This document shows, one piece after another, positions 1 through 55,213 of a stretch of DNA of 55,213 nt. The notes under the pieces are model-generated. The model was not told the origin of the DNA. It did no database searches and saw only the letters and a list, made by a program, of their open reading frames with translations. This DNA is from an uncultured Phocaeicola sp. Lineage in GTDB: Bacteria; Bacteroidota; Bacteroidia; Bacteroidales; Bacteroidaceae. The stretch is from positions 1 through 55,213 of the forward strand of contig CALUGI010000022.1 of assembly GCA_944320135.1 (NCBI GenBank), in the 5' to 3' direction. Position 1 is the stretch's first letter, and each line of letters opens with the position of its first letter. The translations under genes were made by a program, and so were the position numbers.

Positions 1-16
1 TTTTTAGACAAACGGG

Positions 17-1060
17 TTAATTGTTTTCCGGACGGAGCTTGCGCACGGTCACGGCGGTCTGCCACATTTCGCTTTCGCGGAGGGCTTTCAGTTCTGCGTT
101 CAGCTTGTCGCGATAGTCAGGCTTCGAGTTGCTGTCGATGGAAATCTGAGCTTCATGACCGGTCTTCACGCTTTCATACAGCTTCTGCACCACAGGCTTG
201 ATGGCATCGTGGAACGGACCCATCCAGTCGAGCGCGCCGCGCTGGGCCGTCGTAGAGCAGTTTGCATACATCCAGTCCATTCCGTTTTTCGCGAACAGAG
301 GCATCAGCGACTGAGTAAGTTCTTCCACCGTTTCATTGAAAGCCTCGGAAGGAGTATGCCCGTTCTCGCGCAACACCTCATACTGGGCCAGAAGCAGCCC
401 CTGGATAGCGCCCATCAGTGAGCCGCGTTCGCCTGTAAGGTCGGAAGTAGCCTCACGCTGGAAAGTTGTCTCGAACAGATAACCCGAACCGATACCGATT
501 CCCAGAGCGATGGTACGGTCGTATGCCTTGCCTGTAGCGTCCTGATAGATTGCGTATGAAGAGTTCAGTCCGCGTCCTTCAAGGAACATCGTGCGCAGAG
601 AAGTTCCTGAACCCTTCGGAGCTACCATGATTACGTCAATATCCTTGGGAGGAACCACGCCCGTGCGGTCGTTCCACGTGATAGCGAATCCATGTGAGAA
701 GTAAAGAGCCTTGCCTGCGGTAAGGTGCGGCTTGATGGCAGGCCATACGGAAATCACGGCTGCATCGGAGAGCAGACACATGATGATGCTGCCTCTTTTG
801 CAGGCTTCCTCGATGCTGAACAGAGTTTCTCCCGGAACCCATCCGTCGGCTACGGCCTTCTCGTATGTCTTTCCTTCACGCTGGCCGACGATTACGTTGA
901 AACCGTTGTCACGGAGGTTCAACGACTGGCCCGGTCCCTGTACGCCATAACCGATTACAGCAATTGTCTCATTCTTCAATACTTCACGCGCTTTTTCCAA
1001 AGGAAATTCCTCACGGGTTATCACATTCTCGATAACCCCTCCAAAATTCATTTGTGCCAT
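17..1060 (-). CDS. ilvC: Ketol-acid reductoisomerase
   Basis: Converts 2-acetolactate and 2-aceto-2-hydroxybutyrate to dihydroxy acids with NADPH and Mg2+, the second common step of valine, leucine and isoleucine synthesis, in the cytoplasm. The 347-aa protein has the length of a short (class I) enzyme. The Rossmann loop GYGVQGPGQSLNLRDNG lies near residues 37-53, where most family members carry GxGSQGHAQ; the metal/catalytic segment DLTGERGSLMGAIQG lies near residue 208. The start at 1060 leaves about 50 nt to the thioesterase gene. It is the last gene of the ilv operon seen here. The stop is 17 nt from the window edge, so the operon end and any terminator are not visible. Identity is secure; the GPGQ variant is the only oddity. 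Confidence 0.97.
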   Translation of the reverse strand: MAQMNFGGVIENVITREEFPLEKAREVLKNETIAVIGYGVQGPGQSLNLRDNGFNVIVGQREGKTYEKAVADGWVPGETLFSIEEACKRGSIIMCLLSDAAVISVWPAIKPHLTAGKALYFSHGFAITWNDRTGVVPPKDIDVIMVAPKGSGTSLRTMFLEGRGLNSSYAIYQDATGKAYDRTIALGIGIGSGYLFETTFQREATSDLTGERGSLMGAIQGLLLAQYEVLRENGHTPSEAFNETVEELTQSLMPLFAKNGMDWMYANCSTTAQRGALDWMGPFHDAIKPVVQKLYESVKTGHEAQISIDSNSKPDYRDKLNAELKALRESEMWQTAVTVRKLRPENN

Positions 1061-1111
1061 TTTTCTACAATCTTTTTACGCGGCTTGGAGCCGCCATTAT
1101 TAAAACTTCAG

Positions 1112-1855
1112 TTAATTGAATATCACTTTACTCCGAACGACTACTTCCGTACCGTTCTTCTTCACTTCTATGTCGTATTCATTCTCGCTTTTCTGCTCTC
1201 GGCAGAAGGTCAGGCGGTCTCCGTAATAACTTTCTGCCACGTATGCCATCTCGAAGCGGCGCACGGAGCGTTCGCGAAACATCTCCATCGGGAACAAGTC
1301 CAGAATGTGCTCGATATATTTGATGCTGTTCACATGTCCGTTAAGGTCTATATCGCTGTATCGGGCCTGATGCTCACCTGCCGTTTCCCCTTCGCTTACC
1401 TTTATCCTTCCCGGTCGGTCAATGGGGCATTCCTTGTCGCAGACATATCCGGTTATGCTACCTCCATGCAATGTCAGGAGGTCGGCCGGTTTGCGGGTCT
1501 CCATGCTGATCATCGCCCACACGGAACGGGCATAGCCTATAGGGTTCCCCTCTGCATCGAGGATAGCGAAATTGCGGTCAGTGAAAAGACGGTAGACATT
1601 CTCCACCCACGTTTGCACGCTGAACTTCTGATAAGCTCTCGGCATGTCGTCAAGCTCGATGGCCAGACGGGACAGCACCCACGTGTAATGATTCTCGTTC
1701 AGTGTGGCGATGCCGAATCCGCGTTCGTCTGCATGGAATCCCGCACAGTTGAGCAGATGGTTGCCCAACACCCCCATAGTGAGCCTTCCGGTGAAATCCA
1801 CGTGGAAAGGCTCCGCGATGAACTGATAAGTTCCTACTTTATTGCCGTTAACCAT
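1112..1855 (-). CDS. Acyl-ACP thioesterase (FatA/PF01643 type)
   Basis: Predicted to hydrolyse acyl-ACP, releasing fatty acid from the cytoplasmic synthase. The 247-aa protein shows the two hotdog repeats of the bacterial/plant acyl-ACP thioesterase family: FHVDFTGRLTMGVLGNHLLN near residue 18 and the second-repeat catalytic segment SDIDLNGHVNSIKYIEHILD (Asn and His) near residue 167. It lies inside the ilv operon, 47 nt after ilvN and about 50 nt before ilvC, so it is probably controlled by the same leader. I infer a link between branched-chain amino-acid and branched-chain fatty-acid metabolism, since branched acyl chains are common in Bacteroidetes membranes; the sequence does not show the chain-length preference. 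Family assignment is firm, role in the operon is inference. Confidence 0.9.
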   Translation of the reverse strand: MVNGNKVGTYQFIAEPFHVDFTGRLTMGVLGNHLLNCAGFHADERGFGIATLNENHYTWVLSRLAIELDDMPRAYQKFSVQTWVENVYRLFTDRNFAILDAEGNPIGYARSVWAMISMETRKPADLLTLHGGSITGYVCDKECPIDRPGRIKVSEGETAGEHQARYSDIDLNGHVNSIKYIEHILDLFPMEMFRERSVRRFEMAYVAESYYGDRLTFCREQKSENEYDIEVKKNGTEVVVRSKVIFN

Positions 1856-1902
1856 AATGACTTTACCTGTAAAGTTCTTTATTTTGAGCCGTCAATTTCC
1901 GG

Positions 1903-2475
1903 CTATTTCCCGCTTCTGTATCGTTCTTCACGGTGTGCCAGATACTCGTTCACCCGCTCGAAACAGCTGGTGGAGACGGCGATGCGTCCCGAACGCACGA
2001 ATTGGAGCACGCAGTTCAGTTCCTTCAGATTCTGGTAGAGGGCAGTAATCTCATCGCTCATGCCTACTTTCTCCACGATGGCGAAAGTGGGGTTTACCTC
2101 CACGATGTGCGCGCTGGCGCGCCGCACCACCTTTGAAGCCTCCGGGTTCGACTGGAATTCCGGCATCGACACTTTGTACATGGCCACTTCGCGCTGGAAG
2201 ATTTCAGAGTCGGTGAAATAATGCGCTTGAATCACGTCAATTTTCTTCTCCATCTGCTTCACGACCTTCTCCACGATGTCTTCGGTCGTCCAGCAGGTAA
2301 TCGTGTATTTATGCACTCCCTTGATGGAGGAAGCCGACACGTTCAGGCTCTCAATGTTAATCTGACGGCGGGTAAACACGGCTGTAATCTGGTTCAGCGT
2401 ACCCGCGATATTCTCCGAATGAACGATTATCGTATATAATGTCTTGTTTTCCATATCCTCTATCTGAATCAGCAT
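1903..2475 (-). CDS. ilvN: Acetolactate synthase, small regulatory subunit
   Basis: Regulatory partner of IlvB, normally giving valine feedback control. The N-terminal ACT domain is clear (TLYTIIVHSENIAGTLNQIT, then RRQINIESLNVS), followed by a second ALS_ss_C-like half that runs to about residue 165. At up to 190 aa it is a little longer than the E. coli IlvH type. The start at 2475 makes an ATGCTGA overlap with the ilvB stop, which favours translational coupling. An ATG at 2454 (MENKTLYT) preceded by AGAGG is an equally credible start and fits the usual family N-terminus better. Third gene of the operon, 47 nt before the thioesterase gene. Confidence 0.94.
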   Translation of the reverse strand: MLIQIEDMENKTLYTIIVHSENIAGTLNQITAVFTRRQINIESLNVSASSIKGVHKYTITCWTTEDIVEKVVKQMEKKIDVIQAHYFTDSEIFQREVAMYKVSMPEFQSNPEASKVVRRASAHIVEVNPTFAIVEKVGMSDEITALYQNLKELNCVLQFVRSGRIAVSTSCFERVNEYLAHREERYRSGK

Positions 2476-4184
2476 TCCATTAACATATAATTGACCGAAC
2501 TTCCCGGAGGGGTCATCGGAAGTACGTTGCCTTCCTCAACCACACAGACTTCCAGCAGGAAAGCGCCTTTTGTCGAAAGCATCTCCCGGATGGCTTCATC
2601 CAGTTCTCCGCGTTCCATCACCCTGCGCGAAGGGATTCCGTAGGCGGAAGCTACCTTCATGTAGTCGGGGTTCATCATCGGAGTGAACGAATAGCGCCGG
2701 TTGAAGAACATGGCCTGCCACTGGCGCACGTTGCCGAGATAGTTGTTGTTGAGCAGGATAATCTTTACGGATGCCTGCTGTTCCATCACCGTGCCCAGCT
2801 CCTGCATGGTCATTTGCAGACCTCCGTCGCCCATAAACGCGCATACTGTACGGTCCGGACATCCGAACGTGGCTCCGATAGCCGCCGGGAGGCAGAATCC
2901 CATCGTTCCCATGCCACCCGAAGTTACGATGCTACGGTTTTTCGAGAAACTGAAATAGCGGCATGCCATCATCTGGTTCTGGCCTACGTCGGTCACTAAT
3001 ATCGCTTCATTGTGGGTGGCTTCACTCACCGCATGCACGACCTCACCCATATTAATCGGCCCTTCCGAAGGATAGACTTCCTTCCTGATGACCTCTTCAA
3101 ACTCCTTTTCCTCATAGGGCCTGAAGCTCTCTATCCACTCCGTATGTTTGTGCGGTTGAATCAGTTCGGCAAGAAGGGACAGCGTTCGTTTGCAGTTTCC
3201 CAGCACGGGCACGTCCACCGGCACGTTCTTTCCTATCTCCGAAGGGTCCACGTCCAGATGTATCACCTTCGCCTGCTTCGCGTAAGTGTCTAACTTGCCC
3301 GTCACGCGGTCATCGAAACGCATGCCTACGGCTATCAGTACGTCGCACTCGTTCGTCTTCACGTTCGGGCCGAGATTGCCGTGCATTCCCAACATACCTT
3401 TGTTCAGCCGATGATTGCTCGGCAGAGCGGAAAGTCCCAACAGCGTGCATCCGCATGGCATATCAGCCTTTTCCACAAAAGCCTTCAGCTCATCCTGCGC
3501 GTTGCCCAGCTCCACTCCCTGACCGACAAGAACCAAAGGCTTCTGCGCCTCATTGATAAGACGTACCGCTTCGGCCACCATCTTCGGGTCGGTTTCCGGA
3601 TCCGGGTCATAGCTGCGGATGAAATCCAGACTTACCGGTTCATAATCGGCCAGCTCCGTCTGAGCGTTTCTTGTAAAGTCAAGCACGACCGGCCCCGGAC
3701 GTCCGCTTCGCGCGATATAGAACGCGCGTGCCACAGCCCAAGCCACATCTTCCGCCCTACGGATTTGATAGCTCCATTTGGAGATAGGCTGGGTCACACC
3801 CACTAAGTCGACTTCCTGAAATGCGTCGGTACCCAGCAGACCCGCGCCCACTTGTCCGGCTATCACCACAATCGGCGTACTGTCTATCATCGCATCGGCC
3901 ACTCCCGTAATCGTGTTCGTGGCACCCGGCCCGCTCGTCACAAGACACACGCCCACTTTGCCGGACACACGGGCGAATCCTTGCGCTGCATGGGCCGCCC
4001 CTTGTTCATGGCGCACCAGAATATGGTTGATTCTGTCCAGATGGTCATACAGCGCATCGAACACCGGCATAATCGCCCCTCCCGGATAGCCGAAGATGGT
4101 CTTCACCCCCTCGTGCTCCAGCGAGCGCATCAAAGCCTCAGAGCCAGTTATCTTTTCCTTCATATAGCTTGTCTTTTTAGTCAT
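2469..4184 (-). CDS. ilvB: Acetolactate synthase, large catalytic subunit
   Basis: ThDP- and FAD-dependent enzyme that condenses pyruvate with pyruvate or 2-oxobutyrate, the committed step for Val/Leu/Ile. The 571-aa chain shows the N-terminal [17 protein letters not shown], the catalytic Glu about residue 60 in [17 protein letters not shown], and the ThDP-binding [19 protein letters not shown] starting near residue 452. Length is that of a full catalytic subunit. Its ATG overlaps the ilvD stop (ATGA) and its stop overlaps the ilvN start, so ilvD-ilvB-ilvN are tightly coupled. No missing residues were noticed. An internal ATG at 4163 is possible but the overlap favours 4184. Confidence 0.97.
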
Positions 4185-5983
4185 TCTACAATCCTCACCC
4201 CTCCTTTGTCGGCCGAACTTACCATGCTCGCGTATGCACGCAACGCTTTCGACACTTTCCGGTCGCGCGTGAGTGGAACCATCGGTCTTGCGGCCAGTTC
4301 TTCATCGCTCAGCTTCACATTGATAGAACGGTTCGGGATGTTTATCTCAATGATGTCTCCGTCCACAATCTTCCCGATGTTGCCTCCTGCGGCCGCTTCC
4401 GGAGATATATGTCCGATACTCAGCCCCGACGTGCCTCCGCTGAAACGCCCGTCGGTTATCAGCGCGCATTCCTTGCCCAGATGCTTCGACTTGATGTAGG
4501 AAGTAGGATAAAGCATTTCCTGCATACCCGGTCCTCCCTTCGGCCCTTCGTGTGTGATGACCACCACATCGCCGCTCACCACCTTTCCGCCGAGGATTCC
4601 TTCACATGCCGATTCCTGCGAGTCGAACACCTTGGCCGGGCCGGAGAACTTCCAGATGCTTTCGTCCACTCCGGCGGTCTTGACCACACATCCGTCCTGC
4701 GCGATGTTCCCTTTCAGCACGGCCAGTCCTCCGTCCTTGCTGTAGGCATGTTGCAGGTCACGGATGCAGCCCCCGGCACGGTCTGTGTCAAATTCCTTAT
4801 AGGTATTCTGCTGGGAACCCATCTCGGTGCTGAACTTTCCTCCGGGCGCGCTCGAATAGATGCGTTTCGCCTCCGGGTCGATGTCTGTTTTGCAAATGTC
4901 GTATTTGGCGATGGCCTCCGCCAGTGTCATTCCGTCCACGCGGCCTACTGACGTGTCAAGCAGCCCTCCTTTGTCCAATTCGCCGAGGATGTTCAGGATT
5001 CCTCCGGCGCGGTTCACATCTTGGATATGATATTTCTGCGTGTTGGGGGCCACCTTGCACAAGCACGGCACACGGCGCGAAAGCATGTCGATGTCGTCCA
5101 TCTTGAAGTCCATTTCTCCCTCGTGGGCAATGGCCAGCAGGTGGAGCACGGTGTTGGTAGAGCCGCCCATCGCAATGTCGAGGGTCATGGCGTTGAGGAA
5201 AGCCTGACGGGTAGCGATGCTTCTGGGCAATACGCTCTCGTCTCCGTCTCTATAATATTTGTAAGCGTTCTTTACAATCAGTTCCGCCGCATCCTTGAAC
5301 AATTGTTTCCGGTTGGCGTGGGTGGCCACTATGGTTCCGTTTCCGGGCAAAGCCAGACCAATCGCCTCGTTGAGGCAGTTCATGGAGTTGGCGGTAAACA
5401 TGCCCGAACAGCTTCCGCACCCCGGACACGCATGCTGTTCTATCTGATACACATCCAAGTCGCTCACCGTAGGGTCGGCTGACTTAATCATCGCGTCAAT
5501 CAGGTCAAGATGCTGTCCCCGCCATTCTCCGGCTTCCATCGGACCGCCGGAAACGAATACGGCAGGGATATTCAGGCGCATGGCAGCCATCAGCATGCCC
5601 GGAGTAATCTTGTCGCAGTTCGAGATGCAGACCATTGCGTCGGCCTTGTGCGCGTTCACCATGTATTCCACGCTGTCGGCTATCAGGTCGCGCGAGGGGA
5701 GGGAATACAGCATCCCGTCGTGTCCCATCGCTATTCCGTCGTCAATGGCAATCGTGTTGAACTCTGCGGCAAAGCATCCCAACTTCTCGATTTCAGCCTT
5801 GACCAACTGGCCGGCCTCATGCAGGTGCGTATGCCCCGGCACGAACTGGGTAAACGAATTGACTATGGCTATAATGGGTTTGCCAATCATTTCCTTTTTC
5901 ATACCGTTGGCCATCCATAAGGCGCGTGCCCCTGCCATTCGGCGGCCTGCGGTACTCATCGAACTGCGTAACTCCTGTTTCAT
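4181..5983 (-). CDS. ilvD: Dihydroxy-acid dehydratase
   Basis: Fe-S enzyme that dehydrates dihydroxyisovalerate and dihydroxymethylvalerate to 2-oxo acids. The 600-aa protein begins [10 protein letters not shown] and matches the family from [16 protein letters not shown] onward. Candidate cluster ligands are C123 in [12 protein letters not shown] and the group at 186-192 in [14 protein letters not shown]. The reading frame extends upstream to 6052, but that stretch contains a terminator hairpin (6003-6038) and adds residues unlike the family, so 5983 is the start. It is the first structural gene after the leader peptide and attenuator. Its stop overlaps the ilvB ATG by 4 nt. Confidence 0.97.
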
Positions 5984-6002
5984 CTTTTGTCGTTTTTCAA
6001 TT

Positions 6003-6038
6003 AAAAAGCCTCTCTCATCATTCCGGTGAGAAAGGCTT
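6003..6038 (-). terminator. Attenuator terminator of the ilv operon
   Basis: Read on the minus strand, AAGCCTTTCTCA and TGAGAGAGGCTT pair in a 12-bp stem (one G-U) round a 9-nt loop, followed by a run of five T and then AATT. It sits 25 nt after the leader-peptide stop codon and about 20 nt before the ilvD ATG, the classic place for an attenuator. No gene ends here other than the leader peptide, so a normal gene-end role is unlikely. Alternative antiterminator pairing was not worked out. Confidence 0.75.
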
Positions 6039-6062
6039 CCATTCAATATCATTCATAGACAA

Positions 6063-6158
6063 CTACATACACGAAGCTCCCTCACCCCTTGGCTCGACGA
6101 CCACGACGCGGACAACATGCAGGACTGCCAGGTTAATCAGTGTATGAATTGTTTTCAT
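6063..6158 (-). CDS. ilv operon leader peptide (31 aa)
   Basis: A short ORF right after a strong promoter encodes 31 residues. Its core LINLAVLHVVRVVVV has seven Val and three Leu with Ile on both sides, which are exactly the end products of the downstream genes. The next element is a rho-independent terminator and then ilvD. In well-known enteric ilv and leu leaders, ribosome stalling at such codons when the charged tRNA is short prevents terminator folding; I infer the same logic here. The four-Val run is encoded by mixed GTC/GTG codons. The function is regulatory and the peptide itself probably has no activity. Confidence 0.8.
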   Translation of the reverse strand: MKTIHTLINLAVLHVVRVVVVEPRGEGASCM

Positions 6159-6183
6159 GTCGTTCTTTTGTTGTTTACACATG

Positions 6184-6214
6184 CAAAGGTAAAGGCTTTT
6201 TTGGAAAGAACAAA
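6184..6214 (-). promoter_or_regulatory. ilv operon promoter
   Basis: On the minus strand TTTG (6214-6211) and TACCTTTG (6191-6184) are spaced by 19 nt and match the Bacteroidetes primary sigma consensus TTTG-N19/20-TAnnTTTG exactly. The -7 box ends 25 nt before the leader-peptide ATG. Confidence 0.8.
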
Positions 6215-6306
6215 TAAAATGACACTTTTTTTTCAAATAAATTATTATTCGTAAGAAACGAAGGCTTTTTGTTGTCAGTTTATTATGAGATAGACTCCGA
6301 TATACA

Positions 6307-6338
6307 TAAAAAAGAGCCGCTCCGAGCAGGGCGGCTCC
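6307..6338 (-). terminator. Terminator after phosphohexomutase gene
   Basis: Minus-strand GAGCCGC / GCGGCTC stem with a ten-base loop followed by TTTTTTAT. It lies 25 nt beyond the stop of the gene at 6363-8105 and separates it from the ilv promoter. Confidence 0.8.
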
Positions 6339-6362
6339 TGTAAAGAGATTATATTCTGCAAA

Positions 6363-8105
6363 TCAGATTCCCAAAGACTTCTTCACGGCTTCTGCCTTTT
6401 CCATTGCATCTGCGGTAGCGCCTGCATAGCATTTCGGGCATTGCATCTCGCCTTTGATTTCCATATAGAATTTGATTTTCGGTTCCGTTCCAGACGGGCG
6501 TACAGAAATCTTCGTTCCGTCTGCGGTGAAGAACTGCAATACATTAGACGTTTCCGGCATTTCCAATGCGCTCATGTTGCCTTTGTTGTCAGTGGCCTTC
6601 AGCGTCTTGTAGTCTTTCACGAGCACTACTTCCGAACCGCCCAGCTCTTTCGGAGGACATGCGCGGAACTGTTCCATCATCGCCTTGATTTCATCGGCAC
6701 CTGTTTTGCCCGGTTTCACCACATTGACGGTAAGTTCTTTCGAGAATCCGTATTCTACGTAGATTTCCATCAATATGTCATACAGCGTTTTGCCTTGGTC
6801 TTTCGCCCATGCGCAGATTTCGGCCAGCAGAGAGCATGCAGAAACAGCATCTTTGTCGCGCACGAAGTCTTCAGCCAAGAAGCCGTAGCTTTCTTCGCCG
6901 CCACCGATGTACTGTTCCTTGCCTTCGCGCAGGCGGATTTCGCGTGCAATCCACTTGAATCCGGTGTAACAGTCGAGCATCTTGATATGGTTCTTGTCAG
7001 CGATTGCCTTGATCAGTTCGGTGGTCACGATGGTCTTCACGATGAATTCGTTGCCTTTCATTTTGCCTGTCGCAATGCGGTTCTTGATGATATAATACAA
7101 GAAAATCAAGCAAGTCTGGTTACCGTTGATAAGCACCCATTCCCCCTTGCTGTCCTTGCAGGCCATGCCCACGCGGTCGGCATCCGGGTCAGAAGCCATC
7201 ACGATGTCGGCATCGATTTCCTTCGCCAAATTGATTGCGAGTGTCAACGCTTCTGCATTTTCCGGGTTCGGAGAAACTACGGTCGGGAAGTCGCCGCTCT
7301 TTATCATTTGCTCAGGTACGCAGTGGACATTCTCGAATCCCCACATTTTCAGCGATTGAGGAATCAGCATCATGCCTGTGCCGTGAATCGGAGTGTAAAC
7401 AATCTTCAAGTCTTTCTGGCGCTTGATGACTTCCGGGTCAATCGAAATGGAATGCACGCGGCGCAGGTATTCATCGTCTACATCCTTGCCGATGATTTGA
7501 ATCAGGTCTGCATTCTTTTCAAACTTGATGTCGTTTACTTTCACTTTGTTCACCTCGTCGATGATGCCCGTGTCGTGCGGAGCCAGCACCTGTGCGCCGT
7601 CATCCCAATAAGCCTTGTAGCCGTTGTATTCCTTCGGGTTGTGTGAAGCGGTGATGTTGATTCCGCTCTGGCATCCCAGATAACGGATGGCGAAAGACAT
7701 TTCCGGTGTCGGACGCATGTCGTCGAACAGATATACTTTGATGCCGTTGGCAGAGAAGATGTCAGCGGAGATTTCAGCGAACTTGCGGCTGTTGTTGCGG
7801 CAGTCGTGTCCGACCACTACAGAGATATTGTCCTTGCCTGCAAAACATTTGTTCAGGTAGTTGGCGAGTCCTTGCGTGGCGGCGCCTACCGTATAGATGT
7901 TCATGCGGTTCGTGCCTGCTCCCATGATGCCGCGCAAACCGCCTGTGCCGAATTCCAGGTCCTTATAGAAAGCGTCTATAAGTTCCGTCTTGTCGGGGTT
8001 TTCCAACATGCGTTTCACTTCGGCCTGGGTTTCCGCATCGTATGCGGGAGTCAGCCAAGACTGCGCCTTTTCAGTGCATTGCTTGATCAATTCTTCGTTT
8101 TCCAT
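6363..8105 (-). CDS. Phosphoglucomutase/phosphomannomutase family protein
   Basis: Alpha-D-phosphohexomutase, interconverting hexose 1- and 6-phosphates in the cytoplasm and feeding nucleotide-sugar synthesis. The 580-aa protein has the catalytic phosphoserine loop ITASHNPKEYNGYK (Ser about 154), the Mg loop DPDADRVG (306-313), the sugar-binding GGGEESYGF and the C-terminal phosphate-binding RPSGTEPKIKFY. Length fits the long PGM/PMM type (PgcA-like). It is transcribed alone, with its own promoter and terminator; the neighbouring rmlA homologue uses glucose 1-phosphate, so the two may act in the same pathway. Whether glucose or mannose phosphate is preferred cannot be read from the sequence. 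Confidence 0.93.
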   Translation of the reverse strand: MENEELIKQCTEKAQSWLTPAYDAETQAEVKRMLENPDKTELIDAFYKDLEFGTGGLRGIMGAGTNRMNIYTVGAATQGLANYLNKCFAGKDNISVVVGHDCRNNSRKFAEISADIFSANGIKVYLFDDMRPTPEMSFAIRYLGCQSGINITASHNPKEYNGYKAYWDDGAQVLAPHDTGIIDEVNKVKVNDIKFEKNADLIQIIGKDVDDEYLRRVHSISIDPEVIKRQKDLKIVYTPIHGTGMMLIPQSLKMWGFENVHCVPEQMIKSGDFPTVVSPNPENAEALTLAINLAKEIDADIVMASDPDADRVGMACKDSKGEWVLINGNQTCLIFLYYIIKNRIATGKMKGNEFIVKTIVTTELIKAIADKNHIKMLDCYTGFKWIAREIRLREGKEQYIGGGEESYGFLAEDFVRDKDAVSACSLLAEICAWAKDQGKTLYDILMEIYVEYGFSKELTVNVVKPGKTGADEIKAMMEQFRACPPKELGGSEVVLVKDYKTLKATDNKGNMSALEMPETSNVLQFFTADGTKISVRPSGTEPKIKFYMEIKGEMQCPKCYAGATADAMEKAEAVKKSLGI

Positions 8106-8153
8106 GATTCCAGTTGTTATTTTAAGTGTTTAGGTATTCAGTTAATGCAAAAG

Positions 8154-8161
8154 CAAAAGTA
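8154..8161 (-). promoter_or_regulatory. -7 box for phosphohexomutase gene
   Basis: Minus-strand TACTTTTG fits TAnnTTTG and lies about 48 nt before the ATG at 8105. No good TTTG at -33 was found. Confidence 0.5.
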
Positions 8162-8253
8162 AAATATTCGTTTCAATAATCCTAATAAAATAAGGAGAGT
8201 TTTAGCAGTCGGAAAGAACGGGCTTTTCCGGGAAGCGGGGAAGCGGGCATGAA

Positions 8254-9159
8254 TCAATCAAGATTTTCCATTCCTGTGCGCTCTACCTCGTCCACTACTT
8301 TTAGGAGGTATTGTCCGTATTGGTTTTTCAGCATCGGGCGTGCAAGTTCCCGCATTTTGTCGGCGGAAATCCACCCCTTGCGATAAGCAATGCCTTCCAG
8401 ACATGCCACTTTCAGCCCTTGGCGCTTTTCAATCACTTCGATATAAGTGGAGGCTTCGGCAAGAGAATCGTGGGTGCCCGTGTCCAACCAGGCAAATCCG
8501 CGGCCGAGGGTCTGCACTTTCAGTTTGTTGTGCGACAGAAATTCTTGGTTGACTGTGGTGATTTCCAGTTCTCCGCGTGCGGACGGTTTGATTCGTTTCG
8601 CTATTTCCACCACTTCGTTCGGATAGAAATAGAGTCCTGTTACGGCATAGTTGGACTTTGGGCGTTGAGGCTTTTCCTCAATGGACAGGCAGTTGCCGTT
8701 TTTGTCGAACTCTGCCACTCCGTAGCGTTCCGGGTCGCTTACCCAATAGCCGAATACGGTGGCTTTGCCTTCTTGTTCCGCTGTACGCACCGCTTCTTTC
8801 AGCATTACGGTGAAGCTGTTTCCGTGGAAGATGTTGTCGCCCAATACCAGGCAGGCTGCATCATCCCCGATAAACTTTTCACCGATGATGAACGCTTGAG
8901 CCAAGCCGTCGGGGGAAGGCTGTTCCGCATATTCGAAGCGGACTCCGAAGTCGCTTCCGTCTCCCAGAAGACGGCGGAAGCCCGGAAGGTCGTGCGGAGT
9001 GGAGATAATCAGAATTTCACGGATACCTGCCAGCATGAGCACGGATATGGGGTAGTAAATCATCGGCTTGTCGAAAATCGGAAGCAGCTGTTTGGAGACT
9101 CCTTTCGTGATAGGGTAGAGGCGTGTGCCTGACCCTCCGGCTAATACGATACCTTTCAT
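8254..9159 (-). CDS. rfbA: Glucose-1-phosphate thymidylyltransferase
   Basis: Makes dTDP-glucose from dTTP and glucose 1-phosphate, the first step of dTDP-rhamnose synthesis. The 301-aa protein opens with the nucleotidyltransferase signature [18 protein letters not shown] (8-25), then [23 protein letters not shown] near 108 and the family-typical C-terminal [12 protein letters not shown]. Length is normal. The rmlB, rmlC and rmlD genes are not in the window, so this copy stands outside a rhamnose cluster; it may be a second copy or the genome may have a split pathway. Downstream is the phosphohexomutase, upstream the DUF362 gene, all on the minus strand. Confidence 0.95.
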
Positions 9160-9199
9160 AATAGATGGGTGATGTTTTTCTTGTTGTCTTTAATAGTTG

Positions 9200-9230
9200 C
9201 AAAGAAAAAAGTTTTTTCGGAATGAGCAAA
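9200..9230 (-). promoter_or_regulatory. Possible rfbA promoter
   Basis: Minus-strand TTTG (9230-9227) and TTTCTTTG (9207-9200) are 19 nt apart, which matches the Bacteroidetes pattern except for T instead of A at the second -7 position. The -7 box is about 40 nt before the rfbA ATG. Confidence 0.45.
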
Positions 9231-9258
9231 ACTTTCCTGCGGAAATGTGCAGGACGGA

Positions 9259-10407
9259 TTACTTTACGCCCACCAGTTCGTACTTTCGGCTTCCCAATCC
9301 TATCTTTTCCGCATGAGCCAGGCAAGTCTGGTATTCGGTGTTCGGATTCGTGTTGCAGAAGTGGTCGTGCCGGTCGTGGAAGTGCGGACTGGCCATTTCG
9401 TCTGCCAGCTGGCTTCCCGGCAGAGGCTTTTGCTTCAGGCAGGCGTCTACGCACGCTTGGTCGAGGGCTAGGGGGTCGAACGAGGCGAACATGCCTACAT
9501 CGGGAATGATTGGGGCGTCGTTTCCTGAATGGCAGTCGCACGTAGGGGAAACGTCGCATATCAATGAGATGTGGAAATTGGGCCTGCCGTACACCACCGC
9601 TTTTGTATATTCGGCCATCCTGCAGTTCAGCTCCTTGATTGCCGCATTTTGTGCGAAGTCGATAGCGTCGAAATTGCACGCGCCGATACACCTCCCGCAG
9701 CCCACGCAGTTTTCCGTATTGACAGTCATTGTTTTCCGTTCTTCGTCGAATGCCAGTCCGTTGTTGGCGCATTCGCGCATACACCGCTTGCATCCCCGGC
9801 AGCGGTCGGGGTCGATAATCGGTTTGCCGTTGCAATGCTGGTCTTTCTTTCCCGCTCTTGAGCCGCATCCCATTCCGATATTCTTTATCGTGCCTCCGAA
9901 TCCGGTCATTTCATGCCCTTTGAAGTGTGTCAGCGAGATGAAGATGTCGGCGTCCATGACGGCCCGTCCTATTCTTGCTTCTTTCACGTATTCGCCTCCG
10001 GGTACGGGCACCGCTATGTCGTCCGTACCTTTCAGGCCGTCGCCTATGATGACCGGACACCCTGCCGTGAGAGGAGTGAATCCGTTTTCCCATGCGCAGT
10101 ACAGATGTTCGATGGCATTCTTCCGGCTTCCCGGATACAAGGTGTTGCAGTCGGTGAGGAATGGCTTCCCACCGCATCGTTTCACCGTGTCGGCCACAGC
10201 TCTTGCGTAGTTGGGGCGGAGAAAGCTCATGTTTCCGAGTTCGCCGAAGTGCATTTTGACGGCAACAAATTTTCCGTCCATGTCCATTTGCTCCATGCCG
10301 GCGGCTTTTAGCAGTCTTTTCAGCTTGTCGGCCGGTCCTTCGTCCGGTTTGCACCGGAAATCGGTGAAGAATACTTTCGGCAAAGTTTGCGCGTTCTTTT
10401 CGTTCAT
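9259..10407 (-). CDS. DUF362 protein with two 4Fe-4S clusters
   Basis: A 382-aa cytoplasmic protein (no signal peptide) with a DUF362 body, residues about 10-185, followed by a two-cluster ferredoxin domain: CRGCKRCMREC (203-213) and CVGCGRCIGAC (234-244), each with the CxxCxxCxxxC spacing. The DUF362 part continues after the clusters. The family has no settled function; the clusters suggest electron transfer. The gene has its own promoter and is divergent from the small lipoprotein gene at 10533. The nearest downstream gene, rfbA, has no obvious link. All eight cluster cysteines are present. Confidence 0.85.
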   Translation of the reverse strand: MNEKNAQTLPKVFFTDFRCKPDEGPADKLKRLLKAAGMEQMDMDGKFVAVKMHFGELGNMSFLRPNYARAVADTVKRCGGKPFLTDCNTLYPGSRKNAIEHLYCAWENGFTPLTAGCPVIIGDGLKGTDDIAVPVPGGEYVKEARIGRAVMDADIFISLTHFKGHEMTGFGGTIKNIGMGCGSRAGKKDQHCNGKPIIDPDRCRGCKRCMRECANNGLAFDEERKTMTVNTENCVGCGRCIGACNFDAIDFAQNAAIKELNCRMAEYTKAVVYGRPNFHISLICDVSPTCDCHSGNDAPIIPDVGMFASFDPLALDQACVDACLKQKPLPGSQLADEMASPHFHDRHDHFCNTNPNTEYQTCLAHAEKIGLGSRKYELVGVK

Positions 10408-10444
10408 TGCGGTATGTCTCTTTTGGGGTTGGTTATATTCTCTA

Positions 10445-10452
10445 CAAAAATA
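10445..10452 (-). promoter_or_regulatory. -7 box for DUF362 gene
   Basis: Minus-strand TATTTTTG fits TAnnTTTG and lies 38 nt before the ATG at 10407. It shares the 125-nt divergent spacer with the promoter of the lipoprotein gene. No clear -33 element. Confidence 0.5.
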
Positions 10453-10507
10453 GTGAATTTTGTGATGCCGAATGATGGTTTGTGCGGCTTATTTCGGTTT
10501 TTTGAAT

Positions 10508-10515
10508 TATATTTG
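10508..10515 (+). promoter_or_regulatory. -7 box for lipoprotein/ATP-grasp pair
   Basis: TATATTTG fits TAnnTTTG and lies only 17 nt before the ATG at 10533, so the 5' untranslated part would be about 10 nt. A TTTG exists but about 25 nt upstream, which is too far for the usual spacing. Confidence 0.5.
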
Positions 10516-10532
10516 GCGGCAAAAGACGATTT

Positions 10533-10886
10533 ATGGACAAACGGCATTTTCTTATTGCGGCAATGTGTCTTATGACGCTGGCCGCCTGCACTCAGAAAAC
10601 GGAGCTTCCCGAAAACCCGAAAGATCAGGAAGAATACCGTGACTCGCAAGGAAACAGTTGGATATATAACGCTATGCTGATGCGCTGGGCCTTGATGCCG
10701 TCGGTTGCGAACGGCCTGACGGGTACGCATTACTATTATCCTCAGTCGGGCTCGTGGACCGACGCCAACGGCACGCGGGTAAATCAGCCTTCAAGCGTGA
10801 AGATGGCTCCTTCGTCGTCTGCCAAGTCCAAGTCGAGCGGCAACGTGTTCGGCACCACCCGCCGTTCTTCCGGCGTTCATGCGTAA
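10533..10886 (+). CDS. Small lipoprotein, partner of ATP-grasp ligase
   Basis: A 117-aa protein with a signal peptide and lipobox (LMTLAACTQ; Cys near residue 20), so a predicted lipoprotein of the cell envelope. After the anchor come a short charged stretch, SWIYNAMLMRWALM, a Tyr-rich segment THYYYPQSGSWTDANG and a Ser/Lys-rich tail ending GTTRRSSGVHA. I do not recognise a characterised family. It lies 17 nt before the YgiC-like gene. In E. coli ygiB-ygiC and yjfM-yjfC likewise pair a small envelope protein with this ligase type, so I infer a functional partner, possibly its substrate; sequence similarity to YgiB is not obvious by eye. Confidence 0.75.
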   Translation: MDKRHFLIAAMCLMTLAACTQKTELPENPKDQEEYRDSQGNSWIYNAMLMRWALMPSVANGLTGTHYYYPQSGSWTDANGTRVNQPSSVKMAPSSSAKSKSSGNVFGTTRRSSGVHA

Positions 10887-10903
10887 ACGGGGAGGGCAGA
10901 GGC

Positions 10904-12028
10904 ATGAAGCGTATCGATGTGACCCCGCGCGCCGATTATCGGGAAAAGATTGAGGCTTTGGGCTTTGACTTTCACGGCGACTATTGGCGGGAAGAAGCGT
11001 ATTATCTGCTTTCTTCGGAAGAAGTGGAAACGTTGGAGGCGGCTACGGCAGAGGCTTACCGCATGTATTGCGAGGCGGCGGAATACATTCTGACCGACAA
11101 GCCGGAGTTTATGGAGCGCATCCTGCGTCTTCCTCCGGAGATATGCCGGCGTATCCGGCAGTCGTGGGACGATGACGAACTGAGCCTTTACGGGCGTTTC
11201 GACTTTATGCTCGACCGGGCGGGAGTGCCGAAAATCCTTGAGTTCAATGCCGATACGCCGACTTCTTTGCTTGAGGCGTCAGTCATCCAATGGCAATGGA
11301 AAGAGGACTTGTTTCCCGGCAGCGACCAGTACAACGGCATCCATGAAGGGCTGGTGCAGTCGTGGAAGGACATGTTTCCGGCAGGGAGCGGGATTCATTT
11401 TGCCGGCGTGCTCGACGACCGTGAAGATACGGGTACGTTGCAGTATCTGGCGAGCACGGCTATGGAGGCGGGCTTTTCCACCCGCGTGCTCGACATGAAT
11501 GCGCTCAATCTTCAGGACGGGACTTTTTATGACCCCTCCGGCGAGAAGGTGGAGCGCTGCTTCAAACTTTATCCTTGGGAGTGGATGGTCGATGAAAGTC
11601 CTGACGGATGTCTGGCCGGCGTGCAGTGGGTGGAGCCTTTGTGGAAGCTGCTCATGTCGAACAAAGCCATCTTGAAAGTGCTGTTCGATTTGTTTCCCGA
11701 TTCGCCTTATGTGCTTCCTTGCCATTTGTCGCGTCCTGAAAACGGCCTGTTCTGCAAGAAGCCGGTCTTCTCTCGCGAAGGGCACAACGTAAGCGTGCTT
11801 GAAATAAAGGATTGGGAAGAGCGGGTGCGGCTGCCCGAAACGGAAGGCGACTACAACACGGGTGCATACGTGTATCAGGAATACGTCAGTCCTGCGGCTT
11901 ATGCCGGACGTTATCCCGTTGTCGGCTCATGGGTCGTGGGCGGCGAGCCTGCGGGCATCGGCATCCGCGAGAGCCGTTCGGAGGTGACCGACAATCTTTC
12001 GGAGTTCGTGCCCCATATTGTCGGATAA
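10904..12028 (+). CDS. Glutathionylspermidine synthase-like ATP-grasp protein (YgiC/YjfC type)
   Basis: A 374-aa protein of the GSP_synth ATP-grasp family. It starts MKRIDVTPRADYREKIEALG and shows FDFMLDRAGVPKILEFNADT and PTSLLEASVIQWQW (near 105-123), KLYPWEWM, LLMSNKAILKVLFDLFPD, then GAYVYQEY and the C-terminal VVGSWVVGGEPAGIGIRES. It has only the synthetase-type domain, with no N-terminal amidase, like YgiC and YjfC. The frame is open further upstream (from 10754), but that part overlaps the lipoprotein gene and is unlike the family, so 10904 is chosen. By family it should ligate an amine to a carboxylate with ATP; the substrate is unknown, and I do not claim glutathionylspermidine. Confidence 0.88.
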   Translation: MKRIDVTPRADYREKIEALGFDFHGDYWREEAYYLLSSEEVETLEAATAEAYRMYCEAAEYILTDKPEFMERILRLPPEICRRIRQSWDDDELSLYGRFDFMLDRAGVPKILEFNADTPTSLLEASVIQWQWKEDLFPGSDQYNGIHEGLVQSWKDMFPAGSGIHFAGVLDDREDTGTLQYLASTAMEAGFSTRVLDMNALNLQDGTFYDPSGEKVERCFKLYPWEWMVDESPDGCLAGVQWVEPLWKLLMSNKAILKVLFDLFPDSPYVLPCHLSRPENGLFCKKPVFSREGHNVSVLEIKDWEERVRLPETEGDYNTGAYVYQEYVSPAAYAGRYPVVGSWVVGGEPAGIGIRESRSEVTDNLSEFVPHIVG

Positions 12029-12142
12029 TTGCCGGCGGCGTTTCATGCAGACGAGGCGGCGTTCGGGACGGAACGCCGGGGCGTTTCAAGAATAAAAAAG
12101 AGAAAAACCTCCGGCAAGTATTGCGGAATTAAAAAATAATTG

Positions 12143-12150
12143 TACCTTTG
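12143..12150 (+). promoter_or_regulatory. -7 box for tRNA cluster
   Basis: TACCTTTG is an exact TAnnTTTG match, 37 nt before the first tRNA-Cys. The expected -33 position holds ATTG rather than TTTG. All three tRNAs are probably one transcript ending at the terminator at 12466. Confidence 0.6.
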
Positions 12151-12187
12151 CAACGCATTTGAGAAAAACGATGCGCAAGAGGAAGCC

Positions 12188-12259
12188 GGTTCCTTGGATG
12201 AGTGGCTTAGTCAACGGTCTGCAAAACCGTCTACGGCGGTTCGAATCCGCCAGGAACCT
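12188..12259 (+). tRNA. tRNA-Cys (GCA), copy 1
   Basis: A 72-nt cloverleaf: acceptor GGTTCCT/AGGAACC, anticodon stem ACGGT/ACCGT with loop CTGCAAA (anticodon GCA), T arm GGCGG-TTCGAAT-CCGCC, and discriminator T as usual for Cys. CCA is not encoded. Confidence 0.95.
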
Positions 12260-12284
12260 CTCGGAAGCGTCGGCGTTCTCTTTC

Positions 12285-12356
12285 GGTTCCTTGGATGAGT
12301 GGCTTAGTCAACGGTCTGCAAAACCGTCTACGGCGGTTCGAATCCGCCAGGAACCT
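12285..12356 (+). tRNA. tRNA-Cys (GCA), copy 2
   Basis: Base-for-base identical to the copy at 12188-12259 and separated from it by a 25-nt spacer. The same cloverleaf and GCA anticodon apply. A recent tandem duplication is the simplest explanation. Confidence 0.95.
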
Positions 12357-12361
12357 CCTTT

Positions 12362-12434
12362 GCACTCTTAGCTCAGTTGGTAGAGCAACTGACTCTTAAT
12401 CAGTGGGTCCAGGGTTCGAATCCCTGAGGGTGTA
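12362..12434 (+). tRNA. tRNA-Lys (CTT)
   Basis: A 73-nt cloverleaf: acceptor GCACTCT/AGGGTGT (two G-U pairs), D stem GCTC/GAGC, anticodon arm ACTGA-CTCTTAA-TCAGT giving anticodon CTT, T arm CAGGG-TTCGAAT-CCCTG, discriminator A. CCA is not encoded. It begins 5 nt after the second tRNA-Cys. Confidence 0.94.
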
Positions 12435-12465
12435 CTTTTCTACGAGAGATCATGCAGTTTATGAA

Positions 12466-12495
12466 AGTCCCGGATTTCGGTCCGGGGCTTTTTTT
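12466..12495 (+). terminator. Terminator of the tRNA cluster
   Basis: AGTCCCGGA and TCCGGGGCT form a 9-bp stem with a 6-nt loop followed by seven further T, 31 nt after the tRNA-Lys. The gene at 12533 ends from the other strand. Confidence 0.85.
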
Positions 12496-12532
12496 GTATA
12501 GGTTTGCCGCCGGCCTGCAATGCCGCGCCGGT

Positions 12533-13045
12533 TCATCCGGCGATGCGCGCCTTGAGCTTTTCCGCAATTTTTTCCGCATGTTCGCAGCTCAGCAGGTATT
12601 TCTTCCCTTTCCGCGTGCGGATAAAGAACGCTTGCTCGTAGTCTCCCACGTATGATGTGTAGTAGCCGATGTCGCGGTTGTAGAACCGTCCGATGTATCC
12701 GCACACCCCTCCGATGCCGAACACGCGGATATTTCCCGTGTTGCGGGGATCGTACATCCGCACCTCTTCCATGTCGGAATAGGGGATGCGCAGTGTTCCG
12801 GCTCCTTTTGTCAGAGTCAGGCTGGTGTCGTCGAGGGCGATTTCTTTGGGGGCGTACACTAAAATGGAAACTAACGAAAGAAGTATAATGAGGATGACGC
12901 ACCCGAAGAGCGCCTGCATTCCGGTTGAAGGGCTGTGCATGAAGTCGCGGAGGGGAATCAGCAGTCCGAAAACAATGAGAATCGGGATGACAATCCACGT
13001 GATGAGCCTTGCGCTTTTGCTCAGTGTTACCTTTTCTTTAGTCAT
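12533..13045 (-). CDS. Membrane protein with PH-like domain
   Basis: A 170-aa protein with two N-terminal membrane helices (about residues 10-30, LITWIVIPILIVFGLLIPL, and 42-63, ALFGCVILIILLSLVSILVY) followed by a soluble part of about 100 residues beginning PKEIALDDTSLTLTKG. The pattern of strands, the IPYSDMEEVRMYDPRN segment and a final helix (CEHAEKIAEKLKARI) match bacterial PH domains. Function is unknown. Read from the minus strand it converges on the tRNA cluster. The frame is clear; the PH assignment is by pattern only. Confidence 0.75.
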   Translation of the reverse strand: MTKEKVTLSKSARLITWIVIPILIVFGLLIPLRDFMHSPSTGMQALFGCVILIILLSLVSILVYAPKEIALDDTSLTLTKGAGTLRIPYSDMEEVRMYDPRNTGNIRVFGIGGVCGYIGRFYNRDIGYYTSYVGDYEQAFFIRTRKGKKYLLSCEHAEKIAEKLKARIAG

Positions 13046-13140
13046 GTTTGATAGGATTAGGTTGAAAACTTCCGCAAGTTAGCCAAAATATTCCGTCCGT
13101 GCAAGCCTTTTGCCGTCATGCGGCGGAGAACGGATTCGCT

Positions 13141-13278
13141 ACGGCTCTTTTCATTTAATATCATTTTATTTAATGTCATTGCCCGTAGGGGCGGACCCGT
13201 GTGTCCGCCTGATAGTGCTATGGCGATGTCTCTGGGCAGACATACGGGACTGCCCCTACGGATGAGCGAAAGAGCCGT
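13141..13278. repeat. Nested palindromic intergenic element
   Basis: Within the 480-nt gap 13046-13527 an outer inverted pair ACGGCTCTTT (13141-13150) / AAAGAGCCGT (13269-13278) encloses an inner pair CCGTAGGGGC (13183-13192) / GCCCCTACGG (13252-13261). Two smaller G/C-rich segments, GGGGCGGACCCGTGTGTCCG and GGGCAGACATACGGGACTGC, lie inside. The GTAGGGGC...GCCCCTAC style is typical of dispersed REP- or MITE-like repeats. It has no ORF and may be an RNA hairpin or a non-autonomous mobile element. Confidence 0.6.
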
Positions 13279-13343
13279 GCGGATTCGGTAATGCAGGTAG
13301 CATCTTCTGTAAAATGTTTACAAGAGATGTGGAGGAAACGTTG

Positions 13344-13351
13344 TATTTTTG
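13344..13351 (+). promoter_or_regulatory. -7 box for DUF3737 gene
   Basis: TATTTTTG fits TAnnTTTG. It lies 176 nt before the ATG at 13528, so the leader would be about 170 nt, GC-rich and without an ORF of note. No TTTG at -33. Confidence 0.4.
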
Positions 13352-13527
13352 CAGCGTGAACAAAACGGTTCGGCGGTCCGGAAGCCGGAACGCAACGGGG
13401 CCAGCCGTGAAAATGCCTCCTGTTTCCGTCGGAAAGCGGCGGCGTTGGGGCCGGAATGCGCCCGTTTTCTTTGGAAAACCCGGCGATCCGTAGGGCATTC
13501 ATCCGTTAACGACAAATTAAGTAGATT

Positions 13528-14376
13528 ATGCAACTGATTAAAGACAAAGAATTTGGCGGCGAACGTCCGTTGTTCGCTTCGCACGACCTTCATCTGGATA
13601 ATGTGACAATCCTTGCGGGCGAGTCGGCCATCAAGGAGTGCAGCAACATCGTGGCCACCGGCTGCCGTTTCGAGGGGAACTATCCTTTCTGGCATGTGCA
13701 TGGCTTCACTATCGACCGTTGTTATTTTGCAGTGGGAGGACGGTCGGCCTTGTGGTATTCGGATTATCTGACAATGAGGGATACCGTAATCGACGCGCCC
13801 AAGATGTTTCGCGAAATGAACGACATCGACATTGAAAATGTGGTGATGAACGATGCCGACGAAGTGTTCTGGCGCTGCAACCGCATTCGGGTGAAGAACC
13901 TGAAGCTCCACGACGGCACTTATCCGTTCATGTTCAGCCATGACATTTATGTGGACGGATTGGAGAGCGACAGCAAGTATGTGTTCCAGTATGTGAAGAA
14001 CGCGGAAATCCGCAATGCCAAGATTACTACGAAAGATGCGTTCTGGGAGGTGGAGAACGTCACCATCTACGATTCCGAACTCAACGGAGAGTATCTGGGG
14101 TGGCACTCGAAGAACCTTCGTCTGGTGAACTGCCATATCTCAGGCGAGCAGCCGCTTTGCTATGCGCGCGACCTGGTGTTGGAAAACTGTACTTTTGCTC
14201 CCGACTGCGACCGCGCTTTCGAGTATTCCACGCTGGACGCCGACATTCGGGGGGCCATTGCAAACATTAAAAATCCCACGTCGGGACGTATTGTGGCCGA
14301 CTCCATCGGTTCGGTCACTTTGGATGAAAACATCAAGCTACCCGCCGACTGTGTGATTGAACGGCGAAACGGATGA
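13528..14376 (+). CDS. DUF3737 family protein (right-handed beta-helix)
   Basis: A 282-aa protein beginning MQLIKDKEFGGERPLFASHD, the hallmark start of DUF3737. It is built of short repeated rungs with recurring N/D and hydrophobic positions (for example LHLDNVTILAGESAIKECSN, GFTIDRCYFAVGGRSALW, FREMNDIDIENVVMNDADE), as expected for a right-handed parallel beta-helix. There is no signal peptide, so it is probably cytoplasmic. No function is established for the family and I see no catalytic motif. It converges with the DUF4186 gene at 14379, with only 2 nt between the stops. Confidence 0.88.
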   Translation: MQLIKDKEFGGERPLFASHDLHLDNVTILAGESAIKECSNIVATGCRFEGNYPFWHVHGFTIDRCYFAVGGRSALWYSDYLTMRDTVIDAPKMFREMNDIDIENVVMNDADEVFWRCNRIRVKNLKLHDGTYPFMFSHDIYVDGLESDSKYVFQYVKNAEIRNAKITTKDAFWEVENVTIYDSELNGEYLGWHSKNLRLVNCHISGEQPLCYARDLVLENCTFAPDCDRAFEYSTLDADIRGAIANIKNPTSGRIVADSIGSVTLDENIKLPADCVIERRNG

Positions 14377-14378
14377 TT

Positions 14379-14792
14379 TTATGCGCCGGGCATCTGCCTG
14401 CGAATCCATTCCATCAGCACTTCCACGGCATAGCGTTGTTCTGAGGCGGTCAGTTCGCGCCCGGCAGGGATGCGGTGCCATTTGGCGAGGCAGCCCCGAC
14501 AGCAGCATCCCGTGGCGTGCTGGGCGATGAACACGGGGTGTCCGTGCATGGGGGTCTGCCTTCCGTCGTTGGGGATGACGGCTGGCGCCAGCCGCTTGCG
14601 GATGAAGTCTTCCGCATGGCGGCGGATGGTGTCCGTCCCTTTTCGGCGGACGTATTCTATGTCGGCTGCATTCAGCCGGAAGCGGCTTCTGAACGCAGAG
14701 CGCGAAAGCCGTTCAAACAATTCGTCAAAGCGGTATGACGTTTCGGCTTGCGGATTTTCAAACATGTCGGAAGCAAACGGGCTGTTTTTCAT
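14379..14792 (-). CDS. DUF4186 family protein
   Basis: A 137-aa cytoplasmic protein. The core ERLSRSAFRSRFRLNAADIE followed by DTIRRHAEDFIRKRLAPA, TPMHGHPVFIAQHATGCCCR and GCLAKWHRIPAGRELT is the DUF4186 pattern. Conserved His and the clustered Cys residues (CCCRGC) suggest a metal site, which is inference. Function is unknown. The 5' side is a 306-nt gap; no promoter of the usual type was picked out for it. Confidence 0.85.
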   Translation of the reverse strand: MKNSPFASDMFENPQAETSYRFDELFERLSRSAFRSRFRLNAADIEYVRRKGTDTIRRHAEDFIRKRLAPAVIPNDGRQTPMHGHPVFIAQHATGCCCRGCLAKWHRIPAGRELTASEQRYAVEVLMEWIRRQMPGA

Positions 14793-15023
14793 AATCGGAA
14801 TCGTTTTCGGACAAAGTTACGAAAACGGCAGAATCTGCAAGCCTTTTCCGGAAGCCTTTTCACGCTTTGTGCGGAACGCCGGGGCTTTCCGGTCGGATTG
14901 CCGCCGCGTTTTTTTGTCGGGCGTGCGGCGTTTTCCGGAGTTTCGTTTCCTTTTTGAATTTCAAGGGAAAACGTGTGCGGGAAGCCTAACGTGTATTTTT
15001 TACAATTAAAATCGCGGAAAAGT
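14793..15023. other. Non-coding gap with GC-rich degenerate sequence
   Basis: Together with the promoter at 15024 this fills the 306-nt space between the DUF4186 and GH51 genes. About 14850-14970 is rich in CCG/CGG and TTTTCCGG words similar to those in other gaps of this window (25200-25450, 49080-49200, 52500-52590). No convincing ORF or RNA gene was seen. Confidence 0.5.
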
Positions 15024-15054
15024 TTTGCCGTGCAAATAAAATCTTTTATTTTTG
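15024..15054 (+). promoter_or_regulatory. Promoter of GH51 gene
   Basis: TTTG (15024-15027), 19 nt, TATTTTTG (15047-15054): an exact fit to the Bacteroidetes consensus, 45 nt before the ATG at 15099. Confidence 0.75.
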
Positions 15055-15098
15055 CGTCAGAACAGTTTTTTATCCATTACCTCTTAAAATTTCAGATT

Positions 15099-16637
15099 AT
15101 GAGAAATGCAGTATTGGGCGTGGCCTTGTGCTTTTCGGCTACGCTTCTTGCCCGGCCGGATGCCACAGTGACCATTCATCCGGAGCAGGGAAAACAAATC
15201 ATTCCGAAAGAAATTTACGGACAATTTGCGGAACATCTCGGCACGTGCATCTATGGCGGGCTGTGGGTAGGCGAAGGTTCTTCGATTCCCAATGTCAGCG
15301 GCTACCGCACGGACGTGCTCGAAGCGCTGAAGGAGCTGAAGGTGCCTGTACTTCGCTGGCCGGGAGGCTGCTTTGCCGACGAATATCATTGGATGGACGG
15401 AATCGGGCCGCGCGAGAACCGCCCGCGAATGGTGAACAACAACTGGGGAGGCACCGTGGAAGACAACAGCTTCGGCACGCACGAGTTTCTCAATCTCTGT
15501 GAGATGTTGGGGTGCGAGCCTTATATCAGCGGCAACGTGGGGAGCGGAAGCGTAGAGGAAATGGCCAAATGGGTGGAATACATGACCTCTGAGGCGGGAA
15601 GTCCGATGGCCGACCTGCGCAGGAAGAACGGGCGCGAGAAGCCGTGGAAAGTGAAATACTTCGGCGTTGGCAACGAAAGTTGGGGATGCGGAGGAAGCAT
15701 GCGCCCGGAATACTACTCCGATTTGTACCGCCGTTATTCCACGTATTGCCGCAATTATGACGGCAACGTGCTGTTCAAAATAGCCAGCGGAGCGAGCGAT
15801 TACGATTACAACTGGACGGAAGTGCTGATGAACAACATCGGGCATCGCATGGACGGGGTTTCTTTACATTATTATACGGTGGCCGGATGGACAGGAAGCA
15901 AAGGCTCTGCCACCAAGTTTACCAATGACGACTATTACTGGACGCTGGGCAAGTGCCGCGAGATTGAAGACGTGCTGAAACGCCACATTGCCATCATGGA
16001 TAAGTATGACCCGAAGAAGCAGATTGCGCTGATGGTGGACGAATGGGGAACCTGGTGGGACGAAGAGCCGGGGACGGTGCCGGGCCATCTTTATCAGCAG
16101 AACACCATGCGCGACGCTTTCGTGGCTTCTCTCTCGCTCGACATCTTCCATAAATATACCGACCGCGTGAAGATGACGAATATCGCCCAGATTGCCAATG
16201 TGCTCCATTCGATGATTCTTACCAAGGACGACAAGATGGTGCTGACTCCCACTTACCATGTGTTCAAGATGTACAACGTGCATCAGGATGCGACTTATCT
16301 GCCTTTGGATTTGGAGTGCGAGCGGAAAATCGTGCGCGACGACCGTATCCTGCCTATGGTGAGTGCAACGGCTTCACGCGACAAAGACGGGAAAATTCAT
16401 GTCTCCTTGTCGAATGTCAATCTGGAAGGCGAACAGGAAATTACGGTGAAGATAGACGGGCAGGCCGTCAAAAGCGTAAAAGGCACCATCCTTACGTCTG
16501 CGAATATTGACGACTACAACACTTTCGACAATCCGGACACCGTTGCGCCGAAAGAGTTTAAAGATGCGAAAATCACGAAAGGCGGCCTGACAGTGACGCT
16601 TCCTGCCAAGTCAATCGTGACGCTGGAAGTGGATTGA
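15099..16637 (+). CDS. Alpha-L-arabinofuranosidase, GH51
   Basis: Retaining glycosidase that releases arabinofuranose from arabinan or arabinoxylan side chains. The 512-aa protein has a signal peptide (about 1-18), then [18 protein letters not shown] (39-56), [14 protein letters not shown] (85-98), the acid/base in GNESWGCGG (E193) and the nucleophile in VDEWGTWW (E315), followed by the C-terminal beta domain. The frame is open to 14973, but the promoter at 15024-15054 and the signal peptide support 15099. It is probably periplasmic or surface exposed. No SusC/SusD genes or other glycosidases adjoin it, so it is not in an obvious polysaccharide utilisation locus. Confidence 0.93.
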
Positions 16638-16664
16638 CGCCGCTTCTTTATATTGGAGAGGAAT

Positions 16665-16698
16665 GTCCCGATGTTTTGCTTGGAGCATCGGGACTTTT
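16665..16698 (+). terminator. Terminator after GH51 gene
   Basis: GTCCCGATG and CATCGGGAC form a 9-bp stem with a 12-nt loop and a following TTTT, 28 nt after the stop codon. Confidence 0.85.
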
Positions 16699-16731
16699 CG
16701 TATGCGTTGATATTCAGGTTATTCGGAATTG

Positions 16732-16792
16732 TGTAACAGAAATGTAACATGATGTTACATCTTCTTTAACTCGTTGAAACAGTTTTGTAACA
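16732..16792 (+). promoter_or_regulatory. PhoB-type direct-repeat array before the pst operon
   Basis: Six heptamers resembling TGTAACA start at 16732 (TGTAACA), 16743 (TGTAACA), 16753 (TGTTACA), 16765 (TTTAACT), 16775 (TGAAACA) and 16786 (TGTAACA), i.e. one per helical turn on the same face. PhoB/PhoP-family regulators bind 11-bp-period direct repeats of this kind. The last repeat ends 10 nt before GACTTTTG (16802-16809), a near match to the -7 consensus, which suits an activator bound next to a weak promoter. The genes that follow are all phosphate-uptake genes. Confidence 0.65.
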
Positions 16793-16855
16793 TCGTTTCC
16801 CGACTTTTGCAGCGTGAAATAAAAGTTGAATATAGGCATGTTATTAAAAGGTGAA

Positions 16856-17854
16856 ATGAAAGCGAAACGATGGATGGCGGCAGGACTGGCGGCCTGCGCA
16901 ATGGCAATGCCGGCAATGGCCGGAAATGACGAAGCTCCCGCAAAGGAGGAAACGAAAAAAGGCTCGCCTGTCATAACCATATTTTCGGACTTTCACACGG
17001 GTTTCGGAAATGTGAACGACAATAGGGGCTTCGACCTCGACCGCGCTTACATCGGCTATCAGTATAAGCTGGCCAAGGAATTGCAGATAAAGGGCGTGAT
17101 GGACTTCGGCCAGTCGGACGATGTGGACGACTACCAGCGCATCGGCTATATCAAGAACGCGCAGATTACATGGAAGCGGGACGGCTGGACGCTGAATGCC
17201 GGTTTGACAAGCACAACTCAATTCAAACTTCAGGAAGACTTTTGGGGGAAACGTTATGTAATGAAGTCTTTTCAGGACGAATACAAGTTCGGCAGCAGTG
17301 CGGATTTGGCCGTTACCGTCGCTTACCGCTTCAACAAGTACGTGTCGGCCGACGTGATTCTGGCAAATGGGGAAGGATACAAGAAAGTGCAGGTGAAGGA
17401 CGGTTTGCAGTATGGCGCGGGCGTAACCGTGACTCCGGCGGAAGGGTTTGTCGTTCGTGCCTACGGTTCCTACAACGAGGCTCCGGAGAACAGCCTGGAG
17501 GGAATCGCCAACGTGGCCGCTTTTATGGGGTATAAAAACCGTTCGTTCTCGGTGGCTGCGGAATACAACTGGCAATCGAATGCCAAGAACGTGAAAGGAA
17601 ATGATCAGAGCGGCGTTTCGGCTTACGCTTCCGTGCAGTTCAACAAGTGTATGGGGCTGTTTGGCCGCTGGGATATGCTGATGTCCAAACACGATTGGAA
17701 CGAAGAATCAGACGGCATGGCCGGTGTGCTGGGCGCAGAGTTCAAGTTAGGCAAATACATCAAGCTCGCTCCTAACTTCCGCGTCTGGTCGCCGAAAGTG
17801 AAAGGGGCCGACGAGTCCGGCTATTTCTACCTGAATGCGTCTTTCGTCCTTTGA
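16856..17854 (+). CDS. Phosphate-selective porin (OprO/OprP-like)
   Basis: A 332-aa outer-membrane beta-barrel with a signal peptide (MKAKRWMAAGLAACAMAMPAMA, cut before GNDE). Alternating strands with aromatic ends follow, such as FSDFHTGFGNVNDNRGFDLD and RAYIGYQYKLAKELQIKGVM, and the last strand is GYFYLNASFVL ending in an aromatic-rich C-terminus. It resembles the porin O/P family. The frame opens earlier (16826 and 16838), but the signal peptide fits 16856. It is the first gene of porin-pstS-pstC-pstA-pstB, 40 nt before pstS, so phosphate or polyphosphate entry is the likely job. Specific anion-binding residues were not identified. Confidence 0.82.
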   Translation: MKAKRWMAAGLAACAMAMPAMAGNDEAPAKEETKKGSPVITIFSDFHTGFGNVNDNRGFDLDRAYIGYQYKLAKELQIKGVMDFGQSDDVDDYQRIGYIKNAQITWKRDGWTLNAGLTSTTQFKLQEDFWGKRYVMKSFQDEYKFGSSADLAVTVAYRFNKYVSADVILANGEGYKKVQVKDGLQYGAGVTVTPAEGFVVRAYGSYNEAPENSLEGIANVAAFMGYKNRSFSVAAEYNWQSNAKNVKGNDQSGVSAYASVQFNKCMGLFGRWDMLMSKHDWNEESDGMAGVLGAEFKLGKYIKLAPNFRVWSPKVKGADESGYFYLNASFVL

Positions 17855-17894
17855 CAAATCTCAAACGAACAATTCTTATTAATTCTATAGACAG

Positions 17895-18944
17895 ATGAAA
17901 AAGTTTTATTTACCTTTAGTTGCGGGCGCAATGGCATTGTCGTTCGCTGCATGTGGCGGAGCTGGTTCTGCCGAATCAGTTGAGTTGAGTGGCGCAGGAG
18001 CTACGTTCCCTCTTCCTTTCTACAACATGTCATTTGAAGGATACGATGCTGCAACCGGCAACAAGGTGTCTTACGGAGGCATCGGCAGCGGCGGAGGCGT
18101 GCGTAATCTGAAGGATGAAATCGTGGATTTCGCCGGAAGCGATGCGTTCTTGACCGACGAAGAAATGAAAGATATGAAGCCTGTCGTTCACATTCCGACG
18201 TGTATGGGTGCTGTGGTGCTGGCCTACAATCTGCCGGATGTGGTAAAGCTGAACCTTTCAGGCGACGTGATTGCTGACATCTATGCAGGCAAGATCACGA
18301 AATGGAACGACGCGCGTCTGGCAGAGTTGAATCCTGACGTGAAACTTCCTGCAAAGGACATCATCGTGGCTTACCGTTCGGACGGAAGCGGGACGACCTT
18401 CATTTTTACAGACTACCTGTCGAAGGTGAGCGAAAACTGGAAGAACACTTACGGAGCGGGCAAGACGGTCGATTTCCCCGTGGGACAGGCTGCCAAAGGA
18501 AATCCGGGCGTGGCCGGCATCATCGCGCAGACTCCGTATTCGTTCGGCTACATCGGTTCTGAATACGCTTTCGCGCAGAAGATTCCATACGCAAGCGTGA
18601 AGAACAGCCGGGGCGAACTGATCACTCCGTCTACGGAAAGCATCTCTGCCGCAGCAGGCGACATCCCTCAGGATACCCGCTGCTCAATCACGAACGCCGA
18701 TGCAGAAGGCGCATACCCCATCAGCTGCTTCACATGGCTGCTCATCTACCAGGAACAGCATTATGGCGACCGCAGCATGGAGCAGGCGAAAGCCACAGTC
18801 GACCTGATGAAGTATATGCTGGCCGACAGCGTGCAGCAGAGAACTTCTACCGTACATTATGCTCCGCTGCCCAAGAAGGCTATCGAACTGAGTCTTCAGA
18901 ACCTGAAGACGGTGACCTACGACGGACAGCCGATTCTGAAATAA
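17895..18944 (+). CDS. pstS: Phosphate-binding protein PstS
   Basis: Substrate-binding lipoprotein of the high-affinity phosphate ABC transporter. The 349-aa chain has a lipobox signal (ALSFAACGG; Cys near 20), then LSGAGATFPLPFYNMSFEG, the phosphate-contact segments SYGGIGSGGGVRNL, FAGSDAFLTDEEM and RSDGSGTTFIFTDYLSK, all canonical for PstS. It is anchored to the periplasmic face. The gene is 40 nt after the porin and 12 nt before pstC. Length is usual; nothing is missing. Confidence 0.96.
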   Translation: MKKFYLPLVAGAMALSFAACGGAGSAESVELSGAGATFPLPFYNMSFEGYDAATGNKVSYGGIGSGGGVRNLKDEIVDFAGSDAFLTDEEMKDMKPVVHIPTCMGAVVLAYNLPDVVKLNLSGDVIADIYAGKITKWNDARLAELNPDVKLPAKDIIVAYRSDGSGTTFIFTDYLSKVSENWKNTYGAGKTVDFPVGQAAKGNPGVAGIIAQTPYSFGYIGSEYAFAQKIPYASVKNSRGELITPSTESISAAAGDIPQDTRCSITNADAEGAYPISCFTWLLIYQEQHYGDRSMEQAKATVDLMKYMLADSVQQRTSTVHYAPLPKKAIELSLQNLKTVTYDGQPILK

Positions 18945-18956
18945 AAAAAGTGTGTT

Positions 18957-19814
18957 ATGCAGGATAAAATATTCAAGTCTTTACTGATTTTATCTGCGGT
19001 ACTTATTCCAATCATCGGTGGGGGAATCATTCTCTCCCTCACCGTTGACGCTTCGGGCGCATTCAAGGAGTTCGGATTCTGGGAGTTCGTATTTTCGGAC
19101 GATTGGGTGACTACGGCAGGTAAAGAGAAATACGGGGCTTTGCCCTTTATCACAGGAACTTTGTTGACGACGGCATTGGCATTGCTGATGTGTATTCCTT
19201 TTTCTTTGCCGGTGGCTTTGTTCACGGGCGAGTATTTCAAAGGACGCAAGATTGCCGCCATACTTGGCACGGTGATAGACTTGCTGGCAGGTATCCCGTC
19301 CATCATTTATGGTTTGTGGGGGTTTTACGTGCTTCGTGGCGTGTTCATGTATCTCGACCTCTCTCCGCAAGGCTCCGGCATTTTGACGGCTTCTTTCGTG
19401 CTGGCCATTATGATTGTGCCTTATGCGGCTTCGTTGAGTGCCGAGTTCATCAAGATGGTTCCGGCAGAGCTGAAGGAAGGAGCATACGCGATGGGCGCAA
19501 CTCGCGCGGAAGTTATCCGAAGGGTCATCTTCCCGATGGCAGGTTCCGGTATCTTCTCCGCATTCATCCTGGCTATCGGCCGTGCGCTGGGCGAGACAAT
19601 GACGGTGACGATGCTGATCGGCAACACGAACCAGATGCCCGAGACGTTGCGTACCACAGGAAACACGATGGCCAGTATCATTGCCAATCAGTTCGGTGAG
19701 GCCGACGGCCTGAAACTGTCTTCACTGATTGCCATCGGTCTGCTTCTGTTCCTCATTACAGCCATCATCAACATCATCGGCAAGATTCTGATCCGCCGTG
19801 CCCGTCATGTCTAA
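18957..19814 (+). CDS. pstC: Phosphate ABC transporter permease PstC
   Basis: A 285-aa inner-membrane permease with about six helices. The ABC permease coupling loop is seen as LKEGAYAMGATRAEVIRRVI followed by FPMAGSGIFSAFILAIGRAL, and GRALGETMTVTMLIGNTNQMP is typical of PstC. It starts 12 nt after pstS and ends 9 nt before pstA. Together with PstA it forms the channel through which phosphate passes. Confidence 0.95.
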   Translation: MQDKIFKSLLILSAVLIPIIGGGIILSLTVDASGAFKEFGFWEFVFSDDWVTTAGKEKYGALPFITGTLLTTALALLMCIPFSLPVALFTGEYFKGRKIAAILGTVIDLLAGIPSIIYGLWGFYVLRGVFMYLDLSPQGSGILTASFVLAIMIVPYAASLSAEFIKMVPAELKEGAYAMGATRAEVIRRVIFPMAGSGIFSAFILAIGRALGETMTVTMLIGNTNQMPETLRTTGNTMASIIANQFGEADGLKLSSLIAIGLLLFLITAIINIIGKILIRRARHV

Positions 19815-19823
19815 TCTGTGTAA

Positions 19824-20699
19824 ATGGAGTACATATATATGAATAATGTAAAGTTTCGTATCTTTAAGAGCCGGCTTCTTTTCGTTACGGTTTGTGTGTT
19901 GTCGGGGTTGACGGCCATTCCGTTGCTGGCTATTTTGGGCGAGGTGCTCATCAAGGGTTGGAATCAGTTGGGATGGTCGTTCATAACGGAGGCTACTCCG
20001 AATGCGTACAAGGCCATGATGGCGGCTCAAGCGGGCGAAGACATTCCGGGCGGTATCGCCAACGGTATCGTCGGCACTTTCCTGATGCTGTTCTTGGCTG
20101 CGGTGGTAGCTATCCCTGTGGGCATCCTCTGCGGTATCTGCCTGTCAGAGTATCGCAAAAGCTGGTTCGCCACGTTCGTCAGCTATCTGACCGACTTGCT
20201 TCAGGGCACTCCCTCTATTATAATAGGTATTATCACATATATTTGGGTAGTTGTGCCCATGAAAGGCTATTCCGCCATTGCGGGCAGTGTGGCACTGTTC
20301 ATCATGATGCTGCCGCTGATTATCCGTTCTACAGAGGAAACGATGAAAGTTTTGCCGGATACCTTGAAGGAAGCGGGTCTGGCCTTGGGAGGAAGCTATT
20401 GGAGGGTGATGCTGAAAGTGATGGTTCCTGCTGCGTTGGGAAGTATCTTTACCGGTATTTTGCTGGCCATTTCGCGTGTGGTGGGCGAGACGGCTCCGCT
20501 GATGTTCACCGCACTTGGAGGCGCAGCCATCAGTTGGAACATGACCAAGCCGATGTCGGCGGTGCCCTTGCTGATTTGGGAGTTCTTCAACGACCCGAAC
20601 CTTCAGAACCTGATTTGGGGAGCGTCTCTGTTCCTGTTGACATTTGTGTTATGTTTGAATTTATTAGCTAAACGAATTGCAAAGAAATGGAAAATATAA
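19824..20699 (+). CDS. pstA: Phosphate ABC transporter permease PstA
   Basis: A 291-aa inner-membrane permease with about six helices; the coupling loop is LKEAGLALGGSYWRVMLKVM followed by VPAALGSIFTGILLAISRVV, and VGETAPLMFTALGG is the PstA-type motif. The start may be the ATG at 19824 or the second ATG at 19839 (MNNVKFRI); only the first few residues differ. Its 3' end overlaps the pstB start by 13 nt. Confidence 0.95.
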   Translation: MEYIYMNNVKFRIFKSRLLFVTVCVLSGLTAIPLLAILGEVLIKGWNQLGWSFITEATPNAYKAMMAAQAGEDIPGGIANGIVGTFLMLFLAAVVAIPVGILCGICLSEYRKSWFATFVSYLTDLLQGTPSIIIGIITYIWVVVPMKGYSAIAGSVALFIMMLPLIIRSTEETMKVLPDTLKEAGLALGGSYWRVMLKVMVPAALGSIFTGILLAISRVVGETAPLMFTALGGAAISWNMTKPMSAVPLLIWEFFNDPNLQNLIWGASLFLLTFVLCLNLLAKRIAKKWKI

Positions 20700-21457
20700 A
20701 AGACCCGATTCTTCAGATAAAAGATGTCTGCATTTCATATACCAGTGATGTGATGGCAGTGAAACACGTCACCGCCGACATCGAAAAGAACTCAATCACG
20801 GCCATTATGGGCCCTTCCGGTTGCGGAAAGAGTACGCTGCTGCGTGCCGTGAACCGTATGCACGAGCTTTACAAGAACATCCGCGTGACGGGGGAGATTC
20901 TGCTCAACGGCGAGAACGTGCTTCAGATGGAGCCGATGGAGGAACGCCGCCGCATCGGTATGGTGTTCCAGCGTCCGAATCCGTTCCCGACGATGAACAT
21001 TTTCGACAATGTGCTGGCGGGATATATCCTGAACGGAATCCGCCTCTCGAAGTCGCAGAAGGAAGAGATTGTGGAGCGCAATCTCCGCAACGTGTCTCTG
21101 TGGGACGAGGTGAAAGACTCTCTGACCAAGCGCGGTACGTTCCTTTCGGGAGGACAGCAGCAGCGTCTGTGCATCGCGCGCTCTCTGGCTCTCCAGCCGG
21201 ACATCCTGCTCATGGACGAGCCGACTTCCGCGCTCGACCCGATTGCCACCAAGCACATCGAGGACCTGATGGACCAGCTGAAGAAAGAGGTGACCATCCT
21301 TATCGTGACTCACAACATGTCGCAGGCGATGCGTATCTCCGACCGCTCCATGTTCATGTTCCTGGGCGAGCTGATAGAATACGATGACACCAAGAAGATG
21401 TTTGAGAATCCGGCCGACGAGCGCACGCGCTCTTATCTGACGGGGAAGATGGGATGA
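20687..21457 (+). CDS. pstB: Phosphate ABC transporter ATPase PstB
   Basis: A 256-aa ATPase that drives the PstCA channel. Walker A is GPSGCGKST (42-50), the signature is LSGGQQQRLCIARSLAL, and Walker B is ILLMDEPTSALDP, with the switch His in VTHNMSQAMR. Length is normal. It is the last gene of the operon: a strong terminator follows at 21479 and no phoU is present, although phoU often ends pst operons. The regulator and any PhoU must be elsewhere. Confidence 0.97.
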   Translation: MENIKDPILQIKDVCISYTSDVMAVKHVTADIEKNSITAIMGPSGCGKSTLLRAVNRMHELYKNIRVTGEILLNGENVLQMEPMEERRRIGMVFQRPNPFPTMNIFDNVLAGYILNGIRLSKSQKEEIVERNLRNVSLWDEVKDSLTKRGTFLSGGQQQRLCIARSLALQPDILLMDEPTSALDPIATKHIEDLMDQLKKEVTILIVTHNMSQAMRISDRSMFMFLGELIEYDDTKKMFENPADERTRSYLTGKMG

Positions 21458-21478
21458 TATATGCGCCTGCCCATAAAA

Positions 21479-21521
21479 AGACAACCGCCCGCGTTCGATG
21501 GAACGGGCGGTTGTCTTTTTT
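21479..21521. terminator. Bidirectional terminator between pstB and PfkB kinase
   Basis: AGACAACCGCCCG and CGGGCGGTTGTCT form a 13-bp perfect stem. It is flanked by T-runs in both reading directions (TTTTTT on plus, TTTTTAT on minus), so it can end both convergent genes. Confidence 0.9.
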
Positions 21522-21565
21522 ATGAAAGCGGCGGCGTTTCTGCGGCATGGCGCGCCGTTGCGCGT

Positions 21566-22462
21566 TCACACTTCTTCGGCTTTCAGTCCGCTTGTGTTCA
21601 GAATATGCCAAACGTCTTCTTCCGAACCGGAGAAAGGCCCCGACTTCTCTAACTTGATGGTCGACATGGCTGCGGCGAAGCATCCCGCTTCTTCGTAGGA
21701 GAAGCCTTTGTTGCGCATGTACAGGTAGCCCAGCACGTATGTGTCGCCGCACCCGGTAGCGTCTGCCACCTCCTTGGGCGGATAAGCCGGAATCCTGTAG
21801 AACCGTCCTTCCGCGTAAATCAGCGAGCCGAGGCTGCCCAATGTCAGCAGCACCTCCTTCACGCCCCATTCGGCCAGTTGCAGCGCGGCCTGTTTCGGGT
21901 CTTTGCATCCTGTCAGCACCTCCGCCTCATGCTCGTTCACCTTCAGAATGTCGATGTATTTCAGGGCTTCCTTTTTCTCTTTCCAGTCGGTCGGGTACAC
22001 GTGTTCGCCCTTCACTTCGCGCAGATACCCTTGCGCATCGACGGCAAGAACCCCCTTTTTGGACAACAGTTTCACCACTTCCAGCGGGAAGTCGTCCGCC
22101 AGAAGGCTTCCGAGATGGAAGAATTTCGCCTGTTCGTCCTTCAGATCTTCTGCCGTGAAGGGGTCTGCCTTGGCCAAGACCCGTTGCGTACGTTCGTCCT
22201 GGTTCTCGCCGTAGGTGTTTTCGAAATACACGGTGTGCCGGCTGGGCAGCACTTCCACCTTGATGCCCTTCCGCCTCATGTCTTCCACTGTGGCATACTC
22301 GCTGGGAGCCAGGGCGGTGACTAATTTGTAGTTCTTGGAATCTTTCAGATGCTGTATCCCGTAAGTGAAATAATACGACGTGCCTCCCGGCATGTAGGCC
22401 GTCTTTCGAGGGGTGACAATCTTGTCCAATGTCAGATGTCCGATGCAGCAAATATCGTTCAT
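21566..22462 (-). CDS. PfkB-family sugar kinase
   Basis: A 298-aa cytoplasmic kinase of the ribokinase/PfkB family. N-terminal MNDICCIGHLTLDKIV and PGGTSYYFTYGI bind substrate; VNEHEAEVLTG is the central motif; the C-terminal catalytic box is DATGCGDTYVLGYLY, with Cys where most members have Ala (DTxGAGD). The phosphorylated substrate is not evident. It is divergent from myo-inositol-phosphate synthase across a 231-nt spacer in which both genes have TAACTTTG boxes. Some archaeal PfkB enzymes act on myo-inositol, so an inositol-related role is possible but is inference from position only. Confidence 0.85.
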   Translation of the reverse strand: MNDICCIGHLTLDKIVTPRKTAYMPGGTSYYFTYGIQHLKDSKNYKLVTALAPSEYATVEDMRRKGIKVEVLPSRHTVYFENTYGENQDERTQRVLAKADPFTAEDLKDEQAKFFHLGSLLADDFPLEVVKLLSKKGVLAVDAQGYLREVKGEHVYPTDWKEKKEALKYIDILKVNEHEAEVLTGCKDPKQAALQLAEWGVKEVLLTLGSLGSLIYAEGRFYRIPAYPPKEVADATGCGDTYVLGYLYMRNKGFSYEEAGCFAAAMSTIKLEKSGPFSGSEEDVWHILNTSGLKAEEV

Positions 22463-22487
22463 ACAGTCAAATTTTCAGTTTCGGGCG

Positions 22488-22495
22488 CAAAGTTA
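22488..22495 (-). promoter_or_regulatory. -7 box for PfkB kinase gene
   Basis: Minus-strand TAACTTTG, an exact TAnnTTTG match, 26 nt before the ATG at 22462. The same octamer is used by the divergent gene. Confidence 0.6.
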
Positions 22496-22614
22496 CGGAT
22501 TATTCCGGTGGCTTTTAGGGCCTGATATGGCTTTTTCTTCCGATTTTATGGCTAATTTTTACTTACGAACCGATAAAATAGTTTATAAAAGGCTTGTATA
22601 ATGAAACAAAAGCG

Positions 22615-22622
22615 TAACTTTG
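22615..22622 (+). promoter_or_regulatory. -7 box for inositol-phosphate synthase gene
   Basis: TAACTTTG, exact TAnnTTTG, with CTTG about 18 nt upstream. The ATG at 22694 is 72 nt downstream. Confidence 0.6.
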
Positions 22623-22693
22623 GACGTTTGTTTCTGCCGCTTTCCTGATTGCGGCAGAGAAGAATGAATGTTATATCGAAAAAATAAAAAGGA

Positions 22694-24001
22694 ATGGAAA
22701 AAATGAGTGTAAAACCAGCTGATGGGAAATTAGGAGTGTTGTGTGTGGGACTTGGGGCTGTGGCTACCACATTCATGACTGGAGTCTTGATGGTGCGGAA
22801 AGGCTTGGCAAAGCCTGTAGGCTCGATGACCCAGTATGACAAGATTCGTGTAGGACGCGGAAAAGACAAGAAGTATCTTCATTATAACGAGATTGTGCCG
22901 ATGGCTCAACTGAACGACATCGTGTTCGGAGCATGGGACGTGTATCCCGCCAACGCATACGAGTCTGCCATCAATTGCGAGGTGCTGAAAGAAAAAGACA
23001 TCAACCCGGTGAAGGGCGAACTGGAGAAAATTGTGCCGATGAAAGCCGCTTTCGACCATAACTACGCGAAGCGTCTGGACGGAAACAACGTGAAGGACTG
23101 CGCCACTCGCTGGGACATGGTGGAACAGTTGCGCGAAGACATCCGCCGGTTCAAGGAGGAAAACGGATGCAGCCGCATCGTCGTATTGTGGGCTGCTTCC
23201 ACGGAAATCTACGTTCCCGTATGCGAGGAAGTGCATGGCACGCTGGCCGCATTGGAAAAGGCGATGAAAGCCGACGACCGCGAGCACATCGCTCCCTCCA
23301 TGTGCTACGCATACGCTGCTCTGGCCGAGGGCGCTCCGTTCATCATGGGTGCGCCGAACACCACGGTTGACATCCCCGCCATGTGGGAAATGGCCGAAAA
23401 GACCAAGATGCCTATTGCGGGAAAGGACTTCAAGACGGGCCAGACCCTCGTGAAATCGGGATTCGCTCCGATTATCGGAACCCGCTGCTTGGGACTTTCC
23501 GGATGGTTCTCTACCAATATTCTGGGCAACCGCGACGGATTGGTGCTCGACGAACCTGCCAATTTCCATACGAAGGAAGTCAGCAAGCTCTCCACGCTTG
23601 AGTCCATCCTTGTGCCGGAAAACCAGCCGGACCTGTACACCGACTATTATCACAAGGTGAGAATCAACTATTATCCTCCCCGCAACGACAACAAGGAAGG
23701 GTGGGACAACATCGACATCTTCGGATGGATGGGTTATCCGATGCAGATTAAAATCAACTTCCTCTGCCGCGACTCCATCCTTGCCGCTCCGCTGTGTCTT
23801 GACTTAGTGCTGCTGAGCGACTTGGCCGCACGTGCCGGACGCTACGGCATCCAGCGTTTCCTGAGCTTCTTCCTGAAGAGTCCGATGCACGACTACACGC
23901 AGGACGAAGTGCCCGTGAACCATCTGTTCCAGCAATACGTGATGCTGAAGAACGCCTTGCGCGAAATGGGCGGTTATGAAGCCGATGAAGAGATAGACTA
24001 A
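22694..24001 (+). CDS. Myo-inositol-1-phosphate synthase
   Basis: Converts glucose 6-phosphate to myo-inositol phosphate with NAD. The 435-aa protein carries the NAD-binding loop GLGAVATTFMTGVLMVRKG near residue 16, IVFGAWDVYPANAYESA, APNTTVDIPAMWEMAEKTKM and the active-site segment GKDFKTGQTLVKSGF followed by LGLSGWFSTNILGNRDG, with a C-terminal DLVLLSDLAARAG. It is the type found in gut Bacteroidetes, where it feeds inositol lipids. In B. thetaiotaomicron the homologue sits in an inositol-lipid cluster; here no lipid synthase, phosphatase or transferase adjoins it. MSVKPADG, three codons in, is an alternative start. Confidence 0.93.
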   Translation: MEKMSVKPADGKLGVLCVGLGAVATTFMTGVLMVRKGLAKPVGSMTQYDKIRVGRGKDKKYLHYNEIVPMAQLNDIVFGAWDVYPANAYESAINCEVLKEKDINPVKGELEKIVPMKAAFDHNYAKRLDGNNVKDCATRWDMVEQLREDIRRFKEENGCSRIVVLWAASTEIYVPVCEEVHGTLAALEKAMKADDREHIAPSMCYAYAALAEGAPFIMGAPNTTVDIPAMWEMAEKTKMPIAGKDFKTGQTLVKSGFAPIIGTRCLGLSGWFSTNILGNRDGLVLDEPANFHTKEVSKLSTLESILVPENQPDLYTDYYHKVRINYYPPRNDNKEGWDNIDIFGWMGYPMQIKINFLCRDSILAAPLCLDLVLLSDLAARAGRYGIQRFLSFFLKSPMHDYTQDEVPVNHLFQQYVMLKNALREMGGYEADEEID

Positions 24002-24079
24002 ACGTGTGTTGGGAAATAAACGGGTGATGAGGCTGTCTCAAAGCAAGAATTAGCTTTCGTCTGTCCGAGGAAATTCGGT

Positions 24080-24124
24080 GAAGAATCTCGTGTGCATTTC
24101 TTATGCATTCGAGATTCTTCTTTA
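24080..24124 (+). terminator. Terminator after inositol-phosphate synthase
   Basis: GAAGAATCTCG and CGAGATTCTTC pair in an 11-bp perfect stem followed by TTTAT, about 80 nt after the stop. The stretch before it (GAGGCTGTCTCAAA) resembles words seen at ends of Bacteroides insertion sequences, but no transposase remains. Confidence 0.75.
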
Positions 24125-24244
24125 TGTTTAGAATGATTGGATTTTCTGATAGTCTGATTTTGTTTTGATGCAGTTCTTTTTTATTGATAGCGGGTGATGA
24201 AAGTTATAATGTTGCCTAATAATAGGCAGCATCGGAATAAATTG

Positions 24245-24252
24245 TATATTTG
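24245..24252 (+). promoter_or_regulatory. -7 box for aldose-epimerase-like gene
   Basis: TATATTTG matches TAnnTTTG, 31 nt before the ATG at 24283. A short palindrome, TGCCTA-ATAA-TAGGCA, lies at about 24213-24228, close to where a -33 element would be, and could be an operator. Confidence 0.55.
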
Positions 24253-24282
24253 CGTTCGGAACACAATTTAAAACTTATCGTT

Positions 24283-25155
24283 ATGAAGACCTTATCCAAT
24301 TCCCGTCTTACCATTCAGGTTTCGCCGCACGGGGCCGAGCTTTGCAGCATCGTGTCCGGCGGAAAGGAGTATCTTTGGCAGGCTGACCCGGCGTTCTGGA
24401 AGCGCCATTCGCCCGTGCTTTTCCCCATCGTGGGCAGCGTGTGGGAGAACGCTTGCTTCATAAACGGAAAGACTTTCCGGATGTCGCAGCACGGATTTGC
24501 ACGCGATATGGACTTTGAGCCGGTGTTCGAGTCGGCCGACGAGGTGCGTTTCCGCCTTTCGGACAACGAAGATACGCGCGAGAAGTATCCGTATGCGTTT
24601 GTGCTTGAAATCGGCTATCGGTTGAAGGGCAGCGAGATAGAGGTGATGTGGCAGGTGACCAACCCTTCCGGCGAAGAAATTCACTTCCAAATCGGGGCGC
24701 ATCCTGCGTTCTACTATCCCGGCTTTGATGCCGCTTCCGAGCGGAGGGGCTATTTCGGCTTCGACCGCACGGAGGATTTGCAATACATCCTTATCGGCGA
24801 GAAGGGCTGCGCCGACGTGAAAACGCACTATCCCCTGCGCCTGACGGAGGACAACCTCCTGCCCATTGATACGCATACGTTCGACCGCGACGCGCTGATT
24901 CTTGAAGGCAGCCAGGTGAAGGAAGTGACCCTTTACGACAACGACAAGCGTCCCTGCGTGACTTTGCATTTCGACGCGCCCGTGGTGGGCTTGTGGTCGC
25001 CTCCCGGAAAAAACGCGCCGTTTGTCTGCATCGAGCCGTGGTACGGCAGGTGCGACCGCGTTTGCTATGGCGGAGAATTTAAGGAGAAAGACTGGATGCA
25101 GCACCTGCCCGCCGGGGCGACGTTTCGCGGGGGATATCGCATCGAGATAAGGTGA
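24283..25155 (+). CDS. Aldose 1-epimerase family protein (LacX-like)
   Basis: A 290-aa cytoplasmic protein of the galactose mutarotase-like superfamily. It shows SPHGAELCSIVSGGKEYLWQ, ADPAFWKRHSPVLFPIVGS, MSQHGFARDMDFE (His) and the catalytic-region IGAHPAFYYPG and VCIEPWYGRCDR. These are features of the LacX/YeaD-type branch that acts on hexoses or hexose phosphates. The frame opens at 24250 inside the promoter, so 24283 (MKTLSNSRLT) is the start. It follows the inositol-phosphate synthase in the same direction but has its own promoter. Substrate unknown. Confidence 0.88.
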   Translation: MKTLSNSRLTIQVSPHGAELCSIVSGGKEYLWQADPAFWKRHSPVLFPIVGSVWENACFINGKTFRMSQHGFARDMDFEPVFESADEVRFRLSDNEDTREKYPYAFVLEIGYRLKGSEIEVMWQVTNPSGEEIHFQIGAHPAFYYPGFDAASERRGYFGFDRTEDLQYILIGEKGCADVKTHYPLRLTEDNLLPIDTHTFDRDALILEGSQVKEVTLYDNDKRPCVTLHFDAPVVGLWSPPGKNAPFVCIEPWYGRCDRVCYGGEFKEKDWMQHLPAGATFRGGYRIEIR

Positions 25156-25302
25156 TTCCGGCCGGTCTCCGCCTCCGGGCGGTGTGAATTTGCATGCCAA
25201 CGTTCGGAAACGCCTTTCAAAAAGCAGCGGAAACCGCCTTTTTCGTGACAAGGCCCGTCTGATTTATCGGCGTTTTAGAGTCGGTTTCCTAAAGAAAGCA
25301 AA

Positions 25303-25353
25303 CGCCCGACCCCTTCAGAAGGCTTGTGGAAGGGGGCGGGCGTCGGCGTTTTT
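25303..25353 (+). terminator. Strong hairpin downstream of aldose-epimerase-like gene
   Basis: CGCCCGACCCCTTC and GAAGGGGGCGGGCG form a 14-bp stem with one mismatch, then CGTCGGCGTTTTT. It is about 150 nt after the gene, far for a dedicated terminator, but it has the right shape on the plus strand. Confidence 0.55.
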
Positions 25354-25805
25354 GCGGAAAAACGTGCAGAGTTTTGCCGGAAAATGTCCGCACTTTCCGT
25401 GGAAAACCTCCCGACTTTCCTGCATAGCTTTCCGGACTTGTCGGACCGCTCGGAGAGAAGCGGGGTTTCAGGCGGAAAGACAACTGCTTTTTGCGCGGGA
25501 TGTGTTTTTTGAATCCCTCGTTTCGGTGTGTCGGAAAGATGCGGCTTTTGGTCAGTATATTACTTCTGTGTATTTGTATACTCCGGTTTGCGAGACAAAA
25601 GAAAGCGTTTTTGCCAACAAACAAGAAATGTGTTTTCCGGCGGACGCGTTTCCTTGCGTTTTTCGGAGCCGCACTTCCTTCTGCCTTGATGCGTTGCATT
25701 CTCGGCATGGCGGGATGCGCAATTTGTCAAAGTGACATTCTCCGCGTCATCCGGCCCGGATGCGGAGGTTTATTGGAGGTTTGCTTTATGTCTTATGTTC
25801 AAATC
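25354..25805. other. Non-coding stretch with degenerate GC-rich words
   Basis: Part of the 781-nt gap 25156-25936. It contains GTGCAGAGTTTTGCCGGAAA and TGTCCGCACTTTCCGTGGAA, words that recur in other gaps of this genome (9228-9252, 49080-49200). A small frame at 25537-25808 has a hydrophobic start but no family-like features and Cys-rich low-quality sequence; I do not call it. No RNA gene was recognised. Confidence 0.5.
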
Positions 25806-25904
25806 CTCTAAATTTATACCGAATTTGGCGGTTGTATTCTCCAAATTTGTACTGAATTTGGCGGTTACGCTCTCCAAATTTATACCGAATTTGGCGGTTT
25901 CGTT
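25806..25904. repeat. Three tandem 33-bp palindromic repeats
   Basis: Units at 25806-25838, 25839-25871 and 25872-25904 are each 33 bp and differ at only a few positions. Each carries CCAAATT-N7-AATTTGG (the first has CTAAATT), so every unit is itself an inverted repeat. The array ends 12 nt before the -7 box of the AAA ATPase gene, a suitable place for multiple operator sites. On the minus strand the units also read as 11-codon repeats (TAKFGINLE-like), which looks incidental. Confidence 0.85.
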
Positions 25905-25916
25905 CGGACTTTTCTT

Positions 25917-25924
25917 TATCTTTG
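25917..25924 (+). promoter_or_regulatory. -7 box for AAA ATPase gene
   Basis: TATCTTTG, exact TAnnTTTG, 12 nt before the ATG at 25937. The nearest TTTG upstream is the right arm of the third 33-bp repeat (25890-25893), 23 nt away, slightly longer than normal. Confidence 0.55.
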
Positions 25925-25936
25925 CAAGAAAAAAGT

Positions 25937-27057
25937 ATGATAAAACGTGCAATCAAGAAATCCATTTTGGCAGATTACAGGCGTAGAAAAGTAATCGTTT
26001 TACTGGGAGCGAGGCAGGTAGGCAAAACTACATTGCTTTCAGAATTGCAAGAGGGGAAAGAAAAAATATTGTTTTTGAATTGCGATAATGCAGATGACGT
26101 GCTGTTGCTGGAAGGCAAAACGACCACAGAACTGAAACAATTGTTGTCGCCTTATGAACTTGTGTTCATAGACGAAGCCCAAAGAGTCAGGAATATCGGA
26201 CTGACCTTGAAAATGATTGGGGACTTGAAGTTGGACACGCAGGTGGTGGTAACCGGGTCTTCCTCACTCGGTATGGCGGACGAGATAAACGAGCCTGCGA
26301 CAGGAAGGTTGATAGAGTACAATCTTTTTCCTTTTTCTTTGCCGGAATTGGCAGACAGCAGTTCTGAAAGGGAAGAAGGCAGACTGTTGGGAAACCGCAT
26401 GATTACGGATTGTATCCGGAGGTGGTGACGGAGCCGGGAGACGCGAAGCGCACGCTGATGACACTGACCAACAACTATCTCTATAAAGACTTGTTTGCAT
26501 ATAAAGGCATTAAGAAGCCCGAACTCATTCAGAAACTGGTAAGGGCATTGGCCTTGCAGTTAGGAAGCGAGGTTTCCTACAATGAACTGAGCAACCTTTT
26601 GGGGGTTGACAAGAGTACGGTTGAAAATTACATCAATCTGTTGGAGAAGTGCTTTGTGGTGTTCCGCTTGGATTCCTTCAGCCGAAACTTGCGCAATGAA
26701 ATCAAGAGGGGAAAGAAAATCTATTTCTACGACAACGGGGTGAGGAACGCGGTTCTTTCCAATTTCGCTCCGTTGGAGTTGAGAAACGACGTCGGGGCTT
26801 TGTGGGAAAACCTTATGGTCAGCGAGAGGGTGAAACGCAACTCTTATTCCGGCAGCTTCGCGCAGCTTTTCTTTTGGCGCACTCATGAACAACAAGAAAT
26901 CGACTTGATTGAGGAACAGGACGGCGTTTTGCACACTTTTGAGTTCAAATGGAGCGGCAAGGCGAGGAACGCCCGGCCGAAAGCATTCGCCAATTCTTAT
27001 CCGAACTCGACATTCGAGGTCGTTACGCCGGAAAATTATTGGTCGTTCGTGCGCTAA
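25937..27057 (+). pseudogene. AAA ATPase with DUF4143 domain, frameshifted
   Basis: The first frame (25937-26428) encodes an AAA_14 module with Walker A LGARQVGKTTLL and Walker B ELVFIDEAQRV. The second (from about 26404 to 27057) encodes the rest, including a winged-helix-like part (LSNLLGVDKSTVENYINLLE) and the DUF4143 nuclease-like domain. Around 26402 the DNA reads ATG ATT ACG GAT; adding one T gives ATG ATT TAC GGA TTG TAT CCG, i.e. MIYGLYPEV, the expected family sequence. One base is therefore missing. With it, the protein would be 373 aa, the usual size. It is either a recent pseudogene or an assembly error. Family members are common accessory genes in Bacteroidetes; role unknown. Confidence 0.85.
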
Positions 27058-27136
27058 ACCGCTGCAAAGCCTTCGGTTTAGCGATGGTTCACTATTCATA
27101 AAAAAAGGTAAGATTGTCAGTTTTGGGGTGCATGGA

Positions 27137-27168
27137 TTTGTGGAAGACTTTTTTGCTGCGTAATTTTG
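27137..27168 (+). promoter_or_regulatory. Promoter of DUF5686 gene
   Basis: TTTG (27137-27140), 20 nt, TAATTTTG (27161-27168): an exact fit, 40 nt before the ATG at 27209. Confidence 0.7.
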
Positions 27169-27208
27169 CGTGCGATTTGTAGAATGACAGATAAGGTATT
27201 GTTTGAAT

Positions 27209-29851
27209 ATGGTAAAGAGACTTGCGTTGTTTTTGATGTTGTGCGTGGCGGTTGCGGGGCTTTCAGCTCAGAAGATTACAGGCGTCGTGACCGATTCAGA
27301 GACGGGCGACCCGATACCTTACCTGAACGTGTATTATGAGGGAAAGGAGGCGGGCACCGTTACGGACGTGGACGGGAGATATTCCATAGCGCTCCATCCC
27401 GAATGGAATACGCTGACGTTTTCAATGGTCGGATATTCGTCGCAGAAGTTCAAGGTGACGCCTTCTACAAGGAAAATAGACGTGAAGATGAGGGCCGACT
27501 TGATGCTTGATGAAGTGATAGTGAAGCCGAGAAAGGAGAAATATTCCCGGAAGAACAATCCGGCGGTGGAAATGATGCGGAAGGTTATCAAGGCGAAACA
27601 GCTTTACGACTTGGGGGCGAACGATTATTATCATTACACGAGGTATCAGAAGATTACGTTCTCTTTGAACGACCTTACGGCCGATTCGTTGCGAGAGTCG
27701 AACTTTTTCAAGAAATACCCGTTCTTCCGCGAGCAGGTGGAAGTGTGCGACGTGACGGGAAAGAACATTCTGCCTGTGTCGGTGGATGAAACCGTGTCGG
27801 AAAAGGTGTATCGCAAGAATCCGCACAGCGAGAAGACCATCGTCAAGGGCATGAACTCATCGGGCATCAACGAGCTGTTCAATACGGGCGACATCCTGAC
27901 TACTATCCTGAAGGATGTGTTTCAAGACATCAATATTTATCAAGACCGTTTCCGTTTCTTGCAGTATCCTTTTGACAGCCCTATCTCCGATGCGGGAATC
28001 AATTTCTACAAATACTACATCATGGACACGCTGGATGTGGACAAAAAGAAGTGTTTCCATCTCACGTTCGTGCCCAACAATTCGCAGGACTTCGGGTTTA
28101 CGGGCGAACTGTATATACTTGCCGACTCTACCTTCCGGGTGCATAAGTGCAGGCTGAACCTCCCGAAGAAGACGGACATCAACTTTGTGGACAACATGAT
28201 TATCGACCAGAAGTTCGGTGCGCTTCCTTCCGGCGAATGGGTGTTGAAGGAAGACGACATGCTGTGCGAACTTTCCTATTTGAGAAAGATTCTCGGTTCG
28301 TTCCAGGTGCGCCGGACTACAAGGTATTCCGATTTCGGCTTTGAAGAGATTCCCGACCGGATATTCAAGAAGAAAGGTGACGAAATAAAGGACGTGAACG
28401 CCATGATGCGCGATGATGCGTTCTGGAAGGAATACAGGCCGGAGCAGCTGACCAAATCGGAGAACAACATGGATAATTTTGTGGACAACCTGTCGAAAAT
28501 CAAAGGGTTCAAGTATATCATGTTCGTGGCCAAAGCCTTTATTGAAAACTTTGTGGAGACCGGCACGAAAGGCCGCCCCAGCAAAGTGGACATCGGGCCT
28601 ATCAACACCATGATTTCGAGCAACTACATCGACGGACTGCGTTTGAGAGGTTCTTTGCAGACCACGGCCAACTTCAATCCGCATTGGTTTTTCAGAGGAT
28701 ATTATGCTTACGGGTTCAAAGACCGGAAGTCGAAATACAAGGGAGAGGTGGAATATGCGTTCGACAAGAAGGAGTATCTGCCGAGAGAGTATCCCATCAA
28801 TTCGCTCACGCTGTCGTATTCTTACGACAACATGCTGCCTACGGACAAGTTCATGGGAACGGACAAGGACAACGTGTTCACTTCGTTGAAGGTGACTTCG
28901 GTTGACCAATACAACTACGAGCGCACGGCAAGCGTCAAGTATGAACTGGAAAGAGAGTCGGGGCTGAAGACTACGTTCCTGCTTCGTCACACTAATCTGG
29001 AACCGTGCGGAAAGTTGTTCTACCGCACGATGGAAGGAGAAAACCGCCTTCAGGCAGACATCGCTTCGGGCGCGCTCAGCGGTACGGAATGGGTTCGTTC
29101 GCCATACAACACGCACGATTTTTCGGTAGCCGAGGCTTCCGTCGCTCTTCGGTATGCGCCGGGAGAGACTTTCATCAACACGAAGCAGCGCCGTGTGCCC
29201 ATCAATCTTGACGCTCCGGTGTTCACGCTTCAGCACACGTTGGGGCTGAAAGGTGTGTTGGGCAGCGATTATACCTATAATATGAGCGAAGTGTCTTTTT
29301 ACAAGCGTTGGTGGCTCAGTTCGTGGGGAAACATCGACACTTCCCTGAAAGGAGGAATCCAGTGGAACAAGGTTCCGTTCCCGTTGCTGATTATGCCGGC
29401 GGCCAATCTTTCGTACATCATTCAGGACGAAACGTTCAGCCTGATAAACAATATGGAGTTTCTGAACGACCGCTACGCTTCGCTCGACGTGTCGTGGAAC
29501 ATGCAGGGAAAAATATTCAACCGCATCCCTTTGCTGAAAAAGCTGAAATGGCGCGAGTTTATCAGCGTGAAATGCTTGTGGGGAACGCTGACGGACAAGA
29601 ACAATCCGCTCCTTCCGCAAAATGCGAACGACCCGACCCTGATGATGTTTCCCGGACATTACGATGCGGCAGGCAACTTCCATACATCGAGCTATGTGAT
29701 GGACCCCAAAAAGCCGTATGTAGAAGTCAGTGCGGGCATACACAACATTTTCAAGCTGCTCCATGTGGAATATGTGCGCCGTTTGAACTACAATTATCTG
29801 CCGACGGCCAGCAAGTGGGGAATCCGTTTCATGATTCGGACGGTGTTCTGA
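27209..29851 (+). CDS. Outer-membrane protein, carboxypeptidase-regulatory-like + DUF5686
   Basis: An 880-aa exported protein. A signal peptide (about 1-20, ending GLSAQ) is followed by a CarboxypepD_reg-like beta-sandwich (KITGVVTDSETGDPIPYLNV and GTVTDVDGRYSI, residues 22-90), as found at the front of SusC-like proteins. The long remainder is DUF5686, a predicted beta-barrel that ends with aromatic-rich strands and a C-terminal Phe (MIRTVF). There is no TonB plug domain, so it is not a SusC transporter. A TTG two codons upstream is possible, but ATG at 27209 fits the signal peptide. Function is unknown; an outer-membrane location is well supported. Confidence 0.88.
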   Translation: MVKRLALFLMLCVAVAGLSAQKITGVVTDSETGDPIPYLNVYYEGKEAGTVTDVDGRYSIALHPEWNTLTFSMVGYSSQKFKVTPSTRKIDVKMRADLMLDEVIVKPRKEKYSRKNNPAVEMMRKVIKAKQLYDLGANDYYHYTRYQKITFSLNDLTADSLRESNFFKKYPFFREQVEVCDVTGKNILPVSVDETVSEKVYRKNPHSEKTIVKGMNSSGINELFNTGDILTTILKDVFQDINIYQDRFRFLQYPFDSPISDAGINFYKYYIMDTLDVDKKKCFHLTFVPNNSQDFGFTGELYILADSTFRVHKCRLNLPKKTDINFVDNMIIDQKFGALPSGEWVLKEDDMLCELSYLRKILGSFQVRRTTRYSDFGFEEIPDRIFKKKGDEIKDVNAMMRDDAFWKEYRPEQLTKSENNMDNFVDNLSKIKGFKYIMFVAKAFIENFVETGTKGRPSKVDIGPINTMISSNYIDGLRLRGSLQTTANFNPHWFFRGYYAYGFKDRKSKYKGEVEYAFDKKEYLPREYPINSLTLSYSYDNMLPTDKFMGTDKDNVFTSLKVTSVDQYNYERTASVKYELERESGLKTTFLLRHTNLEPCGKLFYRTMEGENRLQADIASGALSGTEWVRSPYNTHDFSVAEASVALRYAPGETFINTKQRRVPINLDAPVFTLQHTLGLKGVLGSDYTYNMSEVSFYKRWWLSSWGNIDTSLKGGIQWNKVPFPLLIMPAANLSYIIQDETFSLINNMEFLNDRYASLDVSWNMQGKIFNRIPLLKKLKWREFISVKCLWGTLTDKNNPLLPQNANDPTLMMFPGHYDAAGNFHTSSYVMDPKKPYVEVSAGIHNIFKLLHVEYVRRLNYNYLPTASKWGIRFMIRTVF

Positions 29852-29907
29852 CCACGGGTTCCGGCAATAGTTTTTCTGACAAAATTGCTTGTTTGCATAA
29901 GTTTTTG

Positions 29908-29915
29908 TAATTTTG
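29908..29915 (+). promoter_or_regulatory. -7 box for activator-lptE-TPR-secG operon
   Basis: TAATTTTG matches TAnnTTTG; ATTG lies 20 nt upstream. The ATG at 29945 is 29 nt downstream. The preceding gene stops at 29851 without a clear terminator. Confidence 0.55.
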
Positions 29916-29944
29916 TCATACATAATCAGAGGAAGTGAAGTTTT

Positions 29945-31255
29945 ATGGTGAAGACAGAAATCCAGAATGTGAAGCTGCGGTTCGGCATCATCGGCAATGC
30001 CGAGGGGCTGAACCGGGCGATAGATATAGCCATGCAGGTGGCTCCTACCGATTTGTCCGTATTGGTGACGGGGGAGAGCGGCGTAGGAAAGGAAAGTTTT
30101 CCGCAGATAATCCATCAGTTCAGCCGCAGGAAGCACGGGCCGTATATTGCCGTCAATTGCGGTGCAATCCCTGAAGGCACGATTGATTCCGAACTTTTCG
30201 GCCATGAGAAAGGCTCTTTTACGGGTGCCATCAGCGACCGTAACGGATATTTCGCCGAAGCGGACGGAGGGACAATCTTTCTGGATGAAGTCGGGGAGCT
30301 TCCCTTGTCTACTCAGGCGCGCCTGCTCCGTGTGCTCGAAACCGGAGAGTATATAAAGGTGGGTTCATCGAAAGTGCAGAAGACGGACGTCCGTATCGTG
30401 GCGGCCACGAACGTGAATTTTTCGGATGCCATCGCCGAAGGCCGTTTCCGCGAAGATTTGTATTACCGTCTGAATACGGTTCCCATCAAGGTGCCGCCTT
30501 TGCGCGAACGTCCGGACGACATCGTGCTTCTGTTCCGCAAATTCGCTTCAGACTTTGCAGAGAAATACCGTATGCCCGCCATCCAGCTTGCGGAAGACGC
30601 CAAGCGGATGCTTGCAGCCTATTCATGGCCGGGGAACATCCGCCAGCTTAAAAACATCACCGAGCAGATATCGATTATCGAAACCAACCGCGACATCAGT
30701 GCGGATATATTGAAGAATTATCTTCCCGCGCAGCCTGAAGCAAGTTTCCCGGCGCTTTTGGGAAGAAAGCCCGGCGAAAAGAAGTTTGAAAGCGAGCGCG
30801 AAATTCTTTATCAAGTGCTCTTTGATATGAGGCGGGATGTGACGGAACTGAAGAAGCTGGTGCATGGCATTCTTGCCGAGCGCAATGGCGGCGCTTCGGC
30901 GCCTCCCTCCCAAGATGAAAACGCCTTGCGTTATCTTCAAGACCCTTCGGTAAGCGTGATTCAGAACCCCTCGATTGTGGTGGAAGCTCCCTCTGTGGTG
31001 CCTGTTCCGCCGACCGGAAACGTTCCTTCCGTCAAGGTGACTTCTCCTGCGGTGAAGGTTTCTCCGATAGTGATGCCTGAAGTGCAGGACACGGAAGAGT
31101 ATGTCGAAGAAAACCTTTCGTTGGACGAAGTGGAAAAAGAGATGATTCGCAAGGCTCTTGAACGGCATCATGGCAAGAGAAAGAACGCAGCCAACGACTT
31201 GAAAATATCCGAACGGACGCTTTATCGAAAAATAAAAGAATATGGACTTGATTAA
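29945..31255 (+). CDS. Sigma-54-type transcriptional activator without receiver domain
   Basis: A 436-aa bacterial enhancer-binding protein. The AAA+ domain begins almost at the N-terminus: Walker A GESGVGKE (43-50, Val for the usual Thr), the sigma-54 contact loop GSFTGA (90-95, Ser for Ala), Walker B GGTIFLDEVGELP and the R-finger region LNTVPIKVPPLRERPDDI. A Pro/Val-rich linker follows (about 340-385), then a Fis-type helix-turn-helix (HHGKRKNAANDLKISERTLY). There is no receiver, PAS or GAF domain, so its activity must be set by level or by a separate partner. Its 3' end overlaps lptE by 14 nt, which ties it to envelope and secretion genes. Confidence 0.92.
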   Translation: MVKTEIQNVKLRFGIIGNAEGLNRAIDIAMQVAPTDLSVLVTGESGVGKESFPQIIHQFSRRKHGPYIAVNCGAIPEGTIDSELFGHEKGSFTGAISDRNGYFAEADGGTIFLDEVGELPLSTQARLLRVLETGEYIKVGSSKVQKTDVRIVAATNVNFSDAIAEGRFREDLYYRLNTVPIKVPPLRERPDDIVLLFRKFASDFAEKYRMPAIQLAEDAKRMLAAYSWPGNIRQLKNITEQISIIETNRDISADILKNYLPAQPEASFPALLGRKPGEKKFESEREILYQVLFDMRRDVTELKKLVHGILAERNGGASAPPSQDENALRYLQDPSVSVIQNPSIVVEAPSVVPVPPTGNVPSVKVTSPAVKVSPIVMPEVQDTEEYVEENLSLDEVEKEMIRKALERHHGKRKNAANDLKISERTLYRKIKEYGLD

Positions 31256-31772
31256 AAAGAAAAAAATCTCGGTTTGCCTGTCGGCCGCACTGCTCGGCAT
31301 TCTGACGGCATGTACTGTTTCTTATAAATTCAACGGTTCGTCTATCAATTACGACAAGGTGAAGACAATCTCTTTTGAGAATTTCCCGAACCGTTCGGCC
31401 GCTTTCGTGTGGGGCCCTATGGAATCGATGTTCAATACGGCGCTGCAAGACATCTACATGCAGCAAACCCGCTTGAAGCAGGTGAGGCGGGACGGCGACT
31501 TGCAGCTGTCGGGTGAAATCACCAACTATGACGCATATAATAAAGGTGTGGGCGCCGACGGATATTCCACGATGGCCGAACTGCGCATGACCGTAAACGT
31601 GCGCTTCGTGAACAACTCGAACCATGCGGAGGACTTCGACAACCAGCAGTTCTCGGCAAGCCGCGAATACAACTCTACCCAGCAGCTTTCAGCCGTGCAG
31701 GAAGAGCTGGTAACGCAGATGATTGACGAGATTGTAGATCAGATATTCAACGCTACGGTAGCTAACTGGTAA
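31242..31772 (+). CDS. lptE: LptE-family lipoprotein, LPS assembly
   Basis: A 176-aa lipoprotein (signal with lipobox GILTAC, Cys near 24) that by family plugs the LptD barrel and helps insert LPS in the outer membrane. After the anchor, YKFNGSSINYDKVKTISFEN, then NTALQDIYMQQTRLKQVRRD and GDLQLSGEITNYDAYNKG match Bacteroidetes LptE. The start overlaps the activator gene by 14 nt and the stop is 6 nt before the TPR-like gene, so the cluster is one transcript. Assignment rests on fold-pattern motifs, as LptE sequences diverge strongly. Confidence 0.85.
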   Translation: MDLIKKKKISVCLSAALLGILTACTVSYKFNGSSINYDKVKTISFENFPNRSAAFVWGPMESMFNTALQDIYMQQTRLKQVRRDGDLQLSGEITNYDAYNKGVGADGYSTMAELRMTVNVRFVNNSNHAEDFDNQQFSASREYNSTQQLSAVQEELVTQMIDEIVDQIFNATVANW

Positions 31773-31778
31773 GCGGAT

Positions 31779-32528
31779 ATGGATTCTATGTGGCAGCGTC
31801 GGTTGCAAGAATGGATCGGTCATCCTGAATCTCTGGATGAAGAGAGCCTCCGTTTGTTGAGAGAGCTGTTGGAGTTGTATCCTTATTTCCAGACAGCTCG
31901 TCTGTTGTATCTGAAAAACTTGTTCTTGTTGGGCGATTCAGGCTTTAAAAAGGAGTTGAGGAAAGGCGCTTTGTTTGTGGCAGACCTGAGCGTCTTGTTC
32001 TATTTTATAGAAGGAGAACGGTTTGAACTGAAAAGGCATTTTTCCGATGCCGGAAACGTTTCCGAACCGGACGGAGACCGCACGCTCGATTTGATTAACC
32101 GTTTCCTTTCGGATGCCGGGGAGAATGGAAACGGAGGTTTGCTGCCGTTGGCTGCGGAAGCAAGCATGGATTACACTTCCGTATTGCTGGAAGATGGAGA
32201 AGCGGAAGAAAAATTGTCGCGGCCTTTGCACGGGCAGGAGTTGATAGACCGCTTCATAGAGAGTGCAGGAGCGGACGGAGAATTGTTTTCAGCTTCTGGC
32301 GACAGGCAAGAGCTTTCCGACGAAACCTCTGTTCAGCCCGACGTGTCGGGTGAAGATGAGAGTTTCTTTACGGAAACGTTGGCGAAAATTTATGTTAAAC
32401 AGCAGCGGTATGACAAGGCTCTGGAAATTATTAAAAAATTAAATTTGAAATATCAAAAAAAAAATACTTACTTTGCAGACCAAATAAGATTCTTGGAAAA
32501 ATTGATTATTAACGCTAAATCAAAATAG
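31779..32528 (+). CDS. TPR-like protein between lptE and secG
   Basis: A 249-aa soluble protein without a signal peptide. The N-terminal half is helical (SLRLLRELLELYPYFQTARL, LYLKNLFLLGDSGFKKELR); a Glu/Asp-rich low-complexity centre follows (about 90-205); the C-terminus has one recognisable tetratricopeptide-like helix pair, ETLAKIYVKQQRYDKALEII. It is conserved in this position in Bacteroides as far as I recall, but no function is established. It starts 6 nt after lptE and ends 4 nt before secG. Confidence 0.75.
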   Translation: MDSMWQRRLQEWIGHPESLDEESLRLLRELLELYPYFQTARLLYLKNLFLLGDSGFKKELRKGALFVADLSVLFYFIEGERFELKRHFSDAGNVSEPDGDRTLDLINRFLSDAGENGNGGLLPLAAEASMDYTSVLLEDGEAEEKLSRPLHGQELIDRFIESAGADGELFSASGDRQELSDETSVQPDVSGEDESFFTETLAKIYVKQQRYDKALEIIKKLNLKYQKKNTYFADQIRFLEKLIINAKSK

Positions 32529-32532
32529 GAAA

Positions 32533-32901
32533 ATGTATTTATTATTAGTAGTATTATTGGTGCTTGCCGCTGTGCTGATGTGTTTCGTTGTGCTGGTGCA
32601 GAACTCTAAAGGAGGAGGGCTTTCTTCTGCTTTCGCTTCTTCGAATCAGATTATGGGTGTGCGTAAGACAACCGATTTTATTGAGAAACTGACTTGGGGG
32701 CTGGCTGTTTTTATGGTTGTTGTAAGCGTTGCTGCTTCGTATGTAATTCCTTCTCAGTCGGTAGACTCTTCAGTGATTATGGAACGTGCGGTGAAAGAGC
32801 AGACCACCAATCCGTTGAACGCTCCTGCGGGCTTCGCCGCTCCTCAGAGCAGTGATGCCGCTGCGACAGCTCCTGCCGCAAGTGATTCGACGAAGAATTG
32901 A
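32533..32901 (+). CDS. secG: Preprotein translocase subunit SecG
   Basis: A 122-aa inner-membrane protein of the SecYEG channel. Two helices are plain: MYLLLVVLLVLAAVLMCFVV and LTWGLAVFMVVVSVAASYVI. Between them is the family loop QNSKGGGLSSAFASSNQIMG. The C-terminal tail is Ala/Pro/Ser-rich, a usual feature in Bacteroidetes. It is the last gene of the operon; a hairpin terminator follows at 32959. Confidence 0.93.
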   Translation: MYLLLVVLLVLAAVLMCFVVLVQNSKGGGLSSAFASSNQIMGVRKTTDFIEKLTWGLAVFMVVVSVAASYVIPSQSVDSSVIMERAVKEQTTNPLNAPAGFAAPQSSDAAATAPAASDSTKN

Positions 32902-32958
32902 TTCGACACAACGGTAAAGCAGCGGATACCCCGAAGCAGTTTCCGCCAACAGAAAAGT

Positions 32959-33014
32959 AACGAATCTGACAGTTTCCCAGAATGCGGGGGAGTCAGGTTC
33001 GTTGCTTCCTTTTT
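32959..33014 (+). terminator. Terminator after secG
   Basis: AACGAATCTGAC and GTCAGGTTCGTT pair over 12 bp (one G-U/mismatch) with a 21-nt loop, followed by GCTTCCTTTTT. Confidence 0.7.
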
Positions 33015-33047
33015 CGCATCTTCATCCATCAAAATATTCCGGACATT

Positions 33048-34226
33048 ATGGAGGCACAGTCAAAAGAGCGCATTCTCGCAGTCGATGCGTTGCGCGGTTT
33101 TGCCGTGATGGGCATTATCCTATTGCACAATATCGAACATTTCAATTTTTATTCTTTCCCTGAGGCTTCCTCTCCGCTTGTGAAGTCGCTCGACAGTTCT
33201 TTGTGGGATTTCCTTTTCTTCTCGTTTTCTGGCAAGGCGTATGCCGTTTTTGCTTTGCTTTTCGGCTTTACGTTTTATCTGCAGAGCCGGAGCGCAGCAA
33301 AACGGGGAGAAGATTTCAAGAACCGCTACATGTGGCGGTTGTTGCTGTTGCTGGGCTTCGGTTTCGTCAACTCATTGTTTTTTCCCGGAGAGATTCTGGT
33401 GCTGTATGCCATTCTTGGTTTTGTCCTCGTGCCTGTGCGCCATTGGTCGGACAGGAGCCTGCTTATCTTGGCGGTGGTGCTGATGCTCCAGCCTTTGGAG
33501 TGGGTGAAGGTGTGCATGGGACTCGCCGACCCTTCGTTCGCTCCCAGACAGATGTTTTATTCGCTGGCTGACGTGTATCCGCAGTTGGGAGGCAGTTCTT
33601 TCACCGAGATGGTGAAAGTGAATTTCGTGACCGGGCAGTTGGCCAGCCTGAATTGGGCTTGGTGTTACGGACGGGTGTTCCAGACGTGTTCTCTGTTTAT
33701 GCTGGGACTGCTGTTCGGACGTTTGGGCTATTTCCGTTTTTCCTCTCCCGACGAGCGGAAGCGTTCGTGCTGTTTTTGGATTCGGATGCTCTGCGTGTCG
33801 CTTCCTCTGGCTGTCGTGCTGTATTACTTCAAGGGGTTCGTGTTCTCCTGCGTGGAGCAGAAACTGGTGTTGGACAGCCTGACGACCGTTTTGAATTCGT
33901 GGTACAATCTGTTTTTCATGTTTGCGATGGCGGCTGCTTTCCTGTTGCTTTATTGTGTGAATGAAGGCCGTGTGCTGCGCGTGCTTGCTCCTTACGGGCA
34001 GATGAGTCTGACCGATTATGTTACCCAATCCGTTATCGGGAGTTTCCTTTATTTCGGCTATGGATTGGAGCTGCACAAGGTGTGCGGAACAACTTGCAGT
34101 CTGCTGGTCGGCATGTGCTTCTTAGTGCTTCAGGTGGCTTTCGCACATTGGTGGTTCCGCCATTTCAAACGCGGTCCGTTGGAAACCGTTTGGCATAAGC
34201 TGACATGGATAGGGAGCAGAAGATAG
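33048..34226 (+). CDS. DUF418 membrane protein
   Basis: A 392-aa polytopic inner-membrane protein. It starts MEAQSKERILAVDALRGFAV, the hallmark N-terminus of the DUF418/acyltransferase-3-like group, and has about nine hydrophobic helices; FSGKAYAVFALLFGFTFYLQ and the C-terminal SLTDYVTQSVIG with FKRGPLETVWHKLTW are DUF418 features. The exact function is not established; a transporter or acyl-transfer role is only a guess. The frame extends to 32982 through the secG terminator, so 33048 is chosen. Conserved DALRG and GPLE motifs are intact. Confidence 0.9.
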   Translation: MEAQSKERILAVDALRGFAVMGIILLHNIEHFNFYSFPEASSPLVKSLDSSLWDFLFFSFSGKAYAVFALLFGFTFYLQSRSAAKRGEDFKNRYMWRLLLLLGFGFVNSLFFPGEILVLYAILGFVLVPVRHWSDRSLLILAVVLMLQPLEWVKVCMGLADPSFAPRQMFYSLADVYPQLGGSSFTEMVKVNFVTGQLASLNWAWCYGRVFQTCSLFMLGLLFGRLGYFRFSSPDERKRSCCFWIRMLCVSLPLAVVLYYFKGFVFSCVEQKLVLDSLTTVLNSWYNLFFMFAMAAAFLLLYCVNEGRVLRVLAPYGQMSLTDYVTQSVIGSFLYFGYGLELHKVCGTTCSLLVGMCFLVLQVAFAHWWFRHFKRGPLETVWHKLTWIGSRR

Positions 34227-34326
34227 ACGTTCCCGGAATGCCTTTCTCCGTAACTCTTGTTTTGTCTTTGCCTTGCTTCCGTGCGTTTGAGGTTCGGTTC
34301 TCCATATCATAGGCGAACCGCCGATA

Positions 34327-34395
34327 TATAAAAAATGCAGACTGCATCGGAATCTCGACGAATCATGCGGGATTCCAGTTGCAGTCTGCTTCTTA
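34327..34395 (-). terminator. Terminator after rubrerythrin gene (probably bidirectional)
   Basis: TGCAGACTGCA (34336-34346) pairs with TGCAGTCTGC (34380-34389), with a second inner pair GGAATC/GATTCC. On the minus strand it is followed by TTTTTTATATAT; on the plus strand by TTCTTATTAT, so it may also end the DUF418 gene. Confidence 0.75.
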
Positions 34396-34417
34396 TTATA
34401 TTGTCCGGCGGACAGAT

Positions 34418-34969
34418 TTATTTCTTGAAATATCTGTTGTACAGACCTTCAAAGCCTTTTCCGTGGCGAGCTTCGTCTTTGGCCATTTCATGTACAGTGT
34501 CATGGATGGCATCCAGATTCAACTGTTTTGCGCGGGTTGCGATGCGTTTCTTGTCTTCGCATGCGCCAGCTTCTGCATTCATGCGTTTTTCCAGGTTGGT
34601 CTTGGTGTCCCATACGCAGTCGCCCAGCAGTTCGGCGAACTTGGCAGCGTGTTCAGCTTCTTCCCAAGCGTAGCGCTTGAAGGCTTCTGCCACTTCGGGA
34701 TAGCCTTCGCGGTCAGCCTGACGGCTCATTGCCAGATACATGCCTACTTCCGTGCATTCGCCCATGAAGTGGTTGTTCAGGTCTTTAATCATTTCTTCGT
34801 CGCAGCCTTTGGCAACGCCGATTACGTGTTCGTCAACGAAAGTCAGTCCGTTGTTGTCTTCTTCCATTTCTTTGAACTTGGATGCCGGAGCTTTGCAGAG
34901 CGGGCACTTTTCAGGAGCTGTTTCGCCTTCGTGGATGTAGCCACATACAGTACAGATAAATTTTTTCAT
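34418..34969 (-). CDS. Rubrerythrin with N-terminal rubredoxin (reverse rubrerythrin type)
   Basis: A 183-aa peroxide-reducing enzyme. The rubredoxin-like iron site is at the N-terminus (C6-x2-C9 and C22-x2-C25 in [11 protein letters not shown] and KCPLCKAP), followed by a ferritin-like diiron domain with [35 protein letters not shown] and [18 protein letters not shown]. Classical rubrerythrins have the opposite order. It is cytoplasmic and reduces H2O2 in anaerobes. It lies 57 nt after the PerR gene on the same strand, which fits peroxide control. All diiron Glu/His positions appear present. Confidence 0.93.
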
Positions 34970-35026
34970 ACGTCTAAAAGTTTAAGTTATTAGTATATGT
35001 GATTGAAATGTTTCAATCATTTTTTT

Positions 35027-35443
35027 TCAATTTGCTTTTTTCGTGCATTTCGGACATGTTCCCTTGTAGTAATGGTGCGTTTCTTCAAGGACAAATCCTT
35101 TCTCATTCAGCATGTCGGTTTCCGCCTTGTCTTCTTGCAGCAGCGGGAGGTCGTATATTTTTCCGCACGCCTTGCATAGGAAGTGCGCATGCAGGCTTGT
35201 GTTTCCGTCAAAGCAGGCATTGCGTTCGTCGATTGTCAGCATCTTTGCGGCTCCGTGTTCCACGAACAGTTTCAGCGTGTTGTAAACTGTGGTTTTCGAG
35301 AGGGTAGGAATCTCTTTGCACAGGGCCATATAGATTTCGTCAATGCACGGATGCGTTTCATGCTTGAGCAAATAGTCCATAATTGCAATGCGTTGTACGG
35401 ATGGCTTGATGTTGTAATTAAGCAGGTATTCGTAAACGTTCAT
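35027..35443 (-). CDS. perR: Peroxide-sensing Fur-family repressor PerR
   Basis: A 138-aa DNA-binding repressor. The winged helix (about 10-75, with LSKTTVYNTLKLFVEHG) is followed by a metal-binding dimer domain. Every sensor ligand of B. subtilis PerR has a counterpart at a constant offset of -6: H31, D79, H85, H87 and D98; the structural zinc site is C90, C93, C130, C133. Asp98, rather than the Glu of Fur, is the PerR-defining residue. A TTG start at 35455 is possible; ATG at 35443 is preferred. It is first in a two-gene unit with rubrerythrin and probably represses itself through the palindrome at 35462. Confidence 0.92.
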   Translation of the reverse strand: MNVYEYLLNYNIKPSVQRIAIMDYLLKHETHPCIDEIYMALCKEIPTLSKTTVYNTLKLFVEHGAAKMLTIDERNACFDGNTSLHAHFLCKACGKIYDLPLLQEDKAETDMLNEKGFVLEETHHYYKGTCPKCTKKAN

Positions 35444-35461
35444 TTCTTCTTTCAATTATGT

Positions 35462-35517
35462 AATTGTTGCAATTCTAATTCGATGGCAAATATAGAAAGA
35501 TTTTTTCTAATGGCAAA
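35462..35517 (-). promoter_or_regulatory. perR-rubrerythrin promoter with palindromic operator
   Basis: Minus strand: TTTG (35517-35514), 19 nt, TATATTTG (35494-35487), an exact Bacteroidetes promoter. Just downstream, over the probable start site, AATTG-TTG-CAATT (35462-35474) is a perfect inverted repeat inside AT-rich flanks, resembling the A/T-rich palindromes bound by PerR. The ATG at 35443 is about 20 nt further. Confidence 0.7.
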
Positions 35518-35703
35518 ACCCCTTTCCTTTTTTTTGATTTTTTTGCTTTTGGCGCAGGCTGAAGTCCGCACTGTCTGCGTGAGGATGGTTTTGCGGCGGC
35601 GAATCCGGGATAGGGCGGCGGTTTTTTGAAAGAAATGCGCGCCCGTTTTCCGGGCAATGCCAAAATGTTGCGTTGCGGAGTGGCTTGATGTTTGATTATT
35701 CAT

Positions 35704-35711
35704 TATTTTTG
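35704..35711 (+). promoter_or_regulatory. -7 box for nadE
   Basis: TATTTTTG matches TAnnTTTG, 21 nt before the ATG at 35733. A TTTG is near but with wrong spacing (9 nt), so confidence is modest. Confidence 0.45.
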
Positions 35712-35732
35712 TGCATTGTAAATGTATTTGTC

Positions 35733-37670
35733 ATGAAATTTGGTTTTGTAAAAGTTGCGGCGGCCGTTCCCGCGTTGAAAGTGGCCGACTGCAAGTTCAA
35801 TGCTCAAGAGACTGAAAAACTGATTGTAATAGCCGACGGAAAAGGGGTGCAGATTATCGTTTTCCCTGAACTGAACCTGACAGGCTATTCGTGCGCCGAC
35901 CTTTTCGCCCAGTCGTTGTTGCTGGAGCAGGCGGAATTTGCGCTGATGCAGGTGATGAACAATACTCGCCAACTCGACATCATTTCGATTGTAGGATTGC
36001 CTGTGTCGGCAGGCCCGTTGCTGATGAATTGTGCCGTGGTGTTCCAGAAGGGCAAGATTTTGGGAGTGGTGCCGAAGACTTATCTTCCTAACTATAAAGA
36101 GTTTTACGAGCAGCGATGGTTCGCTCCGGCTTCCGCGCTTCCCGACAAATCGACGGTGCGTCTGTGCGGCCAGTTGGCGCCGCTCACAGCGAACATCCTT
36201 TTCGACACTCCCGACGTGTGTTTCGGGGTGGAAATCTGCGAGGACGTGTGGGCGCCGATACCTCCAAGTTCGTCGTTGGCTTTGAAAGGAGCGGAAATCA
36301 TTTTCAACCTTTCTGCCGATACGGAAAACATCGGCAAGCACCGTTATCTTCGTTCGCTGCTCTCCCAGCAGTCGGCGCGCTGTCTGGCAGGATATGTGTT
36401 CGCTTCTTCCGGTTTCGGCGAGTCGACCACGGATGTGGTGTTTGCCGGCAACGGGCTGATTTATGAGAACGGAAATCTGCTGGCGGCTTCCGAACGTTTC
36501 TCGTTCAACGAGCAGTTGGTGGTGAGCGAAATCGATGTGGAGCGTTTGCGCTGCGAACGTCTGACGAACACCACCTTTGCCGCCAGCGTGCAGACCCACG
36601 GCTCTTCTCCGGCATTGCGGGTGTTTTCCGAGTTGGTGGCTTCGCGCGAACTGGCATTGAGCCGTCCTGTCGACGCGCATCCTTTCGTGCCTTCCGGCGG
36701 GAAGCAGCTTGACGAGCGTTGTGAGGAAATTTTTTCCATTCAGGTGGCGGGACTTGCCAAGCGGCTGGTGCATACGGGCTGCCAGACGGTGGTGGTGGGC
36801 ATCTCCGGAGGTTTGGACTCTACGCTTGCCTTGCTGGTCTGCGTGAAGACTTTCGACAAGTTGGGACTGCCGCGCAAGGGCATCGTGGGCATCACTATGC
36901 CCGGATTCGGCACTACCGACCGCACGTATCACAATGCCCTTTCGCTGATGGCTTCGCTGCAAGTCACTTCGAAGGAAATCAGCATCAAAGATGCTTGTAT
37001 GCAGCATTTCCAGGATATCGGACAGGACATGGCCGTGCGTGACGTGACTTACGAGAACGGTCAGGCGCGCGAACGCACGCAGGTGCTGATGGACTATGCA
37101 AACAAGACAGGGGGGCTGGTAATCGGCACGGGCGACCTTTCCGAACTGGCTTTAGGATGGGCCACTTACAACGGCGACCACATGTCGATGTATGGAGTGA
37201 ATTCCGGCATTCCGAAAACGCTGGTGCGCTATTTGGTGGGCTGGGTGGCGCAGACAGGCGTGGACACGCTTTCGCGCAACACCTTGCTCGACATCATCGA
37301 TACGCCTATCAGTCCCGAACTCATTCCTGCGGACGAAAACGGAAACATCAAGCAGAAGACCGAAGATTTGGTGGGGCCTTACGAGCTTCACGATTTCTTT
37401 CTGTATCATTTTCTGCGTTTCGGAGCGCGTCCGGCGAAGATATACTATCTGGCGGAAACCGCTTTCCGGGGCATATACGACAGCACGGCTATCAAAAAGT
37501 GGCTCACCACTTTCTTCCGCCGTTTCTTTTCGCAGCAGTTCAAGCGTTCCTGTCTGCCCGACGGACCGAAAGTGGGCTCCGTGTCGCTCAGTCCCCGTGG
37601 CGACTGGCGTATGCCGAGCGATGCCAGCGCCGCATTGTGGCTGAAAGAATGTGAAGAATTGCAGGGGTAA
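35733..37670 (+). CDS. nadE: Glutamine-dependent NAD+ synthetase
   Basis: Makes NAD+ from deamido-NAD+, ATP and glutamine, in the cytoplasm. The 645-aa protein has an N-terminal nitrilase-type glutaminase with the triad E46 ([11 protein letters not shown]), K115 ([13 protein letters not shown]) and C169 (GVEICEDVW), and a C-terminal synthetase domain with the P-loop [14 protein letters not shown] (about 362-375) and [20 protein letters not shown]. Length is usual for the two-domain form. The frame is open to 35673, but 35733 gives the family N-terminus. The methyltransferase operon follows 56 nt later on the same strand with no clear terminator between. Confidence 0.96.
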
Positions 37671-37726
37671 GCCAAGGGACAAACCGTGGCTTGCTGTCTT
37701 CTGCTTCAGCAGTTGGAACAAAAAAG

Positions 37727-39532
37727 ATGAATAACAGAACATATCAGACAGACATACAGAACATATCAGCATTGTACGAGCAGCCTTTCCCTTCTACCAG
37801 GAGCGGGGCGCTTTTCAATGCTTTTTCGTATCCGACCAAAATATCTCCTGAGGCGGAAGCCTTGTTTATCGCTTGCCATACGAAAGCGGGCGACAAGGTT
37901 CTTGATCCGTTTGGCGGAAGCGGAACGACGGGCATTGCCGCTCTCCTTTGCGACAAGCCGACGGAGAAGATGAAAGAAACGGCTTTGAAATACGGGCTGT
38001 CGCCCCAATGGGGCCCCAGACATGCCGTGGTGTACGAGATAAGCACTTCGGGGTGTCTGTTGGGCAACGTGATGTGTCATACGGGCGCAAAGGCTTTCGA
38101 GAAGGAAGCCCGGATTTTGTTGGACGAATGCCGGGAGTTTGCGGAAAGACTGTATTCCGTGCCGGACGATGAAGGGCGCGACGGGCAGGTGAGGCACATA
38201 ATCTGGTCGGACGTGCTGCTTTGCCCGCATTGCCGTCGGGAAGTCAATTATTCGGATGCGGCGGTCCGATACAATCCTTTGTCTTTTTCGGATGACGGAG
38301 CGTGTCCTCATTGCGGGGAACCGTTCAAAATTGCGGATGCGGACCGGGTGAAGGAACATTTCTTCGACCCCGTGTTGAATGCCGGGCTCATGAGGAAAAA
38401 AAGAGTGCCTTTCAAGATATATGGTACAACCGGAAAAAGAAAATGGCAAAGGGCCGCAAACGAGGAAGACGCTGCGCGGTATCGGGAACTGGAGTCCGCC
38501 CTCGACTATTCGCAGGTGCCGGAAGAGCGGATTCGGTGGGGGGAGCTGTATCGTCAGGGCTACCATTATGGAATCACTCACATCCATCATTTCTACACTT
38601 CGCGCAATGCAGTTATGTTTGCATACCTGTGGAACAGCGTAGGAAGGCGGAACAAGGCACTGCAGGACGCTCTGAGGATATTCCTTCTCAGTTACAATTC
38701 CTCCCATTCAACGTTGATGACAAGAGTTGTCGCGAAGAAGGGAAGCAAGGACTTTGTGCTTACCGGCGCTCAGCCGGGAGTTCTGTATATCAGCAGCCTG
38801 CCGGTAGAGAAAAATATATTTTCCGGTCTGGAACGCAAGCTGAAAACGTTTGTGGAGGCATTGTCGACAGTTGAAAAGTCGAAAAGTACGGTTGTTTTCA
38901 AAAACCTGAGCAGTACGTCCATGAGCGGCGTGGAAAACGGGAGCATAGACTATATCTTTACAGACCCCCCCTTCGGCGACTTCATTCCTTATTCTGAGGT
39001 CAATCAAATCAATGAAATATGGCTTGGACATCTGACAGACAACAGCAATGAAGCGGTGATAAACGAAGCGCAGGGAAAATCTTTCGACAATTATTCTTGT
39101 CTTATGGAGAGCGTTTTCCGCGAAATGAGCAACAAGCTGAAACCGGACGGCAGATGTACGTTGGTCTTTCATTCGGCGAAAGCGGAAATATGGAGAGCCA
39201 TTATAAAGGCATACAGGAATAACGGCTTTGCCGTAGAGCGGGCAAGCGTTTTGGACAAAGTGCAAAAAACGTTCAAACAAACCAACTCCCGTGTGACAGT
39301 GAAAGGCGACCCGATACTTCTGCTTGCAAAATCGAAGATGTCGTTTAACGGTTCGGGCTACATTTCGGACAAGCAGATTGCCGAGGCTCTTGTCGACCGT
39401 TCAAAAGATATTCCGTTCAGCAAGGAAAAGGCTTGGGCTTTGTATTCCAATTATATAACGGCGTGTGTGGAAAACGGGCTTCAGGTTTCTCTTGATGCCA
39501 AATACTTTTTCGGCAATGGCGAAAGCGAATAA
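37727..39532 (+). CDS. DNA methyltransferase-like protein with internal zinc ribbon (MTase 1)
   Basis: A 601-aa protein. The SAM-binding motif I is DPFGGSGTTGIAAL (60-73), preceded by FPSTRSGALFNAFSYPTKIS. The catalytic motif is TDPPFGDFIPY (412-422), so it should methylate an exocyclic amino group (N6-A or N4-C). Between them, two CPHC knuckles (166-169 and 193-196) form a zinc ribbon and a long helical insert spans 200-390, probably the target-recognition part. Zinc-ribbon adenine methylases (COG1743-like) are the nearest type I know. First of three overlapping genes; it overlaps MTase 2 by 17 nt. The start at 37727 was chosen over the open frame from 37691 because family-like sequence begins here. 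No promoter was found in the 56-nt gap after nadE. Confidence 0.85.
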   Translation: MNNRTYQTDIQNISALYEQPFPSTRSGALFNAFSYPTKISPEAEALFIACHTKAGDKVLDPFGGSGTTGIAALLCDKPTEKMKETALKYGLSPQWGPRHAVVYEISTSGCLLGNVMCHTGAKAFEKEARILLDECREFAERLYSVPDDEGRDGQVRHIIWSDVLLCPHCRREVNYSDAAVRYNPLSFSDDGACPHCGEPFKIADADRVKEHFFDPVLNAGLMRKKRVPFKIYGTTGKRKWQRAANEEDAARYRELESALDYSQVPEERIRWGELYRQGYHYGITHIHHFYTSRNAVMFAYLWNSVGRRNKALQDALRIFLLSYNSSHSTLMTRVVAKKGSKDFVLTGAQPGVLYISSLPVEKNIFSGLERKLKTFVEALSTVEKSKSTVVFKNLSSTSMSGVENGSIDYIFTDPPFGDFIPYSEVNQINEIWLGHLTDNSNEAVINEAQGKSFDNYSCLMESVFREMSNKLKPDGRCTLVFHSAKAEIWRAIIKAYRNNGFAVERASVLDKVQKTFKQTNSRVTVKGDPILLLAKSKMSFNGSGYISDKQIAEALVDRSKDIPFSKEKAWALYSNYITACVENGLQVSLDAKYFFGNGESE

Positions 39533-41366
39533 AGGCAAATTGTTGGGGCAAGTTTTTTCGGGCAAGCGGATTGCTTGGGCTTTGTATGATTTGTTGGGAA
39601 AGCCTGAGGGAGCGACGGTTATCGACCCGATGTGCGGGTGCGGTGATTTGCTGCAGCCGTTTTGCGGTTCGTGCAGAGTAGAAGGCGTTGAAATAGACGA
39701 GGATGTTTGCAACAGGGCAAGGGCCGAAATGGGAGGAAGCGCATCGGTCGTCTGCGGAAATGCGTTTTCGAAAGCGTCTTTGAGGAAGATGCGTCATGAC
39801 GGATACGATGTGGTTGTAACGAACCCGCCATATATACGTCGCGAAACGTATAAGCAGTCTCAGGCTCTCGTCAGAGATTTTTTGCCTGTAGGGGATATAG
39901 GGAAGAACATTCTGGAAGCAATGGATGCCATGTCTACTTTGACCTCGGAGCAAAAGGACGAAGTGGAAAGAATCGTCCGGAGCATGTCCGGACTTTCCGA
40001 TATTGCAGCCTTTTCTTGTTTGTTGTGTATGCTTCTTGTGAAACGGAATGGCCGTTTGGCGCTTGTATTGCCTGATTCTTGGCTCGGCCGTGAATATTTT
40101 GTTCCTGTAGTCCGGTTGTTGAAGAAGCTGTTTGCCATTGAATATATTGTCAGGGATGTCAATTCCGTTTGGTTCAAGGGGAAAGCCCAGGTGCGGACTT
40201 CGTTGGTTGTAGCTAAACGTGTCAATCATGTGTCAAGTACACATTCCATACTCCATGCAGACTTGTACAGAGATTCGGCCAATGATGAAACAGTTACGGC
40301 ATTCCTGCCGCAAGAAATCGCTTTTAGGGATTTCTTGGTTCGGAAGCAGTCGATTCCAAATGTTTGCGTCGTGTCTGCTGTTGAGCAAAGCCGTTTCTTG
40401 TCGGACATTTCGAGTTCTGAAATTGCTTCTCCGTTTCGTTCTTTGCTATTGGCGAATGAAGAAAATTTTGTAACTTTGTCCGACTTGGGGATTTCTTGCG
40501 GACAAGGTTTCCGGTCCGGAGCAAATGCATTTTTTATAATGGACAATTGCGGAGAAACTTGTTTGTCGAGAATCAAGGGATTCAGAGTGCCCAAAGACAA
40601 CCGTTTCATAAAGCCTATTATCCAAAACCAGAAGTCTTTGCCTTCCGGCTATACGGTTGCTGACGAAAAGTATACGCTTTCGTTGCTGTCGATAGGGCAA
40701 GGGTTTGTGACGGACGAAGATTACGAGTCGGTCTGCAAGCCTTGTCGCGTTTTCTTTTCGCGTTTGCCGCAAGAATATCAGGAATATATCCGTCTTGCCG
40801 AGCGGGAGGATGTTAGAGGGAAGAAGATACCTTCTTTGTCAGCAGTAAAGACCAATGTGCGAGGCGCGGGTAAAGACGAATGTTTTTGGTATACATTGCC
40901 ATCGTTCACCGACAGACATACGGGAAAAGTCTTTATGCCGAGAGTAAACGGCGGAAAGGTTCTGGCAAGATACAATCCGCGCGGTTACATTGTTGATGCG
41001 AATTTCATTTCTTTTTGGAGCAGTGAACATTCTTCTTTAACGGAGGAAGGGCTGCTTGCGCTGTTGAACAGCGTGTGGGCAAGTGTCTTTTGCGAAGAGT
41101 TCGGGATAGTGATGGGGGGAGGTGCGCTGAAACTGGATGCCGTTCAAGTAAGGAAACTGCCTGTCCCGTTGTTGGACGACAACTGTATGGCCTCTCTTGG
41201 TGAGCTTGGGAAGCGGTTGGCTGAAGCGGACATCCCAGATTCCCGGATTATAAAGAGAATCGATGAAATTATAATAGGGCGTATGGATGCTGCTTGCGGG
41301 CTTGACGCCATGATAGAGAAACTTTATTCGATAGAATCCGAATATATTAACAGACGAACAAAATGA
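39516..41366 (+). CDS. N6-adenine DNA methyltransferase, Eco57I/TaqI-like (MTase 2)
   Basis: A 616-aa protein. It begins with KLLGQVFSGKRIAWALYDLL, then motif I VIDPMCGCGDLLQPF (35-49), GVEIDEDVCNRA (57-68) and the catalytic VVTNPPYIRRE (100-110), all typical gamma-class N6-adenine methylases. After VLPDSWLGREYFVPV comes a C-terminal specificity-like domain ending GIVMGGGALKLDAVQVRKLP, the TaqI-C pattern. There is no nuclease motif. Starts at 39495 and 39465 are in frame but extend into MTase 1; 39516 keeps a 17-nt overlap. Its stop overlaps the ATG of MTase 3 (ATGA). As a unit with its neighbours it may provide one of several methylation specificities. Confidence 0.88.
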   Translation: MAKANKGKLLGQVFSGKRIAWALYDLLGKPEGATVIDPMCGCGDLLQPFCGSCRVEGVEIDEDVCNRARAEMGGSASVVCGNAFSKASLRKMRHDGYDVVVTNPPYIRRETYKQSQALVRDFLPVGDIGKNILEAMDAMSTLTSEQKDEVERIVRSMSGLSDIAAFSCLLCMLLVKRNGRLALVLPDSWLGREYFVPVVRLLKKLFAIEYIVRDVNSVWFKGKAQVRTSLVVAKRVNHVSSTHSILHADLYRDSANDETVTAFLPQEIAFRDFLVRKQSIPNVCVVSAVEQSRFLSDISSSEIASPFRSLLLANEENFVTLSDLGISCGQGFRSGANAFFIMDNCGETCLSRIKGFRVPKDNRFIKPIIQNQKSLPSGYTVADEKYTLSLLSIGQGFVTDEDYESVCKPCRVFFSRLPQEYQEYIRLAEREDVRGKKIPSLSAVKTNVRGAGKDECFWYTLPSFTDRHTGKVFMPRVNGGKVLARYNPRGYIVDANFISFWSSEHSSLTEEGLLALLNSVWASVFCEEFGIVMGGGALKLDAVQVRKLPVPLLDDNCMASLGELGKRLAEADIPDSRIIKRIDEIIIGRMDAACGLDAMIEKLYSIESEYINRRTK

Positions 41367-44300
41367 GCCGGATAGAGACTGCAAAATGCTTTATAGAGAA
41401 AGCGCTTGAGCTCATGGCCGAACGTGCCAGCGAGGTGCGGGTAAGGGATAATTTTACTTCTTATTTGCGCGGCATGTATCCCGACAATCCCAAGTGGGTG
41501 AGTTATCACATAGACGGTGCCGAGAGGCATGTCCATCTTGTTCGCAACAATCGAAGCATATCAGGATTCATTGACAATTGCATCGACTGCATTGCTATTG
41601 AGTATGAAAAGAATCTCTCCGTTCCTGCTGTTTATGAAGAGGGATTTCGGCAAGTGAAGGAGTATTGCGCGGCGTTGGTGCGTGAAGGTATTCCTGTAGG
41701 GATGATACAGGGTGTCCTTTCGGATACGTTGAACTGGAAAGTGTTCGAGGTTGTGCCTGACGATTTGTTGGATGCCGGAGAATATTCTCAGGAGAATATA
41801 GTGTTAAGAGAAGTGGCTTCCATCCATATATCCCAAAGCAGTGACAGGGAGGCGTCAGACTTGTTGCTTTTTCTCCAAACTTATCTTGGACGTATAGGAG
41901 GGCGTCGCATTACGGCCCGCAGGTTGGCGGATGATTTTGGCCTTAAAAGCGGATATAGCAGGATTTACCGCGAAGCCATACGAGGGTATGTCGAGCGCAA
42001 GAAATGTGAAAATCCGCAATATTACAAGATGATAGGGGCGTTATGGACGAAATTTGTCGATGGCCATAGCGGTCTTTCTGGCAATGATGATTCATACATA
42101 AGCGAATTTTATATTTCTATTGTCGCCAAGATATTGTGCGCTAACCTTGTGTCTAAACGTGCGCTTTCTTCAACGCCCGAAGAATTGTGCGATATTGTCA
42201 ACGGAAGATATTTTGAGAATAAAAACATAGAGAACTTTGTAGACTATGACTATTTCGGGTGGCTGAATGCAGATGCCGGCGAATTGGCCGACACGTTGCG
42301 CCGGATTCAGGACGACTTGAAGGTGTATGACTTCGAAGCGATGCCGGAAGAAGACATGTTCGGAGAGCTTATGGTGCAGTTGTCAGACAGGACGCAAAGA
42401 ATCTTGCTCGGTCAGGAACTGACTCCGAGATGGTTGGCTAAGCAGCTGGTCGGGAAAGTGATAAGCGGGCTGGACGGACAAGACACTCCCCGGTTTGTTG
42501 ACATGTGCTGCGGTTCCGGCTCTATGATTGTAGAGACTATCCGGCAAACCGACGCTATGCTGTCGCGCGATATGCCTCCGGGAAAGAGAAGTCGGATTCT
42601 TGTGGATTGCATTTCGGGGTTTGACATAGACCCGCTGGCTGTCATTCTGTCGAAGATAAATTGGTTGGTGACCATTTACGGAAGGATAGACCGTTCGTGC
42701 CCGATTTTTATCCCTATTTATCATGCCGATTCCTTGTTTGCGGAGAATTTGATGGGTCGCACGCGCGAAGGCAAAACGGCGCTCAGGCTTTTTGACAAGC
42801 TCGTAGAAGTGCCAAGCTGTGTCATTTCCGTCGGTTGCCACAACGTGTTTGATATGATAGTCGACAAATGTTATGATTATATCCATATCAAAGTAGAGGA
42901 AAGGGACTTTATGGATGCGATGCGTTCTTCGTTGGCTTCTGCTGTCCCCGACATAAGCAAGCTCGATGATGTATGCAAGTTTTCATACAGCCTTTATAAA
43001 GCCTTGTTCCAGCTCAACGCTGAGGGGCGAAACGGAATATGGGCATTTGTCTTGAAGAATTTGCTGAGGCCGAACCTCATACGGGGACGATACAACGGAA
43101 TCGTTTCCAACACTCCTTGGCTGGCCATGAGCAAGATTGGTTCCAATCCATATAAGGATTCGTTAAGAACGATGGCAAAGCATTTGGGCATCAACCCCAC
43201 TGACTCCAGTTTCCTGCATTTGGAACTGGCAACGGTATTTCTTCTGAACTCGATAGACAAGTATCTTTGTCCGGGCGGACTTTTCGGCTGCATTTTGCCC
43301 GATTCGGTGATGACGGGCAAGCAGCATGAAAAATTCAGAGACGGCCGTTTTGCAAAGAAGCGCGTAGAAGCCGGTTTCTATGAAATATGGGAGTTGCCGA
43401 CTGATACGTTCAAGAACAGGGGCATTGCGCTTTTCGGAAGGAAAGAGCCTTATAGAAAGAAGCCGTTCTATCCCGGCAGGCGTTACAGGAGTAAGGACGA
43501 ATATTCCGCGACCCGCTTTTCCGTGGTCGGCAGTCAAAACCGGACGGTCTGGACAGACGCTGCGGCTTCCGATGGAATCGCGGGCGGAAACAGATACAAA
43601 TTCAAGCAAGGAGCGGACGTAATGCCGCGATGTTTTTATTTCTTTACGATGACGGAGGAAAAGGGAGGCGGGACAAGGCTGTCTTCGATTCGTGAGGGCG
43701 ACAAATATTCTTATTTACTGAATGGCATGAAAAAGGGGAAGATGCTCTTTTATGAGTGCTGCGGAGTTCCGCCGTCTCTCGTAAAGTCTGTGCTTGTATC
43801 GAGCGTGCTTACTCCTTTTCGCATAACCGAGCCTCCGCAGGCGGTGCTGCCGATTGAAAGGAAGGATGGGGAGTGGGGCGAAATCGGCCCTGTTGCGCAG
43901 CTGTCCTATCCCCGGTCTTTTATCAATCTGATGGCAGCTATAAGGAGGGATTACAAGGCCGTCGCTTCGAACTCTTCGATGTTTGACCGCACCTTGAACA
44001 TGCGCAACAAGCTGAAGCTGCAAAAGTTTGAGACCGGACAGTATCTTGTCCTCTACGGAGCGGGAGGAGCGAACATTTGTTCCGCCTGCCTGAAGATTGG
44101 CGATGCGGACAAACTGGTCGTCGATCAGACGCTATATTGGACAACTGTGCCCTCTGAAGACGAAGCCATGTACCTGAGCGGGATGCTCAATTGCCCGCTT
44201 CTTAATGAAATCATTTCTGCATTTCAAACGCAAGGGGCGTTCGGAAAACGGCACGTGCATACGTTGCCGCTCAGCTATATACCTCGCTTTGACCCAAATG

Positions 44301-44521
44301 ACGGGATTATGGATTCGTTTGTACAAACTGTTTATAGCTTGTGCTCGGAGCTGGGAAAAGCCATAAGCGTGCATGAACTGAATCCGAACGCGGCGACGCT
44401 TGTCAGCAGAAGAAGGAAAGTCGTTAGAGCGATGCAAAACATGCCTTCTTATGCGGGCTATGTGGAATTTTGCAAGAAGATACTTGCAAGAAGTGCAGGC
44501 AAGGCGGACGAATGTTTCTGA
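41363..44521 (+). CDS. Large methyltransferase with nuclease-like N-terminus (MTase 3)
   Basis: A 1052-aa protein. Residues 1-130 resemble PD-(D/E)XK nucleases: SGFIDNCIDCIAIEYEKNLS (67-86) then QVKEYCAALVREGIPVG; the core reads E80-x-E-K83 with D71 before it, so the Lys is one place later than in a standard ExK. The middle holds motif I VDMCCGSGSMIVE (379-391), GFDIDPLAV (419-427) and a catalytic motif SNTPWLAMSKI (582-592) with Thr where NPPW is usual. LPDSVMTGKQHEKFRDG and a C-terminal recognition region follow. The layout (nuclease-like, methylase, specificity) recalls type IIG enzymes or PglX-like methylases. Last gene of the trio; it ends 31 nt from the convergent hydrolase gene. Activity of either domain is uncertain. 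Confidence 0.85.
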   Translation: MSRIETAKCFIEKALELMAERASEVRVRDNFTSYLRGMYPDNPKWVSYHIDGAERHVHLVRNNRSISGFIDNCIDCIAIEYEKNLSVPAVYEEGFRQVKEYCAALVREGIPVGMIQGVLSDTLNWKVFEVVPDDLLDAGEYSQENIVLREVASIHISQSSDREASDLLLFLQTYLGRIGGRRITARRLADDFGLKSGYSRIYREAIRGYVERKKCENPQYYKMIGALWTKFVDGHSGLSGNDDSYISEFYISIVAKILCANLVSKRALSSTPEELCDIVNGRYFENKNIENFVDYDYFGWLNADAGELADTLRRIQDDLKVYDFEAMPEEDMFGELMVQLSDRTQRILLGQELTPRWLAKQLVGKVISGLDGQDTPRFVDMCCGSGSMIVETIRQTDAMLSRDMPPGKRSRILVDCISGFDIDPLAVILSKINWLVTIYGRIDRSCPIFIPIYHADSLFAENLMGRTREGKTALRLFDKLVEVPSCVISVGCHNVFDMIVDKCYDYIHIKVEERDFMDAMRSSLASAVPDISKLDDVCKFSYSLYKALFQLNAEGRNGIWAFVLKNLLRPNLIRGRYNGIVSNTPWLAMSKIGSNPYKDSLRTMAKHLGINPTDSSFLHLELATVFLLNSIDKYLCPGGLFGCILPDSVMTGKQHEKFRDGRFAKKRVEAGFYEIWELPTDTFKNRGIALFGRKEPYRKKPFYPGRRYRSKDEYSATRFSVVGSQNRTVWTDAAASDGIAGGNRYKFKQGADVMPRCFYFFTMTEEKGGGTRLSSIREGDKYSYLLNGMKKGKMLFYECCGVPPSLVKSVLVSSVLTPFRITEPPQAVLPIERKDGEWGEIGPVAQLSYPRSFINLMAAIRRDYKAVASNSSMFDRTLNMRNKLKLQKFETGQYLVLYGAGGANICSACLKIGDADKLVVDQTLYWTTVPSEDEAMYLSGMLNCPLLNEIISAFQTQGAFGKRHVHTLPLSYIPRFDPNDGIMDSFVQTVYSLCSELGKAISVHELNPNAATLVSRRRKVVRAMQNMPSYAGYVEFCKKILARSAGKADECF

Positions 44522-44552
44522 TTCCGGTTTCGCAAAGAACGGACTCATCCGC

Positions 44553-45497
44553 CTATTCTATCCATCTGTCTGTAAATTCCTTTACTCTCCGGGTATATTC
44601 TTCGGGGAAGTTCTTGTATGCCACTGCATGTTCCGTGTCGGGAACAATCCACAGTTCTTTGGGCGACGGTTTGGCTTCATAAAGCGGATAGACCATCCAT
44701 GTGGGCACATAGTCGTCTTCCTTGCCGTGGATGAACAACATCGGTCTCTTGCATTTGGCCACTTGTTCCAATGCAGACGCTTCGCGGAAGTCCCATCCGT
44801 ATTTCAAGTTGCAGAGCCAGCTGGCTGCGTGCAGCAGGGGGAACGGGGGAAGATGGAACTGCGTTTGCAATTCTTTCTTGAACTCGTCCCATACGCTGGT
44901 ATAGCCGCAGTCGTCCACAAAACAGCTCACGTATGCAGGAAGCCGTTCGCCCGACACCATCATCGTTGTGGCTCCGCCCATTGATATGCCGTGTACCACC
45001 ATCCGGAGAGAATCGCCGAATATGGAGGGGGCAAGGCCGATCCATTGCATTACGTCCATCCGGTCGAGCCAGCCCATCTGGATAGCTTCGCCTTCGCTTT
45101 GTCCTGCATGTCGCAAGTCGGGCATCAGAATATTGCAGTCGAGCGAACGGTTGTACATGTATCCGATGTGGAGCATGTCGGCGGCTCGGTTTCCGTAGCC
45201 GTGGATAACCAACGCCGTTTTGCGTGTCGGACGCGCGGCATACGCATAGAAAGCGTGGAGAGACGTTCCGTCGGACGCCGTAATGAATGTGTCTTTCAGT
45301 GCCTTGTGGGTTTGCAGGCTGTCTATCCATGAAGTGATGTACGGATAGTCTTTGCATGTTTCGGCTATTGCCTCCTGTACGTCGAGCTTCGGGCGGTCAG
45401 GACGGAGGGCGTAGTCAATCAGATAAAGTCCCCCTCCGATTGTCATGGCCGTCAATGCCAGCAGGATGCCGGCTCCTGCCAAAAGAATCTTTTTCAT
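44553..45497 (-). CDS. Alpha/beta hydrolase, membrane-anchored
   Basis: A 314-aa protein with an N-terminal hydrophobic helix (KKILLAGAGILLALTAMTIG), probably a membrane anchor or uncleaved signal, followed by an alpha/beta-hydrolase domain. The nucleophile elbow is MVVHGISMGGATTMM (Ser), the oxyanion region KTALVIHGYGNRAADML, and an Asp/His pair is likely in HGKEDDYVP and DTEHAVAYKN. The substrate is unknown; it resembles YqkD-type hydrolases. The frame is open to 45524, overlapping aroE, but MKKILLAG at 45497 is the natural start. Last gene of phoH-purC-menG-aroE-hydrolase. Confidence 0.87.
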   Translation of the reverse strand: MKKILLAGAGILLALTAMTIGGGLYLIDYALRPDRPKLDVQEAIAETCKDYPYITSWIDSLQTHKALKDTFITASDGTSLHAFYAYAARPTRKTALVIHGYGNRAADMLHIGYMYNRSLDCNILMPDLRHAGQSEGEAIQMGWLDRMDVMQWIGLAPSIFGDSLRMVVHGISMGGATTMMVSGERLPAYVSCFVDDCGYTSVWDEFKKELQTQFHLPPFPLLHAASWLCNLKYGWDFREASALEQVAKCKRPMLFIHGKEDDYVPTWMVYPLYEAKPSPKELWIVPDTEHAVAYKNFPEEYTRRVKEFTDRWIE

Positions 45498-45502
45498 ACG
45501 AG

Positions 45503-46246
45503 TTATCTGTTCCAAATGTCCCATGACGCGAATGCCTGGAGCAGAAGCATCTCCAGCCCGTTTTTAACGATAGCTCCCCGGTCGCTTCCCTTTTTCATGA
45601 AGAGCGTCGTGTCGGGATTGTAGAGCAAGTCGTAGAGCAGATGCTGCGTAGTGAGCAGGTCGTAGGGTATCTGGGGGCACTTGTCGGCCTGCGGATACAT
45701 GCCTACCGGGGTACAGTTGACGATTACCTTGTAGTCGTTCATGATTTGAGGGGTCAGTTCTTCATAAGTGACGGTCGTGTCATTATGCTTTCCCCGCGAG
45801 ACGAACAGCGTTTCAAGCCCCAGTTGGACAAGCCCCTCGCGAATAGCTTTTGAAGCGCCTCCCGTTCCGAGAATCAGCGCCTTCTTGTGGTATGGTTCCA
45901 ATAGCGGCTCGATGGATTGCGTGAACCCGATGATGTCCGAGTTGTATCCGGTGAGTTTCACCTTTCCTTTTGCGCGTTCAATCTTGATTACGTTTACCGC
46001 TCCGATGGCTGCGGCCGTGTCGTCCAGCTTGTCGAGATAGGAAATGACCTTTTCCTTGTAGGGGATGGTGACGTTGAGCCCTTCCAGATTCGGGTTGTTT
46101 GCGATTACTTTAGGAAGCTCGTCAATGGACGGGATTTCAAAGTTTACATATTCGGCATCGATGCTTTCAGAATGGAATTTCTCATTGAAGAAGTTTTTCG
46201 AGAAAGAATGGCCGAGAGGATAACCGATTAAACCGTATTTTTTCAT
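45503..46246 (-). CDS. aroE: Shikimate dehydrogenase
   Basis: Reduces 3-dehydroshikimate to shikimate with NADPH for aromatic amino acids. The 247-aa protein begins MKKYGLIGYPLGHSFSKNFF (substrate Ser residues in GHSFSK), has NVTIPYKEKVISYLD (catalytic Lys), and the nucleotide-binding LILGTGGASKAIREGLVQLG. The C-terminus GLEMLLLQAFASWDIWN is typical. Length is slightly short, as in Bacteroidetes. It lies 12 nt after menG and 5 nt before the hydrolase start, so it is in the same transcript. Confidence 0.95.
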   Translation of the reverse strand: MKKYGLIGYPLGHSFSKNFFNEKFHSESIDAEYVNFEIPSIDELPKVIANNPNLEGLNVTIPYKEKVISYLDKLDDTAAAIGAVNVIKIERAKGKVKLTGYNSDIIGFTQSIEPLLEPYHKKALILGTGGASKAIREGLVQLGLETLFVSRGKHNDTTVTYEELTPQIMNDYKVIVNCTPVGMYPQADKCPQIPYDLLTTQHLLYDLLYNPDTTLFMKKGSDRGAIVKNGLEMLLLQAFASWDIWNR

Positions 46247-46258
46247 AAAGTCAGCAAT

Positions 46259-46999
46259 TTATTTTGTAGCGAAATAGAGTGTGCAGACGCCTAAAGTCAT
46301 CCGTTTGAACCGGACTTCGCTGAATCCTGCCTTCCGCATGATTTCCTGCATCACCTCGCCTTGCGGGAATGCTTTGATGGATTGGGGCAGGTAGGTATAG
46401 GCGCTGCGGTCTTTTGAGAGGAATCTCCCCAAAGCAGGAATCACCATTTTCGAGTAGATGGCATAAAGCTGCTTCATGGGGAAACGTTCGGGGGTGGAGA
46501 GTTCCAGAATCACCAAGTGGCCGCCCGGCATGAGCACGCGGCGCATCTCCCTCAGTCCGCAGTCGAGGTCTTCAAAGTTTCTGACTCCGAAGGCTACGGT
46601 GATGGCATCGAAGCGGTTGTCGGGAAAAGAGAGCGACGTGCAGTCTTCTTTTGCGAACGAAATCTGGCGCTCCAGGCCCAGCTGCTTCACCTTCTCGCGT
46701 CCTACGTTCATCATGCCTTCCGATATGTCCGTTCCAATCAGTTCCTGCGGGTTCAGCATCCGGCACGCTTTGATGGCAAAGTCACCCGTACCCGTCGCCA
46801 CGTCCATGATGTGTTGCGGGCGGAAAGGCCTCAGCAGGGCTATCGCCTTTTTTCTCCACCGTTTGTCGATGCCCCACGAAAGCAGATGGTTCAGGTTGTC
46901 GTAGGCGGGAGCTATGCGGTCGAACATCCGTTCCACCTGTTCCGCCTTGCTTCCGTTTTTGTCGTAAGGCTTGATGTTTTCTTGAGGATAATGTGGCAT
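46259..46999 (-). CDS. ubiE/menG: Demethylmenaquinone methyltransferase
   Basis: SAM-dependent C-methylation, last step of menaquinone synthesis. The 246-aa protein has [20 protein letters not shown] near residue 25, motif [39 protein letters not shown] and [20 protein letters not shown], all diagnostic of UbiE/MenG. As Bacteroidetes use menaquinone, the menaquinone role is inferred. It follows purC by 85 nt, with a strong hairpin in the gap, and is 12 nt from aroE. Confidence 0.95.
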
Positions 47000-47032
47000 G
47001 GTTGTAAAGATGCAGGCTTTTGCCGCGCGGCG

Positions 47033-47059
47033 CGCCGGGGTTTCAGCGAAACCCCGGCG
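47033..47059. repeat. Perfect 12-bp hairpin between purC and menG
   Basis: CGCCGGGGTTTC and GAAACCCCGGCG with a 3-nt loop. On the transcribed (minus) strand no T-run follows, so it is not a usual terminator; it could shield the upstream mRNA end, reduce readthrough, or be a REP-like sequence. Confidence 0.7.
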
Positions 47060-47084
47060 TGTTTTCGCAGCAATGCGGCGGCGT

Positions 47085-48029
47085 TTATTTCAAGTATTCA
47101 GTCACGTTCTTTTCGATGCGTTCGGCGAGGTTGTCCGTTTTGCCTTTGACGAAGGTTTCGCCCGTCAGATGCTCGAAGAGTTCGATGTAGCGGTCGCTGA
47201 TTGACTTCACGATTTCCGGAGTCATTTCGGGCACTTGCTGTCCTTCCTTGCCTTGGAATCCGTTGTCCATCAGCCATTCGCGGACGAACTCTTTGGAGAG
47301 CTGCTTCTGCGGAAGCTCCTTCTCGAAGCGTTCCTGATAGCCTTCCGAGTAGAAATAGCGGCTTGAGTCGGGAGTATGGATTTCGTCCATCAGGTAGATT
47401 TCGCCGTTGTGCTTTCCGAACTCGTACTTGGTGTCCACGAGAATCAGCCCGCGTGAAGCGGCGATTTCCGTTCCGCGCTCGAACAGAGCCAGCGTATATT
47501 TTTCAAGGACTGCATATTCTTCCGGAGTAGCCAGGCCCTTTGCCAGAATCTCTTCCTTGGAGATGTCTTCGTCGTGCATTCCCATTTCGGCCTTTGTGGT
47601 CGGCGTGATGATGGGGTGGGGGAACTTTTCGTTCTCGCGCATACCTTCCGGCAGGCGCACGCCGCAGATTTCACGCACTCCGCTCTTGTATGCGCGCCAT
47701 GCGCTGCCGCACAGATAGCCGCGCACAATCATTTCGACGGGGAATCCCTGGCACATCACACCCACTGTCACCATCGGGTCGGGAGTGGCGAGCTTCCAGT
47801 TCGGGCAAATGTCGGCGGTGGCGTCGAGGAATTTGGCCGCAATCTGGTTCAGCATCTGTCCCTTGTAGGGGATTCCTTCGGGGAGCACCACGTCGAATGC
47901 CGAGATGCGGTCGGTGGCTACCATTACCAATTTTTCGTCGTTGATGTTGTACACATCGCGCACTTTCCCGTGATACACGCTTTTCTGTCCCGGAAAGTGA
48001 TAGTCTGTCTTAGTCAATGCTTTGCTCAT
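47085..48029 (-). CDS. purC: Phosphoribosylaminoimidazole-succinocarboxamide synthase
   Basis: ATP-dependent ligation of aspartate to CAIR in purine synthesis. The 314-aa protein has [40 protein letters not shown] and [20 protein letters not shown], with [20 protein letters not shown] and [20 protein letters not shown] downstream. The length is that of the longer yeast-like form common in Bacteroidetes. The ATG at 48029 overlaps the phoH 3' end by 20 nt. No other pur genes are near. Confidence 0.96.
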
Positions 48030-49014
48030 TTCTCTTTTTATTTGAATTGTTGGATGAATCTGTCTTTTCCTTCCGGCTCTTTTCCTCGAACTTCTCGTAA
48101 GCCTCCACGATACGTGTCACCAGCTTGTGGCGCACGATGTCCTTCTTTGTGAGTTCTACGAAGCTGATGCCCTTCACTTCCCGCAGAATCTTCATGGCTT
48201 GCACCAGCCCCGACATCTGCGAGGGCGGAAGGTCGATTTGCGTCATGTCGCCCGTCACGATCATCTTCGTGTTCATTCCCATGCGGGTGAGGAACATCTT
48301 TATCTGTTGCGCCGTGGTGTTTTGGGCTTCGTCGAGGATGACTACCGCATCGTTCAGCGTGCGTCCGCGCATGAACGCGAGAGGCGCAATCTGAATGATG
48401 TTCAGTTCCATGTATTCTTTCAGCTTCACGGGCGGAATCATGTCTTGAAGCGCGTCGTAGAGCGGTTGGAGATACGGGTCTATCTTCTCCTTCATGTCGC
48501 CCGGAAGGAAGCCCAATTTTTCTCCGGCTTCCACGGCGGGGCGGCTCAGGATGATTTTTTTGATTTCCTTGTTCTTCAATGCGCGGACGGCCAGTGCGAT
48601 TGCCGTGTAGGTCTTCCCGGAACCGGCCGGTCCGATGGCGAATATCATGTCGTTCTTTTCGAACTCGCGCACCAACTTCAGCTGGTTTTCGCTCCGTGGG
48701 GTGATGGGTTTTCCCGTCACGCTGTACACGATGACGTCGCCCGTCTTCTCTATCTTGGGCATGTTTCCGCTCACGATGTCAAGGATGGTCTCCTCATTCA
48801 GTGAGTTGTATTGGACGCAATGCTTTTCGAGGGCGACAATCGCTTCCTCGAAGGCGCATATCGCTTCCTCGTCGCCCATCACCTTGATGACGTTTCCTCT
48901 TGCCACAATTCTCAGTTTGGGAAACAGCGCCTTGATCATCTGCATGTTCGCGTTGTTCACCCCATAGAAAATCACGGGGTCAATGTCTTCCAATACTATA
49001 TGTTTCTCTATCAT
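48010..49014 (-). CDS. phoH: PhoH-like ATPase
   Basis: A 334-aa cytoplasmic P-loop ATPase. The N-terminal KH-like part (about 1-110, with [20 protein letters not shown]) precedes the PhoH domain: Walker [50 protein letters not shown] (Walker B) and [18 protein letters not shown]. The tail is Lys/Asn/Ser-rich. Family members are linked to RNA metabolism and phosphate stress, but function is not fixed. It is the first gene of the operon. Despite the name, no TGTAACA array like that before pst was seen upstream. Confidence 0.94.
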
Positions 49015-49053
49015 TCAGCTAATGTTGGCTATGCTTGTGTTTGTTATTCCCCG

Positions 49054-49061
49054 CAAATTTA
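49054..49061 (-). promoter_or_regulatory. -7 box for phoH operon
   Basis: Minus-strand TAAATTTG matches TAnnTTTG, 40 nt before the phoH ATG. No TTTG at -33. Confidence 0.5.
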
Positions 49062-49088
49062 ATCATAACTTTTTGAATGTGGTGAAAA

Positions 49089-49182
49089 GGGCGGGCATTT
49101 TTCTGCAAAACCCGCCCGCTTTGACAGGAAAAAGTGCCCGGCTTGAGCGGAAAAGGCGGGGGGCTTTACCCGTCAAGCCGGG
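49089..49182. repeat. Two GC-rich hairpins in the phoH upstream gap
   Basis: GGGCGGG (49089-49095) pairs with CCCGCCC (49111-49117), and CCCGGCTTGA (49137-49146) with TCAAGCCGGG (49173-49182). The segment has no ORF and shares words such as GGAAAAAGTGCCCG and TTTTCTGCAAAACCCG with other gaps in the window. Confidence 0.6.
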
Positions 49183-49206
49183 GATGTTTTCTAACATGCC
49201 GGCGGA

Positions 49207-49238
49207 TTTGTTTTGCTGCGTCCGATTCCTTATTTTTG
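49207..49238 (+). promoter_or_regulatory. Promoter of lipoprotein gene 49271
   Basis: TTTG (49207-49210), 20 nt, TATTTTTG (49231-49238): a full consensus match, 32 nt before the ATG. Confidence 0.7.
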
Positions 49239-49270
49239 TTACAAGTGTAGTTTTAAATTTCAGTTGAGCT

Positions 49271-49819
49271 ATGAAGATGACAGCCAAGGTTTTGTTTTTC
49301 GCGGTTCTTGCAGCTCTTGCGTCGGGCTGCAGGGTGCAAAAAGACGCGGCCCTTTCCTCTGCGGAGCATCAGACGGCTTTGGAGGCGTTGCAGGAGGGGA
49401 GTTTCCTTGTGAAGCTGGATGCCGTATATCCTTCGTCGGCAAGTCCCTATCAGCGTTCTTCCCGCACGGAATATCGGGAGCTGCACGAAAGCTATTTTAC
49501 GGTGGATGGCGGCGAGTATGCTTCGTACATCTCTTTTGAAGACAGGGCTTTCCTTGCCGACGATTTCCCGGCGAGGAAGCGGGAAGGTCTGCGTGCGGAC
49601 GTGTCTGAAGGGAAGAGGCAGAGGAACGGGGAAGTACGTTTCCGCCTGAGGGTGTACGGAGGCGGCCTTGTCGCCGACAAGCACATCGCGGTCTTTCTCG
49701 ACGGAAAGTCGAACCGGTGTTATGTCAAGATGACGGCTCCAGGCGGAAATGCTTCAGGCGCAAGCATGAGCGGGCATGTGTATCCCGCGAAGCCTGCGGA
49801 AGCCGGGACAGGCGGGTAG
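49271..49819 (+). CDS. Lipoprotein, possibly DUF4251-like
   Basis: A 182-aa predicted lipoprotein with signal MKMTAKVLFFAVLAALASGC (Cys20 as the lipid site). The mature part has an N-terminal helix (SSAEHQTALEALQEGSFLVK) and then a beta-rich region (YFTVDGGEYASYISFEDRAF, GEVRFRLRVYGGGLVADKHI, NRCYVKMTAPGGNASGASMS). The order resembles DUF4251 proteins of Bacteroidetes, but the typical LPYFG motif is not visible, so the family is uncertain. It has its own promoter and is followed by the DUF6621-like gene in the same direction. Confidence 0.7.
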   Translation: MKMTAKVLFFAVLAALASGCRVQKDAALSSAEHQTALEALQEGSFLVKLDAVYPSSASPYQRSSRTEYRELHESYFTVDGGEYASYISFEDRAFLADDFPARKREGLRADVSEGKRQRNGEVRFRLRVYGGGLVADKHIAVFLDGKSNRCYVKMTAPGGNASGASMSGHVYPAKPAEAGTGG

Positions 49820-49833
49820 GTATGGGGCGGATG

Positions 49834-49865
49834 TTTGCGCGTATCCGCAAATAGTTGTATCTTTA
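49834..49865 (+). promoter_or_regulatory. Promoter of DUF6621-like/LysR pair
   Basis: TTTG (49834-49837), 20 nt, TATCTTTA (49858-49865; last base differs from the consensus G). The ATG at 49887 is 21 nt downstream. Confidence 0.5.
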
Positions 49866-49886
49866 CTCCCAAAACGTATTCTATTT

Positions 49887-50468
49887 ATGGAAAAGATGAC
49901 TTTCGCCCCCAACGTCCTGCTGGTCGATGCCGTGTGGCTGAATCGTGTGGGGGCTGACATGGCCCGGCATTTCGCGTCGGTCGTAGGGCGCGATTTGGGC
50001 CGCGCGGATTTGGCTTTGCTGCTGGAGTGTCTGGCCCTCGATGCGGGCGTTCAGCCGGGAAACAACGAGGTTCAGGTGATATTCGTGTACGACGGTTCGA
50101 TGGAGAAGATGGGCTTTTGCGAGCCTTCCGGACTGGCGGACGAACTTCATGAGGTGGCTTTTGAAAGCCGTTTGGGGGAGTTTTCCCTATATAGCTTCCA
50201 GCCTTCCGGAATGGCCTCGCGCGAGGAACTGTTTTTGGAGGCTCTGCAGCTTGCGGGCGAGGCGGAAAACGTGCGCCGCATTGCGGCGGTGCCCGACGAA
50301 GGCGCATACGGCGCCAAGGTATGGAAGGCGGTCGGAGAGTGGAAAAAGGAGGGCGGAGTGACGGTGTTCGGCATGAATCCTCCGGAGCCGCCGTGTTCCG
50401 GCGGGCGTTTCGAACTGGCGGGATTTGCCGTCCTCCAGTCGTTGGGAGTCCGTGCCGACGAACTTTAG
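49887..50468 (+). CDS. Conserved Bacteroidales protein, DUF6621-like
   Basis: A 193-aa soluble protein without signal or membrane segments. It starts MEKMTFAPNVLLVDAVWLNR and has alternating strands and helices (LALLLECLALDAGVQPGNNE, VQVIFVYDGSMEKMGFCEPS, VTVFGMNPPEPPCSGGRFEL), suggesting an alpha/beta fold. I believe this matches DUF6621, a family restricted to Bacteroidales, but from memory only. The frame opens earlier, at 49776 inside the previous gene; 49887 is used. It lies 11 nt before the LysR gene, so the two are likely one transcript. Function unknown. Confidence 0.7.
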   Translation: MEKMTFAPNVLLVDAVWLNRVGADMARHFASVVGRDLGRADLALLLECLALDAGVQPGNNEVQVIFVYDGSMEKMGFCEPSGLADELHEVAFESRLGEFSLYSFQPSGMASREELFLEALQLAGEAENVRRIAAVPDEGAYGAKVWKAVGEWKKEGGVTVFGMNPPEPPCSGGRFELAGFAVLQSLGVRADEL

Positions 50469-50479
50469 CGGAGTGCGCC

Positions 50480-51370
50480 ATGTCCGATTTCCGATTGAAG
50501 GCTTTTTACAGCGTAGCCCGCAACTTGAGCTTCACCAAAGCGTCGCAGGAACTTTTTGTGAGCCAGCCTGCCGTCACCCGTCACATCCGCGAGCTGGAAG
50601 CTCTCTATCAGGTGCGCCTGTTCGACCGCAGGGGCAACTCTATTGCGCTCACCGAGGCCGGACGGGTGATGATGGAGCATTGCGAACGCATACTGGCGGA
50701 ATATCGAAAGCTGGAGTACGACATGCACCGGCTGAACGACGAATATGCAGGCGAGCTGCGGTTAGGGGCGAGCACCACGATTTCGCGTTACGTGCTTCCG
50801 CCCGTGTTGGCGAAGTTCACGGAAAGGTATCCCCGGATACGCGTCTCGCTTATCGACATGAATTCCCGCCATATTGAAAAAGCATTGCTGGAGAACAGCA
50901 TCGATGTGGGCATGGTGGAAGGGGTGTTCCGCGTGCCCAATCTGCGTTATGAGCCGTTCTTGTGCGACGAGCTGGTGCCCGTGGTCTGTGATTCCGGCCG
51001 TTGGAAAGCGTGTGACGAACTGAGTTTGGACGAGTTCGTCCGCGTGCCTTTGGTGTTGCGCGAGCGAGGTTCGGGCACGCTCGACGCTATCGAAACGGCT
51101 CTTGCGGAAAAAGGCTTGAAACTTTCGTCGCTGAACGTGCGCATGTACTTAGGCAGTACGGAAAGCATCAAGTCGTTCTTGCGTTGCAGCGACTGTATGG
51201 GCATCGTTTCGGTGTTTGCCGTCGACAGGGAGCTTCGAGCCGGAGAGTTCCGGGTGGTCGATGTGGAGGGGATTCGCTTCAAGCGTCATTTCTGTTTCGT
51301 GTCGGCTCAGGGTCAGGAGGCCGACATTGCCCTTCATTTCATGCAGTTTGTGAAGGATGCGCTTGCCTGA
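50480..51370 (+). CDS. LysR-family transcriptional regulator
   Basis: A 296-aa regulator. The N-terminal winged HTH is clear (FRLKAFYSVARNLSFTKASQ, ELFVSQPAVTRHIRELEALY, residues 3-62), followed by the linker helix and a substrate-binding domain from GELRLGASTTISRYVLPPVL to the end. The effector is unknown; the general look is of the CysB/CysL/YeiE-like branch. It is not divergent from a clear target gene, which is unusual for LysR; the closest candidate is the co-transcribed DUF6621-like gene. The ATG at 50480 is preferred to the open frame from 50321 inside the preceding gene. Confidence 0.92.
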   Translation: MSDFRLKAFYSVARNLSFTKASQELFVSQPAVTRHIRELEALYQVRLFDRRGNSIALTEAGRVMMEHCERILAEYRKLEYDMHRLNDEYAGELRLGASTTISRYVLPPVLAKFTERYPRIRVSLIDMNSRHIEKALLENSIDVGMVEGVFRVPNLRYEPFLCDELVPVVCDSGRWKACDELSLDEFVRVPLVLRERGSGTLDAIETALAEKGLKLSSLNVRMYLGSTESIKSFLRCSDCMGIVSVFAVDRELRAGEFRVVDVEGIRFKRHFCFVSAQGQEADIALHFMQFVKDALA

Positions 51371-51441
51371 CGTTGCGTTGCTTGCAGGCGTTCCGGAGAA
51401 ATTGCCTCGGCTGGTATGGGGCGGTGCCTTTCATGTTAAAT

Positions 51442-51487
51442 AAGAATGTCCCGTCCTGTTGCAAAAGGCGGGACATATTCTTTTTTA
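51442..51487. terminator. Bidirectional terminator between LysR and LRR-like lipoprotein
   Basis: AAGAATGTCCCG and CGGGACATATTC pair (one bulge) with a 17-nt loop; TTTTTT follows on plus and an AT-rich ATTCTTATTT on minus. It serves two convergent genes. Confidence 0.75.
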
Positions 51488-52396
51488 TTCCGTTGCGTTG
51501 CCGTTGTCATCCGTAAAGACGATTTTTTTCCATGTCTCGCCTGCCCATTGGTTGCCTGCGGCTGCGGGCGAACCGCCTCCGTCCGTTTTCTTGTCCTGGT
51601 TCAGGTAGAGGGTGCATGATTCGGTGTCTATGTTATAGAATGTTCCGTAATCTGTAGGGGCTTGCGGATATTCTTCGGGATATGTCAGCGTAAAGTTGCC
51701 TTTCGCCGTTAGCTTGAGCGTATCGACCTTGACGTTGGAGCTGTATTTTGCGAACCCTTCGCCGAAATCCGTCAGGCTTGGAAACGAAATGCTTGAAACG
51801 GTTTGCGCCAATCCGATGCTTCCTTCCACAGACTCCAGCTTAGGCGCATCTAAAGAGTACAGCTGCGGCGGGGTGAGCGTGTAGTATTTTGCATAAACAA
51901 CTCCGGGCATACTCAGTTTTCTGACATAGCTGTCTATTTCAGACGCCAGCACCTGCACCTCTTCCGGAAGGCGGATTTCGTAGAGATAGTCTCCTAAATC
52001 GGCATTCAGTCCGGGCATGAAAACTCCCGGCTCGGCTTCTACTTCGGGGAATCCGGTAACCCCCGTAAGGTCGATGAGAAGCACTCTTTCCATGTCTGTG
52101 AACGGCGACCATAGATTGGTCATGCTTGCTAAGCCGAGTTCGCGGCATCCCAATTTCTCGTAGCTGCCTTTCATCGCGAATTTGGTGTAGCCTTGTGCGT
52201 ATGCGTCCCAGATGGCTTCCGCCACGGCTGCGGGAGTGGGCAAAGCGTCCATGTCGATGGTGATGGTGTCCGAAACGGTTCCCGCCATGCCCGGAGCGTT
52301 GCTGGCAGGGTCGTTCTGAGGTTCGTCGTTGTCGTCGCAACTTGCCATGCCGAACAGGGCGGCAAGCGTCATCGCGTAAAAGAATTTCTTTTCCAT
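51485..52396 (-). CDS. Lipoprotein with leucine-rich-repeat-like body
   Basis: A 303-aa protein with a lipobox signal (ALFGMASCDD, Cys near 20), an Asn/Asp/Pro-rich spacer, a helical segment (DALPTPAAVAEAIWDAYAQG) and then repeated short strands such as YEIRLPEEVQVLASEIDSYV, LYSLDAPKLESVEGSIGL and SSISFPSLTDFGEGFA, in the style of BspA/LRR_5 surface proteins. The C-terminal CTLYLNQDKK...WKKIVF is also common in that group. The location is probably cell surface or outer membrane. MEKKFFYAM at 52396 is the start, as the preceding open residues lack a signal form. Function unknown; binding is a guess. Confidence 0.78.
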   Translation of the reverse strand: MEKKFFYAMTLAALFGMASCDDNDEPQNDPASNAPGMAGTVSDTITIDMDALPTPAAVAEAIWDAYAQGYTKFAMKGSYEKLGCRELGLASMTNLWSPFTDMERVLLIDLTGVTGFPEVEAEPGVFMPGLNADLGDYLYEIRLPEEVQVLASEIDSYVRKLSMPGVVYAKYYTLTPPQLYSLDAPKLESVEGSIGLAQTVSSISFPSLTDFGEGFAKYSSNVKVDTLKLTAKGNFTLTYPEEYPQAPTDYGTFYNIDTESCTLYLNQDKKTDGGGSPAAAGNQWAGETWKKIVFTDDNGNATE

Positions 52397-52423
52397 GTCT
52401 CGTGCATTTTGGTTAAATATGGG

Positions 52424-52431
52424 CAAATATA
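52424..52431 (-). promoter_or_regulatory. -7 box for LRR-like lipoprotein gene
   Basis: Minus-strand TATATTTG, TAnnTTTG match, 27 nt before the ATG at 52396, in AT-rich DNA. Confidence 0.5.
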
Positions 52432-52545
52432 TTAAAATATATCGAAGCGTTCAATATAATGAAGGCTTTTTTCTTCAATTCTATGTAAATGTTTTCGGAA
52501 AAAAGCGGCGGAACTTTTGGCGGAACGTGCGGGAGGAAGGCTTGA

Positions 52546-52581
52546 AACGCCGCCGCGCAAATCCGAAACTTCGGCGGCGTT
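52546..52581. repeat. GC-rich hairpin in the 52397-52715 gap
   Basis: AACGCCGCCG and CGGCGGCGTT form a 10-bp stem with a 16-nt loop followed by TT. The rest of the 319-nt divergent gap holds GC-rich words like those of other gaps, and two promoters; no ORF of note. Confidence 0.6.
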
Positions 52582-52670
52582 TTGGATGAGTGTTCCGGTT
52601 GGTTCGCTCTTTTGACGGGCGTTTGCATTTAAAGGCAAACGGGCGTTGATTTAAATATTTTGTTCATATT

Positions 52671-52702
52671 TTTGGGTTGTTGTTGTTATTTTGTTACCTT
52701 TG
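52671..52702 (+). promoter_or_regulatory. Promoter of nitrilase gene
   Basis: TTTG (52671-52674), 20 nt, TACCTTTG (52695-52702): full consensus, 13 nt before the ATG at 52716. Confidence 0.75.
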
Positions 52703-52715
52703 GGCATTTCTAAAC

Positions 52716-53492
52716 ATGAAAAGCATGAAAACAATCATACTTCAGACTGATATTTGTTGGGCAGACCCGGAGGCGAACCGGAAGCATATCGACAAGATGA
52801 TGGACGCTTGTCCGGGGGCCGACCTGTACGTGCTGCCCGAAATGTTTTCGACGGGATTCTGCACCCGTCCGGAAGGCGTGGCGGAACCTGTGGGATGCGA
52901 AACGCTCCAATGGATGAAGCGGAAAGCTGCGGCGGGGAACTGTGCCGTTGCCGGAAGCATTGCCACGGAAGAAGACGGGAAGTATTATAATCGTTTCTAT
53001 TTTGTTTGTCCCGACGGAGAAACGGAGTGGTACGACAAGAAGCATCTGTTTACATACGGCGGGGAGCACGAGCATTACACTCCGGGAAGCAGGCGGGTAG
53101 TGGTGGCTTTCCGTGGCGTGCGCTTCTTGCTGCAAGTGTGCTACGACCTCCGTTTCCCGGTCTGGTCGCGCAACCGGAGGGACTATGACGCCGTCCTCTA
53201 CGTGGCAAGCTGGCCTACTCCGCGCGTGGAGGCGTGGAAAGCCCTGCTTCGCGCCCGTGCCATCGAGAATCAGTGCTATGTGGTTGCCGTGAACCGTGTC
53301 GGCAAGGACCCGTCTTGCGATTACAGCGGGGGAAGCGCCGTCATCGATCCATACGGGCATACGCTGGCGGCCTGCGAGGACGGGAAGGAAGGTTGGGCTG
53401 AGGCCCGAATCGATATGGACGCGCTCGAAGCCTTCCGGAAGAAGTTCCCGGTGTTGGAGGATGCGGACGGATTTGAATTGGAAATAAGGTGA
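52716..53492 (+). CDS. Omega-amidase-type nitrilase (YafV/Nit2-like)
   Basis: A 258-aa cytoplasmic C-N hydrolase. The catalytic triad is Glu in YVLPEMFSTGFCT, Lys in WYDKKHLFTYGGEHE and Cys in LLQVCYDLRFPVWSRN, the last being typical of omega-amidases that hydrolyse 2-oxoglutaramate or 2-oxosuccinamate after transamination. An ATG at 52725 (MKTIILQ) is an equally good start. The downstream iorAB encodes an enzyme of aromatic 2-oxo acids, so a shared amino-acid degradation theme is possible, though a hairpin lies between and co-transcription is not certain. Confidence 0.9.
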   Translation: MKSMKTIILQTDICWADPEANRKHIDKMMDACPGADLYVLPEMFSTGFCTRPEGVAEPVGCETLQWMKRKAAAGNCAVAGSIATEEDGKYYNRFYFVCPDGETEWYDKKHLFTYGGEHEHYTPGSRRVVVAFRGVRFLLQVCYDLRFPVWSRNRRDYDAVLYVASWPTPRVEAWKALLRARAIENQCYVVAVNRVGKDPSCDYSGGSAVIDPYGHTLAACEDGKEGWAEARIDMDALEAFRKKFPVLEDADGFELEIR

Positions 53493-53547
53493 CAGGTTTA
53501 CGAGTTAGCGAGTTGACGAGGCCCTCGTCAACTTGTTAGCTTGTCAC
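53489..53547. repeat. Palindromic element overlapping the nitrilase stop
   Basis: GTGACA...ACGAGTTAGCGAGTTGACGAGG faces CCTCGTCAACTTGTTAGCTTGTCAC, an imperfect inverted repeat of about 59 nt with a core GAGTTGACGAG / CTCGTCAACTTG. A third copy, CCTCGTCAACT, follows at 53547-53557. The left end covers the nitrilase stop codon. It has the look of a small mobile or REP-like repeat. Confidence 0.6.
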
Positions 53548-53576
53548 CTCGTCAACTGAATAAAAACAACCGAATT

Positions 53577-55196
53577 ATGGAGAACAACGATAAACTTTTG
53601 TTATTGGGCGACCAGGCGATAGCCTTGGGAGCCATTCATGCGGGGATTTCCGGCGTGTACGCTTATCCGGGAACCCCGTCTACCGAGATTACCGAATACA
53701 TACAGGATTCGCCTTTGGCGAAAGAGAGAGGTTTGCACAGCAGCTGGTGTACGAACGAGAAGACCGCTATGGAAGCGGCTTTGGGCGTGTCGTATGTCGG
53801 GAAGCGCGCGTTGGTGTGCATGAAGCATGTGGGAATGAACGTGTGCGCGGACGCTTTCGTCAATTCCGCCATAACCGGAGTGAACGGGGGAATCGTGGTG
53901 CTGGCGGCTGACGACCCGTCGATGCACTCTTCCCAGAACGAACAGGATTCGCGCTTCTACGGCAAGTTTGCGATGGTTCCTGTTCTTGAGCCGTCTTCCC
54001 AGCAGGAAGCGTATGACATGATGGAGTATGCCTACGATTTGTCGGAGAAGGAAAAGTTGCCTGTGCTGATGCGCATCACTACCCGCATGGCGCATTCCCG
54101 CGCTGCGGTGAAGGTGAAGGAAAAATTCTCGGACGTGACCTGCACGGGCAGGGAGTCTGTTCCCTCCGATTGGGTCTTGTTGCCGGGAAACGCGCGCCGG
54201 CGTTATCTGGAAGTGATTGCGGAACAGCCCCAACTGCTTGCGCTTTCCGAGACTTCGCCTTTCAACAAGTCTGTCTTCAAGGATGGAATGTCGGAAAGAG
54301 GAATCGTGGCATGCGGCATCGGATACAATTATGTGATGGAGAACTATCCGGACGGATGCCCTTATCCGGTAGTCAAGATTTCGCAGTATCCTTTGCCGAT
54401 GGAGCAGCTTGCCCGTCTTGCCGATTCGTGTAGAGAGGTGCTGGTGGTGGAAGACGGCCAGCCTTTCGTGGAGGAACAGTTGAAAGGATTGCTTCCTTCC
54501 CGATATGTGGTGAAAGGACGTTTGAGCGGCGATTTGCCGCGTACCGGAGAACTTACTCCCGATAACGTGAAGGCGGCTTTGGGAATAGAGAGCGGACAGG
54601 TGTATGCTCCGGCCAAGAATCTGGTGCCCCGTCCGCCTGCCTTGTGCGTGGGATGCGGACATAGAGATGTGTATGACGCGTTGAACCGTGTGGCAGCTGA
54701 ATATCCGGGGGCGAAGATTTTCGGGGACATCGGCTGCTATACGCTGGGTGCGCTTCCACCTTTCCGCACATTGAACAGTTGCGTGGACATGGGTGCGTCC
54801 ATTACTATGGCGAAGGGTGCGGCTGATGCCGGACAGTTCCCGGCCATTGCGGTCATCGGCGATTCCACGTTCACGCATTCGGGTATGACGGGGCTGTTGG
54901 ATGCGGTGAACGACAAGGCGAACATTACCGTAGTCATCTCGGACAACCTGACTACGGCTATGACCGGAGGACAGGATTCCGCTGGAACCAACAAGTTCGA
55001 GGCCATCTGTCTCGGTTTGGGGGTGGAGCCGGAGCATGTGCGTGTGGTGGTTCCCTTGCCCAAGAATATGGACGAGATAACCCGTGTCATCCGCGAGGAA
55101 ATCGAGTACAACGGTGTTTCCGTCATCATTCCCCGGCGTGAGTGCATACAGACATTGAACCGTAAGTTGAAAAAGAAAAGAGCAGAGAAGAAATGA
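53577..55196 (+). CDS. iorA: Indolepyruvate:ferredoxin oxidoreductase, alpha subunit (short form)
   Basis: ThDP enzyme that oxidatively decarboxylates aryl pyruvates to aryl-CoA, reducing ferredoxin. The 539-aa chain starts MENNDKLLLLGDQAIALGAI, with VYAYPGTPSTEITEYI, EKTAMEAALGVSYVGKRALV and MHSSQNEQDSRFYGKFAMVP in the N-terminal half, CVGCGHRDVYDAL, FGDIGCYTLGALPPFRTLN and VIGDSTFTHSGMTGLLDAVN in the ThDP half. It ends RRECIQTLNRKLKKKRAEKK. The C-terminal 4Fe-4S ferredoxin module found in archaeal IorA is absent, so clusters or an external ferredoxin must substitute. The stop overlaps the iorB ATG by 4 nt. Confidence 0.94.
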   Translation: MENNDKLLLLGDQAIALGAIHAGISGVYAYPGTPSTEITEYIQDSPLAKERGLHSSWCTNEKTAMEAALGVSYVGKRALVCMKHVGMNVCADAFVNSAITGVNGGIVVLAADDPSMHSSQNEQDSRFYGKFAMVPVLEPSSQQEAYDMMEYAYDLSEKEKLPVLMRITTRMAHSRAAVKVKEKFSDVTCTGRESVPSDWVLLPGNARRRYLEVIAEQPQLLALSETSPFNKSVFKDGMSERGIVACGIGYNYVMENYPDGCPYPVVKISQYPLPMEQLARLADSCREVLVVEDGQPFVEEQLKGLLPSRYVVKGRLSGDLPRTGELTPDNVKAALGIESGQVYAPAKNLVPRPPALCVGCGHRDVYDALNRVAAEYPGAKIFGDIGCYTLGALPPFRTLNSCVDMGASITMAKGAADAGQFPAIAVIGDSTFTHSGMTGLLDAVNDKANITVVISDNLTTAMTGGQDSAGTNKFEAICLGLGVEPEHVRVVVPLPKNMDEITRVIREEIEYNGVSVIIPRRECIQTLNRKLKKKRAEKK

Positions 55197-55213
55197 AAAC
55201 AGACATTATACTT
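55193..55213 (+). CDS. iorB: Indolepyruvate oxidoreductase beta subunit, 5' end only
   Basis: The window ends seven codons into this gene: ATG overlapping the iorA stop (ATGA), reading MKTDIIL. This fits the known start of IorB and the usual iorA-iorB order, but only position and seven residues support it. Partial at the right edge. Confidence 0.75.

Follow-up and report, generated by a model that had tools for sequence, protein, structure and literature searches.

Type IIG restriction-modification systems, with MmeI as their prototype, are defined by one recognition domain serving the whole system, by the account in PMC4752239. In Type IIS systems two methylases are described for an asymmetric site (PMC12707154), an arrangement set out as established for BtsI, the nuclease of which consists of two subunits (PMC2909958). 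The BrxXI methylase of BREX type 3 is portrayed with a C-terminal HTH region of ~280–300 residues, and the historical Pgl three-state model is given as one of a modification-dependent kind (PMC12839542). The original prediction had assumed that Type II loci normally carry a single methylase, which was too strong given the two reported for Type IIS systems such as BtsI (PMC2909958).

Within the 55,213-nt stretch of DNA analysed (the window), three overlapping ORFs on the forward strand, designated p1, p2 and p3, encode proteins of 601, 616–623 and 1052 residues, respectively. Motifs and library matches identified these as three distinct adenine-type DNA methyltransferases. Three consecutive methyltransferase genes had been anticipated in the original prediction, and the ORFs, motifs and profile matches agree with it, as do the motifs it named (DPPF and a zinc ribbon in p1, NPPY and a TaqI-type end in p2, NTPW in p3). 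The predicted overlaps of 17 and 4 nt were likewise found, the first for a p2 start at ATG 39516 and the second between p2 and p3. The cassette spans ~7 kb and includes no helicase or translocase gene. It is flanked directly by nadE, which encodes an NAD synthase, and by a hydrolase gene, consistent with the expectation that no helicase, ATPase or S subunit lies alongside. Nine other window ORFs scanned in Pfam belong to families of metabolism, transport or regulation (one of them a sigma-54 activator) or to unknown ones.

Table 1. Positions of the three genes, their motifs and the inserted segment in the window.
Feature	Position	Strand	Basis or conservation
Inserted segment between nadE and hydrolase gene	37671..44568	.	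Right edge uncertain, 44568-44646
p1, 601-aa BrxXI/PglXI-like adenine methyltransferase core with zinc-ribbon insert	37727..39532	+	ATG 37727, stop to 39532; PADLOC PglXI
p1 motif I (SAM binding) FGGSGTTG, within DPFGGSGTTG	37910..37933	+	8/8 trio p1 proteins compared
p1 zinc-ribbon cysteines C166, C169, C193, C196, inside recognition insert	38222..38314	+	All four kept in 8/8 trio p1 compared
p1 catalytic motif IV DPPF	38963..38974	+	8/8 trio p1 compared
p2, gamma-type N6-adenine methyltransferase, TaqI-like C-terminal recognition region	39516..41366	+	Pfam Eco57I, TaqI_C
p2 motif I DPMCGCGDL	39624..39650	+	Pattern D-x-M-x-G-x-G-D-(L/M) in 10/10 p2 compared, including L026
p2 catalytic motif IV NPPY	39822..39833	+	10/10 p2 compared
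p3, 1052-aa Type IIG-like protein	41363..44521	+	ATG 41363; PADLOC REase_MTase_IIG, full-length relatives
p3 putative PD-(D/E)XK residues D71, E80, E82, then Q97	41573..41608	+	D, ExE, Q in 9/9 trio p3
p3 motif I DMCCGSG, within DMCCGSGSM	42500..42520	+	9/9 trio p3; other homologues mostly DPACGSG
p3 motif IV NTPW	43109..43120	+	NPPW in 7/9 trios

The p3 protein matched the PADLOC model REase_MTase_IIG (PDLC03630) with an E value of 4.5e-51, far above chance. Its parts appear to run from an N-terminal nuclease-type region through a central methyltransferase to a C-terminal recognition region, like the Type IIG order of D...Ex(E/K) region, adenine methylase and recognition region. With regard to the Type IIG fusion of nuclease, methylase and recognition regions within a single polypeptide, the methylase and the motif order were confirmed, and the putative nuclease is visible only as a conserved D...ExE...Q motif; a D...Ex(E/K)...Q pattern is also present in most p3 homologues outside trios. 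Pfam detected no nuclease domain in the N-terminus of the window p3, and MmeI_N matched one of eight p3 N-termini tested, that of a Streptomyces plasmid relative, weakly and below cut-off (E 0.01). Unlike other Type IIG proteins, trio p3 proteins carry DMCCGSG and sometimes NTPW, the latter restricted to the window and G062 copies among the nine, and are accompanied by p2 and, where the contig extends far enough, by p1. They form a separate cluster, with nine trio rows split from 19 other relatives by a branch of 100/100 support in a tree that left out a duplicate (L046, equal to L056) and three short rows (L045, L050 and L059). As the original prediction had ventured, p3 is the likely effector of the trio.

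The p1 frame extends upstream of the ATG used here, to a TTG at 37691. Its match to PADLOC PglXI (E 2.1e-111, far above chance) covers profile positions 111–627 of 919, and the protein has in common with BrxXI/PglXI, as described in PMC12839542, its core, a four-cysteine zinc finger within a large insert, and a DPPF motif following that insert. Trio p1 proteins measure 585–625 residues, against 803–936 in six longer BrxXI-like rows, and show one-letter changes in motif I in three copies (L063, L065 and L068). A frameshifted p1 from Hymenobacter and partial p1 sequences from L066 and L069 were left out of all p1 comparisons.

For p2 the frame is open from a GTG at 39465; a start at the ATG of 39495 gives 623 aa, and one at the ATG of 39516 gives 616 aa. 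The latter leaves nine residues ahead of an LGQ motif; p2 starts 6–9 residues ahead of LGQ in L026, L065, L066 and L068 and further upstream in other copies. Pfam matches were to Eco57I (E 8e-8) and TaqI_C (E 1e-4; 23.0 bits, under its cut-off of 26.5), and profile matches to structures were to M.BseCI (7qw5, E 5.4e-11) and M.TaqI (2ibs, E 1e-4), methylases of the Eco57I/TaqI type that p2 resembles in motif order and in its TaqI-like C-terminal region. No family specific to p2 was present in the libraries scanned.

On balance, and with considerable doubt, we favour a reading of the trio as a compact restriction-modification system of three proteins that moves horizontally and arose from a Type IIG-like enzyme. 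In such a system p3 would recognise DNA through its C-terminal region, its central domain would act as an adenine methyltransferase, and its N-terminal putative PD-(D/E)XK-type nuclease would cut unmodified DNA. The p1 and p2 proteins would be companion methyltransferases with recognition regions of their own, adding protective adenine marks to host DNA, most simply on a strand or on site variants left unmarked by p3; all three would methylate the same site, and the function may be anti-phage. Because motif IV of the window p3 reads NTPW where most trio copies have NPPW, a larger share of the protection may fall to p1 and p2 in this copy. Because the Hymenobacter p1 is broken by a frameshift while the p2 and p3 beside it are intact, p1 may be dispensable, unless the frameshift is a sequencing error.

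Several observations weigh against this reading of the trio. An asymmetric site would require only two methylases, one fewer than the trio has, and separate recognition regions breach the single-domain definition of Type IIG as worded in PMC4752239, p1 and p2 being further methylases with such regions of their own. The split Hymenobacter p1, a p1–p2 pair lacking p3 (L026), the rarity of the trio and the want of a Pfam nuclease domain in p3 also belong here.

A bolder version, in which a single nuclease is licensed jointly by three adenine methyltransferases that differ in architecture, self is defined by the combined p1, p2 and p3 marks, and a BrxXI-type p1 links BREX and Type IIG logic in a distinct restriction-modification class, is less probable. 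Since Type IIS systems already offer a precedent for two companion methylases, one for each strand of an asymmetric site, the trio does not in itself constitute a new class. It is like BtsI in pairing one restriction function with two separate methylases, M1 and M2 in the BtsI account (PMC2909958), and unlike it in that p3, the restriction protein, contains a further methylase, the third of the trio, and p1 belongs to the BrxXI type.

The trio was found in the same order and on the same strand at nine loci, namely the window, a related genome (G062), a Hymenobacter cellulosilyticus plasmid, in the record of which p1 and p3 are labelled hypothetical proteins, and six IMG/VR contigs (L063, L065, L066, L067, L068 and L070). 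The co-occurrence in other genomes that the original prediction had proposed as a check was thus found at eight other loci, and the compact multi-methylase unit it had described is real, recurrent and mobile. Active-site motifs were retained in every trio copy compared, except for NTPW in two. Identities between copies correlated for p2 and p3 (r 0.95; 1 of 5040 permutations as high), for p1 and p3 (r 0.91; 1 of 120) and for p1 and p2 (r 0.86; 30 of 720), with the near-duplicates L068 and L070 left out. The three proteins therefore diverge in step, and chance adjacency was rejected on this ground and on the eight other loci. Window p2 is 30–37% identical to the other trio p2 proteins. From their co-inheritance, p1, p2 and p3 would appear to belong to one system.

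The trio was rare in the genome samples searched. A p1 search of genome contigs, a scan of limited sensitivity, gave one locus, L026, which holds p1 and p2 without p3 and a repeat array with no Rfam match. The IMG/VR p3 profile scan gave none, yet p3 sits in the six contigs found by p1 and p2 profile scans, so that this miss reflects a limit of the tool. A single-protein p1 scan of viral contigs, also of limited sensitivity, found no relative, and among 50,697 annotated phage records p1 and p3 each matched one, both at ~20% identity.

An ordinary, self-sufficient Type IIG enzyme with p1 and p2 as separate epigenetic or anti-restriction methylases riding along would explain the p1–p2 pair of L026, and protective methylases are common in phages. 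Around 28 loci of other p3 relatives the DNA examined showed neither p1 nor p2, so p3 exists alone there, as a conventional single-protein Type IIG enzyme. Such hitchhiking is nevertheless unlikely, as all nine trio-clade p3 genes adjoin p2, even though the six viral loci were retrieved by searching with p1 or p2. The genes are at most ~20 nt apart, or overlap, in the five copies that were measured, p2 is almost confined to trios in the samples searched, and the three proteins diverge in step.

The relationship of p1 to BrxXI, with homologues at 31% and 25% identity in annotated BREX-3 loci of Roseicitreum and Enterococcus faecium plasmids, could instead point to a stripped-down BREX-type exclusion in which p1 serves as the BREX-3 methylase and phage DNA is stopped, but not cleaved, by p3. 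This is improbable: PglZ, the BrxC-type ATPase, BrxF, BrxHII and any helicase are absent from the insert and the scanned window neighbours, and p3 retains its D, ExE and Q residues. Trio p1 proteins (eight rows) form their own group, separate from BREX-type methylases and split from nine other relatives by a branch with 100/100 support, and they are without the C-terminal HTH region of ~280–300 residues ascribed to BrxXI (PMC12839542). Other resemblances stop at single methylases. The p2 protein is weakly similar to the MADS methylase Mad2 (PADLOC E 5e-18) with no other MADS gene in the insert; p3 is similar to DrmMI of DISARM at E 0.022 with no further core gene there; and resemblance to Type I is confined to methylase-level matches with HsdM-type models, with no HsdR or HsdS among the Pfam, PADLOC and NCBIfam matches listed (in PADLOC the best 25 for p1 and p2). 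Membership of BREX, DISARM, MADS or Type I was set aside given the missing core genes. The original prediction could match the locus to no described system. That stands insofar as Pfam, PADLOC and NCBIfam hold no named architecture for it, but every part has clear relatives, namely BrxXI, Eco57I/TaqI methylases and Type IIG-like restriction-methylases. In the titles, abstracts and passages of openly licensed papers that were examined, no account of such a trio was found.

The window copy lies in an inserted segment that carries nothing beyond the three genes. In 11 of 39 relatives the site is empty, with convergent nadE and hydrolase genes 71–236 nt apart, and nucleotide homology to six empty-site relatives ends at 37665–37671 and restarts at 44569–44646. 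The GC content of the insert (46–54% in 1-kb windows) is not distinct from its flanks, none of the repeats listed (20 of 29 direct-repeat families and 15 inverted pairs) evidently flanks it, and promoter-like sites numbered 10 against 7.7 +/- 2.7 expected, with none before p1. A nadE–hydrolase gap of ~30 kb in another genome (G025) was not taken as an insertion hotspot, as its ORFs were by eye lipoproteins and transporters.

Several other copies lie in mobile and defence contexts. ABC-3C genes, McrBC and macro domain genes, a QatC-like gene, a PLD nuclease gene and weak PDC-M68A/B matches occur near these trio copies. Phage-like, plasmid and chromosomal DNA all carry the trio, which moves between bacteria that are only distantly related. 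Six copies on IMG/VR contigs, one of them alongside phage capsid, protease and portal genes, one plasmid copy and serine recombinase genes upstream of the trio in L063, L067 and L070 would suit a mobile-element competition cassette that protects phage or integrative element DNA and destroys rivals, the chromosomal copy being a captured relic, with no recombinase adjoining it. This, too, is rather improbable, as the reading frames and motifs of the window copy are intact apart from NTPW, and the proposal concerns the beneficiary rather than the biochemistry. Least probable is a modification-dependent system with p1 and p2 marking incoming or competing DNA for attack by p3, which would fit the surplus of methylases and the Pgl logic as presented in PMC12839542, since p3 already contains a methylase, a feature of Type IIG enzymes that protect themselves.

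The trio is probably an uncatalogued compact restriction system against foreign DNA, judged from sequence, which the libraries scanned register merely as unrelated methylases. It would be a minimal transferable restriction unit, with ~7 kb carried on phage-like contigs, a plasmid and chromosomes, and its p1 is a BREX-type methylase outside BREX. It allows one to ask why a Type IIG-like enzyme needs two extra methylases. Were the three marks read together, this would be a new logic of self-recognition, and a phage would need several marks at once to escape.

The three consecutive methyltransferase genes of the window (p1, p2 and p3, together the trio) are flanked by nadE on one side and an alpha/beta-hydrolase gene on the other, and the overlaps described in the original prediction, of 17 nt between p1 and p2 (if the ATG at 39516 is used) and 4 nt between p2 and p3, were confirmed. 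Within the genus, 39 relatives were compared: nadE and the hydrolase gene converge with 71-236 nt between match ends in 11 of them, and in the others they were far apart, on separate contigs, or one was not found. In the window the spacing is ~6.9 kb, and nucleotide homology with six of the 11 close-spaced relatives ends at 37665-37671 and restarts at 44569-44646. The sole content of this insert is the trio, and the three genes therefore appear to be a complete unit of transfer in the window. GC content gave no foreign signature of the insert, and no defence gene was present among the neighbours scanned. Elsewhere on the contig, tandem tRNA genes (two tRNA-Cys and one tRNA-Lys) were observed at 12188-12435.

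Coordinates of the trio, its flanking genes and the PLD-type genes next to p3 or a p3 relative
Feature	Position	Strand	Remark
Three-gene locus p1-p2-p3	window 37727-44521	+	
p1	37727-39532	+	601 aa
p2	ends 41366	+	616 aa (ATG 39516) or 623 aa (ATG 39495)
p3	41363-44521	+	1052 aa
nadE, NAD synthase gene	ends 37670		Pfam NAD_synthase
alpha/beta-hydrolase gene	44553-45524		convergent; Pfam Peptidase_S9
PLD-type nuclease gene	L067:13338-14384		viral contig with trio
PLD-type nuclease gene	L070:13302-14387		viral contig with trio
PLD-type nuclease gene	L055:12147-13190		Methylocystis plasmid

p3 matched the PADLOC model REase_MTase_IIG (E 4.5e-51), and a profile of seven p3 proteins searched against solved structures matched M.BseCI (E 1.4e-4), with weak matches to RM.BsaXI (0.03) and BrxX (0.07). 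The first 100 residues contain D71, E80-x-E82 and Q97, kept in all nine trio copies, and at the corresponding position D...ExE or D...ExK is seen in most other p3 relatives. On this motif argument the N-terminus is read as a putative PD-(D/E)XK nuclease, like those that occur as fusions in Type IIG restriction-methylases; Pfam found no nuclease domain in seven of eight p3 N-termini and gave one weak MmeI_N match. Motif IV is NTPW in the window and in the related genome G062, and NPPW in the other seven trio copies. NTPW might weaken p3's own methylase in the first two, leaving protection to p1 and p2, but given the seven NPPW copies such weakening cannot be the general reason for three methylases.

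At E 0.001, matches to p3 occurred in 26 of 395 phylum genomes, the two strong matches being trios and the next-best reaching E 5e-78 at 26% identity. Plasmid matches numbered 79 records for p3, compared with two of 72,556 for p2 (one the Hymenobacter trio, the other a Tenericutes record matched in part), and 13 of 20 listed p3-matching records were annotated N-6 DNA methylase. Neither p1 nor p2 was found at 28 loci of other p3 relatives, over flanks that mostly measured ~1.4 kb but in some cases were truncated by the contig and in others extended to 9 kb; the sole match was a 45-residue stretch within a p3 methylase. Among these loci, those of Cupriavidus and Rhizobium have a further methylase annotated within ~6 kb.

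p1 matched PADLOC PglXI (E 2.1e-111, profile positions 111-627 of 919) and Pfam N6_N4_Mtase. Its order of motif I FGGSGTTG (residue 62), zinc-ribbon insert and DPPF (residue 413) agrees with the published layout of BrxXI, the BREX-3 methylase (PMC12839542). Trio p1 proteins are 585-625 aa long, whereas six BrxXI-like rows are 803-936 aa; the compared set also includes two shorter rows of 646 and 517 aa, and a 592-aa relative on a Paenarthrobacter plasmid, whose upstream side lacks the trio and whose downstream side is the record end. Trees separated eight trio rows from nine other relatives for p1, and nine from 19 for p3 (both support 100/100), these being sides of a branch rather than proven clades in midpoint-rooted trees with some long rows. 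At E <=1e-90, p1 was found in two of 393 genomes of an order sample, both trios, and in one of 299 sampled from the phylum of L026 (a MAG labelled Clostridiales), namely the L026 genome itself. On a viral contig (L064:7869-12999), an 803-aa BrxXI-like methylase is followed by an 828-aa Type I-like methylase-specificity fusion, a further case of a mobile element carrying an unusual pairing of methylases.

For p2, Pfam gave an Eco57I match and a TaqI_C match below cut-off, and a profile of eight p2 proteins matched the solved structures of M.BseCI (E 5.4e-11) and M.TaqI (E 1e-4). At E 1e-20 a p2 profile found three of 395 phylum-sample genomes: two trios and G451, a weak match within a 924-residue frame.

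The trio on contig 27 of G062 shares 57% (p1), 37% (p2) and 43% (p3) identity with that of the window, and a Mob_Pre-type gene lies beyond p1. The Hymenobacter cellulosilyticus plasmid NZ_CP095047.1 carries a third trio (p1 ~49% over two frames, p2 32%, p3 36%). Its p1 is split over two reading frames (L053:8071-9866) beside intact p2 and p3, which reflects either a true frameshift or an error in the sequence. IMG/VR contigs L063, L065, L066, L067, L068 and L070 carry six more, with p1 of L066 cut by the contig end. The window, G062 and Hymenobacter loci were reached with a p3 query and the six viral loci via p1 or p2 profiles. At each of the nine loci where p3 is of trio type, p2 adjoins it; because L067 nearly duplicates L070, and L065 nearly duplicates L068, these amount to about seven independent p2-p3 lineages. 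Identities across loci correlate for p2-p3 (r 0.95), p1-p3 (r 0.91) and p1-p2 (r 0.86), from small numbers (5-7 loci). In L069, p1 and p2 are present where the contig ends. L026 is an exception to the trio, with p1 and p2 present and p3 absent from the remaining locus examined and not found in its genome, in a search without positive control. The expected p3 place (L026:14196-17485) holds a ~3.3-kb diverged repeat array with periods of ~240 and 330 nt, in which no ORF of at least 150 aa and no Rfam match was found.

In Hymenobacter, p3 has ABC-three-component genes and an integrase gene on its 3' side; moving 5' from p1, umuD and polymerase genes come first and a Fic/VbhA pair after them. L065 encodes a DUF2326 protein and partner (weak PADLOC PDC-M68B/A match, E 2e-7) and a phage-type DNA polymerase. 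L068 has a macro-domain gene and a gene of the McrC family paired with an AAA partner, and phage genes for capsid, protease and portal proteins are present in L066. A serine recombinase lies upstream in L063, L067 and L070. Directly 3' of p3, L063 encodes a 264-aa protein (11335-12129) for which Pfam, PADLOC and NCBIfam gave no match at the thresholds applied; the gene after it, second downstream of p3, is QatC-like but scored below the NCBIfam cut-off. The PLD-type gene directly 3' of p3 in L067 and L070 is 36% identical to one on a Methylocystis plasmid that adjoins a p3 relative, and could serve the p3 family as an accessory effector. As descriptive context, drawn from loci found through the trio alone and from some of their neighbours, these surroundings favour defence or inter-element competition.

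The most economical account of the trio is a Type II-like restriction-modification cassette, in which nuclease, methylase and recognition functions would all come from the Type IIG-like p3, with p1 and p2 as two further methylases. In Type IIS systems two methylases can serve an asymmetric site, one per strand, as reported for BtsI (PMC2909958) and in a review (PMC12707154). The cassette model is strained by the Hymenobacter p1 frameshift, by L026, where p1 and p2 occur without p3, and by the definition of Type IIG as having a single recognition domain (PMC4752239). Scans of Pfam, PADLOC 2.0.0 and NCBIfam 20 turned up no model for the three-part locus, and no description was found in the openly licensed literature searched. 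Every part of the trio has known relatives. The trio is filed as a new variant of restriction-modification that would work like Type IIG/IIS systems and may fall outside both by strict definition.
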